Source: Oscillospiraceae bacterium (GTDB lineage Bacteria; Bacillota; Clostridia; Oscillospirales; Oscillospiraceae). Taken from it: a stretch of 64,000 bases of DNA. Both the position numbers and the translations under genes were made by a program. Position 1 is the stretch's first letter, and each line of letters opens with the position of its first letter. This document shows, piece after piece, positions 1 to 64,000 of the stretch. The stretch is from assembly GCA_017461445.1 (NCBI GenBank), contig JAFTXW010000011.1, positions 62,001 through 126,000 of the forward strand, read 5' to 3'. The notes beneath the pieces were generated by a model. That model saw nothing but the letters and a program-made list of their open reading frames with translations. It was not told the origin of the DNA and did not search any database.

Positions 1-1121
1 TAGGGGAAATCGGCGGGGTTCACGGTGACAAGGAGGGCTGCGTTGGCGTTTTCGCCGTCCCGGTCGGCATAGCTCATGCCGTTGGTGACGATGCGGCCCT
101 CCTCGCTGGCTGCCGCCACCACATAGCCGCCGGGGCACATGCAGAAGGTATAAACGGTCTCATTGTCCAGATGCTGCACCAGCTTATAATCCGCCGGGGG
201 CAGCACGGGACTGACCATGCCATACTGGGCCATATCAACGGTGGCCTGCTTCTGCTCGATGCGGACACCCATGGCGAAGGGCTTGAGCTCCATGGGGATG
301 CCCGTGGCTTCCAGCATTTCAAAGGTATCCCGTGCACTGTGGCCGATGGCGAGAACGGCATGGGAGCAGGGAATTTCTTCCCCGTCGGCGGTTTTCAGAC
401 CCACCAGCCTGTCGCCATCCATCAGAAGGCCCGTGACCTGGGTGTTGAAGCGAACCTCGCCGCCGAGGGAAAGAATACGGTTTCGCAGATTCTGCACCAC
501 CGTCAGCAATACGTCGGTGCCCACATGGGGCTTGGCGTCGTAGAGGATGTTTTCTCTGGCTCCCGCCTTCACGAACTGCTCCAAAATCCAGCCGATGCGG
601 GGGTTATTCACGCCGGTATTCAGCTTGCCATCGGAGAAGGTGCCTGCGCCGCCTTCGCCGAACTGGACATTGCTTTTGGTATCCAATTCTCCGGTTTCAA
701 AGAATTTCCGTACCTTTTTATGACGGGATGCCGCATCCTCGCCCCGTTCCAGGACGAGAGGCTTCAGGCCTGCCAGGGCCAAAATCAGAGCAGCGAACAT
801 GCCCGCGGGGCCGAAGCCGATGACCACAGGACGATGCTGGGGCCGGGCGTCGGTTTTGGGGACTTTATAGTAGGAAATGGGGGCAACGGATGCCCGCTTG
901 CAGCCGCTTTGGCGGAGAATCTTCTTTTCGTTGCCATCTACCGCCACGTCGATGGTGTAGATGATTTTTACGTCCGGCTTTTTTCTTGCGTCCACGCTGC
1001 GGCGGACGATCTTTAGCTGCCGGATTTTGGAATTGGAAACCCGCAGCAGTTGGGCTGCTTCAAATTGCAGCTGGTGGGCGTTGTGCTCCGGGGGCAGGGA
1101 AATGTCCCGTATTCTGATCAT
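1..1121 (-). CDS. FAD-dependent dehydrogenase, COG2509-like (3' end outside window)
   Basis: Open minus-strand frame of about 373 codons that runs off the left edge, so the C-terminus is missing. A leading domain of about 95 residues precedes a Rossmann FAD motif GFGPAG (residues 102-107), followed by FGEGGAGTFSDGKLNTG, which is typical of the uncharacterised FAD-dependent dehydrogenases related to HI0933 flavoproteins. The start at 1121 overlaps the stop of the upstream flavoprotein as ATGA, so the two are translationally coupled. A cytoplasmic flavin oxidoreductase is likely; its substrate cannot be told from the sequence. Confidence 0.85.
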   Translation of the reverse strand, partial: MIRIRDISLPPEHNAHQLQFEAAQLLRVSNSKIRQLKIVRRSVDARKKPDVKIIYTIDVAVDGNEKKILRQSGCKRASVAPISYYKVPKTDARPQHRPVVIGFGPAGMFAALILALAGLKPLVLERGEDAASRHKKVRKFFETGELDTKSNVQFGEGGAGTFSDGKLNTGVNNPRIGWILEQFVKAGARENILYDAKPHVGTDVLLTVVQNLRNRILSLGGEVRFNTQVTGLLMDGDRLVGLKTADGEEIPCSHAVLAIGHSARDTFEMLEATGIPMELKPFAMGVRIEQKQATVDMAQYGMVSPVLPPADYKLVQHLDNETVYTFCMCPGGYVVAAASEEGRIVTNGMSYADRDGENANAALLVTVNPADFP

Positions 1122-2329
1122 AGTATTCCTCCCGCATGAAGCCCGGCTAACCGCCCGGAGCTCCATGCCCATTGTAGATTATAGCCGCCGCAGTCGCCGT
1201 CGATGTCCAGCACTTCGCCGCAGGCATAGAGCCCCGGCACGATGCGGCTTTCCATAGTCTTTTCGTCAAATTCTTTTGTCAGGATGCCGCCCGCCGTCAC
1301 TTGGGCACTGTCCATGCCCATGGGCTCCGTCAGGGCCACATCGAAGAACTTCACCGCCCGGACTGCTTCCCCGATTTCCATTTCGGATAATTCTGAAATG
1401 CTCCGCTGGGCAGAGATGCCCGCCGCCTGGGTCAGGACACGGCCAAGGCGGTTATGGAGAATGCCTGTCAGCAGCTCGGAAGCGGGCAGACCGGTGGTTT
1501 TTCTGCGGAAAAGCTCCGATTTCAGGACTTCTTCCCCGATTTCAGGAAGGAAATCCAGGCGGCATTTCCAGTCACCGCTTCCCTGGCAGGCATCCCGTGA
1601 GACCTCAAAAATCACGGGGCCAGACAGGCCGTATTCGGTGAACTGCAATTCTCCCGTGCTTTCGCTGTGGAGAACCTCATTGTGGTAGATCGCTGCGTGG
1701 CAGTTGGCCCGGACGCCTTTCAGGCCCCCGACACCGCCCCAGCCGGATTTCAGCTGGACGAGGGTGGGGCGCAGCTTTGTGCAGTGGTGGCCCAGGCTCC
1801 GCAGGAGCTTGTAGCCGGACATGGTGCCGCCCAGCTTGGTACCTGCCAAACCGCCGCAGGCGATGATGAGTTTGTCGCATTCCACCGTTTCCTCTTTGCA
1901 TTCCAGGCGGAAGCCGCCGGCGGTTTTCTTCACCTTTTCCACCTCGAAGCCCAGCTTTTGGGTGATATTGGGCTTTTCCAGAGCAAAACGCAGCACATCC
2001 ACCACGGAATTGGCCTGGTCGGAATAGGGATACACCCGTCCAGAATCCTCTGCCACGGTGAAGAGGCCCAGACTGCGGAACCAGCGAAGGGTCTCCTCCG
2101 GGCCGAAAGCCTGGATGGCATAGGCAGCAAATGCCCCGTCGTCACCATGGTAACCCCGCTCCCCGGCGTGGAGGTTCGTCAGATTGCAGCGGCCGTTGCC
2201 GGTTGCACTGAGCTTGCGGCCCACCCGTGCCTGCCGCTCCATCAAAATGATTCGATTGTCCGGGTTTTCCGCCGCAGCCAGTGCCGCCACCATACCCGAC
2301 GCGCCGCCGCCGATGATTCCGATGACCAT
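1118..2329 (-). CDS. NAD(P)/FAD-dependent oxidoreductase, HI0933/BaiN family
   Basis: 403 residues, full length for the family. The N-terminus carries the dinucleotide-binding motif GIIGGGASG and is followed by RVGRKLSATGNGRCNLTN, the hallmark of HI0933-type flavoproteins. The C-terminus has GLYACGEVLDIDGDCGGYNLQWAWSSG, the second FAD contact of the family. AAAGGAG lies 7 nt before the ATG. BaiN of Clostridium scindens acts in bile-acid dehydroxylation, but most relatives have no proven substrate and nothing here shows a bile-acid role. It forms a two-gene operon with the next flavoprotein. Confidence 0.88.
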   Translation of the reverse strand: MVIGIIGGGASGMVAALAAAENPDNRIILMERQARVGRKLSATGNGRCNLTNLHAGERGYHGDDGAFAAYAIQAFGPEETLRWFRSLGLFTVAEDSGRVYPYSDQANSVVDVLRFALEKPNITQKLGFEVEKVKKTAGGFRLECKEETVECDKLIIACGGLAGTKLGGTMSGYKLLRSLGHHCTKLRPTLVQLKSGWGGVGGLKGVRANCHAAIYHNEVLHSESTGELQFTEYGLSGPVIFEVSRDACQGSGDWKCRLDFLPEIGEEVLKSELFRRKTTGLPASELLTGILHNRLGRVLTQAAGISAQRSISELSEMEIGEAVRAVKFFDVALTEPMGMDSAQVTAGGILTKEFDEKTMESRIVPGLYACGEVLDIDGDCGGYNLQWAWSSGRLAGLHAGGIL

Positions 2330-2363
2330 AGTATGCTCCTTTGCAAAAGCCTATATTTTTTAC

Positions 2364-2392
2364 ATTATACTCGATAATTCGTCGTCACACAA
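2364..2392 (-). promoter_or_regulatory. sigma-A-like promoter of the flavoprotein operon
   Basis: On the minus strand, TTGTGT (2387-2392) and TATAAT (2364-2369) are separated by 17 nt, about 35 nt upstream of the start at 2329. It is back to back with the promoter of the S4-domain gene. Confidence 0.55.
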
Positions 2393-2403
2393 GAAAAACT
2401 TCT

Positions 2404-2431
2404 TTGCAAGCCCGAAAAGATATGCTATAAT
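2404..2431 (+). promoter_or_regulatory. sigma-A-like promoter with extended -10, S4-domain gene
   Basis: TTGCAA (2404-2409), a 16-nt spacer and TGCTATAAT ending at 2431. The transcript would start about 8 nt before the ATG at 2447, so the leader is very short and the RBS (GGTGAT) is weak. Confidence 0.55.
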
Positions 2432-2446
2432 GCGTTTGGTGATACA

Positions 2447-3232
2447 ATGGATCGGAATAACATTGAAAAAATTGCCCACAGTGCGGAAGACCGGATGCTT
2501 CTGGCAAAATTGTGGGACAAAATAAACGCGGGAATGCGGAAGAACATTCCTGCCAACAGCTGCTTTCTCTCCCCCAGGGAGCTGGAAATGGCGAAGTTCC
2601 TCTTTGGGGAACCCGAAGGACTGTACGCCTTCGGCGGCTATGGAGAGGCGGAGCGGAAGATGCTTATTTTTCTTCCCGAATATCTGGAAGAAAGCGCGCT
2701 TTACGGGGAGGACAGCCCTGTGGTGTGCCTGCGGGCTTCCTTCTATGAAGGGGACAGCCCCAATCACCGGGATTTTCTCGGTGCCCTAATGGGTGCGGGC
2801 ATCGGAAGGGAGACGGTGGGCGATATCTGCGTGGGCAAGGGCAGCTGTGATTTCTTCGTCACGGCGGAAATTGCTCCCTACATTTTGCAAAATTTCACCT
2901 CTGCCGGACGGACAAAGCTGCATATCGAGAGAATCCCCCTTGCGGAAGCCGCTATCCCGGAGCCGGAGGTAAAGGAGATCCGAGACACCCTGGCATCTCT
3001 GCGGCTGGACAGTGTCATTTCCTCGGGGTTTCGTATTGGACGAAGCCTTGCGGCCCAGTATGTCAGCGGTGGAAAAGCCGCCATTGACGGCCTGCCCTGT
3101 GAAAAGCCCGACAAGGCTGTGGCCGCGGGGGCGAAGATATCCGTCCGGGGGCTGGGAAAAATCAAGCTCCACAGCGTCAATGGGCGCACAAAAAAAGATC
3201 GAATTTCGGTGGTCATCCACCGCTATGTGTGA
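2447..3232 (+). CDS. S4-domain RNA-binding protein, YlmH family
   Basis: 261 residues. The first 170 match the YlmH N-terminal region (GALMGAGIGRETVGDI, then VGKGSCDFFVTAEIAPYI). The last 80 form an S4 RNA-binding domain (LRLDSVISSGFRIGRSLAAQYVSGGKAAIDG). YlmH proteins bind ribosomal RNA, and in Bacillus YlmH has been linked to rescue of stalled ribosomes. In many Firmicutes the gene sits in the ylm/divIVA cluster near ftsZ; here it is instead followed 9 nt later by a DUF896 gene. Confidence 0.85.
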   Translation: MDRNNIEKIAHSAEDRMLLAKLWDKINAGMRKNIPANSCFLSPRELEMAKFLFGEPEGLYAFGGYGEAERKMLIFLPEYLEESALYGEDSPVVCLRASFYEGDSPNHRDFLGALMGAGIGRETVGDICVGKGSCDFFVTAEIAPYILQNFTSAGRTKLHIERIPLAEAAIPEPEVKEIRDTLASLRLDSVISSGFRIGRSLAAQYVSGGKAAIDGLPCEKPDKAVAAGAKISVRGLGKIKLHSVNGRTKKDRISVVIHRYV

Positions 3233-3241
3233 GGTAAAACT

Positions 3242-3445
3242 ATGAATATGAACGAAGTCATCGCCCGGATCAACGAACTGGCGAAAAAAGCAAAGACCGA
3301 GAGCCTGACCCCCGAGGAGCTGACGGAGCGGGACAAGCTGCGGCGCATCTATATTGATTCCGTCAAGGCCAATCTGGTGGGCCAGCTGGAAAACACCTAC
3401 ATTGTCCGCCCCGACGGCAGCAAAGAAAAAGTGAAGCATAAATAA
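3242..3445 (+). CDS. DUF896 (YnzC-like) small protein
   Basis: 67 residues. It shows the two-helix DUF896 pattern: NEVIARINELAKKAKTESLTPEE, then ERDKLRRIYIDSVKANL, with a basic tail ending KVKHK. B. subtilis YnzC is a helical hairpin of this family with no firm function. It is co-directional with the S4 gene 9 nt upstream and is followed by a strong terminator. Confidence 0.85.
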   Translation: MNMNEVIARINELAKKAKTESLTPEELTERDKLRRIYIDSVKANLVGQLENTYIVRPDGSKEKVKHK

Positions 3446-3453
3446 AAAACATT

Positions 3454-3493
3454 CCCCCGGGTTGCACGGATGTATGCAACCCGGGGGTCTTTT
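3454..3493 (+). terminator. intrinsic terminator after DUF896 gene
   Basis: 13-bp perfect stem CCCCCGGGTTGCA (3454-3466) pairing with 3475-3487, an 8-nt loop, then TCTTTT. It separates the S4/DUF896 pair from the holin gene. Confidence 0.85.
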
Positions 3494-3521
3494 CGCGCTT
3501 CGGGTAAAAGGGGGTGAAAAA

Positions 3522-3926
3522 ATGAAGGAAACCATTTGTACTGCTCTAGGACTATGCGGTGCGGCCGCTGCGGCGGCTTTCGGCGGCTGGGACACCGCGC
3601 TGGCGGCTCTGCTGGTGTGCATGGGCATTGACTATCTTTCCGGCAGCATCGTGGCACTGGTATTCCACAATAGCACCAAGTCCGAAACCGGAGCCTACAA
3701 CTCCGCTTACGGTCTGAAGGGCCTGTGCAAGAAGGGTTTACAGCTGCTGTTCGTGCTGGCAGCTGTTCAGATGGACCGGCTGCTGGGTGCGGACTATGTA
3801 CGGGATGCGGTATGCATCGGCTTCTGCACCAACGAGATCCTCTCCATCGTGGAAAATCTGGGCCTTGCGGGCATACCTATGCCCCAGGCGGTGGTGAACG
3901 CTTTGGAGCAATTGCAGAAAAAGTAA
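3522..3926 (+). CDS. phage-type holin (toxin-secretion/phage-lysis holin family)
   Basis: 134 residues from the ATG at 3522, chosen because AAAGGGGG lies just before it; the longer frame starts inside the upstream terminator. Hydrophobic segments lie near residues 5-20, 23-45 and 66-80, and the central MGIDYLSGSIVALVFHNSTKSETGAYNSAYGLKGL is the family signature of holins of the phi29/Cph1/TcdE type. Such proteins make membrane holes that release an endolysin or toxin. No phage gene or endolysin is adjacent, and it has its own terminators on both sides, so it is a solitary or domesticated holin. Confidence 0.85.
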   Translation: MKETICTALGLCGAAAAAAFGGWDTALAALLVCMGIDYLSGSIVALVFHNSTKSETGAYNSAYGLKGLCKKGLQLLFVLAAVQMDRLLGADYVRDAVCIGFCTNEILSIVENLGLAGIPMPQAVVNALEQLQKK

Positions 3927-3948
3927 CCAAAAGATGTCACAGCAGATT

Positions 3949-3978
3949 GAACGCGCCGATTTGGCGCGTTCTTTTTTT
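3949..3978 (+). terminator. intrinsic terminator after holin gene
   Basis: GAACGCGCC (3949-3957) pairs with GGCGCGTTC (3963-3971), followed by seven T. Confidence 0.88.
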
Positions 3979-4003
3979 ACCACTTCCATTCCCCATAAAA
4001 ATC

Positions 4004-4012
4004 TGTTATAAT
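4004..4012 (+). promoter_or_regulatory. extended -10 promoter of YgiQ-family gene
   Basis: TGTTATAAT at 4004-4012, 30 nt before the ATG at 4042. No good -35 hexamer is visible, in keeping with an extended -10 promoter. Confidence 0.5.
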
Positions 4013-4041
4013 GAAAAAAATTGTTTTTTCGGAGGCAAGCT

Positions 4042-5973
4042 ATGGAATTTTTGCCCATCAATAAAAAAGAAATGCAGGAGCGGGGCTGGGAGCAGTGCGA
4101 CTTTGTGTACGTCATCGGCGACGCTTATGTGGATCACCCCTCCTTTGGTCATGCCATCATCAGCCGGATTTTGGAAAGCCACGGCTACAGCGTCGGCATC
4201 ATTTCCCAGCCGGACTGGAAAAATCCCAAGTCCATCGATGTGTTCGGGCGGCCCCGGCTGGGCTTCCTGGTCAGCGGCGGCAATATGGATTCCATGGTGA
4301 ACCACTATTCCGTCACCAAGCATAGGCGCAAGACCGATGCCTTTACCCCCGGCGGGGTCATGGGCAAGCGGCCCGACTACGCCACCATCGTCTACTGCAA
4401 CCTGATCCGCCAGACCTACAAGGATGTGCCCATTCTCATCGGCGGCATTGAGGCCAGCCTGCGGCGGCTGGGCCATTACGATTACTGGTCCGAGAGCATG
4501 AAGCGTTCCATTCTGCTGGATTCCCAGGCAGATATCCTGATGTACGGCATGGGCGAAAAGAGCATCGTGGAAATTGCCGAGGCCCTGAATTCCGGCATGG
4601 AGGTGAAGGATATAACCTACATCGACGGCACGGTGTTCAAAACCATGGAGCTGGACGAAAGCCTGCCCACCATCGTTCTGCCCGCCTTTGAGGAATTGAA
4701 GGCCAACAAGCGCAAGTACGCAGAATCCTTCAAGGTGCAGTACGGCAACTGCGACCCCTTCACCGCCAAGCGGCTGGTTGAGCCCTACGGCAAGGAATAC
4801 GTTGTCCAGAATCCGCCCCAGAAGCCTCTGACCACCGAGGAAATGGACGCGGTTTACGACCTCCCTTATATGCGCACCTGGCATCCCAGCTATGCCAAAG
4901 CGGGGGGCGTGCCTGCCATTGAGGAGGTCAAGTTCAGCCTGGTCAGCAACCGGGGCTGCTTCGGTGCCTGCTCCTTCTGCGCCCTGACCTTCCACCAGGG
5001 CCGCATCATCCAGACCCGGAGCCATGAATCCATTCTCAAAGAAGCGGAGCTGATGGCGAAGGACAAGGATTTCAAGGGCTACATCCATGATGTGGGCGGC
5101 CCCACCGCCAATTTCCGCCACCCAGCCTGCGACAAGCAGCTAAGCAAGGGTGCCTGCGGCGGGCGGCAGTGCCTGTACCCCACCCCCTGCAAAAATATGA
5201 AGGCCGACCACTCTGACTTTGTGGCCCTGCTGCGGAAGCTGCGGAAAATTCCCGGCGTGAAGAAGGTCTTTGTCCGCAGCGGCATCCGGTTCGACTACCT
5301 GCTGGCGGATAAGAAGGATACCTTCTTTAAGGAGCTGGTGCAGTTCCACATTTCGGGACAGCTCAAAGTCGCCCCGGAGCACGTTTCCGACGCGGTGCTG
5401 AGCCGCATGGGCAAGCCCCGGAACGCAGTTTATAACCAGTTTGTGGATAAATATTTCGCTTTGAACAAGCAGTACGGCATGAACCAGTATCTGGTGCCCT
5501 ACCTCATGTCCAGTCACCCCGGCTCCACATTGAAGGAGGCCATCGAGCTGGCGGAGTACATCCGGGAGATGGGCTACAATCCCGAGCAGGTACAGGACTT
5601 CTACCCTACCCCCTCTACCCTGTCCACCGTCATGTACTACACCGGCCTTGACCCCCGGACCATGGACAAGGTTTACGTTCCCACGGACCCCCACGAAAAG
5701 GCCATGCAGCGTGCCCTGATCCAGTACCGGAACCCCAAGAATTACTATCTGGTGCGGGAGGCATTGCTCGCCGCCCACCGGGAGGATCTGATCGGCTCCG
5801 GGCCAAAATGCCTGATCCGGGCGGTGCCCCCCAAGGCCGGCGGCTATACCGCACCCCCACCCAAGGCAGGAGCGAAGAAGCCCGCCCCCAAACCCGCAAG
5901 CAAAAAGCCCGCCCCCAAGGCACCGCCCAAAAAGGCCGGGCCTGCGCAGAAACGGACTGGTAAGAAAAAGTAA
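4042..5973 (+). CDS. YgiQ family radical SAM protein
   Basis: 643 residues from the ATG at 4042, which follows GGAGG (4031-4035) by 6 nt. Residues 1-290 are the YgiQ N-terminal region ([41 protein letters not shown]). The radical SAM cluster motif CFGACSFC (C306, C310, C313) follows, then the TIM-barrel core and YgiQ signatures such as [19 protein letters not shown] and [25 protein letters not shown]. The family has no established reaction. From about residue 600 it ends in a Lys/Pro/Ala-rich low-complexity tail ([15 protein letters not shown]), presumably a disordered basic extension. Confidence 0.92.
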
Positions 5974-5980
5974 AACGCCT

Positions 5981-6088
5981 GTCATCCCGAGCGAATGCAA
6001 TGAGTCGAGGGATCTTCGCACTCTCGATACTGCTATGCAGAAATTCGGTGCGAATATCCCTCGATGCGCTTCGCTTGCTCGGGATGAC
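5981..6088. repeat. 108-bp imperfect palindrome with GTCATCCCGAGC ends
   Basis: The left arm starts GTCATCCCGAGCGAA and the right arm ends GCTCGGGATGAC. Inside, TCGAGGGAT(C/A)TTCGCAC is also mirrored, so about 40 bp of each arm pair. It fills the gap between the YgiQ and YjbR genes. It resembles dispersed REP-type elements that many bacteria carry; no coding capacity is seen. Confidence 0.8.
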
Positions 6089-6113
6089 AAGGTTTTCGGA
6101 ATAGGAACCTGTT

Positions 6114-6473
6114 ATGAACATCGAAGAAATCAAAGCCTACTGTCTCAGGAAGCCCAAGGCCTGCGAGACCTATCCCTTTGGGGACTGGCCCATTTGCTAT
6201 AAGGTAAACGGCAGGATTTTTGCCCAGATCTATCCCGACAAGATCACCCTGAAATGCACTGCCTTTTCCGGGGAGGCTTTTCGGCAGGCCTACCCGGGGG
6301 CCGTCGTCCGGGGCTATCACTGTCCCCCGGTGCAGCAGCCTTACTGGAACACCATTTACCTTGACCGCTTCCCGGAATCGGAGCTGCCTATGATGATCGA
6401 TCATGCCTATGAAACAGTGGTGGCGGGCTTTCCCAGGAAGGTGCAGCAGGAGATTATGGAGGATAGAAAATGA
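6114..6473 (+). CDS. MmcQ/YjbR family protein
   Basis: 119 residues with the MmcQ/YjbR (DUF419) signatures: KACETYPFG near the start, KVNGRIFAQI and ITLKC in the middle, and the C-terminal NTIYLDRFPESELPMMIDHAYETVVAGFPRK. The fold is a CyaY-like alpha/beta domain described as possibly DNA binding, with no firm role. It overlaps the next gene by 4 nt (ATGA), suggesting co-expression. Confidence 0.85.
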   Translation: MNIEEIKAYCLRKPKACETYPFGDWPICYKVNGRIFAQIYPDKITLKCTAFSGEAFRQAYPGAVVRGYHCPPVQQPYWNTIYLDRFPESELPMMIDHAYETVVAGFPRKVQQEIMEDRK

Positions 6474-6799
6474 TCGGCAAAACCGTCACCGTTACCGTTG
6501 ACCGCCCTCTGGGCACCTTCCATCCCAAGCACCCGGATATCTATTACCCGGTCAATTATGGCTATATTGAAGGCATCATGGCCGCGGATGGAGAGGAGCA
6601 GGATGCTTACATTCTGGGCGTGGATATTCCCGTAACCACCTTTACGGGGAAGGTAATCGCCATCCTCCACCGCCGGGACGATGTGGAGGACAAATGGGTG
6701 GTCGCCCCGGAAGGGATGTCCTTTTCCAAAGAGAAGATCGAACAGAAACTCCATTTCCAGGAGCAGTATTTTCAGACAGAGATTGAAATGGCACCATAA
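6470..6799 (+). CDS. inorganic pyrophosphatase-like small protein
   Basis: 109 residues. VTVDRPLGTFHPKHPDIYYPVNYGYIEGIMAADGEEQDAYILGVDIPV resembles the soluble family I pyrophosphatase core, where GY and DGEEQDAYILG match the DxxD metal-binding region. It is shorter than classic enzymes (about 170 residues) but matches a family of short homologues in Clostridia. Activity on pyrophosphate is inferred. It is translationally coupled to the YjbR gene and ends in a bidirectional terminator. Confidence 0.75.
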   Translation: MIGKTVTVTVDRPLGTFHPKHPDIYYPVNYGYIEGIMAADGEEQDAYILGVDIPVTTFTGKVIAILHRRDDVEDKWVVAPEGMSFSKEKIEQKLHFQEQYFQTEIEMAP

Positions 6800-6800
6800 A

Positions 6801-6836
6801 AACAACGCCTGACGGTCATGCCGTCAGGCGTTGTTT
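6801..6836. terminator. bidirectional terminator between pyrophosphatase-like gene and folA
   Basis: Perfect stem AACAACGCCTGACGG (6801-6815) with its complement starting at 6821, flanked by A-rich sequence on the left and TTTT on the right. It serves the converging genes on both strands. Confidence 0.85.
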
Positions 6837-7315
6837 TATTTCCGCTTATACAGCAGCATCTCGTACGAGATGCCGTTTTCTTCGCCGGATTGGAGGGTTT
6901 CCGCCAGATGCCAGCTTTCGTCCTGGTCCAGGTTGGGAAACCAGGTATCGCAGTCCACGGTGGTGTGAACCTTGGTGATATAGGCGGCATCGCAGTAAGG
7001 GAGCATTTGCTTATACACACTGCCGCCGCCAATGACGAAGCAGCACTGGGCGGATTTGGCAAGCTCCGCCGCTTCCTCTGTGGACGCGCAGACGGTGAAA
7101 CCGGGGATCTCCTGTGCGGTGCGGGTCAGGGCTACGTTGACACGGCCCGGCAGGGGCTTCCCGCCGGGGAAATCTCCGATGGTCTTGCGGCCCGCGATGA
7201 CCATGGCACCACGGGTGGTCTCCCGGAAAAATTTCCGGTCAGCGGACAGGGCGATGGGCTGGGTGCCGCAGCAGCCAATGCCCCAGTCGTCGTATACGGC
7301 TACAATAATTTCCAT
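6836..7315 (-). CDS. folA: dihydrofolate reductase
   Basis: 159 residues, normal DHFR length. It reduces dihydrofolate to tetrahydrofolate with NADPH in the cytoplasm. The N-terminus MEIIVAVYDDWGIG, the MVIAGRKTIGDFPGGKPLPGRVNVALTR segment and the NADPH-binding FVIGGGSVYKQMLP loop are all in place, as is the C-terminal TKVHTTVDCDTWFP. A GAGGT RBS precedes the ATG at 7315. It lies downstream of thyA on the same strand, the usual pairing, since ThyA generates the dihydrofolate that FolA recycles. Confidence 0.95.
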   Translation of the reverse strand: MEIIVAVYDDWGIGCCGTQPIALSADRKFFRETTRGAMVIAGRKTIGDFPGGKPLPGRVNVALTRTAQEIPGFTVCASTEEAAELAKSAQCCFVIGGGSVYKQMLPYCDAAYITKVHTTVDCDTWFPNLDQDESWHLAETLQSGEENGISYEMLLYKRK

Positions 7316-7336
7316 AGAAATACCTCACTTCTGGTT

Positions 7337-7388
7337 GGAATTGAAAATTGAGGACACATTTTCAATTTTCCATTTTCAATTATCAATT
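7337..7388. repeat. inverted (A)ATTGAAAATTG repeats between thyA and folA
   Basis: GGAATTGAAAATTG near 7337-7350 is mirrored twice by TTTTCAATTTTCCATTTTCAATT within 7359-7388. It is AT-rich and of the same style as the purine-rich inverted repeats at 48483-48605. It could fold in the thyA-folA transcript. Confidence 0.6.
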
Positions 7389-7399
7389 GGCCGCAGGCT

Positions 7400-8230
7400 T
7401 CAAATCGCCATGGGGATCTCAAAATCAAAGGGATGGAACTGGTAATTTTCCATCTGGAAGGAATTCTTGGTGAACTGGTAGAAATCCATAATGCTCTCGT
7501 CCATTTTGAAGGTGGGCGCGTCGAAGCCCTCCCGCTCCAGCATGGCCTTGACGGCGGGGATGTGGCGGTCGTAGATGTGGCAGTCGGCAATGACGTGGAC
7601 AAATTCGCCCACCTCCAGGCCGGAGACCTGAGCCATCATGTGGGTCAGCACGGCGTACTGCACCACGTTCCAGTTGTTGGCGGTGAGCATATCCTGGCTG
7701 CGCTGGTTCAGAATGGCGTTCAGTTTGTTGCCTGTCACATTGAAGGTCATGGAGTAGGCGCAGGGGTACAGGTTCATCTCATGCAAATCTTCAAAGTTAT
7801 AGATATTGGTCAGGATGCGGCGGGAGGCGGGGTTGTGCTTCAGGTCGTAGAGCACCCGGTCCACCTGATCCATATCGCCCTCTTTATAGTGGTGCTTGAT
7901 GCCAAGCTGGTAGCCGTAGGCCTTGCCGATGGTGCCGTCCTCTCCGGCCCACTCGTCCCAAACATGGCTGCCCAGGTCGCAGATGCGGTTGGACTTTTTC
8001 TGCCAGATCCACAGCAGCTCGTCCACGGCGGACTTCCAGTAGGTACGCCGCAAGGTCATAATGGGAAATTCCTTGGACAGATCGTAGCGGTTCACCACAC
8101 CGAATTTCTTGATGGTATGGGCGGGGCTTCCGTCGGCCCAGTGGGGGCGGACTTCCAGCCCCTCGTCGGAGAAGCCGTTTTCCAGAATATCCCGGCAGGT
8201 CTGCTTGTAAAGCTCGTCAGCGTAACTCAT
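7400..8230 (-). CDS. thyA: thymidylate synthase
   Basis: 276 residues. It methylates dUMP to dTMP with methylene-tetrahydrofolate. The nucleophile is C157 in LYPCAYS; this subfamily has Ala where E. coli ThyA has His after the Cys. The dUMP phosphate contacts ASRRIL (R137/R138) and NQRSQDM are present, as is HVIADCHIYDRHIPAV near the C-terminus. It is first in a thyA-folA operon with its own candidate promoter upstream. Confidence 0.95.
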   Translation of the reverse strand: MSYADELYKQTCRDILENGFSDEGLEVRPHWADGSPAHTIKKFGVVNRYDLSKEFPIMTLRRTYWKSAVDELLWIWQKKSNRICDLGSHVWDEWAGEDGTIGKAYGYQLGIKHHYKEGDMDQVDRVLYDLKHNPASRRILTNIYNFEDLHEMNLYPCAYSMTFNVTGNKLNAILNQRSQDMLTANNWNVVQYAVLTHMMAQVSGLEVGEFVHVIADCHIYDRHIPAVKAMLEREGFDAPTFKMDESIMDFYQFTKNSFQMENYQFHPFDFEIPMAI

Positions 8231-8258
8231 AATTTTCCTCCATTTTCACATTTCGATT

Positions 8259-8287
8259 ATCATACCATATTCCAAAAGCCGTGGCAA
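8259..8287 (-). promoter_or_regulatory. candidate sigma-A promoter of thyA-folA
   Basis: Minus strand TTGCCA (8282-8287), 17-nt spacer, TATGAT (8259-8264), about 30 nt before the thyA ATG. Confidence 0.45.
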
Positions 8288-8296
8288 GAGCGAAAA

Positions 8297-8326
8297 CATC
8301 CCCGCAGGAAAATTCCTGCGGGGATG
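8297..8326 (-). terminator. intrinsic terminator of the lysozyme/SH3 gene
   Basis: CATCCCCGCAGG (8297-8308) pairs with 8315-8326. On the minus strand the stem is followed by TTTTCG, 11 nt after the stop of the SH3-repeat gene. Confidence 0.85.
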
Positions 8327-8336
8327 TGTGCGTTTA

Positions 8337-11300
8337 TCAGCCAAGCAGATCGTTCAGACTGACCCAGCCCTTGTCGGTGCGGGCCCAGTTGCCGCTGGTC
8401 TCATAGATGTTGACAACAGTGGCCTTTTCGTAGGTGCCAACCTTCTCGTACTTGGTGCCTGCGCCGCTGCGGATGACGGCATCGAAGGCCTGAACCACCC
8501 GGGCATCGATGGCACCGGAGGTGCAGGGAACCAGATCCACATAGACCAGACAGATCCAGCCCTGATCGGTGCGGCCCCAGGCCATGTAGTCGGCAATGGC
8601 AGTCTCGTAGATCACCACGGAATCGCCCCGCTTCATGGTACCGGACTGGCTGGCCTTGGTGGAGGCCGCGCTGCGGACATTCAGGGAATTGGTGCCCCGG
8701 ACGGTGCCGGTATAAAGGGCATCGCTGGGGGTGGAGGGTTTCGTCTCCTCGGGGGTTGTGGTGGTGCCGCCGGTACTGCCGGTATTGCCATCTGCGGGGG
8801 GAAGCTCGGAATCCAGCAGGACATAATCCATGCTGATCCAGCCCTGATCCACACGGCCCCACATAGTGCTGCCGTACTGTCTCTGCTCGTAGATCTCCAC
8901 ACGGGAACCTACCAGGATCTTGCCCACCAGGGCATTGCCAGTGCCGGGCGCGCTGCGGACATTGACCGCGTAGAAGCAGCGGGCGATGGTGCCCATCACG
9001 CTGCCCTCGGTGCTGCCGGTGTCTCCGGTAGAGCCGCCGGTGGACATCATGGTCACATAGCTCATGCAGACCCAGCCCTGATCGATGCGGCCCCAGATCA
9101 TGCCCTTATTCAGCTCCTGCTCATAGATGCGAACCTCGGTGCCGGGGGCAAGAGAGGTGACCTTGGGATAGGTGGTGCCGGGGCCGGTGCGGACATTCAG
9201 ATTGATGTCGCTGTGAACAAAGCCGGTGGCGTAGCCCGTGGCGGTGCTGCCGGAGGAGCTGCCGCCGGAGGTGGAGGCATTCAGATTCACATACTTCATG
9301 CAGATCCAGCCCTGGTCGATGCGGCCCCACTGGGCATCGTCCTTGGTGACAGTCTCGTAGACCTTCACCTGGGTGCCCCGCTTGACGGTGGTGACCAGAT
9401 TATCGTAGCGGACGCCTGCGGAGCTGCGGACATTGACCACATCCGCGCCATAGATGACACCGGTCTGATAACCCGCAGATTCTTCCTTATTATCGTCCTT
9501 GTCCTCTTCCTTGTCGTCGGGCTTGGTTTCCTCGGGTTCCGTTTCCTCTGGTTGGGTTTCCTCAGGCTCGGTCTCCTCGGGGGTGGTCGCCTCAGGCTCT
9601 TCCTCGTCAGGCTCCACGGCAGTCAGAAGCTCCGCGTTGACCCAGCCGCCTGCTTCCCAGATGTAGACCCAAACGGCATCGTCGGTGATCTTCATCTTGG
9701 TAGCAGTGACCTGCGTTCCCTTTTCCAGGGTCTTGCCGGAAGCAACGCCGCCTGCGGTGCTATAGACGGTCACCTTAGCAGTGGTGACGAACTTCTCGGA
9801 ATCCAGGGCAATGGTCAGGTACTTGGCCAGCACATAGCCCTCCTCCACCTGAGCCATCACATCGGTCTGACCCTGGAAGGTGCCCAGGGCATAGACCTTC
9901 ACGGCCCGGCCCTGCTTGATGACCTGATCGGTCTTTTTGCCGTTGCTGTCATAGACCTCTACCTGGGCACTGGTGACGGCCAGCAGGTAGTTCTTGGTCT
10001 CGGTGGTTTCGTCCTTGCCGGTGGTGGTATTCTCCTTGTCGGTGGAAGTATCCTCCTTGTCAGGGTTTTCTTCCTTGTCAGGAGTATTTTCCTTATCGGT
10101 GGTATCTTCCTTATCGACCACAGGCTGCTTGTCCAGGGTCACATAGTCCAGGCAAACCCAGCCGTCCTTGAAGCGGCCCCAGTCATGACCGTTGACGGTC
10201 TTGATCTCAAAGAAGCTGAGCTTCGCGCCCTTGGACAGCTGGCCCTTGCAGGTATAGGTGGTGCCTGCGCCGCTGCGGTAGTTGACATAGGTGTGGGTAA
10301 CGGTGCCGGTGGCGACGACGGTCTCGGAAGTGGTATCCTCGTCCTTCTCCGTCTCGTCTTCCTTCTTGTCGGAATCCAGTTCCACATAGTCCAGGCAGAT
10401 CCAGCCCGCGCTGATGCGGCCCCACTTGCTGCCCCGGTATTCCTTGATGTCATAGATGGCGACCCGGGTGCCGGTGGCGATGGTGCCCACCTGCTTATAG
10501 ATAGTGCCCGCACCGCTGCGAACCTTCAGGATGCTGCTGCAAACCACGGTGCCGGTGGCGATCACCGTGTCGGAAGTGCTTTCGGATTCCTGGATGACCT
10601 GGTCATAGTCGGTGTACATCAGGGCGATCCAGCCGTATTCACACAAGCCCCACTTGCTGCCGCTGACGGTGGTGATCCGGCTGATGGTCAGCTTTTCGCC
10701 CTGGGTGACCCGGCGGACAACTTTATTATAAGAATAAGCACCGGCATTTTCCCGAACGTTGACGCTGTCGCCGGTAACGGTAACGGAAACATTCTCCAGT
10801 GCCGTCACAGGCTCCTCCACGTCGCCCAGGCTGACCCAGCCGCCATCCTTCAGCTGCACCCACTTGATGTTGGCGGTATCCACATACTCGGCAACAATAT
10901 ACATGGTGACGGTTTTGGTCAGGGTCTTGATGACCTTGGCAGAGGTATCAGGGGTCTCATAGACCTTCAAAGAGGCGGCCTTGGAGGCAGACAGGGTATA
11001 GGAGGCAGGAGTACCCACCACGGTGCCGTTCTCCACACCCGCGCCCTCCGTCTGCCAATGGGCATAGAGGGTATCCCCTGCGGTGCTCTTATTCAGGACG
11101 GTAATATAGTCGCCGCCCTCGGCCTTGGTATACCAGCCCAGGAAGCGGCTGCCCGATTTGGTGGGGATGGCCTTGATCTCCACGGGAACATTGGTGTTGT
11201 AGCCCTGCATTTTATCCTCGCCCACGCTGCCGCCGTTGGCATCCAGCAGGACATATGTAAAGTTCTCGGGCGGATCGGCATCGTAAACGCCGTTCAGGTA

Positions 11301-11810
11301 CATATTGGCCTCGGCAAGGCGGCGGTTTAAGAGGCCCTTGCTGGGCTCCCCGCCGGAATTTGCCCACAGGCAGATGTTATACAGAAATTCATTTCCAATC
11401 TCATCATTGATAATGGACTGGCGGAAGCGGCCATTGGCAGTGACCCAGGCGGTGCCGCAGTTATAGGAAAACAGAGCCAGCGCGTCATGCTCATTCTGGG
11501 TGAATTCCCGTCTTGCGGTGATGGACAGGGTGCTGACAGCCTTGTCGATGGTCTTCAGTGCTGTGCGCAGAGCCTTGTCCGCCTCCTCTTCGATGATGGT
11601 GTCTCCCTCGCTGGCGGCAGTACCGTAGCCAATGGACCACTGTCCGTTGTCCTGGTATGCCTTGGCGTGGAAGCCTTCTATCTCTTTCAGAACGGCGATT
11701 GCTTTTTCACTGGTGCTGCGGGATGCGGCGGATGCGGGCAGCGCGGCATTGGGCACCAGGCTGGCCAGCATCAGCAAAGCCAGCAGAAAACTTACGATTC
11801 GCTTCTTCAT
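8337..11810 (-). CDS. secreted GH24 lysozyme with about eleven SH3b repeats
   Basis: 1157 residues from the ATG at 11810, chosen because AAAGGAG lies 8 nt upstream and a signal peptide starts there (KKR, a hydrophobic stretch, then LPASAAS near residue 30). Residues 33-175 are a phage-type GH24 lysozyme (E45 and D54 as expected; S59 stands where T4 lysozyme has Thr26). Residues about 186-257 form an InlB-type B repeat (DANGG to LGWYTKAEGG). The rest is about eleven SH3b units, most with NVRSxAGT and WGRIDQGWICMxYV motifs, separated by acidic Pro/Glu/Thr linkers (PEETEPEETQPEE). It probably binds and cuts peptidoglycan at the cell surface; autolysin or bacteriocin-like use cannot be distinguished. 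It is single and monocistronic. Confidence 0.88.
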   Translation of the reverse strand: MKKRIVSFLLALLMLASLVPNAALPASAASRSTSEKAIAVLKEIEGFHAKAYQDNGQWSIGYGTAASEGDTIIEEEADKALRTALKTIDKAVSTLSITARREFTQNEHDALALFSYNCGTAWVTANGRFRQSIINDEIGNEFLYNICLWANSGGEPSKGLLNRRLAEANMYLNGVYDADPPENFTYVLLDANGGSVGEDKMQGYNTNVPVEIKAIPTKSGSRFLGWYTKAEGGDYITVLNKSTAGDTLYAHWQTEGAGVENGTVVGTPASYTLSASKAASLKVYETPDTSAKVIKTLTKTVTMYIVAEYVDTANIKWVQLKDGGWVSLGDVEEPVTALENVSVTVTGDSVNVRENAGAYSYNKVVRRVTQGEKLTISRITTVSGSKWGLCEYGWIALMYTDYDQVIQESESTSDTVIATGTVVCSSILKVRSGAGTIYKQVGTIATGTRVAIYDIKEYRGSKWGRISAGWICLDYVELDSDKKEDETEKDEDTTSETVVATGTVTHTYVNYRSGAGTTYTCKGQLSKGAKLSFFEIKTVNGHDWGRFKDGWVCLDYVTLDKQPVVDKEDTTDKENTPDKEENPDKEDTSTDKENTTTGKDETTETKNYLLAVTSAQVEVYDSNGKKTDQVIKQGRAVKVYALGTFQGQTDVMAQVEEGYVLAKYLTIALDSEKFVTTAKVTVYSTAGGVASGKTLEKGTQVTATKMKITDDAVWVYIWEAGGWVNAELLTAVEPDEEEPEATTPEETEPEETQPEETEPEETKPDDKEEDKDDNKEESAGYQTGVIYGADVVNVRSSAGVRYDNLVTTVKRGTQVKVYETVTKDDAQWGRIDQGWICMKYVNLNASTSGGSSSGSTATGYATGFVHSDINLNVRTGPGTTYPKVTSLAPGTEVRIYEQELNKGMIWGRIDQGWVCMSYVTMMSTGGSTGDTGSTEGSVMGTIARCFYAVNVRSAPGTGNALVGKILVGSRVEIYEQRQYGSTMWGRVDQGWISMDYVLLDSELPPADGNTGSTGGTTTTPEETKPSTPSDALYTGTVRGTNSLNVRSAASTKASQSGTMKRGDSVVIYETAIADYMAWGRTDQGWICLVYVDLVPCTSGAIDARVVQAFDAVIRSGAGTKYEKVGTYEKATVVNIYETSGNWARTDKGWVSLNDLLG

Positions 11811-11850
11811 CTGACACTTCTCCTTTGTACATAGTTTCATTTGTAGCTTC

Positions 11851-11879
11851 ATTATAGCAAGCACCGTCGAAAAATGCAA
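11851..11879 (-). promoter_or_regulatory. sigma-A promoter of the lysozyme/SH3 gene
   Basis: Minus strand TTGCAT (11874-11879), 17-nt spacer, TATAAT (11851-11856), about 40 nt before the chosen ATG, which supports that start. Confidence 0.7.
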
Positions 11880-12031
11880 CCCTATTTTTCAGTTTTATTA
11901 CATTTTTGTTACCTTTTTCTTCTTAATAAATGCTTAATATTCTCAAAATTTCCCGTTAATAATAATCTTTTAAGTTTTTTACCAGACGTTGCCAGGCTCT
12001 TTGGAAACATTTTGTCACCAGTTTTTCCGCA

Positions 12032-12060
12032 TTGACTTTCCCTTTCCGTGCTGGTATACT
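12032..12060 (+). promoter_or_regulatory. sigma-A promoter of mnmA
   Basis: TTGACT (12032-12037), 17-nt spacer, TATACT (12055-12060). It lies about 30 nt before the mnmA ATG. Confidence 0.7.
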
Positions 12061-12091
12061 CGGAGAAAATACAATTCTGGGAGGGATAAGC

Positions 12092-13186
12092 ATGGAGGAA
12101 AGAAAGGCTCTGATCGGCATGAGCGGTGGTGTGGACAGCTCTGTTGCAGCGTTTTTGACAAAACAGGCGGGCTTTTCCTGTATCGGTGCCACAATGCGTC
12201 TGTATGACAACGAGACCATCGGCGAGGAGCCCGGCAGAACCTGCTGCACCCTGGATGACGCGGAGGATGCCCGCAGCGTTGCCCGGCGGCTGGGGATCCC
12301 CCACTATGTATTCAATTTCAAAGACGATTTTGAGGACAAGGTCATCCGCAAATTCGTTTCCTGCTACGAAGCGGGCCTGACCCCCAATCCCTGCATCGAC
12401 TGCAACCGGCATCTGAAATTTGACCGGCTGCTGCGGCGGGCACAGGAGCTGGGCTGCGAATATGTAGTCTCCGGCCACTACGCACAGGTCAGGCAGGACG
12501 CGGACACCGGGCGTTACCTTTTATATAAGGCGGCAGACCGGGCCAAGGATCAGACCTATTTTTTGGCCTGCCTGGATCAGACGCAGCTGTCCCACATTCT
12601 GTTTCCTCTGGGGCAGCTGACCAAAGAGGAAGTACGGAAGATCGCGGAAGAAAACGGCTTTGTCACCGCCCGGAAGCGGGACAGCCAGGATATCTGCTTC
12701 GTCCCCGACGGGGATTATGTGGCCTTCATGGAGCGGTACACAGGGAAAACCTATGCCGCCGGAGAGTATCTGGATCTCAACGGCAAGGTACTGGGCAAAC
12801 ACCGGGGCGCGGTGGCCTATACCCTGGGCCAGCGGAAGGGGCTGGGTATTGCCCTGGGCGCGCCCGCCTATGTCTGCCGCAAGGATGTGGAGAAAAATAC
12901 CGTCACCCTGGGCCCCAGCGAGGCCCTGTTCTCCCCCGCTTTGCGGGCAAAAGACTGGAACTGGTATCCCTTCCCGGAGCTGACGGAGCCTCTGCGGGTC
13001 ACCGCCAAGACCCGCCACAGCCAGCTGGAACAGGCTGCTACGGTGTATCCTGAGGAGAATGGCTTCGCCCGGGTGGAATTCGACACCCCCCAGCGGGCCG
13101 TCACCCCCGGACAGGCAGTAGTGCTGTACAGCGGCGAGATCGTCGTCGGCGGCGGCACCATTACGGAAGCTATTTGGAATGTGTAA
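12092..13186 (+). CDS. mnmA: tRNA 2-thiouridylase
   Basis: 364 residues from the ATG at 12092, which follows GGGAGGG by 6 nt; the longer frame starts inside the promoter. It thiolates U34 of Lys, Glu and Gln tRNAs using ATP and sulfur relayed from a cysteine desulfurase. The PP-loop SGGVDSS is at 11-17, and the catalytic pair is C101 (NPCIDCN) and C202 (SQDICF). FVPDGDYVAF and the C-terminal beta-barrel (GQAVVLYSGEIVVGGGTI) are standard. No desulfurase gene is nearby. Confidence 0.95.
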   Translation: MEERKALIGMSGGVDSSVAAFLTKQAGFSCIGATMRLYDNETIGEEPGRTCCTLDDAEDARSVARRLGIPHYVFNFKDDFEDKVIRKFVSCYEAGLTPNPCIDCNRHLKFDRLLRRAQELGCEYVVSGHYAQVRQDADTGRYLLYKAADRAKDQTYFLACLDQTQLSHILFPLGQLTKEEVRKIAEENGFVTARKRDSQDICFVPDGDYVAFMERYTGKTYAAGEYLDLNGKVLGKHRGAVAYTLGQRKGLGIALGAPAYVCRKDVEKNTVTLGPSEALFSPALRAKDWNWYPFPELTEPLRVTAKTRHSQLEQAATVYPEENGFARVEFDTPQRAVTPGQAVVLYSGEIVVGGGTITEAIWNV

Positions 13187-13190
13187 TGCG

Positions 13191-13221
13191 AAAACGGAGG
13201 AGCAGCCCGCTCCTCCGTTTT
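13191..13221. terminator. bidirectional terminator between mnmA and yfhO-like gene
   Basis: AAAACGGAGGAGC (13191-13203) pairs with GCTCCTCCGTTTT (13209-13221), with more T to the right and A to the left. It serves both converging genes. Confidence 0.88.
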
Positions 13222-15951
13222 TTACTTCTGATATTTTCCCTTTTTTCGGCTGCCGCCTAACAGCTTTTTCCAATCGGGCTTATAGATGACCTGCACCAGC
13301 AGCGCGAAGACCGCGAAGCAGCCCAGGGTGATCTTCCAGCCCAGGGAGAAAGCGGCGTTGTGATACGAGAAGGACACGGTATGATACCCTTCCGTCAACT
13401 CCACACCGATCATGCAGTCGCCCACGAGAGTAATTCCCGCAGGCTCTCCGTCCACCTCCACAGACCAGTTGCCGTTCTGGGGGATAGAGGTATACAGCAG
13501 GCCGTCCCGGTCGCAGTCCACAATGCCCTCCACATAGGTGTTTTCGAAGACTGTCAGGCCCAGGGTGGAGGTATTCAGCACCTCATAGCCCGCCCAGAAC
13601 CGCTGGGAATCCAGAATGGCCGCGCTGAGGGTCATGGTGCTGGATTCGCCCGCATCGCACATGATGCGGATGTCAATCACATCGCCGGTCTTCACATCTC
13701 CCACCGCCAGCATCTGGGGCAGGCTGATGGATTCCTTATACAGCTCCACGCCGTTGACGCTGACGTAGAAATCATTCCGCTTGGGCAGATTCAGATGGAT
13801 GCACAGGAAACCATCCCGGTCGGCAACATAGCTGTAGACCACGTTGGAACCGGAGATACAATCGCTGTAGGAGCAGTAACCGCTGGAATTTTGGGTGCCG
13901 ATGGTCACGTCGTTGCCGGTAATGGTCAGGTTCTCCCCTTCCAGCCCATGCCACACGTTCTCCTCCAAGCCGGTGGCGGCGGAAAACAGCTCATTTTGGA
14001 ATGCGAAGGTACCGCTGCTGGAACTGAAATCCACATCCGCCAGCTCGCTCTCCGCCAGGAAACCCAGGGGAAGATAGGCGTTGTTTTCCAGCAGGTGGAC
14101 TTTTCCGTAGTGGTGCACATCCGTAAAGTATTCGCTTCCCCGTTCCCGGCCGTCCCGCTCGATCATATATTTCAGGCTCAGGAACAGGTTCGCCACCGGG
14201 GAGCTCTCCTCGAAGCAGTAGCGGTTGTAGGTATTTTTTGCGCCGTAGCCCAGGGCCTGCATGAATACCGTGGTCTTCACGTTGGCGGAGCTGGTGAAGG
14301 TGGAAACGCCGTTGTAGCCGTTCAGGGCACCGTCGTTGAGGGTCTGGGAATGGGTGGTCTCCGCCCGGTAGAAGAGGGTATCCTCCTCCCGCTCGTGCAT
14401 GTAGCGGATCATGGATTCCGCCTCGTCAGTGCCCTTGGGGTAGTTGGTCACGTTGGTTCCGGGGAACCATAGTCCGAAGGATACCAGGTTGGCAATAATC
14501 TCCACAGAGAGCACCACCATGGCCGCTGCCCGGGCATTGGCCCGGCGGCGGTTCCGCCGGATCTGGATCCGGGCCAGCTGACGTTCCTCCGCGTCCTCGG
14601 GAATTCTTTCCTTCCACTGTCCCCAAATGAGCATAACCAGATACAGCACCAGGAACACGCCATTATAAATGGCGTACACGGGAATCTCCATATCCCAGCC
14701 GAACAGCCCCGCCGACTGGGTGGACAGCAAATCATTGGAGCAGCACAGCACGGCAGCGGTCAGAATGCCCGCCAGCACCGTCTCGATGGGCCGGAACTTC
14801 CGCCGCAGCAGCCAGGCCCGGTAGGCCATGTACAGCATGACGAAGCTGTACAGGAAGCTGAAGCGGTAGGGGATCATATTGGTAAAGTGGAAGCCATGCC
14901 AGATATAGTCCAGCTGGCGGATGATGAAGCTGACATTGAAGAACAGCAGCAGCACCACCGCGCAGATCTTATCCCGCAGCTTTACATCCTTTGCCACCAG
15001 GTACAGGAAGGCCAAAAGGATAGTGCCTACACCGCAGTAGAGGTTCGGCAGGCCCTCCTTGAAGTTGGGCTCCAGGGAGCCGCCCATATTGCCCGCCACC
15101 TGACGCATGGCGTCCAGCAGGCCCAGAATGGTGTGCTCGCTGGCGATGTTCAGACGGAAGGATGTAGGGAATTTGTTGACGCTGGACTGGGTGGTCTGCA
15201 ATGCCGCCAGGGCGGGCAGCTCCAGAATCGCCGTCATACCGATGGCAAGGACAGAGAAAAAGGCAATGCGGCACAGGTCGGCAAAGAACCGCTTCCAGCC
15301 CCGCCAACGGCAGATCTGGTAAACGAAGAACAGCAGCAGGACGAAAATGCAGGTAAAAAAGCCGATATAATAATTGGAATACACCGATTGGAACAGGGTC
15401 AGGGTGTAAAGAATGAACTTCTTATCCCGGATCAGGCTGACAGTGCCCAGAGCCACCAGGGGCAGCAGCGCGAAGGTATCCAGCCACATGATGTTCCACT
15501 GGAAACCCAGAGCCCAGGCACACAGGGCATACAGCGCACCGAACATAGAAATAGAGATATCATCCTTGCCGAAGAGCTTTTTCAGGAAAATGGCAAAGAA
15601 CAGTCCCGCAAGACCCAGCTTCACGGGCATCAGCAGGGAGAAAAATTCCAGCAGCAGGCTTTCCGGCACCAGCACGCTCAAAAGGTTCAGGGGCGATGCC
15701 AGATAATAGGAGATCAGGCCCAGATAGTCCATGCCCATGCCCACGTTCCAGCTGTAGAGCAGACTGTCCCCGCTGCGCAGGGCCTTGCGGAAGGCCACGA
15801 AGAAGGGATAATACTGGTGGTACATATCGGAATAAAGCATGGAATACTTGCCGAAGGGCTCATACTGGCTGACAAGCATCACAAACAGCATTCCCACACA
15901 GGGAATGGCAAAGGCCAGGGCCAGGTAATTCCATTTGAATTTACGTTGCAT
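13222..15951 (-). CDS. YfhO family multi-pass membrane protein
   Basis: 909 residues. The N-terminal half has about a dozen hydrophobic helices, starting MQRKFKWNYLALAFAIPCVGMLFVMLV. It carries the YfhO signatures SDMYHQYYPFFVAFRKALRSGDSLLYSWNVGMGMDYLGLISYYLASPLNLL and, near 260-290, FRLNIASEHTILGLL. A large extracytoplasmic domain follows, with a last helix at about 870-890. B. subtilis YfhO supplies or transfers sugars for lipoteichoic acid glycosylation; here a polytopic glycosyltransferase (GT-C type) role is inferred. GGGGAT precedes the ATG. Confidence 0.88.
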   Translation of the reverse strand: MQRKFKWNYLALAFAIPCVGMLFVMLVSQYEPFGKYSMLYSDMYHQYYPFFVAFRKALRSGDSLLYSWNVGMGMDYLGLISYYLASPLNLLSVLVPESLLLEFFSLLMPVKLGLAGLFFAIFLKKLFGKDDISISMFGALYALCAWALGFQWNIMWLDTFALLPLVALGTVSLIRDKKFILYTLTLFQSVYSNYYIGFFTCIFVLLLFFVYQICRWRGWKRFFADLCRIAFFSVLAIGMTAILELPALAALQTTQSSVNKFPTSFRLNIASEHTILGLLDAMRQVAGNMGGSLEPNFKEGLPNLYCGVGTILLAFLYLVAKDVKLRDKICAVVLLLFFNVSFIIRQLDYIWHGFHFTNMIPYRFSFLYSFVMLYMAYRAWLLRRKFRPIETVLAGILTAAVLCCSNDLLSTQSAGLFGWDMEIPVYAIYNGVFLVLYLVMLIWGQWKERIPEDAEERQLARIQIRRNRRRANARAAAMVVLSVEIIANLVSFGLWFPGTNVTNYPKGTDEAESMIRYMHEREEDTLFYRAETTHSQTLNDGALNGYNGVSTFTSSANVKTTVFMQALGYGAKNTYNRYCFEESSPVANLFLSLKYMIERDGRERGSEYFTDVHHYGKVHLLENNAYLPLGFLAESELADVDFSSSSGTFAFQNELFSAATGLEENVWHGLEGENLTITGNDVTIGTQNSSGYCSYSDCISGSNVVYSYVADRDGFLCIHLNLPKRNDFYVSVNGVELYKESISLPQMLAVGDVKTGDVIDIRIMCDAGESSTMTLSAAILDSQRFWAGYEVLNTSTLGLTVFENTYVEGIVDCDRDGLLYTSIPQNGNWSVEVDGEPAGITLVGDCMIGVELTEGYHTVSFSYHNAAFSLGWKITLGCFAVFALLVQVIYKPDWKKLLGGSRKKGKYQK

Positions 15952-16053
15952 GGTGATCCCCCTGATAAACGCATAGTACCTTATAGTTTACCACGGATTT
16001 TCTCACGGGTAAAGCGTTATGTCAATTTATTTTGGGAATAAAAGGTTAAGATT

Positions 16054-16473
16054 TTATGAAGACGGGAACATGGGCTTCGTAATGCTGGGCCCGTCGGCGG
16101 TGACGGACATCTCCGTGGTGCCGAAGAAACCGTAATATGTCCGCACCAATGTCTCCTGTTCGTTCGCTTTCAGCACCCGGATATATACAGGAAACACCGG
16201 GATATTGGCGGAATAGAAGCCGCTGTTAAATTCCCTGATTTCTTCAGCGGAAACATACTCAGCGTATTCCTCCGGCACATCCACGATTGGGTGGTACGCA
16301 AGATACCCGCACACCGCACACTCCGCCAATAGTATCACCGCCAGCAGCACCGCCCCGGCCCGCCTGCTCTTCGCCAGAAAGGCCGCAGGGACCCAGGCGA
16401 TCAGCAAAAGAATACCAAGCTGAAAGCCCCAGAAAAACAGCCGCAGCAGCCAGGTCATGATAATGTCAACCAT
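16054..16473 (-). CDS. small membrane protein of unknown function
   Basis: 139 residues from the ATG at 16473, preceded by GGGAGGT. The longer frame upstream runs through a hairpin repeat array and is not coding. The protein begins MVDIIMTWLLRLFFWGFQLGILLLIAWVPAAFLA and has a second helix RRAGAVLLAVILLAECAVCGYLAYHP. A soluble C-terminus of about 80 residues (IVDVPEEYAEYVSAEEIREFNSGFY) ends in TADGPSITKPMFPSS. I do not recognise the family. It has two membrane segments and is most likely on the cell surface. Confidence 0.7.
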   Translation of the reverse strand: MVDIIMTWLLRLFFWGFQLGILLLIAWVPAAFLAKSRRAGAVLLAVILLAECAVCGYLAYHPIVDVPEEYAEYVSAEEIREFNSGFYSANIPVFPVYIRVLKANEQETLVRTYYGFFGTTEMSVTADGPSITKPMFPSS

Positions 16474-16581
16474 ATCCGCACCTCCCGGTTTTGATATATT
16501 GAATTTACCATATTTATTATCGATTGTCAATAATTTCGTAGTTGCTGACGGATATACTGAAGAACAGATCACAGAAACAGT

Positions 16582-16627
16582 AAATCCACCCAAAAAACCA
16601 TAGTGGTTCTTCTTTGGGTGGATTCCT
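16582..16627. repeat. large hairpin AATCCACCCAAA...TTTGGGTGGATT
   Basis: A stem of about 18 bp with one bulge (AAATCCACCCAAAAAACCA against TGGTTCTTCTTTGGGTGGATT), followed by CCTTTT on the plus strand. It lies between the small membrane gene and the mini-hairpin array and could end transcripts of either strand. Confidence 0.6.
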
Positions 16628-16628
16628 T

Positions 16629-16826
16629 TTGTCGATATTTTCGCCGGGCGAAATCGGTATATTTTCCTTACGGAAAAATCGATATATCCGCTTTCGCGGA
16701 TTCGATATGCTATAAATCCCTCTCGCACTGCAGTGCATATCGAGTGTCTCGGCACATATCGAACGCCGAAGGCGTATATCGAAAAGCCCGATAGGGATTT
16801 ATATCGATGCAGGAGGAGCCTGCATC
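16629..16826. repeat. array of mini-hairpins joined by ATATCGA / TCGATAT
   Basis: At least seven short stems in about 200 bp: TTTCGCC/GGGCGAAA, TTTTCC/GGAAAA, TCCGC/GCGGA, GCACTGCAGTGC, GTG/CAC, ACGCC/GGCGT, TGCAGG/CCTGCA. Most are separated by ATATCGA or its complement. TATAAATCCCT (from 16710) and AGGGATTTATA (from 16793) form an outer stem that encloses three of the small ones. No ORF of credible codon use is present. It overlaps the last residues of the PH-domain gene by 2 nt. Confidence 0.65.
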
Positions 16827-17223
16827 ACACCTCGTCATCCAGATCCGGCTCGCCGTCGCCGTCCATGTCGGTGGTCATGATCTCGCCCACCCGGACGCGC
16901 CGCTGAATCTTCATTTCCTCCACCTGCTTGTGGATCAGCTCCTTGACGAACATGGGATCCTTGATGTTCTGCAGTACCAGATTAGGCATACTCTTATCGG
17001 AGGACATGACCGTAACGGTGCCCACGCCGAAGATCCGCTGCCATAAGGTGCGGCTGGTATCGATATCCCGGACACGGTACAGCAGGATCTCATCGTCCTT
17101 GATATTCAGGAAACCCACAGACACAAACAGCCGGTCCTCCGACATGGAGTAGCGGGTAAAGCTGATGGGCAGGCCGAAATAACGCTTCCGATCCTTCCAG
17201 AGATACTCAATGTTGACAGACAT
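16825..17223 (-). CDS. bacterial PH-domain protein with EF-hand-like C-terminal loop
   Basis: 132 residues from the ATG at 17223, which follows AAAGGAGG by 7 nt. Residues 1-95 resemble a bacterial PH (YdbS/YdbT-type, DUF304) domain: WKDRKRYFGLPISFTRYSMSEDRLFVSVGFLNIKDDEILLYRVRDIDTSRTLWQRIFGVGTV. The C-terminus ends in DMDGDGEPDLDD, which has the DxDGDGxxD spacing of a calcium-binding EF-hand or dockerin loop, unusual for this family. It has no membrane segment. It is co-directional with spoIVA upstream, 122 nt away. Function unknown; membrane or cell-envelope association is a guess. Confidence 0.75.
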   Translation of the reverse strand: MSVNIEYLWKDRKRYFGLPISFTRYSMSEDRLFVSVGFLNIKDDEILLYRVRDIDTSRTLWQRIFGVGTVTVMSSDKSMPNLVLQNIKDPMFVKELIHKQVEEMKIQRRVRVGEIMTTDMDGDGEPDLDDEV

Positions 17224-17292
17224 TGCAATGCCCTCCTTTGTTTTTTCTATATTGTACCCTTCCCGGGAAGGATTGTCAATAGATATCCTTTC

Positions 17293-17320
17293 GTAGGGGA
17301 GGGTCATGACCCTCCCCTAC
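17293..17320. repeat. 28-bp perfect palindrome GTAGGGGAGGGTCA...
   Basis: GTAGGGGAGGGTCA followed directly by its exact reverse complement, between spoIVA and the PH gene. Similar GC palindromes occur at 43435-43457 (TAGGGGAGGC) and 52819-52838 (GGCGGGGTC), so this is one of a small dispersed family. Confidence 0.7.
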
Positions 17321-17345
17321 TGAATAACAGATAGTGAAACAGAAT

Positions 17346-18809
17346 TTACAAAATCAGACAGATCAAGCCCGTAGCCCCTTCGTTGACGATCCTTGTCAGG
17401 GTGCCGCGGAATTTGCCCCGGACATCGTCGGGCATCCGCACCACCTTGGTGGTCAGGCCGTCCTGGATCATATCATAGACGGAGCGGCCAAAAATATTGC
17501 TCTGCCACAGCTGCTCCGGGTCTTCGGCGGTCAGGCGGTTCACCAGCTCCCGGGATTGGGTTTCATCCCCCACCATGGGGCTGATCTCCGTGTCGATGTC
17601 CACCCGCACCATGTGGATGGAAGGTGCTCCCGCTTTCAGCTTCACCCCGTAGGAGCCGCCCTTGCGGACGATCTCGGGGGGTTCCAGCTTCATTTCCTCG
17701 GAGGTGGGCATGACCACGCCATAGCCCGTGGCCTTGACTGCGGAGAGGGCATCAGAAATTTTGTCGTATTCCTGCTTCACCGCGCTGAGCTCCGTCAAGA
17801 GTGACAACAACTGGGCATCGTTCTGGATGGGAAGGCCTGCCTTACTGCTGAGAATTTCATAAAACAGTGCCTCCGGGAAGGCGATAGTACACACCACCGT
17901 GCCGTCCGCCAGATTCAGGCTGCGAAGGGAATAATCCTGCACCTGTTCCAAGTTTTGCAGCTGGGAGAGACTTTCCTCCGCCTGCCCCAGATTCTGAATA
18001 TTCCCCGCCATTTCCAGCAGTGCCTGGTACAGCGCAGCCTTCACGGGATGCTCCGGCTCCAGCGCGTCCATCCATCGGGGCATGTGTACCCGCAGCTGGG
18101 TCATGGGGAAGGTATACAGCAGGGCCTTCAGCAGCCGCCCGATGCCCTCGGTGTCCAGAGCCTGGCAGTCTGCCACGATGGGATTCACGCCGTATTCCTT
18201 ATATATATGGTTCTTCACCGAATTTGCCGCCTCCCCGGCGGGATTCCGGGAATTGATGATGACTAAGTAGGGCTTTCCCGTGGCCTGCATGTCGGAAATA
18301 GCCCGCCGCTCCGCGTCCACATAGTCGGCGCGGGGAATATCGGTGATGGTGCCGTCGGTGGTCACCACCAGGCCGATGGAGCAGTGGCCGTCCATGACCT
18401 TTTTGGTGCCCAGCTCCGCCGCCTGGGTCATGGGGATCTCGTGGTCATACCAGGGAGTGGTGACCATCCGGGGGGAGCCGTCCTCCTCCGCCCCCACAGC
18501 ACCGGGGATCATGTAGCCCACGGAATCGATCATCCGCACCCGGAGCTTGGTTGTCCCGTCGGGGGAAATTTCCACAGCCTCCTCGGGGACGAATTTGGGC
18601 TCCGAGGTCATGATGGTTTTGCCGCTGCCGCTCTGGGGCAGCTCATCCCGTGCCCGCTCCCGGCGGTGGGGCTCCTCAATGCAGGGGATCACCAGCTCCT
18701 CCATGATGCGCTTGATAAGGGTGGATTTCCCCGTCCGCACGGGGCCCACCACCCCGATATACACATTGCCCCCGGTACGCTGGGCAATGTCCTGATAGAT
18801 GTTATCCAT
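17346..18809 (-). CDS. spoIVA: stage IV sporulation protein A
   Basis: 487 residues from the ATG at 18809. Another ATG at 18815 directly abuts AGGAGG, whereas 18809 has the normal 6-nt spacing, so the second is preferred. SpoIVA is the mother-cell ATPase that polymerises into the basement layer of the spore coat. The Walker A motif GPVRTGKS is at 22-29, followed by DSVGYMIPGAVGAEEDGSPRMVTTPW and TTDGTITDIPRADYVDAERRAI. The C-terminal anchor ends GATGLICLIL. Length is close to B. subtilis SpoIVA (492). It marks the organism as an endospore former. It is preceded by a sigma-E-like promoter. Confidence 0.97.
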   Translation of the reverse strand: MDNIYQDIAQRTGGNVYIGVVGPVRTGKSTLIKRIMEELVIPCIEEPHRRERARDELPQSGSGKTIMTSEPKFVPEEAVEISPDGTTKLRVRMIDSVGYMIPGAVGAEEDGSPRMVTTPWYDHEIPMTQAAELGTKKVMDGHCSIGLVVTTDGTITDIPRADYVDAERRAISDMQATGKPYLVIINSRNPAGEAANSVKNHIYKEYGVNPIVADCQALDTEGIGRLLKALLYTFPMTQLRVHMPRWMDALEPEHPVKAALYQALLEMAGNIQNLGQAEESLSQLQNLEQVQDYSLRSLNLADGTVVCTIAFPEALFYEILSSKAGLPIQNDAQLLSLLTELSAVKQEYDKISDALSAVKATGYGVVMPTSEEMKLEPPEIVRKGGSYGVKLKAGAPSIHMVRVDIDTEISPMVGDETQSRELVNRLTAEDPEQLWQSNIFGRSVYDMIQDGLTTKVVRMPDDVRGKFRGTLTRIVNEGATGLICLIL

Positions 18810-18860
18810 AGCCATCCTCCTGTTCCGGCAGGAGAACGGCTCCTGCCATGGGTTTACAAC

Positions 18861-18889
18861 AGGGTATGTCCTTGCGGAAGCAAATATGC
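18861..18889 (-). promoter_or_regulatory. sigma-E-type sporulation promoter of spoIVA
   Basis: On the minus strand GCATATT (18883-18889), 14-nt spacer, CATACCCT (18861-18868). This matches the B. subtilis sigma-E consensus (KMATATT, 14-15 nt, CATACAMT) at all but one position. It lies about 50 nt before the spoIVA start, a gene known to be mother-cell transcribed. Confidence 0.65.
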
Positions 18890-18910
18890 TTCCGCAGAGT
18901 GGAGAGTGGA

Positions 18911-19014
18911 GTTAGGAGTGAGGAGTTAGGAATTTTCCGTATGGTGCGGCCAGCTATCAAGTAAGAATGTCACTGCGAGGCCGCGTCTCAGAAAAAACTC
19001 CTAACTCCTAATTC
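18911..19014. repeat. inverted GTTAGGAGT repeats, gene-less copy
   Basis: GTTAGGAGTGAGGAGTTAGG (18911-18930) is mirrored by ACTCCTAACTCCTAATTC (18997-19014). The roughly 60 bp between them (including GCGAGGCCGCG) hold no ORF. It uses the same purine-rich words as the repeats around the acetyltransferase at 19950. Confidence 0.7.
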
Positions 19015-19054
19015 GCTCCCCGCGAAAAAACAATGTTAATTGTAAAAAAAGTGT

Positions 19055-19083
19055 TTGACAAAATCGACTTTACCCTATATAAT
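19055..19083 (+). promoter_or_regulatory. consensus sigma-A promoter of yceD-rpmF
   Basis: Perfect TTGACA (19055-19060) and TATAAT (19078-19083) with a 17-nt spacer, about 30 nt before the yceD start. Its strength fits a ribosomal-protein operon. Confidence 0.9.
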
Positions 19084-19115
19084 ATCTAGGCACGACTATG
19101 AGAAAGGGGGATACT

Positions 19116-19619
19116 ATGCTGTTAGGGCTTTCCAAGATCATTGATTGTCCCGGCGCGGCCGTTTCCTTTTCCACCAGCGTTGATCTGCGTGATCTTTGCT
19201 ACGGTGTCAGCTACCCTGTATCCGAGCCTGTGAAGGCGGAGGGTACGGTGCGGAACACCGCCGGGGTCCTCGTGATGACGGGTGATATCACCACCTGCAT
19301 CCACGGCACCTGTGACCGCTGTGCAAGCCCTTTCGACCGGGATATCCACTTCCCCATCGATGTGGTGCTGGTAACGGAAATGGCCAACGAAGAGAACGAA
19401 GATGAATGGGTATTCCCTCTGGAGGGAGACAGCGCCGATCTGGATGACATTGTGCGGACAGTTTTCGTCCTGAATCTGGATTCCAAGCTGCTGTGCAAGG
19501 AGGACTGCAAGGGTCTGTGCCACCGCTGTGGCAAGAACTTGAACGATGGTCCCTGCAATTGCCAGAAGGAGCTCGATCCCCGATTTGCTGCTTTGAAGCA
19601 GCTTCTTGAGAACAAGTAA
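19116..19619 (+). CDS. DUF177 (YceD) family protein
   Basis: 167 residues from the ATG at 19116, 5 nt after AGAAAGGGGG; an ATG at 19098 lies before that RBS. DUF177 proteins are encoded next to rpmF across bacteria, and plant and E. coli members act in 23S rRNA accumulation. The C-terminus CKEDCKGLCHRCGKNLNDGPC has four or more cysteines in the usual spacing and may bind zinc. The next gene is rpmF 45 nt downstream, the conserved order. Confidence 0.9.
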   Translation: MLLGLSKIIDCPGAAVSFSTSVDLRDLCYGVSYPVSEPVKAEGTVRNTAGVLVMTGDITTCIHGTCDRCASPFDRDIHFPIDVVLVTEMANEENEDEWVFPLEGDSADLDDIVRTVFVLNLDSKLLCKEDCKGLCHRCGKNLNDGPCNCQKELDPRFAALKQLLENK

Positions 19620-19664
19620 TTCCAATTATGCTGTTAAAAGCAGTTTGACCAAGGAGGTGTCACC

Positions 19665-19850
19665 ATGGCTGTCCCTAAGTGTAAAGTGTCCAAGGCCCGC
19701 CGCGATAAGCGCCGTGGCTCCAACTGGAAGCTGTCCGCTCCCAGCGTTGCGGTTTGCCCCAAGTGCGGTGAGCCCGTCATGCCCCACAGAGCTTGCAAGG
19801 CTTGCGGTTCCTACAATGGCCGCCAGGTCCTGGCTGTCGAGGCTGAGTAA
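19665..19850 (+). CDS. rpmF: 50S ribosomal protein L32
   Basis: 61 residues. Starts MAVPKCKVSKARRDKRRGSNWKL and has a zinc ribbon CPKCG and CKACG (C31xxC34 and C44xxC47). AAGGAGGTG precedes the ATG. It is co-transcribed with yceD. The common downstream plsX-fab genes are absent; a terminator follows instead. Confidence 0.97.
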   Translation: MAVPKCKVSKARRDKRRGSNWKLSAPSVAVCPKCGEPVMPHRACKACGSYNGRQVLAVEAE

Positions 19851-19869
19851 GGCACAAAGCGGAAATGTA

Positions 19870-19898
19870 AGAGGAAGGCTTCCTGCCTTCCTCTTTTT
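19870..19898 (+). terminator. intrinsic terminator after rpmF
   Basis: AGAGGAAGGC (19870-19879) pairs with GCCTTCCTCT (19885-19894), then TTTT. Confidence 0.88.
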
Positions 19899-19916
19899 CC
19901 GTCTTTTGGAGGAAGT

Positions 19917-20440
19917 TAGGAATTAGGAGTTAGGAGTGAGGAATTTTCTGTGACGATTCTCGAATTCTTTGAACAAAACAGTTTGCGTCAGGCCTATTGG
20001 ACAGAACGCATTTCCGAAGGGGATTGGCGGGCTGCGGTGTATTTGGCGGAGCTGTTGAAGGAAAACAAGTTTGGTGAACGGTATGGGGCTAACGGGCAGG
20101 TGCTTCTGCTGACAGAGGGGGATTCGCTGGTGGCCTTCTGCACTTTGGTGCGGCAAGATGAAATCATGGATGACAGCCTGTTTCCCTGGATCGGGTTTGT
20201 CTATACCTTCCCCCGGTATCGGGGCCATCGGTACAGTCAGAAGCTCATCGACCATGCCTGTACCCTGGCAAAAGCCCAGGGCCATACCAAAATCTACCTC
20301 TCCAGCGATGAACATGGCCTCTACGAAAAATACGGCTTCATCCCCTGGCGGCAGATGCAGACCCTTGGTGGAGAAACCACCCAAGTATTTATCCGTGCGC
20401 TATAAAATGTCAATTCCTCACTCCTAACTCCTAATTCCTA
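19917..20440. repeat. 524-bp gene cassette bounded by perfect 29-bp inverted repeats
   Basis: The left repeat at 19917-19945 begins TAGGAATTAGGAGTTAGG, and its exact reverse complement is at 20412-20440. The acetyltransferase gene begins 4 nt inside the left repeat and ends 6 nt before the right one. No transposase or target-site duplication is visible. The left repeat supplies the purine-rich ribosome-binding region (GAGTGAGG) of the gene. Confidence 0.75.
19950..20405 (+). CDS. GNAT family N-acetyltransferase inside inverted repeats
   Basis: 151 residues from a GTG at 19950, with GAGTGAGG of the flanking repeat 9-10 nt upstream as RBS. The GNAT core is clear: LLTEGDSLVAFCTLVRQDE, WIGFVYTFPRYRGHRYSQKLIDHACTLAKAQGHTKIYLSSDEHGLYEKYGFIP, where RYRGHRYSQ is the acetyl-CoA pyrophosphate loop. 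The acceptor is unknown. It lies alone between two copies of a 29-bp inverted repeat, in a layout like a mobile cassette. Confidence 0.85.
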   Translation: MTILEFFEQNSLRQAYWTERISEGDWRAAVYLAELLKENKFGERYGANGQVLLLTEGDSLVAFCTLVRQDEIMDDSLFPWIGFVYTFPRYRGHRYSQKLIDHACTLAKAQGHTKIYLSSDEHGLYEKYGFIPWRQMQTLGGETTQVFIRAL

Positions 20441-20567
20441 ATTTGCACCAATCTCCACAAATCCTCCCTGTAAATTTTGTATGAATCAGCATTTCCCCAT
20501 TGCTTTTAGGGGAAATGTGTGCAATAATATGTTAGATATCCCTTTATATCGAAAGGAAGTGTATTTC

Positions 20568-21902
20568 ATGGCAAAACCCTTAGTGGCCATCGTTGGACGG
20601 CCCAATGTGGGCAAATCCATGCTGTTTAATAAGCTGACGGGCCACCGGACCTCCATTGTGGAGGACACCCCCGGCGTTACCCGTGACCGCATTTACGGCG
20701 ACTGCGAGTGGTGCGGCCGTACCTTCTCTCTGGTGGATACCGGCGGTATCGAGCCTGGCACCGAGAACGATATGCTGAAATTCATGCGCCGCCAGGCAGA
20801 GATCGGCATTGAGCTGGCGGATGCCATCGTCATGGTGGTGGATGTCCGCAGCGGCGTTACTGCCGCCGACCAGGACGTGGCGACCATGCTGCGCAAGTCC
20901 GGCAAGCCCGTTGCTCTGGCCGTCAACAAGTGTGACTCCATCGGCCTGGTGAACCCCGACGTGTTTGAGTTCTACAGCCTGGGCATCGGCGACCTGTTCG
21001 AGACCTCCGCCGTCCACGGCCACGGCACCGGCGACCTCTTGGACTGGGTGCTGGAGAACATCCCCGAAAACGACGAGGAGGATGAGGAGAGCGACATCAT
21101 CAAGGTCGCCATCGTGGGCAAGCCCAACGTGGGCAAGTCCAGCCTCCTGAACCGCATTCTGGGCGAGGAGCGGGTCATCGTCTCCAACGTGGCGGGCACC
21201 ACCCGGGACGCCATCGACTCCTACTTTGAAAACGAGACCGGTAAGTATTGCTTCATCGATACCGCCGGTATGCGCCGCAAGAGCAAGGTGGACGATGCCA
21301 TTGAGAAGTATTCCAACATGCGCTCCATCAACGCCATTGAGCGGGCTGACGTGTGCCTGATCCTCATCGATGCCAACGACGGCGTAACCGAGCAGGACAC
21401 CAAGATCGCGGGCCTGGTCCACGAAGCAGGCAAAGCCGCCATCATCGTAGTCAACAAGTGGGACGCAGTTGAAAACAAAGAAACCAACACCATGCGGGAC
21501 ATGGAGGCCGATGTGCGCAACGGCCTGAGCTACATGCTCTACGCCCCCGTGCTGTTCCTGTCCGCCCTCACCGGCTCCCGTGTGGACAAGCTGTATCAGG
21601 TGATCCAGGAGGTTCACGCCCAGAATACCAGCCGTATCACCACCGGTGCGCTGAACAGCGTCCTGGCCGATGCCACCGCCCGTGTTCAGCCCCCCACGGA
21701 CAAGGGCCGCCGCCTGAAGATCTACTACATGACCCAGGCCAGCACCAAGCCCCCCCATTTCGTCATTTTCTGCAACGATGCGCGGCTGTTCCACTTCTCC
21801 TACCAGCGGTATCTGGAAAACCAGATCCGGGAGGTCTTTGGTCTGCAGGGTACGCCCATCCGCATCACCATCCGCCAAAAGGGCGATAAGGAGGATGACT
21901 GA
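20568..21902 (+). CDS. der: ribosome biogenesis GTPase Der (EngA)
   Basis: 444 residues from the ATG at 20568, with GAAAGGAAG 8 nt before; the upstream in-frame ATG has no RBS. Two tandem GTPase domains have P-loops GRPNVGKS and GKPNVGKS, DTxG motifs (DTGGIEPGT and DTAGMRR) and NKxD motifs (NKCD and NKWD). A C-terminal KH-like domain (KIYYMTQASTKPPHFVIFCND) follows. It assembles the 50S subunit. It heads der-plsY-gpsA, all overlapping by 1-4 nt. Confidence 0.97.
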   Translation: MAKPLVAIVGRPNVGKSMLFNKLTGHRTSIVEDTPGVTRDRIYGDCEWCGRTFSLVDTGGIEPGTENDMLKFMRRQAEIGIELADAIVMVVDVRSGVTAADQDVATMLRKSGKPVALAVNKCDSIGLVNPDVFEFYSLGIGDLFETSAVHGHGTGDLLDWVLENIPENDEEDEESDIIKVAIVGKPNVGKSSLLNRILGEERVIVSNVAGTTRDAIDSYFENETGKYCFIDTAGMRRKSKVDDAIEKYSNMRSINAIERADVCLILIDANDGVTEQDTKIAGLVHEAGKAAIIVVNKWDAVENKETNTMRDMEADVRNGLSYMLYAPVLFLSALTGSRVDKLYQVIQEVHAQNTSRITTGALNSVLADATARVQPPTDKGRRLKIYYMTQASTKPPHFVIFCNDARLFHFSYQRYLENQIREVFGLQGTPIRITIRQKGDKEDD

Positions 21903-22528
21903 TGGTATTTTCTATCATTCTGGCCGCTGTCATTGCCTACCTGCTGGGTAATCTGAACGGTGCCATCGTGGTCAGCCGCCTGGTGGCAAAAGAAGATGTC
22001 CGCACCCACGGCAGCGGCAACGCGGGTCTGACCAACTTTGTCCGCAGCTACGGCTCCGCCACCTCCGTATTCGTGATCCTGATCGATATGGGCAAGGCCG
22101 TGGCGGCCTGCCTGGTGGGCGGTCTACTTCTGAAATCCTACGGCTATTACACCGAAGGTGTGGCACTGGGTGCATTGTGTGTGATCCTGGGCCATGACTT
22201 CCCTGCCCTGCTGGGCTTCAAGGGCGGTAAGGGCATCCTCAGCGGTGTCACCGTCGCCCTGATGATGGACTGGCGCATTGGCCTGTTTGTATTCGGCATT
22301 TTCCTGGTAGCATACCTGCTGACAGGATATGTTTCCCTGGGCTCCGTGCTGTCCTCCGGCTCCTTCGGATTTATCTACGCCTGGCTCCATTGGGGGAACC
22401 CCTTCCCCATCTTTGTGGGCTTCTTCCTGAGCGCGCTGATCGTATGGATGCACCGGGGCAATATCGTTCGCCTGGTAAAGGGCGAGGAACGCAAAACAAA
22501 TCTTTTCGGGAAAGGAAAAAAGCAATGA
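21902..22528 (+). CDS. plsY: glycerol-3-phosphate acyltransferase PlsY
   Basis: 208 residues, multi-pass membrane enzyme that acylates glycerol-3-phosphate from acyl-phosphate, the first step of phospholipid synthesis. The three conserved motifs are visible: GNLNGAIVVSRLVAKEDVRTHGSGNAGLTN, the GHDFPALLGFKGGKG loop, and VWMHRGNIVRLVKGEE near the end. It overlaps der by 1 nt and gpsA by 4 nt. GpsA makes its substrate. Confidence 0.95.
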   Translation: MVFSIILAAVIAYLLGNLNGAIVVSRLVAKEDVRTHGSGNAGLTNFVRSYGSATSVFVILIDMGKAVAACLVGGLLLKSYGYYTEGVALGALCVILGHDFPALLGFKGGKGILSGVTVALMMDWRIGLFVFGIFLVAYLLTGYVSLGSVLSSGSFGFIYAWLHWGNPFPIFVGFFLSALIVWMHRGNIVRLVKGEERKTNLFGKGKKQ

Positions 22529-23523
22529 AAGCAGCAGTTGTCGGCAGCGGTGCCTGGGGTACGGCCCTGGCCATCCGCCTGTGCAAGAACGGTCACGATG
22601 TGACCATGTGGACTTACGAAAAAGAGCTGATCCCCGAAATGGAGACCACCCACCGAAATCCCCGGCTTCCCGCGGCGGTTCTGCCCGAAAGCCTGAAGAT
22701 CAGCGGCGACTACGCCTGTGTCCGCGGCTGCAAGCTGGTGGTCATGGCAAGCCCCTCCTTCCCCGCCCGCAGTGTCTGCCGGGGCGTCGCTCCCTACATC
22801 GACGAGGATGCCGTTGTGGTGTCCGTTACCAAGGGTCTGGAAGCAGGCACCCACATGCGCATGAGCGATGTGGTGGCCCAGGAGACCGGCCGGGATGTGG
22901 TGGCCCTCACCGGCCCCAGCCACGCCGAGGAAGTGGCAATCGATGTGCCCACCGGACTGCTGGCTGCCAGCTTTGACCAGCAGAAGGCCGAGTTTGTGCA
23001 GGACGCTTTCATGGCCGACTGCCTGCGGGTCTACACCAGTGCCGACCCCGTGGGCGCGGAGCTGGGCGCGGCCCTGAAAAATGTCATCGCCCTGTGCGCC
23101 GGTATCACCGACGGCCTGGGCTTCGGCGACAACACCAAGGCCATGCTGATGACCCGTGGTCTCACCGAAACCGCCCGGCTGGGCGTTGCCTTGGGTGCGA
23201 AAAAGGAGACCTTCACAGGCCTCGCCGGCGTGGGCGACCTGATCGTCACCTGCACCTCCATGCACTCCCGGAACCGCCGGGCCGGTATCCTGATCGGCCA
23301 GGGCAAGGACGCCCAGACTGCCATGAAGGAAGTGGGCGCGGTGGTCGAGGGCTACTACGCCGCCAAGTCCGCCTATGAGCTGGGCAAGGCACAGGGTATC
23401 GATATGCCCATCACCGAGGCAGCCTACAAAGTGCTCTACGAGGGTGCGGATGTGAAGGAAGCCGTTCGCAGCCTGCTGAGTAGACAGCGCAAGGCCGAAT
23501 CCGAAAACCCCGGCTGGCTGTGA
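22525..23523 (+). CDS. gpsA: NAD(P)H-dependent glycerol-3-phosphate dehydrogenase
   Basis: 332 residues from the ATG at 22525, which overlaps the plsY stop and follows AAAGGAAAA. It reduces dihydroxyacetone phosphate to glycerol-3-phosphate. The Rossmann motif GSGAWGTA is at 8-15. ALTGPSHAEEV, AALKNVIALCAGITDGLGFGDNTKAMLMTRGLTE (catalytic Lys in LKN) and FTGLAGVGDLIVTCTS are standard GpsA blocks. It supplies PlsY encoded immediately upstream. Confidence 0.96.
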   Translation: MKAAVVGSGAWGTALAIRLCKNGHDVTMWTYEKELIPEMETTHRNPRLPAAVLPESLKISGDYACVRGCKLVVMASPSFPARSVCRGVAPYIDEDAVVVSVTKGLEAGTHMRMSDVVAQETGRDVVALTGPSHAEEVAIDVPTGLLAASFDQQKAEFVQDAFMADCLRVYTSADPVGAELGAALKNVIALCAGITDGLGFGDNTKAMLMTRGLTETARLGVALGAKKETFTGLAGVGDLIVTCTSMHSRNRRAGILIGQGKDAQTAMKEVGAVVEGYYAAKSAYELGKAQGIDMPITEAAYKVLYEGADVKEAVRSLLSRQRKAESENPGWL

Positions 23524-23563
23524 TACCGATTTTCAATCAAAAACTATGCCGTCAGGCAGTGCC

Positions 23564-23598
23564 CTTTTTATTAGAAATGAAAGATTTCTAATAAAAAG
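23564..23598. repeat. AT-rich perfect stem after gpsA
   Basis: CTTTTTATTAGAAAT (23564-23578) pairs exactly with 23584-23598 across a 5-nt loop. It is a possible weak terminator for gpsA; the GC-rich terminator follows 30 nt later. Confidence 0.55.
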
Positions 23599-23627
23599 TA
23601 GTATGAGAAATGAAGATTATAATGAAC

Positions 23628-23654
23628 AGGGCCTTCCCGCTTGGGAAGGCCCTG
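23628..23654. terminator. bidirectional terminator between gpsA and acetyltransferase pseudogene
   Basis: CAGGGCCTTCCC (23628-23639) pairs with GGGAAGGCCCTG (23643-23654); CTGCTTTATTTT follows on the plus side. Confidence 0.75.
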
Positions 23655-23659
23655 CTGCT

Positions 23660-24453
23660 TTATTTTCCTGCTTTTATGAGGTTGCCGACTTCCTGATATC
23701 CGATCTTCCGGTAGCAGGCGTTGGAGGCCCGGTAGTTTGCATCGGTATAGAGTGTGGGCACCAATCCGTCGGCAAGGATCGTTTCCGTCACCTTATGGAC
23801 CAGATGGATGGCGTAGCCCTTCCGGCGGTGCCCCGGGAGGGTATAGACGGAAGTGATCCGGCTGTAGGGCCCGTTGTCCACTTTAGCAGTCAGGGCCACG
23901 ATCTCTCCCGCGTCGTTTCGCCAGGTGAACAGGGTTTTCCGTTCCACACAGTTGCGCACCTTTTCTTCGCACTGCTGTGGGCTCAGATCAAAACCCTCCA
24001 TCTCCATGGCATATCGTGCCAGACCCCGGTAAGGAAAGGAATATCCTCCTCTCCTGCCAGCGTCATGCCGCCGTCACAGGGGTGGTCAATGGGGTGGATG
24101 GTATCCAGCCGGTAGGACAGCAGCCCCATTTCGGGCTTTGCCTGGCAGAAATAGGCATCCCACTCCCGCAGCCGATCCAGAAGCTCCGCGTTGAGGTTCC
24201 AGAAGAAGCCCTTTTCCAGGGGGAAGGATTCCTTCAGACACCGGGCAATATCTTCAATTTTTTCCATATCCCTGCACCAGACCCACACCGGGAAGGGCGG
24301 GCAGGAATAACAGATGACCGTGTTTTCCTGATCGGTATAGATATCCATGCAGCTTCCCTGCAAAATCTGGATCAGCACCGAGTAGGTAACGGCATCCCCT
24401 TCCAGAAGCTTCGCCGCCTCCGGGCAGCTTTGATCCTGATAATGCTGTAACAT
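23660..24453 (-). pseudogene. GNAT acetyltransferase broken by a one-base frameshift
   Basis: Two overlapping minus-strand frames, 23983-24453 (156 codons) and 23660-24007 (115 codons), add up to one GNAT protein of about 260 residues. The first holds the N-terminal region (YSVLIQILQGSCMDIY, GLLSYRLDTIHP). The second holds the catalytic core (IVALTAKVDNGPYSRITSVYTLPGHRRKGYAIHLVHKVTETI, ANYRASNACYRKIGYQEVG). Adding one G to the run of four at 24024-24027 joins them as LTGGLARYAMEMEGFDL, a natural reading. It is either a recent pseudogene or a homopolymer sequencing error. Acceptor unknown. Confidence 0.75.
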
Positions 24454-24521
24454 GCCGATCCCTCCAAAAAAGTATTTTGGATATTATAGCACCGGATTCT
24501 CCATTGTCAACGGGGCAAAAT

Positions 24522-24549
24522 AAAAACGCTGCTGAAAACTCAGCAGCGT
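24522..24549 (-). terminator. intrinsic terminator of rpmB
   Basis: ACGCTGCTGA (24526-24535) pairs with TCAGCAGCGT (24540-24549). The minus strand then reads TTTTTA. Confidence 0.85.
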
Positions 24550-24567
24550 ATTTATCAGCCAGGGAAA

Positions 24568-24756
24568 TCAGATGGCCCGCTCGACCTTATTGGAACGGAG
24601 GCATCTGGTACAAGCGTACACATGGCAGGGAGTTCCGTTAACGACAGCCTTAACGCGCTTGACGTTGGGCTTCCATGCACGATTGGAACGTCTGTGGGAG
24701 TGAGAAACCTTGATACCGAAGGTTACGCCCTTACCACAAAAATCACACTTAGCCAT
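24568..24756 (-). CDS. rpmB: 50S ribosomal protein L28, zinc-binding form
   Basis: 62 residues. MAKCDFCGKGVTFGIKVSHSHRRSNRAWKPNVKRV is the L28 N-terminus. C4xxC7 and C49xxC52 (CTRCL) form the zinc ribbon of the zinc-requiring paralogue. GGGAGGTGCAATGAA precedes and overlaps the start region, giving a strong RBS. It is monocistronic with its own terminator. Confidence 0.96.
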   Translation of the reverse strand: MAKCDFCGKGVTFGIKVSHSHRRSNRAWKPNVKRVKAVVNGTPCHVYACTRCLRSNKVERAI

Positions 24757-24888
24757 TTCATTGCACCTCCCATCTGAAATGATTACTCAATAAAACTACG
24801 CCTTTCACACGCGCTTGGATATGATACCAAACTTTGCGAAAAAAAGCAAGTGTTTTTTTGAAAAATTTTTTGTTTTTTTGAAAATCTA

Positions 24889-24917
24889 TTGATATTCCCC
24901 CCGTGGGCGGATATAAT
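24889..24917 (+). promoter_or_regulatory. sigma-A promoter of hprK
   Basis: TTGATA (24889-24894), 17-nt spacer, TATAAT (24912-24917), 29 nt before the ATG. Confidence 0.75.
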
Positions 24918-24946
24918 GTATAAAATATATTCTGCGGGGTGTTTCC

Positions 24947-25885
24947 ATGATCGATACATACAGCGTTCTTCTCAAGACCATGGTGAAGGATCTGAATCTG
25001 GAGGTGGCCTACCGGGCCACGGATTTTGATGCCATTCGTCTGACCGTGGAAGATGTAGCAAGGCCTGGCCTGCAGCTGGCGGGCTATTTCGACCATTTTG
25101 AGCCTATGCGTCTGCAGGTCATGGGCAATGTGGAAATGAGCTACCTTGCCAAGCTGGACGTTGGCGACCGGGCGAGGATCCTGGATCGGCTGTTCTCCTA
25201 CAAGTTCCCTGCCCTGCTGATTGCCCGGGACATCCCCGTGGGGGATCAGTGCCTGGTCATGGCAAAAAAACACAACATCACCATTCTCCGCTCCCCGGAG
25301 CCTACCAGTGCCATCATTTCCTCCATCATTACTTACCTAAAATCCGCCCTGGCTCCCCGGATCACCCGCCACGGCGTGCTGGTGGAGGTCTACGGCGAGG
25401 GAATCTTCCTGATGGGTGACAGCGGCATTGGTAAAAGTGAAGCGGCTGTGGAGCTCTTAAAGCGCGGACACCGGCTGATCGCCGACGATGCAGTGGAGAT
25501 CAAGAAGATCGGCACCAATATTCTCGTGGGCACCGCTCCCGAGCTGATCCGCAACTACATCGAGCTGCGGGGCATCGGCATCATCAATGTAGCAAAGCTG
25601 TTCGGCATGGGTGCCGTCCGTGACCAGAACGAGATCAACCTGGTGGTGAACATTGTCCCCTGGAACACCCAGGAGGTCTACGACCGTCTGGGCCTGGAGG
25701 ATCAATATATGGAGCTGCTGGGGGTCAAGGTGCCCATGTACACCATCCCCATCACCCCGGGCCGTAACCTTGCCATGATCCTGGAGGTCGCCGCCATGAA
25801 CAACCGCCAGAAGAAGATGGGCTACAACGCCGCCGTGGAATTTACCGAACAGATCAACCGTCATTTCGACGCGAATATGGGATAA
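24947..25885 (+). CDS. hprK: HPr(Ser) kinase/phosphorylase
   Basis: 312 residues. It phosphorylates and dephosphorylates Ser46 of HPr, the carbon-catabolite switch of Firmicutes. The P-loop GDSGIGKS is at 157-164. The HprK signature IELRGIGIINVAKLFGMGAVRD follows near 204, and the catalytic region includes ADDAVEIK. The N-terminal domain (ITILRSPEPTSAIISSIITYLKSALAPR) is complete. A pseudouridine synthase gene begins 3 nt after its stop. Confidence 0.96.
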   Translation: MIDTYSVLLKTMVKDLNLEVAYRATDFDAIRLTVEDVARPGLQLAGYFDHFEPMRLQVMGNVEMSYLAKLDVGDRARILDRLFSYKFPALLIARDIPVGDQCLVMAKKHNITILRSPEPTSAIISSIITYLKSALAPRITRHGVLVEVYGEGIFLMGDSGIGKSEAAVELLKRGHRLIADDAVEIKKIGTNILVGTAPELIRNYIELRGIGIINVAKLFGMGAVRDQNEINLVVNIVPWNTQEVYDRLGLEDQYMELLGVKVPMYTIPITPGRNLAMILEVAAMNNRQKKMGYNAAVEFTEQINRHFDANMG

Positions 25886-25888
25886 ACT

Positions 25889-26854
25889 ATGAAAGAATTT
25901 ACCATCGGCCCCAATGACGCGGGCCAGCGGCTGGATCGGTTCCTTGCCAAGGCCGTTCCCCTGCTGCCTGCCTCCCTGGCCCAAAAATACATCCGCTTGA
26001 AGCGGATCAAGTGCAACGGAAAGCGCATCGACCGGGATACCCGCTTAAACGCCGGGGACGTTTTGCAGCTGTACATCAACGACGAATTTTTCGACAAGCC
26101 CCGGGAGGACAACGCCTACCTGACGGTAGCCGCCCCCAAGCTGAACATCGTCTACGAGGACGAGCACATTCTCCTTGTGGACAAGCGGCCCGGTCTTGCC
26201 GTCCATCCCCACAACGGAGCGGAGTACGGCCGCACCCTCATTGACCACATCCAGTCCTACCTGTACCAGAAGCGGGAATGGCGGCCCCGGGAGGAGAACG
26301 CCTTCACCCCCGCCCTGTGCAACCGCATCGACCGGAACACCGGCGGCATCGTGATCGCCGCCAAGACCGCCGAGGCTCTGCGGGTGATGAATCAGAAGAT
26401 CAAGGACCGGGAGCTGGACAAGCGGTATCTCGCCATCGTGGAGGGCACTCCAAAACCCAGGGAAGGCAGCCTGAAAGGGTATCTTTTCAAGGATGCCAAG
26501 AAAAACCGGGTCTTCGTCACCGACACCCCCCAGACGGGAGCCAAAAGCTGCCAGACCAATTACAAGACCCTTGCCTCCAAAAACGGCCTGTCCCTCGTAG
26601 AATGCGAGCTAATCACCGGGCGCACCCACCAGATCCGCGCCCAGTTTGCCCACGCGGGCCATCCGCTCTTAGGCGACGGCAAATACGGCAAGCTGGACAA
26701 GCGGTTTTACCGGAACTACCAGGCCCTCTACTCCTACAAGCTGACCTTCACCTTCACCACCGACGCCGGTTCCCTGGAGTATCTCAACGGCAAATCCTTT
26801 CAGGTGGAAAACGTGGACTTTGTGGAGGAATATTTCCCCGGTACAAGAATATAG
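25889..26854 (+). CDS. RluA-family pseudouridine synthase (RluD-like)
   Basis: 321 residues. An N-terminal S4 domain (residues 10-70: DAGQRLDRFLAKAVPLLPASLAQKYIRLKRIKCNGKR) precedes the catalytic domain (IVYEDEHILLVDKRPGLAVHP). The catalytic Asp is D148 in CNRIDRNTGG, and LITGRTHQIRAQFAHAGHPLLGDGKYG completes the site. It isomerises uridines in rRNA or tRNA; which positions cannot be told. It is linked to hprK by a 3-nt gap. Confidence 0.92.
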   Translation: MKEFTIGPNDAGQRLDRFLAKAVPLLPASLAQKYIRLKRIKCNGKRIDRDTRLNAGDVLQLYINDEFFDKPREDNAYLTVAAPKLNIVYEDEHILLVDKRPGLAVHPHNGAEYGRTLIDHIQSYLYQKREWRPREENAFTPALCNRIDRNTGGIVIAAKTAEALRVMNQKIKDRELDKRYLAIVEGTPKPREGSLKGYLFKDAKKNRVFVTDTPQTGAKSCQTNYKTLASKNGLSLVECELITGRTHQIRAQFAHAGHPLLGDGKYGKLDKRFYRNYQALYSYKLTFTFTTDAGSLEYLNGKSFQVENVDFVEEYFPGTRI

Positions 26855-26860
26855 CAATTT

Positions 26861-26884
26861 GCCCGCCTCTGATTGGAGGCGGGC
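26861..26884. terminator. hairpin between pseudouridine synthase and XRE regulator
   Basis: GCCCGCCTC (26861-26869) pairs with GAGGCGGGC (26876-26884). The T run is poor on the plus side (ATCGTATTT); the minus side reads AAATTGC. Confidence 0.6.
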
Positions 26885-26891
26885 ATCGTAT

Positions 26892-27803
26892 TTATACGCC
26901 GACGTGGATATATCCACCCTTTTTATCCTCATATTCTCCCGTGATGATGGTGGAGGTGATCCCGGTGAGAAATTCGCCGTCGCCGGAGTCGGTTCCCTTC
27001 TGTTCCCAGCGGAACACCTTCGCCAGAGGGGCCATCTGTTCCCGGATGGTGGGGCCGCCGCCCTCGATCAGAGCCAGGGCCCAGCGGTTGGCTGCCGCAG
27101 CCTTCTCCGGCTCCTCCAGCTTCTTCCAGCACTGCTCCAGCACCAGCACGTCCGTCAGGAGCAGATAGAGGTTCTTGAAGAAGATTTTGGAGATGGCCTC
27201 CACCGCTTCCCCGTCCTTCTCCTCGTTGGCCAGCAGCCGGGCCAGGGCGCGGTCGTTGAGATTGCCCACATTGCCCTCCTTGTAGTATTTCCGGGCAGTC
27301 TCCCAGTCCTGCAGGTTCTCATACTGGTTTCCCAGGGTGCTCAGCAGCTCGAACCGCTTCATGCCGGTTTTGTCCTCTGTCAGGGTGAACAGCCGCTTGG
27401 TCAGGGCGATGGCCTGCTCAATGTATTCCGGCTTATTTTCCCGGACATGGCTGTCATAGTACACATGAGCCGCTTCTTCCACCACTTCGGCATCGTTGGG
27501 GTAAGCCCGCAGCAGCTTCTCCGCCAGGGCGCGGGCTTCGCCGTTTTTGTCCGCCTTGTCGAAAGCCTTCATCTCCTGGATCAGCGTATTCTTCCGCTCC
27601 CCGTTCACCGTATGGCCCATCAGGGTATCCACGGATACCTCAAAAAAGTCTGCCAGCTCCATCAGGACGGTCAGCTCCGGGGCGGCCTGGCCTGTCTCCC
27701 ACTTGGACACGGAGGCGGCGGATACGCCCATGGCCTCCGCCAGCTGCTCCTGGGTCAGCTCCCGCTCCCGGCGGTATTTGCGGATCATTTCGTTAAGTGT
27801 CAT
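26892..27803 (-). CDS. XRE-family transcriptional regulator with TPR-like C-terminus
   Basis: 303 residues from the ATG at 27803, preceded by TGGAGGA. Residues 5-60 form an HTH_XRE domain (MIRKYRRERELTQEQLAEAMGVSAASVSKWETGQAAPELTVLMELADFFEVSVDTLMG). The remainder is helical and TPR-like (KALLRAYPNDAEVVEEAAHVYYDS, LSTLGNQYENLQDWETARKYYKEG), a layout found in Rgg-type and other clostridial regulators. An extended -10 (TGGTATGAT, minus strand, near 27848) is a possible promoter. Target genes are unknown; the divergent S51 peptidase is the nearest candidate. Confidence 0.88.
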   Translation of the reverse strand: MTLNEMIRKYRRERELTQEQLAEAMGVSAASVSKWETGQAAPELTVLMELADFFEVSVDTLMGHTVNGERKNTLIQEMKAFDKADKNGEARALAEKLLRAYPNDAEVVEEAAHVYYDSHVRENKPEYIEQAIALTKRLFTLTEDKTGMKRFELLSTLGNQYENLQDWETARKYYKEGNVGNLNDRALARLLANEEKDGEAVEAISKIFFKNLYLLLTDVLVLEQCWKKLEEPEKAAAANRWALALIEGGGPTIREQMAPLAKVFRWEQKGTDSGDGEFLTGITSTIITGEYEDKKGGYIHVGV

Positions 27804-27934
27804 AAGGATTCCTCCATTTTTAAATTCCAAAGCTGCTTTGTACCTGTATCATACCAGCCGGGAGGAGAAATTTCCACCCACTGTTTTTCCATTTTGGAAA
27901 GTTTCTTTTTAACTTCCGGTTAATAATTTCATGC

Positions 27935-27963
27935 TTGAATTCCGGCGGCTGCGGGAGTATAAT
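27935..27963 (+). promoter_or_regulatory. sigma-A promoter of S51 peptidase gene
   Basis: TTGAAT (27935-27940), 17-nt spacer, TATAAT (27958-27963), 30 nt before the start codon. Confidence 0.75.
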
Positions 27964-27992
27964 GTAGAAAAAATTTGGAAGGAGATTTTGTC

Positions 27993-28724
27993 ATGACCCT
28001 TTTTGTAACCAGCAGTCCCTTCGTTGACGGGGCTGACCGTGCCATTCTCTCCAACGCCAACGGCTTTATCGACCGGATCCGGGATGCGCTGCCCCCCTTC
28101 CCCCGGTGCCTGTTCGTCTGCTCCGACCCGGAACACCGGGACATGACCTGCCAGTTCGGCGCGGATGTATTCTCCGCCTTTGCCGACGCGCGTATCCCCT
28201 TCAGCAGCTACGCAGTGCTGGACGCTTTCAACGCAGAGGACGCGGAAGCATTGGTGGCGGACAGTGACCTGATTGTCCTGTCCGGCGGCCATGTCCCCAC
28301 CCAGAATGCGTTTTTCCAGGAAACCGGACTGCGGGAAATCCTGGAGGGCTATCCAGGTGTTGTGGTGGGCATCAGCGCAGGCTCCATGAACTGCGCCGAT
28401 GTTGTATACGTCCAGCCCGAGGAGGAGGGGGAATCGGCCCCGGAATTTGAGCGGTTCGCCCCCGGCCTTGGCCTGACGGAGGTGAACATCCTCCCCCACT
28501 ACCAGAAGGTAAAGGACAACATTCTGGACGGCCTGCGGCTCTTTGAGGACATCACCTACGCCGACAGCATGGACAACGTTTTCTTCGCTCTTCCGGACGG
28601 CAGCTACTTCTATCAGGACGACGAGAGCCTGCTCCTCTTCGGCAAGGCCTACCGCCTCAGCGACGGCATTCTGGAGCAGCTGACTGAGGATGACGAATGT
28701 CTGGACATGGCGGAACTGGATTGA
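27993..28724 (+). CDS. peptidase S51 family protein (dipeptidase E / cyanophycinase-like)
   Basis: 243 residues from the ATG at 27993, 9 nt after GGAAGGAG. VLSGGHVPTQNAFFQETGLREIL and the nucleophile elbow GISAGSMN (S128) are the S51 class-I glutamine-amidotransferase-like core. LTEVNILPHYQ supplies the conserved His region. Family members cleave Asp-X dipeptides or cyanophycin; here the substrate is unknown. No signal peptide. Confidence 0.85.
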   Translation: MTLFVTSSPFVDGADRAILSNANGFIDRIRDALPPFPRCLFVCSDPEHRDMTCQFGADVFSAFADARIPFSSYAVLDAFNAEDAEALVADSDLIVLSGGHVPTQNAFFQETGLREILEGYPGVVVGISAGSMNCADVVYVQPEEEGESAPEFERFAPGLGLTEVNILPHYQKVKDNILDGLRLFEDITYADSMDNVFFALPDGSYFYQDDESLLLFGKAYRLSDGILEQLTEDDECLDMAELD

Positions 28725-28731
28725 GTTTTCT

Positions 28732-28761
28732 CCCCTCCGGCACCTTGCCGGAGGGGCTTTT
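28732..28761 (+). terminator. intrinsic terminator after S51 peptidase gene
   Basis: CCCCTCCGGCA (28732-28742) pairs with TGCCGGAGGGG (28746-28756), followed by CTTTTC. Confidence 0.85.
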
Positions 28762-28831
28762 CTGTCTTTCTGTGAATAACATTTGACTTTTTTGTGAATT
28801 TATAGTACCTTATAACTCTAGGAGTGATTAC

Positions 28832-30229
28832 ATGTTAGAATTTATCGAAACCATCAACAATTATCTGAACAATTTCATCTGGGGCGTTCCCGCCATGGTG
28901 TGCATCATCGGTGTGGGATTGTACCTGAGTGTCCGCACGGGCTTCCTGCAGATCCGAAAATTCGGCTACTCCATGAAATGTACCATTGGCCGGATGTTCA
29001 AGAAGAAGGAAGCCGCTGACGGCTCCATCACCCCCTTCCAGGCGGTCTGCACCGCTCTGGCCGCCACCGTGGGCACCGGCAATATCGCAGGCGTAGCGGG
29101 TGCCATCGCTATCGGCGGCCCCGGCGCGGTATTCTGGATGTGGGTCTCCGCCCTGCTGGGCATGTGCACCAAGTTTGCCGAGGTGACCCTGGCGGTCCAC
29201 TTCCGGGAACGGAATGCCGACGGCGACTATGTGGGCGGCCCCATGTACTATATCAAGAACGGCCTGGGCAAAAAGTGGATGTGGCTGGCCTATGCCTACG
29301 CCGCCTTCGGAGTCTGCGCGGTCTTTGGTACCGGCAACGCCACCCAGGTAAACACCATCACCGCCGCCATCAGCACCGCTCTGGCAAACTACAATCTGCT
29401 TTCTCCTGAAAATATGGGCACCTCCAATCTGATCATCGGCGTGGTCATTGCCGCTGTGGTGGCCCTGATCCTTATCGGCGGCATCAAGCGCATCGGCAGC
29501 GTCAGCGAAAAGCTGGTGCCCCTGATGGCTCTGCTGTACATCATTCTGGGCGTTGGTCTGATCATTATGAAGATCGACCGGGTTCCCGCAGTTCTGGCCA
29601 GCATCTTCCAGGGTGCCTTTACCCCCTCCGCCGTCACCGGCGGCGTGGTGGGCAGCTTCTTCGTCAGCATGAAGAACGGCGTTTCCCGGGGTATCTTCTC
29701 CAACGAAGCGGGCCTCGGCACCGGCTCCATCGCCCATGCCTGCGCCGATACCCGCAAGCCCGTGAAGCAGGGCATGTTCGGCATCTTCGAGGTGTTCATG
29801 GACACCATCATTATCTGCACCATGACCGCTATGGTGGTGCTGCTCAGCGGCGTGGACATCACCTTCGGCAAGGCCGCCGGCGCGGAGCTGACCATCAGCG
29901 GCTTCACCACCGTCTACGGCAACTGGGTCTCCATCTTCACCGCCATTGCCATGGTCTGCTTCGCCTTCTCCACCATCATAGGCTGGGGCCTCTACGGTGC
30001 CCGCTGCGCCGAATTCCTGTTTGGCGACAAGATCACCAAGCCCTTCAACATTGCCTACTCTCTGGTATCCATCGTGGGTGCCACGGTGGATTTAGGGCTC
30101 ATCTGGGGCATCAGCGATACCTTCAACGGCTTTATGACCGTCCCCAACCTGATCGCCGTGTTCCTGCTGACCCCTGTGGTGTTGAAGCTCATTAAGGAGC
30201 ACTTTGAGAACGAGAAGACCCCCTCTTAA
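28832..30229 (+). CDS. alanine/glycine:cation symporter (AGCS family)
   Basis: 465 residues, about ten hydrophobic helices. Family signatures are AATVGTGNIAGVAGAIAIGGPGAVFWMWVSALLGMCTKFAEV, GGPMYYIKNGLG and FFVSMKNGVSRGIFSNEAGLGTGSIAHA. It imports alanine or glycine with Na+ or H+ across the cytoplasmic membrane. AGGAGTG precedes the ATG. It stands alone between two terminators; a promoter is not clear (TTGACT at 28783 has no well-spaced -10). Confidence 0.95.
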   Translation: MLEFIETINNYLNNFIWGVPAMVCIIGVGLYLSVRTGFLQIRKFGYSMKCTIGRMFKKKEAADGSITPFQAVCTALAATVGTGNIAGVAGAIAIGGPGAVFWMWVSALLGMCTKFAEVTLAVHFRERNADGDYVGGPMYYIKNGLGKKWMWLAYAYAAFGVCAVFGTGNATQVNTITAAISTALANYNLLSPENMGTSNLIIGVVIAAVVALILIGGIKRIGSVSEKLVPLMALLYIILGVGLIIMKIDRVPAVLASIFQGAFTPSAVTGGVVGSFFVSMKNGVSRGIFSNEAGLGTGSIAHACADTRKPVKQGMFGIFEVFMDTIIICTMTAMVVLLSGVDITFGKAAGAELTISGFTTVYGNWVSIFTAIAMVCFAFSTIIGWGLYGARCAEFLFGDKITKPFNIAYSLVSIVGATVDLGLIWGISDTFNGFMTVPNLIAVFLLTPVVLKLIKEHFENEKTPS

Positions 30230-30235
30230 GCATCC

Positions 30236-30267
30236 GCGCAGCTTCCAAACGGAGGCTGCGCTTTTTT
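30236..30267 (+). terminator. intrinsic terminator after AGCS symporter gene
   Basis: GCGCAGCTTCC (30236-30246) pairs with GGAG/GCTGCGC (30251-30261), followed by six T. Confidence 0.85.
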
Positions 30268-30341
30268 ATTTTTGAAAAAGCGAAACCAAACCGGATTTTT
30301 TGCGGCTTATACAGTGATAGACAGAGAGAGGAGGGGCATTT

Positions 30342-30902
30342 ATGGAGGACAGCGAGATCATTGCCCTGTATTGGGAGCGGAACGAGGAGGCCATCACCGA
30401 GACTTCGGCGAAATACGAAGCGTACTTATCGAAGGTTGCCAGCAACATTCTGGATGACCCCGAGGACAGCCGGGAATGCGTCAGCGACACCTACTGGAAG
30501 GCCTGGAATTCCATACCGCCCCACCGGCCCGGGAACCTGTCCGCCTTTCTCGCCAAAATCACCCGGGAGCTTTCCATCGATGTATTCCGGCGGCAAAACA
30601 GCGGCAAGCGGCAGGGCTCCCAGTATGCCCTCTCCCTCTCGGAGCTGGGGGACAGCTTCGGCAGCGGCGTTACCCCCGAGGAGCAGCTGGAAAGCAGGGA
30701 GCTGACCCAGGCCATCAACCGCTTCCTGCGCACGCTGCCGAAGGATACCCGGAACCTGTTTCTCGGCAGGTACTTTTTCTTCGATTCCCTAAAGGACGCG
30801 GCGGCATACTGCGGCATGACGGAAGCGGGAGCCAAGAGCCTGCTCCACCGCACCCGCAAGCGGCTGAAAGCATATCTGGAAAAGGAGGGCTTTACACTAT
30901 GA
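30342..30902 (+). CDS. ECF-type RNA polymerase sigma factor
   Basis: 186 residues preceded by GAGGAGGGG. Region 2 is residues 5-75 (DPEDSRECVSDTYWKAWNSIPPHRPGNLSAFLAKITRELSIDVFRRQNS). Region 4 is 120-180 (INRFLRTLPKDTRNLFLGRYFFFDSLKDAAAYCGMTEAGAKSLLHRTRKRLKAYLEKEG). The next gene overlaps by 4 nt and encodes a single-span membrane protein, the usual sigma/anti-sigma layout. The signal sensed is unknown. Confidence 0.92.
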   Translation: MEDSEIIALYWERNEEAITETSAKYEAYLSKVASNILDDPEDSRECVSDTYWKAWNSIPPHRPGNLSAFLAKITRELSIDVFRRQNSGKRQGSQYALSLSELGDSFGSGVTPEEQLESRELTQAINRFLRTLPKDTRNLFLGRYFFFDSLKDAAAYCGMTEAGAKSLLHRTRKRLKAYLEKEGFTL

Positions 30903-31861
30903 ATACGGATAAGCTGATACACAACCTGGGTAACATCGACGAGGATCTGATCGCCGAGGCGGCGGAGCTGCGCACACGGCAGAAGCGGAGGCCCCGCCTG
31001 CCCCGGTGGGCCGCGGCGGCTGCCTGTCTGGTGCTGGTGATGAGCCTTGCCGTCACTGCCGAGGCCTCCACCGGGGCCGTCAGCAATCTGCTGGCTCCCC
31101 TTTTCGGCTGCGCCCAGACGGAGATTGTGGACAGCATCGGCATCCCCGTGGGGGCATCCGTCTCGGCAGACGGCTATACCCTGACGGCAGAGGCCATCAT
31201 CGGTGACCGCTACAATTTTGCCGTCGTCTATTCCCTCACCCGGGACGACGGCCAGCCCATTGCCGAGAACGCGCACTTTGCCACATGGGACCCCAGTAAA
31301 AGCCGCCACGGCAGCGGCGGCGGAAGTCTGCGTACCGTTCCCGATGAAGAGGACCCCAGCCGGATGTATTTTATTGAGGAATGGAGCGTCAGCGGCTCCG
31401 TTATCGGGCGGCAGATGTCCGTAACGATGGGCGACCTGGTGATTTACGCCCCAGACGGCGAGGACATCCCCCTTGCCTCCGGCCCCTGGGAGCTGACCTA
31501 CACCCTGCGCTACGAGGATTCCGGCAAGACGCTGCCCCTGTGGAATTTGCCAGTGACCCACCCCGACGGCACCCAATATAAATTCAAAAAGCTAGACATC
31601 TCCCCCGTGGGCCTGCATCTGGATTTCACCATTCTCGACCCCGTATGGGGGACGGTGCATACGCTGCACGAGCAGGTCATCCTGCGGCTCAAGGACGGCA
31701 CAGAGCTGCTGCTGGAAGGCAACGGCAGTTACCACCACAAAGGGGGCGGCAAGACCGCCAAGGGTAGCTACTCGGCCATGTACGGCATCCCCGTCCCCTT
31801 TGAAGATATGGAAGCCCTGATCATCTGCGGTACGGTGTATCCGCTGGAACTAACAGAATAA
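30899..31861 (+). CDS. membrane-anchored anti-sigma-like protein (DUF4179-like)
   Basis: 320 residues from the ATG at 30899 overlapping the sigma stop as ATGA; the longer frame upstream is out of frame with a real start. Residues 1-35 are cytoplasmic and basic, 36-56 are one membrane helix (PRWAAAAACLVLVMSLAVTAEAS), and the rest is a beta-rich extracellular part (GYTLTAEAIIGDRYNFAVVYSLTRDDGQPI, MGDLVIYAPDGEDIPLASGPWELTYTLRYEDSGKTLPL). It likely holds the ECF sigma inactive at the membrane. This is inferred from context; no anti-sigma zinc motif is seen. Confidence 0.78.
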   Translation: MNTDKLIHNLGNIDEDLIAEAAELRTRQKRRPRLPRWAAAAACLVLVMSLAVTAEASTGAVSNLLAPLFGCAQTEIVDSIGIPVGASVSADGYTLTAEAIIGDRYNFAVVYSLTRDDGQPIAENAHFATWDPSKSRHGSGGGSLRTVPDEEDPSRMYFIEEWSVSGSVIGRQMSVTMGDLVIYAPDGEDIPLASGPWELTYTLRYEDSGKTLPLWNLPVTHPDGTQYKFKKLDISPVGLHLDFTILDPVWGTVHTLHEQVILRLKDGTELLLEGNGSYHHKGGGKTAKGSYSAMYGIPVPFEDMEALIICGTVYPLELTE

Positions 31862-31881
31862 CGCGTTCCCCAAAAATAACA

Positions 31882-31910
31882 CCACCGGCAGCAATGCCGG
31901 TGGCATTTTT
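31882..31910 (+). terminator. intrinsic terminator after sigma/anti-sigma pair
   Basis: CCACCGGCA (31882-31890) pairs with TGCCGGTGG (31895-31903), then CATTTTTG. Confidence 0.88.
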
Positions 31911-31986
31911 GTTGTACATTTTTCACGATTCCTTCCCTCCGGGCATATCGTATATGTGTCAATTTCACATTTCTGCCGCAGGGGAC

Positions 31987-32014
31987 TTGACATTTTTTAA
32001 ATCCATGCTATTAT
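31987..32014 (+). promoter_or_regulatory. sigma-A promoter of adhE
   Basis: TTGACA (31987-31992), 16-nt spacer, TATTAT (32009-32014), followed within 16 nt by a perfect palindrome. Confidence 0.75.
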
Positions 32015-32029
32015 ATCGATACTAGGTTA

Positions 32030-32047
32030 TCGGTAAATATTTACCGA
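32030..32047. promoter_or_regulatory. 18-bp perfect palindrome, candidate operator of adhE
   Basis: TCGGTAAATATTTACCGA is a perfect dyad lying at about +10 to +27 from the predicted transcription start of adhE. Its placement fits a repressor that blocks elongation or promoter clearance. adhE is commonly controlled by the NADH sensor Rex, whose usual box is TTGTTAAnnnnTTAACAA; this site differs, so the regulator is unknown. Confidence 0.65.
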
Positions 32048-32087
32048 ATCTTAACAAGTATAGAAAATCATGGAAAGGGGAATTCCT

Positions 32088-34691
32088 ATGAACAATACTT
32101 ACCATCCCGTAACCAACACCGAAGAACTGACCGCAGCCATTGCCCGTGTCCGGGCCGCCCAGAAGCAGTTTGCCACCTACACCCAGGGGCAGGTGGATAA
32201 GATTTTCCTGGCTGCCGCCACCGCCGCCAACCGGGCCCGTATCCCTCTGGCCAAGATGGCCGTGGAAGAGACCGGCATGGGCGTTGTGGAAGACAAGGTC
32301 ATCAAGAACCACTACGCTGCCGAATACATCTACAACGCCTACAAGGACACCAAGACCTGCGGCGTGATTGAAGAAGACACCGCCTACGGCATTAAGAAGA
32401 TCGCGGAGCCCATCGGTGTCATTGCTGCCGTTATCCCCACCACTAACCCCACCTCTACCGCCATTTACAAGACCCTGATCGCCCTGAAGACCCGCAACGG
32501 TATGATCATCAGCCCCCACCCCCGGGCCAAGAAGTGCACCATTGAGGCTGCCAAGATCGTTCTGGACGCAGCCGTTGCAGCAGGCGCGCCTGAGGGTATC
32601 ATTGGCTGGATCGACGTTCCCTCCCTGGATCTGACCAACCAGGTCATGCGGGAAGCGGACATCATTCTGGCTACCGGCGGTCCCGGCATGGTGAAGGCCG
32701 CCTACTCTTCCGGCAAGCCTGCCCTGGGCGTTGGCCCCGGCAACACCCCTGCCGTCATTGACGATTCCGCCGACATCCTGCTGGCAGTCTCCTCCGTTAT
32801 CCACTCCAAGACCTTCGACAATGGTATGATCTGCGCCTCCGAGCAGTCCGTTGTGGTGCTGGACAGCATCTACGAAGCCGTCAAGGCCGAGTTCATTGCC
32901 CGGGGCTGCCATGTGCTGACCGCCGAAGAAATTGACAAAGTCCGTTCTACCATCATTATCAATGGTGCGCTGAATGCCAAGATCGTGGGCCAGTCCGCCT
33001 ATACCATCGCAAAGCTTTCCGGCGTAGAAGTCCCCGAGACCACCAAGATCCTCATTGGTGAGGTGGAGAGCGTGGAGCTGAGCGAGGCCTTCGCCCACGA
33101 GAAGCTGTCCCCTGTTCTGGCGATGTACCGGGCCGCAGACTTTGCTGACGCCCTCGACAAGGCAGAGCGTCTGGTAGAGGACGGCGGTTTCGGCCACACC
33201 GCCTCCGTGTACCTCAACACCATCACCGCAGCGGAAAAGCTGAACGCCTTCTCCAACCGCATGAAGGCCTGCCGTATTCTGGCGAACACCCCCTCCGCAC
33301 AGGGCGGCATCGGCGACCTGTACAACTTCAAGCTGGCTCCCTCCCTGACCCTGGGCTGCGGCAGCTGGGGCGGCAACTCCGTTTCCGAAAATGTGGGTGT
33401 CAAGCACCTGCTGAATATCAAGACCGTGGCAGAAAGAAGGGAAAATATGCTCTGGTTCCGGGCACCTGAGAAGGTTTACATCAAGAAGGGCTGCTTACCC
33501 GTGGCTCTCGCCGAGCTGAAGGCCGTCATGGGCAAGAAAAAGGCCTTCATCGTCACCGACTCCTTCCTCTATAGCAACGGCTACACCAAGCCCGTGGAAG
33601 CCAAGCTGGACGAAATGGGCATCCAGCACACCACCTTCTATGATGTGGCTCCCGATCCTTCCCTGGCCTGCGCCAAGGCCGGTGCGGCCCAGATGGCGGC
33701 CTTCCAGCCCGATGTGATCATCGCCGTGGGCGGTGGCTCCGCTATGGATGCCGGTAAGATCATGTGGGTCATGTATGAGCACCCCGAGGCCGACTTTATG
33801 GATATGGCTATGCGGTTCGTGGATATCCGCAAGCGTGTCTACACCTTCCCCAAGATGGGCGAGAAGGCCTACTTTATCGCGGTTCCCACCAGTGCCGGTA
33901 CCGGCTCCGAGGTCACTCCCTTCGCCGTTATCACCGACGAGCAGACGGGTGTCAAGTATCCTCTGGCGGACTACGAGCTGATGCCCGACATGGCAATCGT
34001 GGACGCGGACATGATGATGAACGCCCCCAAGGGCCTGACTGCCGCCTCCGGCATCGACGCGGTTACCCACGCCCTGGAAGCCTACGCCTCCATGATGGCT
34101 ACCGACTATACCGACGGTCTGGCCCTGCGCTCTCTGAAGGTGATCTTTGAGTATCTGCCCCAGGCCTACGACAACGGCCCCCAGAACCCCAAGGCCCGGG
34201 AGAAGATGGCTAACGCCGCCACCATGGCAGGTATGGCCTTCGCCAACGCCTTCCTGGGTGTGTGCCACTCCATGGCCCACAAGCTGGGTGCCTTCCACCA
34301 CCTGCCCCACGGCGTTGCCAACGCCCTGATGATCGAGGAGGTGCTCCGCTTCAACGCCGAGGAAGTCCCCGCCAAGATGGGCACCTTCCCCCAGTATGAC
34401 CACCCCCACACTCTCGCCCGTTACGCCGAGGTTGCCGACTACCTGGGCATTCCCGGTGCAACCGCCGAGGAGAAGCTGGAAGGCCTGATCGCCAAGATCA
34501 ACGCTCTGAAGGAGCACTGCGGCATCAAGAAGACCATCCGGGACTACGGCATCGACGAAGCCGACTTCCTGGCCCGCCTGGACGAAATGACTGAGCAGGC
34601 CTTCGACGACCAGTGCACCGGCGCAAATCCCCGGTACCCCCTGATGTCGGAGATCAAGCAGATGTACCTGAACGCTTATTACGGTAAGTAA
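32088..34691 (+). CDS. adhE: bifunctional acetaldehyde-CoA/alcohol dehydrogenase
   Basis: 867 residues from the ATG at 32088, 9 nt after GAAAGGGG. It converts acetyl-CoA to acetaldehyde and on to ethanol, consuming two NADH, a main redox outlet of fermentation; in other bacteria it forms spirosomes. The aldehyde dehydrogenase half has its catalytic Cys near residue 248 (ICASEQSVVV). The iron-alcohol dehydrogenase half starts near 450, with GGGSAMDAGK near 549 and iron ligands in VTHALEAY and HSMAHKLGAFHHLPHG near 660-735. Both halves are intact. Preceded by a strong promoter and palindrome. Confidence 0.97.
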   Translation: MNNTYHPVTNTEELTAAIARVRAAQKQFATYTQGQVDKIFLAAATAANRARIPLAKMAVEETGMGVVEDKVIKNHYAAEYIYNAYKDTKTCGVIEEDTAYGIKKIAEPIGVIAAVIPTTNPTSTAIYKTLIALKTRNGMIISPHPRAKKCTIEAAKIVLDAAVAAGAPEGIIGWIDVPSLDLTNQVMREADIILATGGPGMVKAAYSSGKPALGVGPGNTPAVIDDSADILLAVSSVIHSKTFDNGMICASEQSVVVLDSIYEAVKAEFIARGCHVLTAEEIDKVRSTIIINGALNAKIVGQSAYTIAKLSGVEVPETTKILIGEVESVELSEAFAHEKLSPVLAMYRAADFADALDKAERLVEDGGFGHTASVYLNTITAAEKLNAFSNRMKACRILANTPSAQGGIGDLYNFKLAPSLTLGCGSWGGNSVSENVGVKHLLNIKTVAERRENMLWFRAPEKVYIKKGCLPVALAELKAVMGKKKAFIVTDSFLYSNGYTKPVEAKLDEMGIQHTTFYDVAPDPSLACAKAGAAQMAAFQPDVIIAVGGGSAMDAGKIMWVMYEHPEADFMDMAMRFVDIRKRVYTFPKMGEKAYFIAVPTSAGTGSEVTPFAVITDEQTGVKYPLADYELMPDMAIVDADMMMNAPKGLTAASGIDAVTHALEAYASMMATDYTDGLALRSLKVIFEYLPQAYDNGPQNPKAREKMANAATMAGMAFANAFLGVCHSMAHKLGAFHHLPHGVANALMIEEVLRFNAEEVPAKMGTFPQYDHPHTLARYAEVADYLGIPGATAEEKLEGLIAKINALKEHCGIKKTIRDYGIDEADFLARLDEMTEQAFDDQCTGANPRYPLMSEIKQMYLNAYYGK

Positions 34692-34697
34692 TTCCCC

Positions 34698-34729
34698 AGG
34701 CTCCCACCCTTTACGGGCGGGAGCCTTTC
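34698..34729 (+). terminator. intrinsic terminator after adhE
   Basis: AGGCTCCCACCC (34698-34709) pairs with GGGCGGGAGCCT (34715-34726) with one mismatch, then TTTC. Confidence 0.8.
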
Positions 34730-34774
34730 ATATTTTCCCGAATCCTGCATATCCTGTTTCGGGGGGGATAGCAT

Positions 34775-35251
34775 ATGATAAAACAAAACTGGAAAACCTA
34801 CGCCTTTTGGATTCTTTTGGCTGAAGGAACTGGTGCCCTGTCCGGGTGGCTTTCCCGGGAGGGGATGCAGCTTTATGAGCAAACCGTGACCCAACCGCCC
34901 CTGTCGCCGCCCATGTTCCTGTTCCCCATCGTCTGGGGTATCCTCTATGCCCTGATGGGTATCAGCGCGGCACGGATCAGCCTGGCCCCGCCCTCACAAG
35001 ACCGTAGCCGGGGTCTGAATCTGTTCATCGCCCAACTGATCGTAAATTTTTTCTGGAGCCCGATTTTTTTCAATGCCCAGGCCTTCGGCTTTGCCCTGCT
35101 TTGGCTGCTGCTTCTGTGGGTGCTGGTGCTGGGAATGATCCTGACCTTCCGGAAGGTGGACCCTCTGGCAGCATGGCTGCAGGTGCCGTACCTGCTGTGG
35201 CTCACCTTTGCGGCCTGGCTGACCTATGGAGTATGGCAATTCAATCGATAA
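34775..35251 (+). CDS. tspO: TspO/MBR family membrane protein
   Basis: 158 residues, five hydrophobic helices. PPLSPPMFLFPIVWGILYALMGISAARI and LNLFIAQLIVNFFWSPIFFNAQAFGFALLWLLLLW are TspO signatures, with the Trp-rich C-terminal WLQVPYLLWLTFAAWLTYGVW. TspO proteins bind porphyrins and other tetrapyrroles; the role in anaerobes is unclear. A GGGGGG tract precedes the ATG. Confidence 0.92.
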   Translation: MIKQNWKTYAFWILLAEGTGALSGWLSREGMQLYEQTVTQPPLSPPMFLFPIVWGILYALMGISAARISLAPPSQDRSRGLNLFIAQLIVNFFWSPIFFNAQAFGFALLWLLLLWVLVLGMILTFRKVDPLAAWLQVPYLLWLTFAAWLTYGVWQFNR

Positions 35252-35290
35252 AAAGAGAAAATACACAGTGTCTCCTCTTGCATTAACATT

Positions 35291-35319
35291 GAACTCCCAC
35301 CCGATTCTGGTGGGAGTTC
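35291..35319. terminator. hairpin after tspO
   Basis: GAACTCCCACC (35291-35301) pairs with GGTGGGAGTTC (35309-35319). No T run follows, so termination efficiency is uncertain. Confidence 0.6.
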
Positions 35320-35342
35320 TGCATTCCTCAACCGTTTATAAC

Positions 35343-35376
35343 AAAAAACTACTCCCGCCCAATTCAGGGCGGGAGT
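35343..35376 (-). terminator. intrinsic terminator of arg-fum cluster
   Basis: ACTCCCGCCC (35351-35360) pairs with GGGCGGGAGT (35367-35376). On the minus strand the stem is followed by AGTTTTTTG, shortly after the fumB stop. Confidence 0.85.
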
Positions 35377-35388
35377 TTCGCTTGTTCT

Positions 35389-35946
35389 TCACTTTACCGA
35401 TTCCAGATAGCCTGCCCTTCCGGTTTCGTACAGGTTATTCCCCCGGCTGTCGATGACCACCGTTACCGGGAAATCCTCCACCTCCAGGCGGCGGATCGCT
35501 TCCGCGCCCAGGTCTTCATAGGCCACAATCTCGCTTTTTTTGACGCAGCGGCCAAGCAGCGCGCCGCAGCCGCCGATAGCTCCGAAATAGACGGCCCCGT
35601 GGATCTTCATGGCTTCCACCACTTCTTCTCCCCGCTTGCCCTTGCCGATCATGCCGGTCTGGCCCAGGGCAATGAGGGTGGGGCTGTAGGCATCCATCCG
35701 GTAGGAGGTGGTAGGGCCCGCCGAGCCGATGACCTGGCCGGGCTTCGCGGGGGTGGGGCCCACGAAATAGATGACGCTGTCCTTTAGGTCAATGGGCAGA
35801 GGCTTTCCTTCCTCCACCAGGGCGCACAGCCGCTTGTGGGCCGCATCCCGGGCGGTGTAGATGGTGCCGGACAGCAGACAGCTGTCCCCCGCTTTTAAGG
35901 CTCTCGCCTGCTCCCGGGTCATGGGAGCGGTAATGGAAATGGGCAT
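35389..35946 (-). CDS. fumB: class I (Fe-S) fumarate hydratase, beta subunit
   Basis: 185 residues matching the C-terminal swivelling domain of two-subunit fumarase/tartrate dehydratase: AGDSCLLSGTIYTARDAAHKRL, IYFVGPTPAKPGQVIGSAGPTTSYRMD, MIGKGKRG and YFGAIGGCGALL. It hydrates fumarate to malate with the alpha subunit. Its start abuts the alpha-subunit stop with no gap, so expression is coupled. An L-tartrate dehydratase identity (TtdB) is possible but the link to argH favours fumarase. Confidence 0.88.
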   Translation of the reverse strand: MPISITAPMTREQARALKAGDSCLLSGTIYTARDAAHKRLCALVEEGKPLPIDLKDSVIYFVGPTPAKPGQVIGSAGPTTSYRMDAYSPTLIALGQTGMIGKGKRGEEVVEAMKIHGAVYFGAIGGCGALLGRCVKKSEIVAYEDLGAEAIRRLEVEDFPVTVVIDSRGNNLYETGRAGYLESVK

Positions 35947-36786
35947 TTACAGCACCTCCGTCTTGTGCCGGGTCACATGGCAGTTGATGTTCACCGCCAC
36001 GGGAAGGCCCGCAATGTGGGTGGGGAAGGTCTCAATATTTACGGCAAGAGCGGTGGTCTTCCCGCCGAAGCCCTGGGGGCCGATGCCGAGAGCGTTGATC
36101 TTCTCCAAAAGCTCCCGCTCCAATTCCGCGTAGAAAGGATCGGGGTTGGGCTCCTCCACGCTGCGAAGCAGAGCCTTTTTTGCAAGGTACGCCGCCTTGT
36201 CAAAGGTGCCGCCGATGCCCACGCCCACCACGATGGGCGGACAGGGATTGGGCCCCGCCTCCTCTACGGTCTTCACCACAAAGTCCTTCACACCCGCCAG
36301 GCCGTCCGAGGGGCGGAGCATTTTGATTCCGCTCATATTTTCACTTCCGAAGCCCTTGGGGGCCACCGTGACCTCCACCCGGTCTCCGGGGACGATTTCC
36401 GTGTAAAGAACAGCGGGGGTGTTGTCCCCGGTGTTCACCCGGCACAGGGGATCACGAACCACGCTTTTGCGCAGGAAGCCTTCCCTATAGCCCCGGCGGA
36501 CGCCCTCGTTGACTGCCCCGGTCAGGTCGCCCGTGATATGCACATCCTGTCCGATTTTCAGAAAAACACAGGCCATGCCCGTATCCTGGCAGATGGGCTG
36601 GCTGCCCTCCCCTGCCGCTTCAAAGTTCTCAATGATCCGTTCCAGAATTTCCCGTGCCTGGGGCCAGACTTCCCCCTCCAGGCTCTCCCGAATGCGTTTT
36701 TGCATATCACAGGGTAAAAAGCAGTTGGCCTCAATACACAGCCGCGCCACCGTTTCCGTGATGACTTCCGCACTGATCTGTCTCAT
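35947..36786 (-). CDS. fumA: class I (Fe-S) fumarate hydratase, alpha subunit
   Basis: 279 residues from the ATG at 36786, preceded by ATGGAGGG; the longer frame crosses the argF terminator. It carries the 4Fe-4S cysteines in the usual places (IEANCFLPCDM, GSQPICQDTGMACVF and, near the end, PCPPIVVGVGIGGTFDKAAYLAKKAL). The C-terminal HITRHKTEV-like end (CHVTRHKTEVL) is typical. It sits 52 nt after argF, on the same strand, so the two subunits can draw on the fumarate formed by ArgH in the same transcription unit. Confidence 0.88.
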   Translation of the reverse strand: MRQISAEVITETVARLCIEANCFLPCDMQKRIRESLEGEVWPQAREILERIIENFEAAGEGSQPICQDTGMACVFLKIGQDVHITGDLTGAVNEGVRRGYREGFLRKSVVRDPLCRVNTGDNTPAVLYTEIVPGDRVEVTVAPKGFGSENMSGIKMLRPSDGLAGVKDFVVKTVEEAGPNPCPPIVVGVGIGGTFDKAAYLAKKALLRSVEEPNPDPFYAELERELLEKINALGIGPQGFGGKTTALAVNIETFPTHIAGLPVAVNINCHVTRHKTEVL

Positions 36787-36806
36787 AATTTCCCTCCATA
36801 TGGGCA

Positions 36807-36830
36807 AAAGCCAGTCAAATGACTGGCTTT
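36807..36830. terminator. hairpin between argF and fumA
   Basis: AAAGCCAGTC (36807-36816) pairs with GACTGGCTTT (36821-36830). It is T-rich on both sides and could partly end the arg transcript, or read through to fumAB. Confidence 0.7.
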
Positions 36831-36838
36831 TTACATCA

Positions 36839-37825
36839 TTATGCCAACGTAGCCGCCATGACGGCCTTGATGGTGTGCATCCGGTTTTCGGCCTCGTCGA
36901 AGACAATGGACTGCTCGCTCTCAAAGACCTCGTCCGTGACCTCCATGGCCGTCAGACCGAACTTGTCGTGGATCTGCTTGCCAATTGTGGTGTTCAGGTC
37001 ATGGAAGGCGGGCAGGCAGTGCATAAAACGGCACTGTTTTCCCGCGTTCTCCATCATAGCCATGTTCACCTGATAGGGCTTCAATGCCTCGATCCGCTCC
37101 TGCCAGACGCTGTCCGGCTCGCCCATGGACACCCACACGTCGGTGTAGATCACATCCGCACCCTTTGTGGCTTCCATGGGGTCCGAGATAAACTCCAGCA
37201 CTGCCCCGGTTTCCGCAGCAACGGCCTGACACTGGGCAATCAGCTCGGCACTGGGAAAATATTCCTTGGGGGCACAGGCAACAAAGTGCATACCCATCTT
37301 GGCGCAACCCACCATCAGGGAATTGCCCATGTTGTACCGGGCATCGCCGCAGTAGACCAGCTTTTTGCCCTTCAGGGAACCAAAATGCTCCCGGATGGTC
37401 AGGAAATCCGCCAGAATCTGGGTGGGATGGAACTCGTTGGTCAGGCCGTTCCAGACGGGAACGCCCGCGTATTTGCTGAGGTCTTCCACAATGGTCTGAC
37501 CAAAGCCCCGGTACTCGATGCCGTCATACATCCGGCCCAGCACCCGGGCAGTATCGGCAATGGACTCCTTCTTGCCCATCTGGGAACCGGTGGGGCCGAG
37601 GTACGTCACACCCATGCCCAAGTCGTGGCCCGCCACCTCAAAAGCGCAGCGGGTACGGGTGGAATCCTTTTCAAACAGCAGAACAATGTTCTTTCCCTCG
37701 CACAGCTTGTGGGGGATGCCTGCCTTTTTCTTGGCCTTCAGGTCTGCCGCCAGATTCAGCAGATATTCCATTTCCGCAGGGGTAAAGTCCAGCAGCTTTA
37801 AAAAGCTTCTATTTTTCAAATTCAT
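36839..37825 (-). CDS. argF: ornithine carbamoyltransferase
   Basis: 328 residues. It joins carbamoyl phosphate and ornithine to make citrulline. The carbamoyl-phosphate motif STRTR is at 55-59, followed by [17 protein letters not shown], and the ornithine loop HCLPAFHDL near 270. It is the last of argGHCJBDF, 12 nt after argD. No carAB genes are in the window. Confidence 0.96.
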
Positions 37826-37837
37826 GGTTATCCTCCC

Positions 37838-39007
37838 TTATTCGGCACACACGGCCTTGATAACGTCAATGGCCTTGGCCAGCTGGTCGATGGGAATGTT
37901 CAGGGCAGGCAGCAGCCGCACCTTGTCCTTGGCGGTAAGACACAGAACGCCGCGCTCCATGCAGGCCATGACCACTTCCTTGGCGGGCTTCACGGTCTTG
38001 ATGCCGATCATCAGGCCCAGACCCGTGACGCTCTCGATGCCGGGAGCATTGTACAGGCTAGAGAACACATATCCGCTCTTGCGGCGGACAGCGGACAGGA
38101 AATCCTCGTCCAGCCGCTCGATAACGCTCAGCGCGCCCGCGCAGCAGACGGGATTGCCGCCGTAGGTGGAGCCGTGGTCGCCGGGGCCCAGCACATTCTG
38201 CACCTTCTCCCCCATCAGTGTCGCGCCGATGGGCAGGCCGCCGCCTAAACCCTTGGCGGTGGACACGATATCGGGGGTAATGCCGAAATGCATATAGCTG
38301 TACAGCTTGCCGGTGCGGCCGTTGCCGGTCTGCACCTCGTCGATCATCAGGGGGATGTCCTGCTCCTTGGCAAGCTTTTCCGCGCAGTGGAGGAATTCGG
38401 GGGTCAGGGGATTCACACCGCCCTCGCCCTGGACGCATTCCAGCAGAATGCCGGCAACCTTGTTTTCGGCAACGGCCTTTTCCAGTGCCCCGCAATCGTT
38501 AGCGGGCACATGGACAAAGCCGGGGGTCAGGGGCTGGAACAGCCGGTGGAAATGCTCCTGGCCCGTAGCCGCCAGGGTGGTGAGAGTTCTGCCATGGAAG
38601 CTGTTCACCAGAGTGATGATGGTGTAGTATTCCCCGCCCTTTTTCTCAGCGGAATACTTTCTCGCCACCTTGATGGCGCATTCGTTGGCCTCCGCGCCGG
38701 AATTGGAGAAGAACACCTTCTTCATGCCGGTCTTATCGCACAGCAGCTTTGCCAGCTTGGCGCAGGGCTCGGTATAGTAGAGGTTGGAGGTGTGCTGCAG
38801 CGTCGTCAGCTGTGCAGTGACCGCCTCCGTCCACTTGTCGTCGCCAAAGCCAAAGGCGGTAACGCCGATGCCGGAGCCCAGGTCGATGTACGCCTTGCCA
38901 TTTACATCGGTGGCAATACTGCCCTTTCCGGAGACCAGTTCTACCGGGAATCTGCCGTAGGTCCCGGCCACATATTCTTTATCCAGAGAAATGATGCTCA
39001 TATTCAT
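37838..39007 (-). CDS. argD: acetylornithine aminotransferase
   Basis: 389 residues, PLP enzyme of the ornithine branch (glutamate to N-acetylornithine semialdehyde exchange). K252 in STAKGLGGGLPIGA is the Schiff-base lysine. FFSNSGAEANECAIKVARKY and LMIDEVQTGNGRTGKLY are the family blocks. Two ATGs (39007 and 39001) both fit; the first overlaps the argB stop by 1 nt. Confidence 0.95.
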   Translation of the reverse strand: MNMSIISLDKEYVAGTYGRFPVELVSGKGSIATDVNGKAYIDLGSGIGVTAFGFGDDKWTEAVTAQLTTLQHTSNLYYTEPCAKLAKLLCDKTGMKKVFFSNSGAEANECAIKVARKYSAEKKGGEYYTIITLVNSFHGRTLTTLAATGQEHFHRLFQPLTPGFVHVPANDCGALEKAVAENKVAGILLECVQGEGGVNPLTPEFLHCAEKLAKEQDIPLMIDEVQTGNGRTGKLYSYMHFGITPDIVSTAKGLGGGLPIGATLMGEKVQNVLGPGDHGSTYGGNPVCCAGALSVIERLDEDFLSAVRRKSGYVFSSLYNAPGIESVTGLGLMIGIKTVKPAKEVVMACMERGVLCLTAKDKVRLLPALNIPIDQLAKAIDVIKAVCAE

Positions 39008-39870
39008 CAGCCTTTCATAACCATGGTGCCCGCGCCTTCATCGGTCAGCAGCTCCATCAGAATGGAGTGGGGAATACGGCCGTCCATGATGACCACATTG
39101 TTGACACCGTGATTCAGCGCATCAATGCAGCAATCCACCTTGGGGATCATGCCGCCGGAGATGACGCCATCTTCATAAAGCTTCTTCGCCTCGGAGATGG
39201 TCACCACGGGGATCAGGGTGGAAGGATCGTCTTTATCCATCAGCAGGCCCGCAATGTCCGTCATCATAATGAGACGCTCGGCACCCAGGGCACCGGCGAT
39301 ATAGGCGGCGGCGGTGTCGCCGTTGATATTGAAGGTGTTGCCCTGCCGGTCGCTGGCGATGGTAGAGATCACGGGGATGTAGTTCTTTTCCAGCAGGTCG
39401 GTAATGGGCTGGGTGCGGATCTTGGTAATCTCGCCCACATAGCCCAGGGCCTCGTCCTTGGTCTTGGCCTCGATGATGCCTCCGTCGATGCCGCACAGGC
39501 CCACGGCATGGCCGCCCTTGATCTGCAGCAGGTTCACCAGGGTCTTGTTGACCCGGCCCGCCAGCACCATCTGGACGATGTCCACAGTCTCCTTATCGGT
39601 GACCCGCAGGCCGTCCACGAACACGGACTCCTTGCCCAGCTTCTTCATGGTCTGGCTGATCTCCGGGCCGCCGCCGTGAACCAGGACAACCTTCACGCCA
39701 ATGAGCCACAGCAGAACGATGTCCTCCATCACCTGCTGCTTCAGCTGCTCATTGACCATGGCATTGCCGCCATATTTGACCACAACGGTCTTGCCGCTGT
39801 ATTTTTTAATGTAGGGCAGCGCGGCGGTCAGAACCTCCGCCCGCTCCATATTGGAAAATTCGTTTTGCAT
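39007..39870 (-). CDS. argB: acetylglutamate kinase
   Basis: 287 residues. It phosphorylates N-acetylglutamate. VVVKYGGNAM and VLVHGGGPEISQTMKKLG are the substrate- and ATP-binding blocks; INGDTAAAYIAGALGAERLIMMTDIAGLL and GGMIPKVDCCIDAL complete the fold. The N-terminal extension (MERAEVLTAALPYIKKYSGKT) is the kind found in arginine-feedback-sensitive, hexameric enzymes, a reading from family knowledge. Ten nt after argJ. Confidence 0.95.
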   Translation of the reverse strand: MQNEFSNMERAEVLTAALPYIKKYSGKTVVVKYGGNAMVNEQLKQQVMEDIVLLWLIGVKVVLVHGGGPEISQTMKKLGKESVFVDGLRVTDKETVDIVQMVLAGRVNKTLVNLLQIKGGHAVGLCGIDGGIIEAKTKDEALGYVGEITKIRTQPITDLLEKNYIPVISTIASDRQGNTFNINGDTAAAYIAGALGAERLIMMTDIAGLLMDKDDPSTLIPVVTISEAKKLYEDGVISGGMIPKVDCCIDALNHGVNNVVIMDGRIPHSILMELLTDEGAGTMVMKG

Positions 39871-39880
39871 GGCGTTCTCC

Positions 39881-41095
39881 TTAGGTACGGTAATCGCCGT
39901 TGATCTTCACATAATCGTAGGTCAGATCGCAGCCCCAAGCGGTTGCGCCGTAGGGGCCGTCGCCCAGGGAGACGAAAATCTCGATCTCCTTTTCCAGCAG
40001 GATCTCTTTGGCGACCTCCTCGGAGAAGGGTACGCCCGCACCGTTCAGGCAGACGACCACCTCGCCCTTGGCACTCTTGAAGGAAACGCCGATCTTACTC
40101 ACATCCACATCCGCGCCGCTGTAGCCGATGGCGCACAGCACCCGGCCCCAGTTGGCATCGGCACCGAACATGGCTGCCTTCAAAAGGCTGGAGCAAATGA
40201 CGCTCTTGGCGGCGGTCTTGGCGGCCTCCTCGGTATCCGCGCCTACGGCAACGCATTCCAGAAGCTTAGTGGCACCTTCGCCGTCCCCCGCGATCATGCG
40301 GCATAGCTGGACGGTGATGGTGTTCAGGGCCTCCATAAAGGCCTCAAAATCCCAGCCCTCAGCGGTGATCTCTTCGTTCCCCGCCATACCGTTGGCCAGC
40401 ACAGTGACCATGTCGTTGGTGGAGGTATCGCCGTCGATGCTCAGCATATTGAAGGTCTTGGTGATGTCATGGGACAGGGCCTTCTGGAGCATGGCGGGGG
40501 AAATGGCCGCGTCGGTGGTGATGAACACCAGCATGGTAGCCATATTGGGATGGATCATGCCGCTGCCCTTGGCGATGCCGCCCATGCGGCAGGTCTTGCC
40601 GCCGATGGTAAACTCCACGGCAATTTCCTTCGCCATGGTGTCGGTGGTCATAATTGCCTGAGCCGCAGCCGCACCGCCCTCAATGGACAGTCCAGCAGTC
40701 AGCTCCTCCATGCCCGCCGCGATAGGCGCAATGTCCAGTGGCTGACCGATGACACCGGTGGAGGCAACCACCACGTCGCTCGCGGAAATGCCCGTCTCCC
40801 GGGCAACCAGCTGGCACATTTCTTCCGCGATCTCGATGCCGTTGGCGTTGCAGGTGTTGGCGTTGCCGCTGTTGCAGATGACCGCTTGGGCATAGCCATC
40901 GGAAATATTGTTTTTGGTAACGGTCAGGGGCGCGCCCTTGACCAGATTGGTGGTATATACGGCAGCGGCGGCAGCCTTCTTCTCGCTGACGATCAACGCA
41001 AGATCCTTCTTGGAATGGTTCTTGCGGATGCCGCAATGGACGCCGTTTGCCCGAAAGCCCTTTGCGGCACAAACGCCGCCGGAAATCAGCTTCAT
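39881..41095 (-). CDS. argJ: bifunctional ornithine acetyltransferase / glutamate N-acetyltransferase
   Basis: 404 residues. It recycles the acetyl group from N-acetylornithine to glutamate, so no separate ArgA is needed for cycling. The self-cleavage site is in HPNMATML, with T187 as the new N-terminal nucleophile. KGSGMIHP and DGDTSTNDMV blocks and the C-terminal DLTYDYVKINGDYRT are intact. Whether it is mono- or bifunctional cannot be proven from sequence alone; the absence of ArgE in the cluster fits the cyclic route. Confidence 0.94.
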   Translation of the reverse strand: MKLISGGVCAAKGFRANGVHCGIRKNHSKKDLALIVSEKKAAAAAVYTTNLVKGAPLTVTKNNISDGYAQAVICNSGNANTCNANGIEIAEEMCQLVARETGISASDVVVASTGVIGQPLDIAPIAAGMEELTAGLSIEGGAAAAQAIMTTDTMAKEIAVEFTIGGKTCRMGGIAKGSGMIHPNMATMLVFITTDAAISPAMLQKALSHDITKTFNMLSIDGDTSTNDMVTVLANGMAGNEEITAEGWDFEAFMEALNTITVQLCRMIAGDGEGATKLLECVAVGADTEEAAKTAAKSVICSSLLKAAMFGADANWGRVLCAIGYSGADVDVSKIGVSFKSAKGEVVVCLNGAGVPFSEEVAKEILLEKEIEIFVSLGDGPYGATAWGCDLTYDYVKINGDYRT

Positions 41096-41116
41096 AGTCT
41101 CTTCTCTCCTATATTT

Positions 41117-42034
41117 TTATACGCAGAGGCCCGTTGCCTCGTCAATTCCCAACAAAATATTCATATTCTGGATCGCCGCGCCGGATGCGCCCTTACCCAG
41201 ATTGTCGAACAGGGCAGTGACCATAGTCTGGCCTTCGTGGCCCGTCACCAGCAGCCGCATGGTGTCCTTCCCCGCAAGAGTGCTGGCATAGATGACGCTT
41301 TCGTCTCCACCCAGAGGGGCCACAGTCACCAATCTTTCATTTTCGTAATGGCGGCTCAGCACTTCCCAAACCTTTTCCGCATGGTAGCCCGGCAGCAGAA
41401 CGGAAGTCGCCATGCCCTCGTAGAAATCGCCCAGAATGGGGGAAAACACAGGGGACCGGGTCAAACCGCAGACCTTCTGCATTTCGGGCAGATGCTTGTG
41501 GTTCAGGTTCAGGCCGTAGATGCGGTGGCTTTCATGGCGCACATCCCGGTTTTCGTCCTCGTATTCGGCAATGAGATTCTTGCCGCCGCCGCTGTAACCC
41601 GTCAAGGAGTAGGCCGTCAGAGGGAAATCCACAGGAATCACGCCCTTGGCAACCAGGGGGCACACGGATGCAATAAAACCGCTGGCGTGACAGCCAGGGT
41701 TGGCAATGCGGCTGGAACCGGCAATTTTCTCCCGGTGTGCGGGAGACAGCTCAGGAAAGCCATAAGCCCAGGCGGGATTGGTTCGGTGGGCGGTGGAGGT
41801 GTCGATAATCTTCACCTTGCTTCCCTCTGCCAGCGTCACCGCTTCTCTCGCCGCAGCATCGGGCAGGCACAGAAAGGCGATATCCGCGCTGTGCAGCGCA
41901 TCCTTCCGGGCATTCGCATCCTTTCGCAACTCCTCGGGAAGCTTCACAAGCGTAATATCCTGCCGTGCGGACAGACGATCCGCGATCCGCAGGCCTGTGG
42001 TTCCGGCACTGCCGTCAATAAAAACCTTGGTCAT
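41117..42034 (-). CDS. argC: N-acetyl-gamma-glutamyl-phosphate reductase (short type)
   Basis: 305 residues, the shorter AgpR type found in many Clostridia and Proteobacteria. MTKVFIDGSAGTTGLRI is the NADP-binding start. The catalytic Cys is C115 in NPGCHASGF, and the histidine loop is GLNLNHKHLPEM. It overlaps argH by 4 nt (ATGA). Confidence 0.94.
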   Translation of the reverse strand: MTKVFIDGSAGTTGLRIADRLSARQDITLVKLPEELRKDANARKDALHSADIAFLCLPDAAAREAVTLAEGSKVKIIDTSTAHRTNPAWAYGFPELSPAHREKIAGSSRIANPGCHASGFIASVCPLVAKGVIPVDFPLTAYSLTGYSGGGKNLIAEYEDENRDVRHESHRIYGLNLNHKHLPEMQKVCGLTRSPVFSPILGDFYEGMATSVLLPGYHAEKVWEVLSRHYENERLVTVAPLGGDESVIYASTLAGKDTMRLLVTGHEGQTMVTALFDNLGKGASGAAIQNMNILLGIDEATGLCV

Positions 42035-43407
42035 TTGGCAAGCATCTCTTTCACATAAGTAATCTGGCTCTCCACAGAAGCGACGGAGGTGCCGCCCCGG
42101 GAGATCCGCTTTTCCACACAGGTCATCAGATCGATGGCCTGATACAAATCGCTGTCAAACAGTTCGCTGTATTCCTTGTAGGTTTCCAGAGGCAGCTCCT
42201 CCAGAACCGTATTCTTCTGAATGCACAGGGCCACCAGCTGGCCGGAAATCTTGTACGCACTGCGGAAGGGCATCCCCTTCTTTACCAGATAGTCGGCAAG
42301 ATCCGTGGCATTGATGAAGCCCTTCTGGGCCGCCAGCTTCATGTTGGCGGTGTTGGCCTTCATGGTCTGCACCATGCCGCCGAAGACCTTCAGGCACATC
42401 TTGACGGTATCCACAGCGTCGAACACCGCTTCCTTATCCTCCTGCATATCCTTGTTATAGGCAAGAGGCAGGCCCTTGAGGGTGGTAAGCAGGGCCATCA
42501 GGTCGCCGTAAACCCGGCCGGTCTTGCCCCGAACCAGCTCCGCCATGTCAGGATTCTTCTTCTGGGGCATGATGGAGGAGCCGGTGGTGTAAGCGTCGCT
42601 CAGCTCCACGAATTTAAACTCCCAACTGGACCAGAGGATGATCTCCTCAGAGAACCGGGACAGGTGCATCATCAGAATGGACAGGCTGCTCATCAGCTCC
42701 GCGCAGAAATCCCGGTCAGATACGCCATCCAGGGAGTTCAGACAGATGCCGTCAAAGCCCAGCTTTTCCGCCTCAAAATTTCGGTCGGTATCATAGGTCG
42801 TACCCGCCAGAGCGCAGCAGCCGATGGGCGACTGGTTCATACGCCTGCGGCAGTCCGCCAGCCGGTCCACATCCCGCAGCAGCATCATGGCATAGGCCAT
42901 CAGGTGATGTCCGAAGGTGATGGGCTGTGCCCGCTGGAGATGGGTATAGCCGGGCATGATGGCGGACTTGTATTCCTCCGCCTTGGCAGTGACAGCGGCG
43001 ATCAGCTGCTTCACCAGCTCAGAGATTTCGTCGATTTCCTCCCGCAGATACATGCGGATATCCAGAGCCACCTGGTCATTGCGGGAACGGGCGGTGTGGA
43101 GCTTCTTGCCCACATCGCCGATGCGCTGGGTCAGCACCTGCTCCACGAACATGTGGATATCCTCGCACTCCATGTCGATGGAAAGCGCGCCGCTTTCGAT
43201 ATCCTTCAAAATATCTTCCAGTCCGGCCACCAGCGCGTCAGCATCGTCAGGGGTGATGATGCCCTTTGCCGCCAGCATGGCCGCGTGGGCCATGGAGCCG
43301 GTGATATCCTGCCGGTACATCCTGCTGTCAAAATGGATGGAAGAATTGAAATCGTCCGCGATCTTTTCCGTCATGCCGTCTGTCCGTCCGGCCCACATCT
43401 TTGCCAT
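42031..43407 (-). CDS. argH: argininosuccinate lyase
   Basis: 458 residues from the ATG at 43407, 9 nt after AAGGAG; the longer frame overlaps a GC palindrome. It splits argininosuccinate into arginine and fumarate. The superfamily signature GSSIMPQKKNPD is at about 280, and TARSRNDQVALDIRMYL and HLQRAQPITFGHHL are in the N-terminal half. The fumarate released can enter FumAB, encoded at the end of the same cluster. Confidence 0.96.
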   Translation of the reverse strand: MAKMWAGRTDGMTEKIADDFNSSIHFDSRMYRQDITGSMAHAAMLAAKGIITPDDADALVAGLEDILKDIESGALSIDMECEDIHMFVEQVLTQRIGDVGKKLHTARSRNDQVALDIRMYLREEIDEISELVKQLIAAVTAKAEEYKSAIMPGYTHLQRAQPITFGHHLMAYAMMLLRDVDRLADCRRRMNQSPIGCCALAGTTYDTDRNFEAEKLGFDGICLNSLDGVSDRDFCAELMSSLSILMMHLSRFSEEIILWSSWEFKFVELSDAYTTGSSIMPQKKNPDMAELVRGKTGRVYGDLMALLTTLKGLPLAYNKDMQEDKEAVFDAVDTVKMCLKVFGGMVQTMKANTANMKLAAQKGFINATDLADYLVKKGMPFRSAYKISGQLVALCIQKNTVLEELPLETYKEYSELFDSDLYQAIDLMTCVEKRISRGGTSVASVESQITYVKEMLAK

Positions 43408-43434
43408 GGTGGATTCTCCTTGATTAAGCTTCTT

Positions 43435-43457
43435 TAGGGGAGGCAACGCCTCCCCTA
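43435..43457. repeat. GC-rich palindrome between argG and argH
   Basis: TAGGGGAGGC (43435-43444) pairs with GCCTCCCCTA (43448-43457). Same style as the palindromes at 17293 and 52819. It might reduce read-through from argG into argH. Confidence 0.65.
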
Positions 43458-43471
43458 TTTATATAAGTATA

Positions 43472-44695
43472 TTACTTGTTATTCATTGCGTCAACCATCG
43501 CCTTGACCTTGATGGGCAGGCCGTAGAGGTTGATGAAACCGGCAGAGTCTGCCTGGTTGTAGTCGCTTTCGCCGAAGGTGGCGATCTCCTCGGAGTACAG
43601 GGAGTAGGGGCTCCACACGCCTGCGTTGATCATGTTGCCCTTGTACAGCTTCAGCCGCACCTTACCGGTAACCGTCTCCTGGGTCTTGTCCACAAAGGCT
43701 GCCAGAGCCTCACGCAGGGGGGTGAACCACTGGCCGTTATAGACCAGCTCGGCGTAGGTAATGGCCAGACGCTGCTTCTCATGGAGGGTCATCTTGTCCA
43801 GGCAGATGCTTTCCAGAACGCTGTGGGCCTTGTACAGGATGGAGCCGCCGGGGGTCTCGTAAACGCCGCGGCACTTCATGCCGACCAGCCGGTTCTCCAC
43901 GATGTCCAGCAGGCCAATGCCATTGGCACCGCCGATCTCGTTCAGCTTCAGGATGATATCCTTGGCGGACATCTTCTCGCCGTCCAGAGCCACGGGAACG
44001 CCCTGCTCAAAGTCCAGGGTGATGTAGGTGGGCACATCGGGAGCCTGGATGGGGGAAACGCCCATTTCCAGGAAGCCGGGCTTCTCATACTGGGGCTCGT
44101 TGCCGGTGTCCTCCAGGTCCAGACCCTCATGGCTCAGGTGCCACAGGTTCTTGTCCTTGGAGTAATTGGTCTCCCGGTTGATTTTCAGGGGGATGTTGTG
44201 TGCCTCGGCGTACTCGATCTCCTCTTCCCGGGACTTGATATCCCACTCACGCCAGGGAGCAATGATGGGCATGTTGGGCGCGAAGTGCTTCACGGACAGC
44301 TCAAAACGAACCTGATCGTTGCCCTTACCGGTGCAGCCGTGGCAGATGGCATCCGCGCCCTCCTTGATGGCGATGTCCACCAGACCCTTGGCAATGCAGG
44401 GACGGGCGTGGGAAGTACCCAGCAGGTACTCCTCGTACACAGCACCGGCCTTCAGGCAGGGCATAATGTAATCATCCACATACTCATCGGTCAGATCCAG
44501 CACATACAGCTTGGAAGCGCCGGTCTTGAGAGCCTTCTCTTCCAGGCCTTCCAGCTCGTCGGCCTGGCCCACGTTGCCGGAAACGGCGATGACTTCACAG
44601 TTATTGTAGTTTTCCTTCAGCCAGGGAATGATGATGGAAGTATCCAGGCCGCCGGAATAAGCAAGAACGACTTTTTTGATGTTATCTTTATTCAT
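43472..44695 (-). CDS. argG: argininosuccinate synthase
   Basis: 407 residues from the ATG at 44695, preceded by GGAGGA at about 8 nt. It condenses citrulline and aspartate with ATP. The PP-loop AYSGGLDTS is at 12-20. [11 protein letters not shown] and [16 protein letters not shown] are typical. It is first in the argGHCJBDF cluster and is preceded by a consensus promoter and candidate ARG boxes. Confidence 0.96.
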
Positions 44696-44733
44696 AGTAA
44701 TGTCCTCCAAGGAAGGTTAATTGTATGTGACGC

Positions 44734-44762
44734 ATTATACATCCGTGTCCAGTTTTTGTCAA
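44734..44762 (-). promoter_or_regulatory. sigma-A promoter of argG cluster
   Basis: Minus strand TTGACA (44757-44762), 17-nt spacer, TATAAT (44734-44739), about 40 nt before the argG ATG. Confidence 0.88.
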
Positions 44763-44769
44763 CACAAAA

Positions 44770-44803
44770 TGTATATATATTCATCCTCTTTAAATAATAT
44801 TCA
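44770..44803. promoter_or_regulatory. two tandem ARG-box-like sites upstream of argG
   Basis: Plus strand TGTATATATATTCA (44770-44783) has one mismatch to the core TGAATwwwwATTCA. TTAAATAATATTCA (44790-44803) has two more in its left half. Their starts are 20 nt apart, close to the two-helical-turn spacing used by ArgR/AhrC hexamers, and they lie immediately upstream of the -35. Confidence 0.65.
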
Positions 44804-44884
44804 CCCTATTGCATACACAAATCCAAAAAATCACAGCCCATTTTGTACATTTTTACCATTTCCTTTTCGCTTCAAAAGGGCGAA

Positions 44885-44917
44885 ACTCCCGGGCACCTGG
44901 GTGTCCGGGAGTTTTTT
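44885..44917 (+). terminator. hairpin with T run between argG region and symporter gene
   Basis: AACTCCCGG (44885-44893) pairs with CCGGGAGTT (44905-44913), then TTTTCTT on the plus strand; only TTT follows on the minus strand. The T run points away from both flanking minus-strand genes, so its user is unclear; it may end leakage from the symporter in the minus direction. Confidence 0.55.
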
Positions 44918-44931
44918 CTTATGTATGCAGG

Positions 44932-44945
44932 TGAATATAAATTCA
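44932..44945. promoter_or_regulatory. perfect ARG-box core
   Basis: TGAATATAAATTCA matches TGAATwwwwATTCA exactly and is followed by a second ATTCA at 44951. It lies 31 nt after the symporter stop and about 170 nt upstream of the argG promoter. Confidence 0.6.
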
Positions 44946-44975
44946 CTTTTATTCATTTATATGGAATATCCGCCC

Positions 44976-46313
44976 TTACTTATTGTAAACAGCGGTATCC
45001 AGCTTGCCCTCGCTCTTGGCAACGGCGATGGCAGTCAGGGAGTCACCAACGCAGTTCAGGGAGGTGACCAGCATCTCAATGGGACGGTTGATGGCCAGGA
45101 TCAGGGAGTAGGCGATCAGGGCCTGCTCATTGGTGAAGCCCACACCGGAGAGGATGGTGAACAGGATCACCGCGCCCGCGCCGGGAGCTGCAGGGGTGCC
45201 CATGGAGGCGATCAGAGCCAGCACCATGATGATGACCAGCTGGAAGACAGACACATCATAGCCGCCGCAGCCAGCGATAAACAGGGTGGCAACCACCTGC
45301 ATGATGGCGGTGCCGTCCATGTTGATGGTCATGCCCAGGGGCAGGACAAAGGAAGCGATCTGCCGGTCCACGCCCAGCTCCTTGGTGGTGGTGTCCAGGT
45401 TCAGGGGCAGGGTCGCCGCGCTGGAGGAGGTGGAGAAGCCGAAGACGATGACCTTGAAGATCTTCTTGATGAAGATGTAGGGGTTCTGCTTGCACACCAG
45501 GCTGACATACAGGGGGTAGCCGATGAACAGGTAGGTCAGCAGCAGTGCCACAGTCAGCACACAGTAGGTAAGGGCGGGCTTCAGATAGTCGATGCCGTAG
45601 GTAGCAAAGGTGCGGCACAGCAGCATGAAGATGGCGATGGGGCCAAACTTCTTAACGGCAAAGTTCAGGAACACAACGATGATCTTGCTGACCTCGTCGC
45701 AGAAGCGGTAGATCACGCTGTCCTTGCCCAGGTTCAGCTGGTTCATGCTCAGGCCAACCACAACAGCGATAAACACAACACCCAGCACCGCGTTGTTGAC
45801 ACTGAAAGTGGAGCCGATATTGCTGGGAATGATGTTTAGAATCACGTTCAGAGGATTGGAGCCGGTGGAACCTGTGCTGGCGGTAACGCCCTCAATGGTC
45901 ACATCGAACAGGCCCGCGTTAAAGAAGAACAGGGCGATGGTGCCTGCCAGCAGCAGGGCGATGCCGCTGGTCATCATGAACCAGCCAATGGTCTTTGCGG
46001 AGACACGGCCCAGGGTGGAGGCTTCGCTGATCTCGCTGATAGCCATGACCACGGAGCAGAACACCATAGGCACAATGATCAGCTGGAGGGCTCGGATAAA
46101 CAGCTGGCCGCCAAGGTAGAACAGGCCCAGAGAGCTTTCGCCGCCCGCGGCAGTGATATCCTGGAACAGCAGGCTGTTAATAGTCTTCCACAGGGAGCTG
46201 TCCGCGCCCAGGGTCTCCCGGGCTGCCATAAACAGCAGGCCCGCAAGGATGCCCATGATCATGGCAGCCAGCATTTGAATGGCAAGTTTGTTATTGTCGT
46301 TTAGTTTCTTCAT
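44976..46313 (-). CDS. dicarboxylate/amino acid:cation symporter (DAACS, GltP/GltT-like)
   Basis: 445 residues, about eight helices plus two re-entrant loops. Family signatures SSSAATLPLN, LPLGMTINMDGTAIMQ and SMGTPAAPGAGAVILF, with NRPIEMLVTSLNCVGDSLTAI at the end. It imports glutamate, aspartate or C4-dicarboxylates with Na+ or H+. Beside the arg cluster it would supply glutamate and aspartate, both precursors of arginine. GAAGGAGAG lies before the ATG. A good promoter lies at 46346-46374. Confidence 0.94.
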   Translation of the reverse strand: MKKLNDNNKLAIQMLAAMIMGILAGLLFMAARETLGADSSLWKTINSLLFQDITAAGGESSLGLFYLGGQLFIRALQLIIVPMVFCSVVMAISEISEASTLGRVSAKTIGWFMMTSGIALLLAGTIALFFFNAGLFDVTIEGVTASTGSTGSNPLNVILNIIPSNIGSTFSVNNAVLGVVFIAVVVGLSMNQLNLGKDSVIYRFCDEVSKIIVVFLNFAVKKFGPIAIFMLLCRTFATYGIDYLKPALTYCVLTVALLLTYLFIGYPLYVSLVCKQNPYIFIKKIFKVIVFGFSTSSSAATLPLNLDTTTKELGVDRQIASFVLPLGMTINMDGTAIMQVVATLFIAGCGGYDVSVFQLVIIMVLALIASMGTPAAPGAGAVILFTILSGVGFTNEQALIAYSLILAINRPIEMLVTSLNCVGDSLTAIAVAKSEGKLDTAVYNK

Positions 46314-46341
46314 ATAACGCTCTCCTTCTTTCTTTAAACTT

Positions 46342-46566
46342 TTATATTATACCAGAAGTATAGAACAGATGCAAGAAGCTTCTCCTGGTATTCTGTGCAA
46401 AATTCGCCTTATTTGCAAACACAGCCTGCAACAGGATGAGGCACAGCGCGATGGCGGTGATGATACTAGACCAAGGGGCCACCAGCTTGCCGTTGACCAG
46501 CACACCGAAGAAGGTGCCGATGACATTGCCCACGCCGTGGGAAATAGAAAACAGACACCTTGACAC
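46342..46566 (-). pseudogene. possible remnant of a membrane transporter
   Basis: A 74-codon frame with SHGVGNVIGTFFGVLVNGKLVAPWSSIITAIALCLILLQAVFANKANF, two hydrophobic stretches joined by a short loop, like a C-terminal piece of a major-facilitator or similar carrier. It has no RBS, and its last codons run into the symporter promoter. It is either a decayed gene end or a fortuitous frame. Confidence 0.3.
46346..46374 (-). promoter_or_regulatory. sigma-A promoter of the symporter gene
   Basis: Minus strand TTGCAT (46369-46374), 17-nt spacer, TATAAT (46346-46351), about 33 nt before the ATG. Confidence 0.7.
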
Positions 46567-46635
46567 CTTACATCCGACGCATTTTGGCCCCTAAAAAGAA
46601 TTCACAAAATTTTAGTATACTTTTTGTGGATTCTG

Positions 46636-46644
46636 TGCTATACT
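46636..46644 (+). promoter_or_regulatory. extended -10 promoter upstream of RNase J
   Basis: TGCTATACT at 46636-46644, about 150 nt before the start. No clear -35. The stretch 46650-46785 between it and the gene holds no other feature I can name, so the mRNA would have a long leader. Confidence 0.45.
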
Positions 46645-46792
46645 ATCTTAGAATGCGCCGGGATGGGCAGACCCGGGCAAACACAAGAAAAGAAAAAATG
46701 CAGGCGTTTTTCCGAAAAAAGGCGATTCAGGGCCGGATTCCGGGAAGGCGGTTGCTTACTTGTTATGTTCAAAATCTGAAAGGAGTATTTTT

Positions 46793-48448
46793 TTGGCAGA
46801 AAAACTGAAAATTATCCCTCTGGGCGGTCTGGATGAGATCGGCAAAAACATCACCGTCCTGGAATACGGCAAAGATATGATCGTGGTGGACTGCGGCGTG
46901 GGCTTCCCCGAGGAGGACATGTACGGCGTGGATCTGGTGATCCCCGACTTCTCCTATCTGGTGGCAAACCAGAAAAAGCTGCGGGGCTTCTTCATCACCC
47001 ACGGCCACGAGGACCACATTGGTTCCATTCCCTACGCCATGCGGCAGGTTAACTGCCCCATCCACGGCACCGCCATGACCAATGGCCTCATCAAGCTGAA
47101 GCTGGAGGAGCACAAGCTGCTGGACAAGGTGAAGCTCATCACCCACAAGCCCGGCGATATCGTCAAGGCCGGCTGCTTCCAGGTGGAGTTCATCCATGTG
47201 AACCACTCCATCGCCGACGCGGTGGCCTTCGCCATCCACACCCCTGTGGGCACCGTCATCTTCACCGGCGACTTCAAAATTGACCCCACCGCCAAGGACG
47301 GCATGATGGATCTGGCCCGCTTCGGCGAGCTGGGTACCCAGGGTGTCCTAGCCCTGATGGCCGACTCCACCAACGTGGAGCGCAGCGGCTACACCCCCAG
47401 CGAGAATCTGGTTGCCGAGAGCCTGGACCGGCAGTTCAAAAACTGTGACCAGCGGATCATCGTCACCACCTTCGCCTCCAACATGCACCGCATCCAGTCC
47501 ATCCTCGCCACCGCCCAGCGGTACGGCCGGAAGGTGGCTGTCACCGGACGGAGCATGGAAAATATGCTGAAGGTGGCCCAGGAGCTGGGCTATCTCAAGG
47601 TCAAGCAGGGCACCATCGTGGACCTCGCCGCCATCAAGAGCCTGCCCAAGAACAAGATCGTCATCGTTTCCACCGGTTCCCAGGGTGAAAATATGTCCGC
47701 CCTGTACCGGATGGCCTTTAACACCCACAAGCAGGTGGATATCACCGCAGGCGACCGCATCATCATCTCCGCCTCCGCCATCCCCGGCAACGAGAAGGCC
47801 GTTTCCAAGATCATCAACGAGCTGTACCGCAAGGGTGCGGACGTGGTCTATGAAAAGAGCGAAGGGCTCCACGTTTCCGGCCACGCCTGCCAGGAGGAGC
47901 TGAAGATCGTCCACGGTTTGGTGAAACCCAAATTTTTCCTCCCCCTCCACGGCGAGCAGCGGCACCTGCAGATCCACAGCAAGCTGGCCCAGACCATGGG
48001 CATGAACCCCAAGAACATCCACATCGGCGAGATCGGCACCGTCTTTGAGCTCACCGGCAAGACCTGTAAGGTCAACGGCTCCGTGCCTGCGGGCAAGGTC
48101 TTCGTGGACGGCACCGGCGTGGGTGATGTGGGCAGTGTTGTCCTTCGTGACCGGAAGCATCTGGCGGAGGACGGCATGATCGTGGTCTGCGTGAACCTGA
48201 GCAGCGAGGACGGCAGCGTCATCACCGGCCCCGACATCATCACCCGCGGCTTCATCTATGTCAAGGAATCCGAGGAGCTGATGGAGGAGCTGCAGCAGGT
48301 GTCTATGGAGGCCATCGAGCGGTGCCAGCGCAAGCGTATCCGGGACTGGTCCAGCATCAAGTCCGCCATCAAGAGCGACCTGAGCGGCTACCTCTATAAA
48401 ACCACCAAGCGGAATCCCATGATCCTGCCCGTTATTTCTGAAATCTGA
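46793..48448 (+). CDS. rnj: ribonuclease J
   Basis: 551 residues from a TTG at 46793, chosen because AGGAG (46781-46785) lies 7 nt upstream and the protein then starts LAEKLKIIPLGGLDEIGKN as in the family. Metallo-beta-lactamase motif HGHEDHIG (H70, H72, D74, H75), then HVNHSIADA and the beta-CASP block. The C-terminal domain ends YKTTKRNPMILPVISEI. It is the 5'-3' exo- and endoribonuclease that matures and turns over RNA in Firmicutes. Whether it is the J1 or J2 paralogue cannot be told. A 32-bp palindromic terminator follows. Confidence 0.95.
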   Translation: MAEKLKIIPLGGLDEIGKNITVLEYGKDMIVVDCGVGFPEEDMYGVDLVIPDFSYLVANQKKLRGFFITHGHEDHIGSIPYAMRQVNCPIHGTAMTNGLIKLKLEEHKLLDKVKLITHKPGDIVKAGCFQVEFIHVNHSIADAVAFAIHTPVGTVIFTGDFKIDPTAKDGMMDLARFGELGTQGVLALMADSTNVERSGYTPSENLVAESLDRQFKNCDQRIIVTTFASNMHRIQSILATAQRYGRKVAVTGRSMENMLKVAQELGYLKVKQGTIVDLAAIKSLPKNKIVIVSTGSQGENMSALYRMAFNTHKQVDITAGDRIIISASAIPGNEKAVSKIINELYRKGADVVYEKSEGLHVSGHACQEELKIVHGLVKPKFFLPLHGEQRHLQIHSKLAQTMGMNPKNIHIGEIGTVFELTGKTCKVNGSVPAGKVFVDGTGVGDVGSVVLRDRKHLAEDGMIVVCVNLSSEDGSVITGPDIITRGFIYVKESEELMEELQQVSMEAIERCQRKRIRDWSSIKSAIKSDLSGYLYKTTKRNPMILPVISEI

Positions 48449-48450
48449 TT

Positions 48451-48482
48451 AAAAACCGGATGTGCGCGCACATCCGGTTTTT
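48451..48482. terminator. 32-bp perfect palindrome terminator after rnj
   Basis: AAAAACCGGATGTGCG followed directly by its complement, ending TTTTT. It is symmetric, so works on both strands. Confidence 0.85.
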
Positions 48483-48605
48483 AGTTGAAAGTTGAAAATT
48501 GAAAGTGGAACGTTATTGAATCTGCTGCGCAGATGTATTAAAATATAAAAAACTTAGCCGAAGGCTATTCCGAAACTTTCAACTTTCCTCTATCAACTTT
48601 CAACT
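48483..48605. repeat. inverted GTTGAAA repeats between rnj and dus
   Basis: AGTTGAAAGTTGAAAATTG (from 48483) is mirrored by two AACTTTCAACT-type segments (48573-48605). The 65 bp between hold a small GCTGCGCAG stem and no ORF. It is a third place with tandem purine-rich words in inverted orientation. Confidence 0.7.
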
Positions 48606-48628
48606 CATTCTCAAAAGAGGTTATCGAA

Positions 48629-49549
48629 ATGCGTTATTATTTCGCCCCCATGGAGGGGTTGACGGACAGCATTTACCGCCGTCTGCATCACAAGTTCTTT
48701 CCCGGCGTGGACCGCTATTATATGCCCTTCCTCTCCCCCACCGTTCATCGCACCCTGACCCACCGGGAGGACCGGGAGCTGCCCATGGCGGACAGCGAGA
48801 CCTTCACTGCAGTGCCCCAGCTGCTGACCAAGGTCCCCGAGGATTTCCTCTGGGCCGCCCGGCAGTGCACCAACCGGGGCTACGAGGAAGTAAATTTAAA
48901 TGTAGGCTGCCCCTCCGGCACCGTGGTCTCCAAGGGCAAGGGCAGCGGCATGCTGCGGGATTTAGACGCGCTGGACAAATTCCTGGACGCTGTTTTCCGA
49001 GATACGCCTCTTCCCATTTCCGTCAAGACCCGGCTGGGCATCGAAAATCCCGACGAATTCCCTGCCATTCTGGAAATCTACAACCGCTATCCCATCAAAG
49101 AGCTGACCATTCATCCCCGGGTGCGCAAGCAGTTCTACGACGGCACCGTGGACATGGACATGTTCCGCTATGCCGCCGCCAACAGCCGCAATCCCCTGTG
49201 CTACAACGGCGACCTGGCCTCCCTGGAACAGGCGGAAGCCATCCAACGGGAATTTCCCCAAATCGAAGCCGTTATGATTGGCCGGGGGCTGGTAGCTGAT
49301 CCCGGAATGCTCAGCGGCGGCACCGACAGAAAAGCCCTGGAAGCATTTCTGAACGCCCTGCTGGAGGAATACACAGAGGCCTTTGGTGGCAGCCGCAACG
49401 CCATGTTCCGCCTGAAGGAAAACTGGGGCTTTCTCCACGACCGCTTCGAGGGCTGCGACAGACTGTGGAAAAAGCTGAGAAAAACCACCGATCTGGAAGA
49501 ATATAAGCGCATCACCGCCGAAATTTTCCATACCCTGCCCCTCAAGTAG
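48629..49549 (+). CDS. tRNA-dihydrouridine synthase family protein
   Basis: 306 residues. FMN-dependent reduction of tRNA uridines. MRYYFAPMEGLTDSIYRR is the Dus start. The catalytic Cys is C94 in LNVGCPSGTVVSKGKGSGML. VKTRLG, ELTIHPRVRKQFYDG and CYNGD follow, and IGRGLVADPGML binds the FMN phosphate. Which positions it modifies cannot be told. GAGG precedes the start. A terminator follows at once. Confidence 0.9.
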   Translation: MRYYFAPMEGLTDSIYRRLHHKFFPGVDRYYMPFLSPTVHRTLTHREDRELPMADSETFTAVPQLLTKVPEDFLWAARQCTNRGYEEVNLNVGCPSGTVVSKGKGSGMLRDLDALDKFLDAVFRDTPLPISVKTRLGIENPDEFPAILEIYNRYPIKELTIHPRVRKQFYDGTVDMDMFRYAAANSRNPLCYNGDLASLEQAEAIQREFPQIEAVMIGRGLVADPGMLSGGTDRKALEAFLNALLEEYTEAFGGSRNAMFRLKENWGFLHDRFEGCDRLWKKLRKTTDLEEYKRITAEIFHTLPLK

Positions 49550-49553
49550 ACAC

Positions 49554-49586
49554 AAAAAAGACCTGTCCAGGCGGACAGGTCTTTTT
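49554..49586. terminator. bidirectional terminator between dus and SDR gene
   Basis: GACCTGTCC (49560-49568) pairs with GGACAGGTC (49573-49581), with six A before and five T after. Confidence 0.88.
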
Positions 49587-49601
49587 GATTGCAAAGGAAA
49601 A

Positions 49602-50444
49602 TTACACGCCGGAGTAAGCAGCGAAGCCGGCATCGACGGGCAGGACCACGCCGGTGATAGCGGAGGCGGACTTGTCGTCGCACAGGAACAGGGTAGCACC
49701 GATCAGCTCGTCAGCATCCACAAAGCGGTTGGTGGGGGTGCCGGACAGGATCTTGTGGGAACGGGCGGTGGGAGTGCCGTCAGCGTTGTACAGCAGAGCC
49801 TTGTTCTGAGCGGAAACCAGGAAGCCGGGAGCGATGGCATTGCAGCGGATGCCGGTGCCGGCAAAGTGGGTAGCCAGCCACTGGGTGAAGTTGGAGATAC
49901 CGGCCTTGGCAGCGGAGTAAGCGGGGATCTTAGTCAGGGGGATGTAAGCGTTCATGGAGGAGATGTTCAGGATAACGCCGGACTTCTTAGCGACCATGTC
50001 CTTGGCGAAAGCCTGGGTGGGCAGCAGGGTGCCCTGGAAGTTCAGCTTGAACACGAAGTCAACACCGTTGGGCTCCAGATCAAAGAAGGACTTGCCGCCT
50101 TCCTTCGCCTCGTGCTGGTACTCGTTGTCAGTGGTAGCGCGGGGGTTGTTGCCGCCGGCACCGTTGACCAGGATATCGCAGGGGCCCAGATCAGCCAGAA
50201 CTGCCTGATGGACAGCCTCCAGAGCCTCGGGATCCAGAACGTTGGCCTTGTAGCCTTCCATGACGTAGCCTTCAGCCTTGACCTCGTCGGCCAGCTTCTT
50301 GACGGCTTCCTCGTTCAGGTCCAGAGCAGCGACCTTCGCGCCGGACTGTGCGAAAGCACGGGCCATTGCGCCGCAGATCAGACCGCCTGCGCCGGTAACG
50401 ACGACGACCTTGCCGGAGTAGTCAATGTTCAGGGGAAGATTCAT
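49602..50444 (-). CDS. SDR oxidoreductase, probable D-mannonate oxidoreductase
   Basis: 280 residues from the ATG at 50444, preceded by TTGGAGGT. NAD-binding TGAGGLICG is at 17-25, NGAGGNNPRATTD at about 94, and the catalytic pair is Y176 and K180 (YSAAK). SDR-type fructuronate reductases replace the classic UxuB in many Firmicutes, interconverting fructuronate and mannonate. It lies downstream of uxuA on the same strand, whose substrate is mannonate, which supports this role. Confidence 0.8.
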   Translation of the reverse strand: MNLPLNIDYSGKVVVVTGAGGLICGAMARAFAQSGAKVAALDLNEEAVKKLADEVKAEGYVMEGYKANVLDPEALEAVHQAVLADLGPCDILVNGAGGNNPRATTDNEYQHEAKEGGKSFFDLEPNGVDFVFKLNFQGTLLPTQAFAKDMVAKKSGVILNISSMNAYIPLTKIPAYSAAKAGISNFTQWLATHFAGTGIRCNAIAPGFLVSAQNKALLYNADGTPTARSHKILSGTPTNRFVDADELIGATLFLCDDKSASAITGVVLPVDAGFAAYSGV

Positions 50445-50637
50445 GATAATTACCTCCAATTGATTTGGGCGGGGTAAAATACCTCTGCCGCATTATTATG
50501 ACAGATACATTATAGTCGATTTGCGTTCTTTGTGCAATAGTGATTTGAAATTTTTTTGTAAAACCATCGAATTTGTGGAAATAGTCAAATCCGGAAGGTT
50601 TTTCCTGTGAAAAAGTTCCCCTGCTTTCAGCAAAAAA

Positions 50638-50657
50638 GGAGCGGGTAAGCCCGCTCC
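50638..50657 (-). terminator. intrinsic terminator of uxuA
   Basis: GGAGCGGG (50638-50645) pairs with CCCGCTCC (50650-50657). The minus strand continues TTTTTTG, just after the uxuA stop. The stretch 50445-50637 to the SDR gene otherwise holds only its RBS region. Confidence 0.85.
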
Positions 50658-50676
50658 TTTCCGGTATTGAGAACTA

Positions 50677-51783
50677 TCAGGCGTTAGCCACGGTGACCTT
50701 GCCGTCCAGCTTGTCCAGCATATCCCACACGCCCAGCATGTACATGATGCCCAGGGCACGGTCGTACAGGCCGTAGCCGGGACGGACATTGCCGGGGCCC
50801 TCATCCCACAGGTGACGGCCGTGGTCGGGGCGGATGTAGCCCTCGTAGCCGCAGTCGTGGTAGGCCTTCAGAATCTCCAGGATGCCGGTCTCGCCGTCGC
50901 AGTCGCGGTGAGAAGCCTCGGAGAAGTCGCCGTTGTCGAAGTGCTTGACGTTACGGATGTGTGCGAAAGCAATGCGGTCGCAGTGCTTGCGGACGATATC
51001 GGCAACGTTGTTGTTGGGATCGGCATTCAGAGAGCCGGAGCACAGGGTCAGGCAGTTGCAGGGATGATCGACCATGGACAGGAAGCGGTCGATGTTCTCG
51101 GCATTGATCAGCAGACGGGGCAGGCCGAAGATATCCCATGGGGGATCGTCCATGTGGATGGCCATCTTCATGCCGCACTCCTCGCAGGTGGGCATAATGG
51201 CTTCCAGGAAGTACTTCAGGTTGGCCCACAGCTTCTCGTGGTCAACATCGGCGTAATCCTTGAACAGCTGGTCCAGCTTGGCCATACGCTCAGGCTCCCA
51301 GCCGGGGAAGGACATGTTGTACTTCTCGGTGAAGTCTAGGATGTACTTAGCCATAGCGTTGTAATCGTCCTGAATCATGCCCTTTTCATAGAACAGGGCG
51401 GTGGAGCCGTCGCCGACCTCATGGAACAGGTTGGAGCGGGTCCAGTCGAAGATGGGCATGAAGTTGTAGCAGATGACCTTAACGCCAAACTTGGACAGGT
51501 TGCGGATGCACTGCTTGTAGTTCTCGATCAGAGCGTCACGGGTGGGCTTGCCGATCTTGATGTCATCGTGAACATTGACAGACTCAACGACATCGCCGTT
51601 GAAGCCGTACTTGTGGAGCTGGTCCATGACCTCAGCGATCTCTTCCTCTTCCCAAATCTCGCCGGGCATCTTGCTGTGCAGTGCCCAAACGATGCTGGTA
51701 ACGCCGGGGATCTGCTTGATATCGGAAAGCTTGATCTTATCGTTGCCTTCGCCGTACCAACGGAAACCCATGTGCATAGGCAT
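50677..51783 (-). CDS. uxuA: mannonate dehydratase
   Basis: 368 residues from the ATG at 51783, preceded by TGGAGGA; the longer frame crosses the promoter. It removes water from D-mannonate to give 2-keto-3-deoxygluconate in glucuronate breakdown. It begins MHMGFRWYGEGND and carries VESVNVHDDIKIG, YNFMPIFDWTRS, HMDDPPWDIFGLPRL and the C-terminal IRPDHGRHLWDEG, all UxuA blocks with the metal-ligating His and Asp. Isomerase, kinase and aldolase genes are not in the window. Confidence 0.96.
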   Translation of the reverse strand: MPMHMGFRWYGEGNDKIKLSDIKQIPGVTSIVWALHSKMPGEIWEEEEIAEVMDQLHKYGFNGDVVESVNVHDDIKIGKPTRDALIENYKQCIRNLSKFGVKVICYNFMPIFDWTRSNLFHEVGDGSTALFYEKGMIQDDYNAMAKYILDFTEKYNMSFPGWEPERMAKLDQLFKDYADVDHEKLWANLKYFLEAIMPTCEECGMKMAIHMDDPPWDIFGLPRLLINAENIDRFLSMVDHPCNCLTLCSGSLNADPNNNVADIVRKHCDRIAFAHIRNVKHFDNGDFSEASHRDCDGETGILEILKAYHDCGYEGYIRPDHGRHLWDEGPGNVRPGYGLYDRALGIMYMLGVWDMLDKLDGKVTVANA

Positions 51784-51853
51784 AGTAAATTCCTCCATTA
51801 CAATAATTTCGTTCCCTCCCCCACAGGCAGAGGTAACGATTTTGGCTGAATAG

Positions 51854-51883
51854 ATTATAACACAAAAATCCCCCTTCTGACAA
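51854..51883 (-). promoter_or_regulatory. sigma-A promoter of uxuA
   Basis: Minus strand TTGTCA (51878-51883), 18-nt spacer, TATAAT (51854-51859), about 70 nt before the ATG. No obvious operator dyad is seen. Confidence 0.6.
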
Positions 51884-52050
51884 CGAGCTGTTCCAAAAAT
51901 AATCACCAAAATTCGCGGCTCAATTTTAGATAAGAAAACCAGTTTTCCTGTCCATTTGATCCAATTCTGTTCTTTTTTGCAGTCCCCTCTTGTGATTTTT
52001 GCCATACTGCGCTATAATGGAGCCAGATTCTATACCCTCAGGAGGCACCC

Positions 52051-52533
52051 ATGAAAAACAAGCTGACCACCATATTTACCTTCCTATTCGTCCTGTTCGC
52101 CATTTGCTCCGCCTTCTTCGGTATGCCAGGCGACGAAACAGAGTCCGTCTACGATTCCATGTCCATCCCCACCACCGAGGCCCTGTTGGCCGAGGACGGC
52201 AGCTATACCACCAAAGAAGACGTTGCCCTGTACATCCATACCTACGGCTGCCTGCCTCAGAATTTCCTCACCAAGGAGGATGCCCGGGCCTTGGGATGGG
52301 AAGGCGGCAGCCTGGAAAAATACGCCCCCGGCTGGTGCATCGGCGGCGACGTCTTCGGTAACTATGAAGGGCTTCTCCCCGAAGCAGAGGGACGGATCTG
52401 GTATGAATGTGACATCGACACCCTGGGCCAGGACGACCGGGGCGCAAAGCGCATCGTCTTCTCCAGCGACGGTCTGATCTACTATACCGAAGACCACTAC
52501 GAGAGCTTCGAACTGCTTTACGGCGAGGAATAA
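52051..52533 (+). CDS. secreted barnase-type guanyl-specific ribonuclease
   Basis: 160 residues. An N-terminal signal or anchor (KNKLTTIFTFLFVLFAICSAFFG) precedes a barnase domain at about 50-157. Catalytic residues line up with barnase: K75 (K27), E119 in WYECDID (E73), R134 (R83) and H149 in EDHYESF (H102). LGWEGGSLEKYAPGWCIGGDVFGNYEGLLPEAEGRIWYE matches the barnase core. Barnase R59 is replaced by Y105. It has cysteines C67, C96 and C120, absent from barnase, suggesting an extracytoplasmic disulfide. Its inhibitor gene follows 1 nt later. Confidence 0.88.
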   Translation: MKNKLTTIFTFLFVLFAICSAFFGMPGDETESVYDSMSIPTTEALLAEDGSYTTKEDVALYIHTYGCLPQNFLTKEDARALGWEGGSLEKYAPGWCIGGDVFGNYEGLLPEAEGRIWYECDIDTLGQDDRGAKRIVFSSDGLIYYTEDHYESFELLYGEE

Positions 52534-52534
52534 C

Positions 52535-52804
52535 ATGAACGAAATCACCATCGACTGTGCATTGATCCACAGCCGAACATCCTTCCACGAAGCCTTTTCC
52601 TTGGCCCTATCCTTTCCCGAATGGTACGGCAAAAATCTGGACGCCCTCCACGATTGCCTGACGGCTGTCCATGAAGACACCAAGCTGCATCTGCTCCACT
52701 GGGATACTCTGGAAGCCAACCTTGGCCCCTATGCAGCCAACGCAAAGAAGGCCATACTGCACGCCGCCTCCGCTAATCCCAAGTTTGCCGTTACCTTTAT
52801 TTAA
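52535..52804 (+). CDS. barstar family ribonuclease inhibitor
   Basis: 89 residues, the length of barstar. SLALSFPEWYGKNLDALHDCLTAVHEDTKLHLLHWDTLE matches the inhibitory helix and loop of barstar; D36 and D40 correspond to barstar D35 and D39, which fill the barnase active site. Cytoplasmic, no signal peptide. It is coupled to the RNase gene by a 1-nt gap and protects the producing cell from it. Confidence 0.9.
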   Translation: MNEITIDCALIHSRTSFHEAFSLALSFPEWYGKNLDALHDCLTAVHEDTKLHLLHWDTLEANLGPYAANAKKAILHAASANPKFAVTFI

Positions 52805-52818
52805 ATGGAATATCGCAG

Positions 52819-52902
52819 GGCGGGGTCACGACCCCGCCTTCCGTATATCAGGAATTGAGAAAACGAGCTTCGCAGGGGCGGATGCCTACATCCGTCTCCT
52901 GC
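52819..52902. repeat. two GC-rich hairpins in barstar-araC gap
   Basis: GGCGGGGTC (52819-52827) with GACCCCGCC (52830-52838), and GCAGGGGCGGATG (52872-52884) with CATCCGTCTCCTGC (52889-52902). The gap 52805-53006 holds nothing else I can name except a short GCAGTACCTTGCGGC stem. Confidence 0.65.
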
Positions 52903-53006
52903 AAAGCAATCGCAGTACCTTGCGGCAATCCGACACCAAACCGCACACAAAAGCGGGATTTTCTTCCGTCCCTTTGCTACAATGATGCCAGACAGGAGGG
53001 ATATTC

Positions 53007-53912
53007 ATGGACTGGATCACCGGAATTCAAAACGCCATCAATTATATCGAAACCAACCTGACCAGCCAGATCGACTACGACCAGGCAGCCCGGGAGAGCT
53101 TTTCTTCCAGCTACCATTTTCAGCGGGTGTTCAGTATCCTCTGCGGCTACACTCTGGGGGAGTACATCCGAAACCGCCGTCTTTCCCTGGCGGGGACGGA
53201 GCTGGCCACCGGCAAGGAAAAGGTCATCGATATCGCGGCGAAATACGGCTACGAAAGCCCCGACAGCTTCGCCAAGGCGTTCCAGAAATTCCACGGCATC
53301 ACCCCGTCGCAGGCGCGCAGCGGCGGCCAGCTGAAATCCTTCTCCCGCCTGTCCTTCAAAATCACATTGGAAGGTGGAAGTATTATGAATTACCGCATTG
53401 AAAACAAGCCCGAACTGATCCTTACCGGCTTCAAAAAGCGTTTTGTGGGCAGCCCCGAGGATATGAAAATGCAGGATCACGAATTCGCCTGCGCAACCCG
53501 GCTCAACCAGTACATTCTGGAAGGCCTTGCCCACGACTGCGACACCAGCTACACGGTGCTGACCAATTTCAGCCCCGAGGGCTACGATTTTTACTATTGC
53601 TCCAAGTTGACCGAAGCCTCCCGCCGGGATATGGTGGAGGAGATCGGCGAGGAAATGGCAAGCCGCTTTGAGCACATCACCATTCCCGCCGGGCAGTATC
53701 TGGTCTGTGAGACGGAGCGTTGCAAGTACCCCGTTGACGAGATCGACGAACTGCGCCGTAAAGCCGTCACCGAATGGCTCCCCTCCTCCGGCTACCAGCT
53801 GACCGACGCTCCCGAAGTCAACGTCATCCACTGGTACTGGCAGGAGGGAAATGAAACCCTGAACAGCTCCCGCTATTGCGAACTGTGGCTGCCCATCGTG
53901 AAGAAGGGATGA
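53007..53912 (+). CDS. AraC-family regulator with GyrI-like effector domain
   Basis: 301 residues. The N-terminal AraC/XylS DNA-binding domain occupies about 1-105 (IDYDQAARESFSSSYHFQRVFSILCGYTLGEYIRNRRLSLAGTEL, then VIDIAAKYGYESPDSFAKAFQKFHGITPSQARSG). A GyrI-like/BacT effector-binding domain follows from about 128 (YRIENKPELILTGFKKRFVG to the end). Such SoxS/Rob-like proteins sense small, often toxic, hydrophobic compounds. The DNA-binding domain is at the N-terminus as in Rob. No target is evident. Confidence 0.88.
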   Translation: MDWITGIQNAINYIETNLTSQIDYDQAARESFSSSYHFQRVFSILCGYTLGEYIRNRRLSLAGTELATGKEKVIDIAAKYGYESPDSFAKAFQKFHGITPSQARSGGQLKSFSRLSFKITLEGGSIMNYRIENKPELILTGFKKRFVGSPEDMKMQDHEFACATRLNQYILEGLAHDCDTSYTVLTNFSPEGYDFYYCSKLTEASRRDMVEEIGEEMASRFEHITIPAGQYLVCETERCKYPVDEIDELRRKAVTEWLPSSGYQLTDAPEVNVIHWYWQEGNETLNSSRYCELWLPIVKKG

Positions 53913-53916
53913 TGGT

Positions 53917-54060
53917 ATGCGTAACTGGGCAAGAATGGTTCCCGGAAAGAAGAAGCCCACACCACTGATCCCCAACAGCTGGTGCTGGGACTGGAAGGAC
54001 CAGCACTCTCCCACACCCAGAAAAGAGCCCCGGGACCCACCCACAACATTTCCCAAATAA
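53917..54060 (+). CDS. possible 47-residue peptide after araC
   Basis: An ATG at 53917, 4 nt after the araC stop, opens a 47-codon frame ending TAA at 54058-54060: MRNWARMVPGKKKPTPL, then IPNSWCWDWKDQHSPTPRKEPRDPP. It is rich in Pro, Lys and Trp, and AAGGGATG lies just upstream. A terminator follows 7 nt later, so it fits as the last gene of the araC transcript. No family recognised; could be non-coding. Confidence 0.4.
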   Translation: MRNWARMVPGKKKPTPLIPNSWCWDWKDQHSPTPRKEPRDPPTTFPK

Positions 54061-54067
54061 GTCAACA

Positions 54068-54101
54068 CCCGTCCCCTTGAATCGAGAGGACGGGCATTTT
54101 T
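54068..54101 (+). terminator. intrinsic terminator before the cas operon
   Basis: CCCGTCC (54068-54074) pairs with GGACGGG (54088-54094), with CATTTTT after. It separates the araC unit from the cas genes. Confidence 0.8.
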
Positions 54102-54144
54102 AGCTTAAAAGCGTTTATTTTGAGTTAGAGAATTTGTTGAAAAA

Positions 54145-54153
54145 TGATATAAT
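54145..54153 (+). promoter_or_regulatory. extended -10 promoter of the cas operon
   Basis: TGATATAAT at 54145-54153, 32 nt before the cas3 ATG. The -35 region at the right distance (TTAGAG) is poor, so basal expression may be low. Confidence 0.55.
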
Positions 54154-54184
54154 ATTTGTTATTCAGACAAAAGGAGGAACCGAA

Positions 54185-56539
54185 ATGGAATTCTATGCCC
54201 ATACTCGCCAGGACGGCACAGGAGAGGAAGTCCGGCAGACAGTGGCGGAGCACTGCCGGGGAGCTGCACGATATGCCCGGGAATGCCTGGATGGGGTTGG
54301 ACTGGGAGAAGCGGGATATTTTGCCGGGCTGGTACATGACATGGGTAAGATGAAGCAGGAATTCGCGGATTATCTGCTTTCCGGTCAGGGCGTCCGGGGC
54401 AGCGTGAACCACTCCTTCGCAGGCTGCAGGATGGTGCTGGAGCAGTTTCACGGAGAAAATGCCGCAGCCTGTTCCGATCTGACTGCGGAGCTGCTGGCCT
54501 ATGCCATAGGCGGGCATCACGGTCTGTTCGACTGCGTAGATGAAAACGGAAATTCCGGATTCCTCCACCGGATGGAGAAGCAGAACATCGGGTACGCCGA
54601 AAGCAGGAAAAACTTTCTGGATCACTGCGCATCCGAAAAGGAACTGGCGGAATGGTTTCAAAAAGCGGATGCGGAGCTCACAGGGGTTTATGAAAAGCTG
54701 GGACCGCTGGCGGGAGAGGATCCCACCGAATCCGCCTTCCATCTGGGGCTGCTGGCCCGGCTCCTGCTGTCCGCAGTCATCGAGGGTGACCGAAGGGATA
54801 CCGCGGAGTTCATGAACGGTGTCCGCTATCCATCGGGACCGGCAGACCGCCCGCATTTCTGGACCGAATATTTGGTCCGGGTGGAGGAACGGCTGGCGGG
54901 CTTCTCCCGAAAAACCGCCATCGGCCGGGCCCGGGGAATGATCTCAGATCGCTGCCGGGTCTTCGCGGAGAAGGAAAGCGGCGTATACCGGCTGAATGTG
55001 CCCACCGGTGCGGGCAAGACTCTCAGCTCCCTGCGCTTTGCCCTTGCCCACGCGAGCAGATGGGGAAAACGGCGGATCATCTTCACCGCTCCCCTGCTGG
55101 CCATTCTGGAACAGAATGCTGCCGTGATCCGGGACTGGCTGGGCGATGACAGCATCGTTTTGGAGCACCACTCCAATGTTCTGCAAACGGAGGAAGGGGA
55201 CGGGCTGGATCTGCGGGAGCTGGCTGTGGAAAGCTGGAACGCCCCGGTGATCATCACCACGCTGGTGCAGCTGCTGAACACCCTGTTTGACGGGCGAACC
55301 ACTTCCATCCGCCGATTCCAAAGCCTCTGCAGCAGCATCATCGTCATTGACGAAGTCCAGACTGTGCCCACCCGGATGCTGACGCTGTTCAATCTGGCGG
55401 TGGATTTTCTGTCGGAGGTCTGCGGGGCTACGGTGCTGCTGTGCTCGGCTACTCAGCCCTGCCTGGAACAGGCTGCCCACCCGCTGCGAACCTGCCGGGG
55501 CGATGTGATCCCCTATGATGAAGCTCTTTGGGCACCCTTCCGCCGCACGGAGATTCTGGATGCCGGAAACAAAAATTTGGAGGAAATTGCCGAATTTGCC
55601 CGGGAAGCCATAGACGAGGTGCAAAGCCTGTTGGTCGTGTGCAATAAAAAGGATGAGGCGGAATACCTGTACCGTGCCCTCAGCGATGCCGCTGACCTTT
55701 GCTGCCATCTGTCCGCCGCCATGTGCACCGCCCATCGACGGGACACGCTGGCGAAACTGAACGCCGCGCTTACCGCAGGCAGAAAATGCCTGTGTGTTGC
55801 CACGCAGGTCATAGAGGCCGGCGTGGATATCAGCTTCCAGCGGGTGATCCGGCTGTCGGCGGGCATGGACAACATCATCCAGGCAGCAGGACGCTGCAAC
55901 CGCCACGGCGAGCAGGAGCAGGCCGTCCCGGTATACATCGTATCCTTCCTTGGCGAAAATCTGAGTCGTCTGACGGACATCCGGCAGGCAAAGGACGCAA
56001 CTACCAGTCTTCTGGAAGCCTACCGCCGGGATCCGGGACGGTTCCAAAAGGATCTTTCTTCTGATGATGCCATTCGCTTTTATTATCAAAAGCTCTATCG
56101 TGCTATGCCCGGTGGATTCCAGGACTGCACGGTGAAAGAGAAACGGGTGACCCTATACGATCTGCTGTCCTTTAACGCCAAATACTGGGACGACAGCAGT
56201 CCCTTCTATGGAAAATACATGCTGAATCAGGCCTTCCGGCTGGCGGGCTCCCTGTTTACAGTCTTTGACAGCAATACCCAGGATGTGGTGGTACCCTATG
56301 GAGAGGGTGCAAACCTGATTGCAGAGCTGGCCGGGCAGAACGCACCGGACCAGGCATTCCTGGCAGACTGGCTGAGACGGGCGAAGCCCTACACCGCAGC
56401 CCTGTACGATTATCAGGTTCGTGCTCTTGCGGAGGCATTGACGGAGTATGGCGGCGTGATGGTGCTGAATTCGGAATTTTATGAGGATGCTGTGGGCCTG
56501 ACCCTGAAGCCCGGGCAGCTCGATTATTTGGAGGTGTGA
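54185..56539 (+). CDS. cas3: CRISPR-associated helicase/nuclease Cas3 (type I-C)
   Basis: 784 residues from the ATG at 54185, 7 nt after AAAGGAGGA. HD nuclease domain in the first 230 residues (H51-D52 in LVHDMGK, then GGHHGLFD). SF2 helicase with Walker A VPTGAGKT (272-279), DEVQ near 389, CSATQP, and motif VI QAAGRCNRHG near 565. It unwinds and shreds DNA marked by Cascade. The order HD then helicase is the fused Cas3'' form normal for type I-C. First gene of the cas operon; cas5c starts 1 nt after its stop. Confidence 0.96.
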   Translation: MEFYAHTRQDGTGEEVRQTVAEHCRGAARYARECLDGVGLGEAGYFAGLVHDMGKMKQEFADYLLSGQGVRGSVNHSFAGCRMVLEQFHGENAAACSDLTAELLAYAIGGHHGLFDCVDENGNSGFLHRMEKQNIGYAESRKNFLDHCASEKELAEWFQKADAELTGVYEKLGPLAGEDPTESAFHLGLLARLLLSAVIEGDRRDTAEFMNGVRYPSGPADRPHFWTEYLVRVEERLAGFSRKTAIGRARGMISDRCRVFAEKESGVYRLNVPTGAGKTLSSLRFALAHASRWGKRRIIFTAPLLAILEQNAAVIRDWLGDDSIVLEHHSNVLQTEEGDGLDLRELAVESWNAPVIITTLVQLLNTLFDGRTTSIRRFQSLCSSIIVIDEVQTVPTRMLTLFNLAVDFLSEVCGATVLLCSATQPCLEQAAHPLRTCRGDVIPYDEALWAPFRRTEILDAGNKNLEEIAEFAREAIDEVQSLLVVCNKKDEAEYLYRALSDAADLCCHLSAAMCTAHRRDTLAKLNAALTAGRKCLCVATQVIEAGVDISFQRVIRLSAGMDNIIQAAGRCNRHGEQEQAVPVYIVSFLGENLSRLTDIRQAKDATTSLLEAYRRDPGRFQKDLSSDDAIRFYYQKLYRAMPGGFQDCTVKEKRVTLYDLLSFNAKYWDDSSPFYGKYMLNQAFRLAGSLFTVFDSNTQDVVVPYGEGANLIAELAGQNAPDQAFLADWLRRAKPYTAALYDYQVRALAEALTEYGGVMVLNSEFYEDAVGLTLKPGQLDYLEV

Positions 56540-56540
56540 C

Positions 56541-57275
56541 ATGAAAAATACCCAATATCCCAATGTGGTGGAATTCGAGGTTACGGGAGATTATGCCCTC
56601 TTTTCCGATCCGGTGATGCGCATCGGCGGAGAGAAGTGCAGCTATCAGATCCCCACCTACGAAGCCCTGAAAGGGATCGTTTCTTCCATATATTGGAAGC
56701 CTACGCTGATCTGGTACATAGACGCGGTTCGCATCATGAATCCCATTCAGATGGAGGTGAAGGGCATCCGGCCCATCAAATACCACGGCGGCAACGACCT
56801 GGCCTACTACACCTATCTGAAAAACTGCCGCTATCAGGTGCGGGCCCACTTTGAATGGAACGAGAACCGCCCGGAACTTATCCATGACCGCAATGAAAAC
56901 AAGCACCACCAGATCGCCCTGAAAATGATCCGCAAGGGCGGACGGCGGGACATTTTCCTGGGCACCCGGGAATGCCAGAGCTATGTAGAGCCCTGCGTTT
57001 TCGGCCAGGGTAAAGGAGCCTACGACGGCATCCCCCGGCTGGATTTCGGCCTGATGTACCACGGTATCACCTATGCCGACGAGGCCTATTCCGAGAATAC
57101 CAGCGGCAAAATGACGGCACGGTTCTGGCAGCCGGTGATGGAACAGGGCATCATCCGCTTCCCCCGCCCCGAGGAATGCCCCCACCACAAGACCCTGCGG
57201 GACATGGAAATAAAACCCTTCGGTGAGGAGCTGGACAACTTCACCGGGCTGAAGGAATTTGGGGAGGTGACATAA
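56541..57275 (+). CDS. cas5c: Cas5c (Cas5d), crRNA-processing subunit of I-C Cascade
   Basis: 244 residues. In type I-C, which lacks Cas6, Cas5 cuts the repeat RNA. FEVTGDYALFSDPVMRIGGEKCSYQIPTYEALKGIVSSIYWKP is the family N-terminus. DRNENKHHQIALK contains K121 and H122/H123, aligned with the catalytic Lys-His of Bacillus halodurans Cas5d, and Y40 probably corresponds to its catalytic Tyr. The alignment is by eye. The stop overlaps the cas8c start by 1 nt. Confidence 0.95.
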   Translation: MKNTQYPNVVEFEVTGDYALFSDPVMRIGGEKCSYQIPTYEALKGIVSSIYWKPTLIWYIDAVRIMNPIQMEVKGIRPIKYHGGNDLAYYTYLKNCRYQVRAHFEWNENRPELIHDRNENKHHQIALKMIRKGGRRDIFLGTRECQSYVEPCVFGQGKGAYDGIPRLDFGLMYHGITYADEAYSENTSGKMTARFWQPVMEQGIIRFPRPEECPHHKTLRDMEIKPFGEELDNFTGLKEFGEVT

Positions 57276-59062
57276 TGGGACTGCTGCAAAAGGCCGTGGA
57301 GACCTATGACAGCCATGAAAGCTTGGTAGGCAAATACCGGGATGGAAAAGCCGTATTGGCCCCGGTATCCCACATCGTAACCACTGCCAATCTGGAAATC
57401 ACCATCGACGAGGACGGAAGGTTTGTCACAGCTGCGGCTGTTGATAAATCGGAGCCGAAGATCGTGATCCCCGCCACGGAAAGCTCCGCCGGACGGACAA
57501 GCGCACCCTGTGCCCACCCCCTGTGCGAGCAAATTGGCTACCTGATCCCCCAGAATGCAGTCAAATACCAGCTGTATATGGAGCAGCTGGCGCAGTGGGA
57601 AGCATCGGATCATACCCACCCCAAACTGACGGCCATCCTACGGTATATCCGGGGTGGGACTGTCCTTGATGACCTGATAAACGCGGGACTTGTGAAGCTG
57701 GACAGCAAGGGTGCACCGGAAAACGAAAAGCTTCTGGTTCGCTGGCGGGTGCTGGGAAGCGGAACGGATGCCTGCTGGATGGATGAAGAGCTGTTCCAAT
57801 CCTTTATCCGCTATTACGAAGCAAAAAATGAATCCCAGCGGATGCTGTGCATGGTGACCGGAGAGGAGATTGCCCTGGCAGGGCAGCACCCCAAGGGCAT
57901 CATCCCCATCAACGGCAATGCCAAGCTGATCTCCGCCAACGATTCCAGCGGCTTTACCTACCGGGGCCGCTTCACAGAGGAATGGCAGGCGGCAGCCGTA
58001 AGCTACGACGCTTCCCAGAAGGCCCACAACGCCCTTCGCTGGCTGGCGCAGGAGCAGGGTGTGATCTTTGGCGGACGAACCTTCCTGTGCTGGAATCCCC
58101 AGGGACGGACTGTTACCCCGGTGACCCTGCCCTTCCTGCGGCCCCCGAAGCCCATTTTCTACCCATCTGAATATCGGGATGCCCTTCAGAAAAAGCTGGC
58201 GGGCATGAAGACGGAGCTGAAGCTCACCGACGATGTGGTTATTGCCGCCTTTGACGCCGCCACCACCGGACGGCTGGCCTTGACCTATTACAATGAGCTT
58301 CAGGGCCATGATTTCCTGCAGCGGCTCCACGACTGGGACGATAGCTGCGCATGGATAAGCTGGCGGTTCGGTATCCAATCCCCTCCCCTGTGGCAGATCA
58401 TCAACTGCGCCTTCGGAACCCAGCAGACGGAAAAGGGTACCGCAAGAATGAAGACCGATGACCGGGTTATGCGGCAGCAGATGCAGCGGCTGATCGCCTG
58501 CCGGGTAGACAGGGCCCCCATGGGCGCGGACATCGTCAAGGCGTTGGTTTCCCGCGCTTCGCGGCCCATGGCTTATGAGAACTATGTATGGGAAGACATT
58601 CTGTTCACCGCCTGCGCGGTGATCCGAAAATATCGATATGACAGATTCAAGGAGGAATGGAAGATGGCTCTGGAGCCTGAAAAGAACGACCGCAGCTATC
58701 AGTTTGGCCGGCTGCTTGCGGTCATGGAAAAGGTGGAGCGGGATACCTACGACAGCAGTGAGGGCCGGGAACCCAACGCCATCCGGCAGCAGTCCGTATT
58801 CTGCCAGCGGCCCATGTATGCCGCGCAGAATCTGGAAAAGCAGCTGGAACGGGCGTATTTCCCCCGGCTGAAGCCCGGCAGCCGCATTTGGTACAAAAAT
58901 CTGATTGGTGAGATCCTGGACACCATCAGCACGTTCCCCCAGGAGGAGTGGAATCTACCCCTGGAGGACAGCTATCTGATGGGCTACTACTTGCAGAGAT
59001 CCGCCCTGTATACATCCAAAACCAACAATATGGAGGAGAAGAACCATGAGCAAGCTGAATAA
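57275..59062 (+). CDS. cas8c: Cas8c (Csd1), large subunit of I-C Cascade
   Basis: 595 residues, full length for Csd1. It begins MGLLQKAVETYDSHESLVG and carries IIPINGNAKLISANDSSGFTYRGRF, the AHNALRWLAQEQG helix and SPPLWQIINCAF. Family members recognise the PAM and seed, and an internal start can yield a Cas11c small subunit. A candidate is the ATG at 58665 (MALEPEKNDRSYQFGRLLAVMEK), preceded by AAGGAGGAATGGAAG, which would give about 132 residues. It overlaps cas7c by 17 nt. Confidence 0.93.
   Translation: MGLLQKAVETYDSHESLVGKYRDGKAVLAPVSHIVTTANLEITIDEDGRFVTAAAVDKSEPKIVIPATESSAGRTSAPCAHPLCEQIGYLIPQNAVKYQLYMEQLAQWEASDHTHPKLTAILRYIRGGTVLDDLINAGLVKLDSKGAPENEKLLVRWRVLGSGTDACWMDEELFQSFIRYYEAKNESQRMLCMVTGEEIALAGQHPKGIIPINGNAKLISANDSSGFTYRGRFTEEWQAAAVSYDASQKAHNALRWLAQEQGVIFGGRTFLCWNPQGRTVTPVTLPFLRPPKPIFYPSEYRDALQKKLAGMKTELKLTDDVVIAAFDAATTGRLALTYYNELQGHDFLQRLHDWDDSCAWISWRFGIQSPPLWQIINCAFGTQQTEKGTARMKTDDRVMRQQMQRLIACRVDRAPMGADIVKALVSRASRPMAYENYVWEDILFTACAVIRKYRYDRFKEEWKMALEPEKNDRSYQFGRLLAVMEKVERDTYDSSEGREPNAIRQQSVFCQRPMYAAQNLEKQLERAYFPRLKPGSRIWYKNLIGEILDTISTFPQEEWNLPLEDSYLMGYYLQRSALYTSKTNNMEEKNHEQAE
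58665..59062 (+). CDS. possible internal Cas11c small subunit within cas8c
   Basis: In-frame ATG at 58665 preceded by AGGAGG (58650-58655) at 9 nt. The product (about 132 residues) is all-helical in look, as Cas11c is. In several I-C systems Cas11c is made from an internal start near the 3' end of cas8c. The frame matches; use of this start is inferred. Confidence 0.5.
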
Positions 59063-59894
59063 CAAGATCGATTTTGTGGCCCTGGTGGCTGTTGACCGGG
59101 CCAACGCCAACGGCGATCCCCTGAACGGGAACCGCCCCCGGACGGATTACAATGGTTTCGGCGAAATGAGCGACGTGTGCATCAAGCGCAAGATCCGCAA
59201 CCGGATGCAGGATCTGGGACAGCCCATCTTTGTCCAGTCCGAGGACCGGTGCGACGATGGCTTCGGCAGTCTCAGCGAGCGGGCGTCCAATGAAATGAAG
59301 GGTGAAAAGAACCGGGACGTTTACGCCCGGAAGGCCTGTGAAAAGTGGCTGGATGTCCGCACCTTTGGCCAGGTCTTTGCCTTCAAGGATGCCAAGGGTG
59401 TTTCCGTGGGCGTTCGGGGGCCTGTGTCCATCCATCAGGCGGTCAGCGTCTCCCCCATCGAGGTGGAATCCCTGCAGATCACCAAGAGCGTCAACGGTGA
59501 GAAGGGCGAAAAGGGCGGTGCCCGCACCTCCGATACCATGGGTATGAAGCACTTCGTCCGCTTCGGCCTGTATCTGTTAAAGGGCTCCATTAATGTGCAG
59601 CTGGCACAGAAGACCGGGTTTACATATGAGGATGCCCAGGTGGTGAAGGAGTGCCTGCGGACACTGTTCGTCAACGATGCCTCCTCCGCACGGCCTGAAG
59701 GCTCCATGGAGGTTGTAAAGCTGTACTGGTTCGAGCACAACTGCCCCGCCGGACAGTATTCCGCCGCGAAGGTCCACCGCAGCGTGAAGGTAACTCCCAA
59801 GGTGACCGGCGGGGTGCCCCAGAGTGTGGAGGATTACGAGATCACCCTGGAGGAGCTGCCCGGCCTGATGCCTGAGATTATCGATGGCGTATAA
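59046..59894 (+). CDS. cas7c: Cas7c (Csd2), backbone subunit of I-C Cascade
   Basis: 282 residues, usual Csd2 length. It coats the crRNA as a multi-copy filament. NKIDFVALVAVDRANANGDPLNGNRPRTDYNGFGEMSDVCIKRKIRNRMQDLG is the Cas7c start, followed by VRGPVSIHQAVSVSPIEVESLQITKSVNG. Overlaps cas8c by 17 nt and cas4 by 11 nt. Confidence 0.96.
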   Translation: MSKLNNKIDFVALVAVDRANANGDPLNGNRPRTDYNGFGEMSDVCIKRKIRNRMQDLGQPIFVQSEDRCDDGFGSLSERASNEMKGEKNRDVYARKACEKWLDVRTFGQVFAFKDAKGVSVGVRGPVSIHQAVSVSPIEVESLQITKSVNGEKGEKGGARTSDTMGMKHFVRFGLYLLKGSINVQLAQKTGFTYEDAQVVKECLRTLFVNDASSARPEGSMEVVKLYWFEHNCPAGQYSAAKVHRSVKVTPKVTGGVPQSVEDYEITLEELPGLMPEIIDGV

Positions 59895-60546
59895 GGAGGA
59901 AGAATACCTGCAGCTTTCGGGCCTGCAGCACTTTTCCTTCTGCCGCCGCCAATGGGCACTGATCCACATTGAGCAGCAATGGGCAGAAAATTTTCGGACT
60001 GCCGACGGGCGCATTCTTCATGAAAAGGCCCACGATGCCTCCCAGCGGGAACGGCGGGGCGATCTGCTGATCACCCGGGATATGAGCGTCCATTCCGCTT
60101 CGCTTGGGATCAGCGGCTCCTGCGATGTGGTGGAATTCCGCCGGGACAGCGGCGGGATTCCTCTGCCGGGCCAGGAAGGACTGTGGCAGCCCTATCCCGT
60201 GGAATACAAGCGGGGCGTGGCCAAAATCGTGGACGCGGATCGGCTGCAGCTGTGTGCCCAGGCCATGTGCCTGGAGGAAATGCTCTGCTGCGATATCCCT
60301 GAGGGGGCCCTGTTTTACGGGGAGACCCGGCGGCGGGAAATCGTTGCGTTTTCCGAAGAACTTCGGGAGCAGGTTCGGTCTCTTCTGACGGAAATGCACG
60401 AGCTGTACCGCAGAAGCCACACTCCGAAGGTCAAGCCCTCCAAGGGCTGCAATGCCTGTTCCCTGCGGGAGCTGTGTCTGCCGAAGCTGATGAAAAAACG
60501 CAGTGTCACGGACTACCTGCGCAAAAGTTTGGAGGAGCCCCAATGA
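59884..60546 (+). CDS. cas4: Cas4 (type I-C adaptation exonuclease)
   Basis: 220 residues. The RecB-type nuclease trims and PAM-selects prespacers for Cas1-Cas2. The 4Fe-4S cysteines are C20 (FSFCRRQWALIHIEQQW), C189, C192 and C198 (GCNACSLRELC). Catalytic D81 (DVVEF) and E107/K109 (VEYKRG) are present. The start lies within cas7c with no RBS of its own, so translation is coupled. Overlaps cas1 by 4 nt. Confidence 0.95.
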   Translation: MAYKEEEYLQLSGLQHFSFCRRQWALIHIEQQWAENFRTADGRILHEKAHDASQRERRGDLLITRDMSVHSASLGISGSCDVVEFRRDSGGIPLPGQEGLWQPYPVEYKRGVAKIVDADRLQLCAQAMCLEEMLCCDIPEGALFYGETRRREIVAFSEELREQVRSLLTEMHELYRRSHTPKVKPSKGCNACSLRELCLPKLMKKRSVTDYLRKSLEEPQ

Positions 60547-61574
60547 GACATCTTCTCAATACCCTTTTCGTCACCTCCCAGGACGCTTATCTGTCGTTGG
60601 AAGGCGAGAATGTGGTCATAAACCGGGAGAAAACTGTAGTTGGGCGGTTCCCGCTGCACAATCTGTCCATGATCGTCAGCTTTTCCTACGCGGGAGCCTC
60701 CCCTGCCCTGATGGGTGCCTGCGCGGAGCGAGATGTAGGCCTGGCCTTCTGCACCCCAAGGGGGAAATTTCTCGCCCGGTCATCGGGGATCAGCCGGGGA
60801 AACGTACTTCTGCGCCGAACCCAATACCGCTGCGCCGACGATCCCGGGGAAAGCTGCCGCATTGCCCGGAGCATGATTTTCGGCAAGCTTCACAACGCCC
60901 GCTGGAGCATGGAGCGGACCCGGCGGGATCACAAGCTCCGAATCGATGAGACCGCCTTCCAGACAGCCTGCACCGTCCACAAGGAGTTGCTTCCGCAGAT
61001 TTTGGAGGTCACCGACCTGGAATCTCTCCGGGGACTGGAAGGCGCGGCGGCCAATGCCTATTTCGGTGTCTTCGATGACATGATCCTGCGGCAGAAGGAG
61101 GACTTTTTCTTCCGCGGCAGGAACCGCCGTCCGCCCCTGGACAATGTGAACGCCCTGCTATCCTTTGCCTACAGCCTGCTGGCCAACGACTGCGCCTCCG
61201 CTCTGGAAAGCGTGGGTCTGGATGCCTATGTGGGCTTTCTCCACCGGGATCGGCCCGGCCGGACTTCGCTGGCCCTGGATCTGATGGAGGAGCTTCGCCC
61301 CTGCATGGCAGACCGTTTCGTACTGACGGTCATCAATAATCGTGTGCTCTCCGGGACGGATTTTGAAAAGGCCGAAAGCAGTGCTGTCCGCATGACCGAT
61401 GACGGCCGCCGGAAGTTCCTGAAGCAGTGGCAGGAGCGGAAGCAGGAAGCCATTACCCACCCCTATCTGGAGGAAAAGATCCCCTGGGGGCTGGTACCCT
61501 ATGTGCAGGCACTGCTGCTGGCGAGGTATCTCCGGGGCGATCTCGATGGCTATCCGCCCTTCCTATGGAAATGA
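60543..61574 (+). CDS. cas1: Cas1 integrase (type I-C)
   Basis: 343 residues from the ATG at 60543, in the cas4 stop (ATGA). It inserts spacers with Cas2. Metal ligands by eye: E166 (GLEGAAANAYFG), H234 (GFLHRDRPGRTSLALDLMEE) and E249. The N-terminal beta domain (TLFVTSQDAYLSLEGENVVI) is intact. Nine nt separate it from cas2. Confidence 0.96.
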   Translation: MRHLLNTLFVTSQDAYLSLEGENVVINREKTVVGRFPLHNLSMIVSFSYAGASPALMGACAERDVGLAFCTPRGKFLARSSGISRGNVLLRRTQYRCADDPGESCRIARSMIFGKLHNARWSMERTRRDHKLRIDETAFQTACTVHKELLPQILEVTDLESLRGLEGAAANAYFGVFDDMILRQKEDFFFRGRNRRPPLDNVNALLSFAYSLLANDCASALESVGLDAYVGFLHRDRPGRTSLALDLMEELRPCMADRFVLTVINNRVLSGTDFEKAESSAVRMTDDGRRKFLKQWQERKQEAITHPYLEEKIPWGLVPYVQALLLARYLRGDLDGYPPFLWK

Positions 61575-61583
61575 GGCTACGCT

Positions 61584-61874
61584 ATGATGGTGCTTATCAC
61601 ATACGATGTCAACACCGAAGACGCCGCCGGACGGAAGCGGCTGCGGCAGATCGCCAAGCAGTGCGTTAATTACGGCCAGCGTGTCCAGAATTCCGTATTC
61701 GAGTGCGTTGTGGACGCGGCCCAGTGCCGGCAGCTTCAGCACAAGCTGCTTAAGATCATGGACGAGGATAAGGACAGCCTGCGGTTTTACTATCTGGGCA
61801 ACCAGTATCAGGCTAAAATCGAGCACTTCGGCTGCAAGCAGACCTACGAGGCAGAGGGCGTTCTGATGGTCTAG
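61584..61874 (+). CDS. cas2: Cas2 (type I-C)
   Basis: 96 residues. MMVLITYDVNTEDAAGRKRLRQIAKQC is the ferredoxin-like start, with D8 the conserved aspartate. GQRVQNSVFECVVDAAQC and FYYLGNQYQAKIEHFG are the family blocks. It scaffolds Cas1 during integration. Last cas gene, 170 nt before the first repeat. Confidence 0.96.
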   Translation: MMVLITYDVNTEDAAGRKRLRQIAKQCVNYGQRVQNSVFECVVDAAQCRQLQHKLLKIMDEDKDSLRFYYLGNQYQAKIEHFGCKQTYEAEGVLMV

Positions 61875-62044
61875 TGCGAAGCGGAAGAACGCAGCGATTC
61901 CCGGACAGGTTCGCACCGGAAATTCTCTGCATGACTGGGGTATTTTCCCCTTAATAACTTCTGTGAATTTATTTTTGCGGAAAATGTAAACCAAATTTGT
62001 TCATTGCGCAAAAGATACGAACGCCGTTTTTGTATACTTTTGCA
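61875..62044 (+). promoter_or_regulatory. CRISPR leader
   Basis: 170 nt between cas2 and the first repeat. It opens with TGCGAAGCGG paired loosely with GGTTCGCA, then becomes AT-rich. A TATACT at 62033-62038 lies 7 nt from repeat 1 and may be its -10, though no -35 is well placed. New spacers are expected to enter next to it at 62045. Confidence 0.75.
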
Positions 62045-64000
62045 GTCCCACCCCTCACGGGGTGGGTGGATTGAAATGATTCCGGCCCCGCCCTCCAGGG
62101 CAAATGCCCGGGTCCCACCCCTCACGGGGTGGGTGGATTGAAATTATTTTCCCGAACAGCTGTTTGGTAAAATGAGTGGTCCCACCCCTCACGGGGTGGG
62201 TGGATTGAAATCCCATTTGCGGAGTGGATTGACCTTCTAGAAGAGTCCCACCCCTCACGGGGTGGGTGGATTGAAATATCGGATACCACACCTTAACCGA
62301 AATAAAATTCGGTCCCACCCCTCACGGGGTGGGTGGATTGAAATCACAACTACGGCCTTTGATGACCTGGTGGAAGAGTCCCACCCCTCACGGGGTGGGT
62401 GGATTGAAATGATTTGTATAATCTACTTGCCGCCCTGGCTGCCGGTCCCACCCCTCACGGGGTGGGTGGATTGAAATCATATATTCGTGAAAAAATCCAT
62501 GGTGCTACCCTGTCCCACCCCTCACGGGGTGGGTGGATTGAAATATGATCGCAGGCATTCTTATCGTATTCAAGATCAGTCCCACCCCTCACGGGGTGGG
62601 TGGATTGAAATCCCGACAGAATAAGGCACCCTCAAACAAGGAATTGTCCCACCCCTCACGGGGTGGGTGGATTGAAATCTGAAATTAACAACCAATATCG
62701 TTGTATCTGTCGTCCCACCCCTCACGGGGTGGGTGGATTGAAATTGGGCTATGACACCGGGGGCGTGGACGGCATCTGTCCCACCCCTCACGGGGTGGGT
62801 GGATTGAAATTTTTTGTATTCATAGGAGTTCCACCCCTCCGCCGGTCCCACCCCTCACGGGGTGGGTGGATTGAAATCGACGTTTTTGCCGGATGGCTAC
62901 CGCCAGCAGGGTCCCACCCCTCACGGGGTGGGTGGATTGAAATGGTTTCGGTCATAAGTATCACCTCCTTTCAAGGTGTCCCACCCCTCACGGGGTGGGT
63001 GGATTGAAATTCCGGGCCCCTGGACGTGGAAAATCAGCTGAATGTCCCACCCCTCACGGGGTGGGTGGATTGAAATTCGGTTGTCAGATGCTTGGACATG
63101 GCGTCCATGGGGTCCCACCCCTCACGGGGTGGGTGGATTGAAATCTCCGGGGCTTGATTTGATCCCGCAGGGCCTGGGTCCCACCCCTCACGGGGTGGGT
63201 GGATTGAAATAAATACACTGCGAATCTGGCAAGCTATCAAGGAAGTCCCACCCCTCACGGGGTGGGTGGATTGAAATAGAACGCAACAAAAACCAAGAAA
63301 GCAGACAAATGTCCCACCCCTCACGGGGTGGGTGGATTGAAATTACTATCGAGGTAAAATATGAGTGACATTAAAGAAGTCCCACCCCTCACGGGGTGGG
63401 TGGATTGAAATTCTTGTTGTGCTGCCATTGCTTCGGCATCCGGCAGTCCCACCCCTCACGGGGTGGGTGGATTGAAATTCCCGCTGGAGGCATCCGCAGG
63501 ACTTGCTGATCCGTCCCACCCCTCACTGGGTGGGTGGATTGAAATCCAGATATAGGAGTGATGTCCCTTGACGGAGGTAGTCCCACCCCTCACGGGGTGG
63601 GTGGATTGAAATGGCATCTATCGGGACGAGATACACTATTCTGCCGAGTCCCACCCCTCACGGGGTGGGTGGATTGAAATCCGAAAGTCCGGTGCGCTGT
63701 GTTCCATCCCTTCCGTCCCACCCCTCACGGGGTGGGTGGATTGAAATTTCCTTGGCTCTCTGGATGCTGACGGTGAATTGGTCCCACCCCTCACGGGGTG
63801 GGTGGATTGAAATCTGTGAGCTGGATACCCTCAACGCCGTGTATTCCGTCCCACCCCTCACGGGGTGGGTGGATTGAAATCAGAAACAAAGTATACATTT
63901 CCCAGAACCGCCAGTCCCACCCCTCACGGGGTGGGTGGATTGAAATCTGATCATATCTACAATACTACAGGGGCCGAAAAGTCCCACCCCTCACGGGGTG
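62045..64000 (+). CRISPR. type I-C CRISPR array, 29 full repeats plus one cut by the window end
   Basis: 33-nt repeat starting GTCCCACCCC, with loop TCAC, stem GGGGTGGG and ending TGGATTGAAAT. The stem CCCACCCC/GGGGTGGG leaves an 11-nt 3' tail, the expected 5' handle after Cas5c cleavage. Unit spacing is 66-68 nt, so spacers are 33-35 nt. All full repeats seen are alike except repeat 23 (63513), which has CACTGGG for CACGGGG. Repeat starts include 62045, 62112, 62179, 62245, 62312 and, last, 63981 (20 nt visible). The array continues to the right. Confidence 0.98.

Follow-up and report, generated by a model that had tools for sequence, protein, structure and literature searches.

Among described systems, the closest comparison for the locus reported here is the intervening sequence (IVS) of 23S rRNA that carries an open-reading frame for the S23p or IVP protein (PF05635, TIGR02436). 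In the sections of the Coxiella study consulted here, the IVS is a 428 nt insert in the 23S rRNA with a 28-bp terminal stem and tandem heptameric repeats ahead of the S23p open-reading frame, it is cleaved by RNase III in vitro, and S23p is apparently not produced in vivo, which weighs against the protein being at work in the Coxiella element; the same sections note that more than 25 years have not made it clear what rRNA intervening sequences do or where they came from (PMC4990558). The 23S rRNA IVP is also named among domains in a figure legend of a further paper (PMC10910872), in a part of that source that has no bearing on the present question. Heptameric repeats of the GGGAATC type are described from Xanthomonas and Nostoc, in arrays mostly of four units, and the excerpted part of that report gives 70 and 75 convergent inverted pairs for two Xanthomonas genomes (PMC4692102), whilst an excerpt of another describes TAACTGA heptads upstream of start codons in Beggiatoaceae (PMC4679880). 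The latter may be related to such arrays. Among the matches listed from the open-licence literature there was no report linking intergenic heptad inverted repeats to IVP/S23 genes and none of other cargo in heptad-armed units, and no mention of the arm-like sequence TTAGGAGTTAGGAGTTAGGAG was found in the literature searched. A further point of comparison is offered by MITEs, which have short inverted-repeat ends and many copies and possess no transposase of their own.

Here we describe a small gene-bearing unit in the window, by which we mean the whole 64,000 nt stretch of DNA that was analysed, from an Oscillospiraceae bacterium. Two inverted arms of 30 nt enclose a single GNAT acetyltransferase gene in the spacer between rpmF and der, the unit having a total size of 526 nt. 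The features of the region are:

18898..19014, no strand: gene-less hairpin with the same heptads, its arms at 18912-18932 and 18998-19011 enclosing a 65 nt loop
19665..19850, + strand: rpmF (L32), the left flank, conserved in congeners
19870..19899, + strand: terminator-like stem and T run 3' of rpmF, just upstream of the GNAT unit, recognised by eye
19916..19945, + strand: left arm, heptads TTAGGAA TTAGGAG TTAGGAG TGAGGAA, then TT
19932..19942, + strand: Shine-Dalgarno-like AGGAGTGAGGA within the left arm, read from the sequence, its function putative
19950..20405, + strand: complete gene for a GNAT acetyltransferase of 151 aa, starting with GTG
20412..20441, - strand: right arm, identical to the left arm in inverted orientation
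20568..21902, + strand: der/EngA GTPase gene, forming the right flank and conserved in congeners; its start codon was assigned by eye

Each arm is built of four degenerate heptads, TKAGGAR, followed by TT. The exact inverted repeat amounts to 30 nt per arm, one pair more than the perfect 29-bp repeats that an earlier note on this DNA had claimed, and is embedded in a 40 nt repeat at 93%. The gene runs for 456 nt from the GTG at 19950 to the TAA at 20405 and lies 4 nt (TTCT) from the left arm and 6 nt (AATGTC) from the right arm, just as that note had given it, to the base; its own stop codon falls 6 nt short of the right arm, and the unit contains one open-reading frame and hardly anything besides. 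The protein is assigned to the GNAT family by Pfam (PF00583, E 2.4e-11) and is full length, 11 homologues of ~40–57% identity aligning with it end to end. The gene is ordinary, and its packaging is the unusual part. The left arm had been said to supply the ribosome-binding region, and it does hold the Shine-Dalgarno-like AGGAGTGAGGA, which stops 7 nt upstream of the GTG and would by its position serve this purpose. The statement that no transposase is near agrees with the seven neighbouring proteins put to Pfam, which included none, and the related gene-less copy said to lie close by is real, being the hairpin at 18898..19014. Between rpmF and the GNAT gene, a consensus scan listed nothing promoter-like on the strand of the latter, and it listed no terminator at 19870..19899. 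A 22 nt core pattern (≤3 mismatches) has four matches in the window, with a maximum of 0 in 100 shuffles. In the predicted RNA fold, an uninterrupted 33-bp stem closes around the GNAT gene (z −4.9, a stability matched by none of 100 shuffles). This stem takes in the Shine-Dalgarno-like sequence, and translation would therefore need to start before the right arm is transcribed.

These features are close to those of an IVS. The ~28-bp inverted stem of the latter has its counterpart in the 30 nt arms and 33-bp predicted stem of the GNAT unit, and both have heptads beside the start of the open-reading frame, a single small open-reading frame and a similar size (428 nt in Coxiella, 526 nt here). 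However, the unit carries a GNAT and not an IVP/S23 open-reading frame (PF05635), it lies between rpmF and der and not, as a classical IVS does, in 23S rRNA, and its heptad is TKAGGAR whereas that of the Coxiella IVS is GACAGAT; having no IVP open-reading frame and lying outside 23S rRNA, it is called here IVS/IVP-like and not an IVS. The Xanthomonas and Nostoc repeats differ from it in their heptad, and the consulted part of their description mentions no gene between the arms, no link to IVP and no explanation as mobile elements (PMC4692102). The family of the GNAT unit is MITE-like in its short inverted-repeat ends, in the lack of a visible transposase and in its many gene-less copies, but it differs from MITEs in that the proteins and loops examined included no transposase with such ends, and the loop sequences of the gene-less hairpins are apparently unrelated to one another. 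The arms do not seem to resemble the attC sites of integron gene cassettes.

The arms belong to a family that is dispersed through the host genome. The 30 nt pattern (≤3 mismatches) has 14 forward and 10 reverse matches, against 0 and 0 in a backward control, and a two-heptad pattern (≤1 mismatch) has 107 and 101 against 10 and 6. Arrays were read in the stretches around the listed matches, with contigs C43 and C46 omitted as repeats of C24, so that the hairpin counts are minimum values: there are at least 83 arrays, at least 57 of which have four heptads or more, and where two neighbouring arrays are separated by less than 600 nt they converge in at least 32 cases, diverge in one and share a strand in one. 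The loops of 31 of the 32 convergent pairs are 3–70 nt long and gene-less, the remaining pair, that of the GNAT unit, encloses 470 nt, and it alone has both a gene and identical arms. By best ungapped match, a comparison limited to host pairs because the search windows were wider for other genomes, the arms agree at 28/28 positions in the GNAT unit and at 16–26/28 in the 31 gene-less pairs. Identity is also rare among the 1485 pairs that can be formed from other host arms, one pair being identical and 20 reaching 27/28 over the inner 28 nt, and two being identical and 29 reaching 27/28 in the best heptad register, which makes it unlikely that two independent insertions yielded the identical arms of the GNAT unit. 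The exact 30 nt arm is found once more, at C14:2347-2376, and five further arrays are one base off, which leaves room for the separate landing of two like arms. Some arms have no near partner and some, judged by eye, adjoin other repeats instead.

Several other places in this genome deserve mention. A 132-aa open-reading frame, membrane-protein-like by eye and with no Pfam match, lies between two complete TKAGGAR hairpins at C24:24611-25157 (L297) and again at C43:18493-19046 (L298), and forms a composite counterpart of the GNAT unit. The arrays of C24 recur in reversed order in C43 and C46, which suggests redundant contigs or two strains in the draft. The region C14:17317-18594, with 1236 nt between arrays, was considered as a cassette and rejected, since it holds several open-reading frames on both strands. 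At C14:17550-17900 (L095) there is a run of very short open-reading frames, for example MKKLLKAIGKSIAESCVDIAYTFGLQ, which by eye are possible small peptides.

In the relatives of the host the site is without the unit. The yceD-rpmF-der region was matched at E ≤ 1e-20 in 132 of the 136 genomes of the genus (host included), and in 50 congeners (40 + 10) the spacer was read together with its two flanks, single-flank loci and same-genome repeats having been dropped. TKAGGAR arms were found in the rpmF-der spacer of none of these 50, all of which lack the GNAT unit, and among the matches listed for the genus no GNAT falls at an rpmF-der place. Measured in one and the same way, the spacer is 86–533 nt long in 40 congeners and 720 nt long in the host; in the other ten, taken between aligned flanks, it spans 51–286 nt in nine and 1430 nt in G002, the insert of which (G002:C3:65726-67156, L171) holds a methyltransferase gene (PF08241, E 8e-19). 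Hairpins of GTGGAG-type heptads are present at rpmF-der in G117 and G139 and an array of that type in G119, all recognised by eye, and with the G002 insert they mark the spacer as a hot spot for small inserts. Its divergence in the relatives is such that junctions, a clean empty site or a target duplication cannot be read.

To see what such arms enclose elsewhere, 84,980 species genomes were scanned for three exact TKAGGAR heptads followed by a 430–490 nt loop and the inverted complement. The scan returned 56 stretches from many phyla, labelled Clostridia, Ruminococcus, Prevotellaceae, Bacteroidales, Lentisphaeria, Planctomycetota, Acidobacteriota, Chloroflexi, Calothrix and others, many of the records being MAGs for which some taxon labels may be wrong, and two pairs of stretches being near-identical (L190/L231, L236/L241). 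The loops matched the 23S rRNA intervening-sequence protein (IVP/S23, PF05635) in 29 of the 56, a count in which many matches are those of a loop with itself or its like, as the 27 IVP query proteins were motif-picked from the same loops. Eight IVP-matching loops were put to Pfam and all eight gave PF05635, at 78–103 bits (cut-off 33.8), and one of them matches PDB 2rld (E 1.5e-37). A recognised gene was present in two of the other 27 loops: in L191 (labelled Thermoanaerobaculales, 2350-2852) an FeS-assembly gene (PF01883) lies between two whole, inverted copies of a single heptad hairpin, and in L218 (labelled Prevotellaceae, 2850-3376) a heptad hairpin sits, apparently in frame, within an RNase H reading frame. 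No gene was recognised in 25 of the 56 loops, of which seven had their longest open frame put to Pfam without a match and the others were judged by eye, and among the 56 stretches there was no second GNAT unit and no other recognised non-IVP gene between two bare arms. For its own loop range the GNAT unit occurs in one of the 136 genomes of the genus. Loops of 491–551 nt in 394 genomes of the order gave matches only in G516 and in the double-hairpin region of host C24/C43, and viral contigs gave 0 matches with loops of 430–490 nt and two with loops of 370–430 nt, in which no gene was recognised and one open-reading frame (L294) has no Pfam family.

The earlier note had likened the unit to a mobile cassette and had looked to different cargo genes between the same ends as support for a mobile family. 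The repeats are not confined to this locus and they do enclose genes elsewhere, and the idea of mobility is favoured by their dispersal, by the absence from the site in 50 of 50 congeners and by like ends around IVP/S23 genes (29/56). The idea of varied cargo fared poorly: beyond IVP, the genes recognised in the 56 stretches were just the FeS-assembly gene, with its whole hairpins, and the RNase H frame, and the single GNAT unit of this loop range in 136 congeners together with the lack of any recognised bare-arm non-IVP gene among the 56 argues against a cargo family. As to packaging, the left arm lies ≤5 nt from the start codon or overlaps it in 5 of the 25 IVP units whose start could be measured (L198, L203, L212, L221, L223) and is 26–133 nt distant in 20, the start codons having been picked by a crude rule; the stop codon is ≤12 nt from the right arm or within it in 19 of 27, and 13 of 27 IVP frames (e.g. 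L189, L203, L223) end in NS inside the right arm, which there provides the stop codon. The packaging of the GNAT is inside the range of the IVP units, yet tighter upstream than most.

IVP genes are frequent in the genus of the host, PF05635 being present in 94 of 136 genomes (E ≤ 0.001) and in three copies in the host itself. We compared 47 IVP loci, the 30 best-scoring plus 17 more that include the three of the host, which are not all independent, since L272 and L285, from two genomes, look alike. An exact inverted repeat of ≥11 nt spans the IVP gene in 31 of the 47 against 1 of 175 shifted controls, and at 12 nt in 28 loci against 0 controls. The flanks match themselves at lag 7 (0.407 vs. 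0.242 in controls) and lag 14 (0.352 vs. 0.243), and by this lag-7 signal heptad-built arms are common to the IVP flanks of the genus and the GNAT unit with its four TKAGGAR. By eye, the heptad varies from element to element (AATTGAC, AATTGAA, AGATACA, AATGCAA, GTGGAGA, TTAGGAR and others) and is mirrored within each; TTAGGAR arms surround IVP genes in G011 and G071 (L257, L259). A family of ends defined by sequence was therefore rejected in favour of architecture, because the IVP arms in the genus use many heptads, and the trait common to IVP elements is this architecture and not one sequence. Among the observations that count against an IVS/IVP reading of the GNAT unit are that 16 of the 47 IVP loci have no exact 11-nt inverted repeat and that the three host IVP loci have zero TKAGGAR arrays, and the close upstream packing, untypical of IVP units, and the lack of such repeats at the GNAT homologue loci described below weigh in the same direction. 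By eye, IVP elements with differing heptads occupy seemingly one spacer in several congeners (L247, L250, L251, L254, L257, L259, L270), which we take to be purH-purD, and the insertion there, a few nt past the stop codon, makes it a recurrent insertion site.

Since the GNAT unit has the same ends, size and open-reading-frame-in-loop plan as the IVP elements, we read it as a stem-loop element of the IVS/IVP type with a GNAT open-reading frame in place of that for IVP/S23, a reading whose chances appear to us about even. Two four-heptad arms would pair into a ~30-bp stem with the single open-reading frame between them. The arms, the packaging of an open-reading frame and little else, the absence from the site in relatives and the like arms around IVP genes elsewhere are all observed, and from these we infer that the unit moved as one piece. 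It would have entered the rpmF-der spacer whole, carried by the process that disperses IVP elements along with their gene-less hairpins and perhaps aided in trans by one of the host's three IVP genes. Transcription would reach it by read-through from rpmF, the GNAT would be translated off the arm's own Shine-Dalgarno sequence before the right arm closes the stem, and RNase III, by analogy with the IVS of 23S rRNA, could cut the stem out of the mRNA. More broadly, IVP/IVS elements might be tiny mobile stem-loops found bacteria-wide, the ends of which are set by architecture (about four inverted heptads of free sequence) and which spread outside rRNA, leave gene-less hairpins and swap IVP for an unrelated gene that moves with the aid of IVP proteins in trans; we offer this wider proposal tentatively, as a possibility that may well fail. 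The GNAT unit would bring classical IVSs, the IVP genes that lie outside rRNA and the dispersed heptad hairpins together in a single class open to testing, and the GNAT is a marker gene for asking whether the ends alone suffice for movement.

Identical arms could also have come together without any unit having moved, if two heptad elements flanked a horizontally acquired GNAT in a hot spot and gave one arm each. This is somewhat unlikely, for although the rpmF-der spacer gathers inserts (the hairpins of G117 and G139, the 1.4-kb methyltransferase insert of G002), like arrangements exist (the 132-aa open-reading frame at C24:24611-25157, the FeS-assembly gene in L191), and arms without a near partner occur, with the exact 30 nt arm at one more genome site, the 28/28 identity of the two arms is equalled in only one or two of 1485 pairs of other host arms, and several coincidences would be needed to place one bare inverted arm on each side, 4–6 nt from the open-reading frame. 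An improbable alternative is that the GNAT open-reading frame recombined into a resident short-loop hairpin, the arms being equalised later by gene conversion: the genome has at least 31 hairpins with loops of 3–70 nt, and by eye some arms adjoin other repeats where the partner would be, but this requires an insert of precisely one open-reading frame with hardly any flanks, and ordinary host hairpins have unequal arms whereas those around the GNAT are perfect. The overlap of the arm with the Shine-Dalgarno-like sequence and the strong RNA stem would also suit a purely regulatory stem, an attenuator or RNase III site around an immobile, resident gene, yet the repeats form a dispersed host family, occur in many phyla, are absent at the site in 50 of 50 congeners and stand around unrelated IVP genes, and we consider this explanation highly improbable. 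For the GNAT unit a one-off capture is possible, as is a composite formed by two insertions, and tiny hairpin elements as a class may be capable of carrying foreign genes.

The GNAT itself is more widespread than its packaging. Matches occur in 41 of the 136 genomes of the genus (host counted, E ≤ 0.001), the best outside the host at 43% identity. Within the order, 27 of 394 genomes have a match (host counted, E ≤ 1e-15), the best at 57%. Heptad arrays or flanking exact inverted repeats were found at none of 36 homologue loci, a few of which are near a contig edge and have one flank short. Plasmid and phage homologues are distant, the nearest sharing 29% and 37% identity, respectively. The 37% identical phage homologue is at 43-348 of record MT838454.1, a 5.2-kb unannotated faecal phage record.
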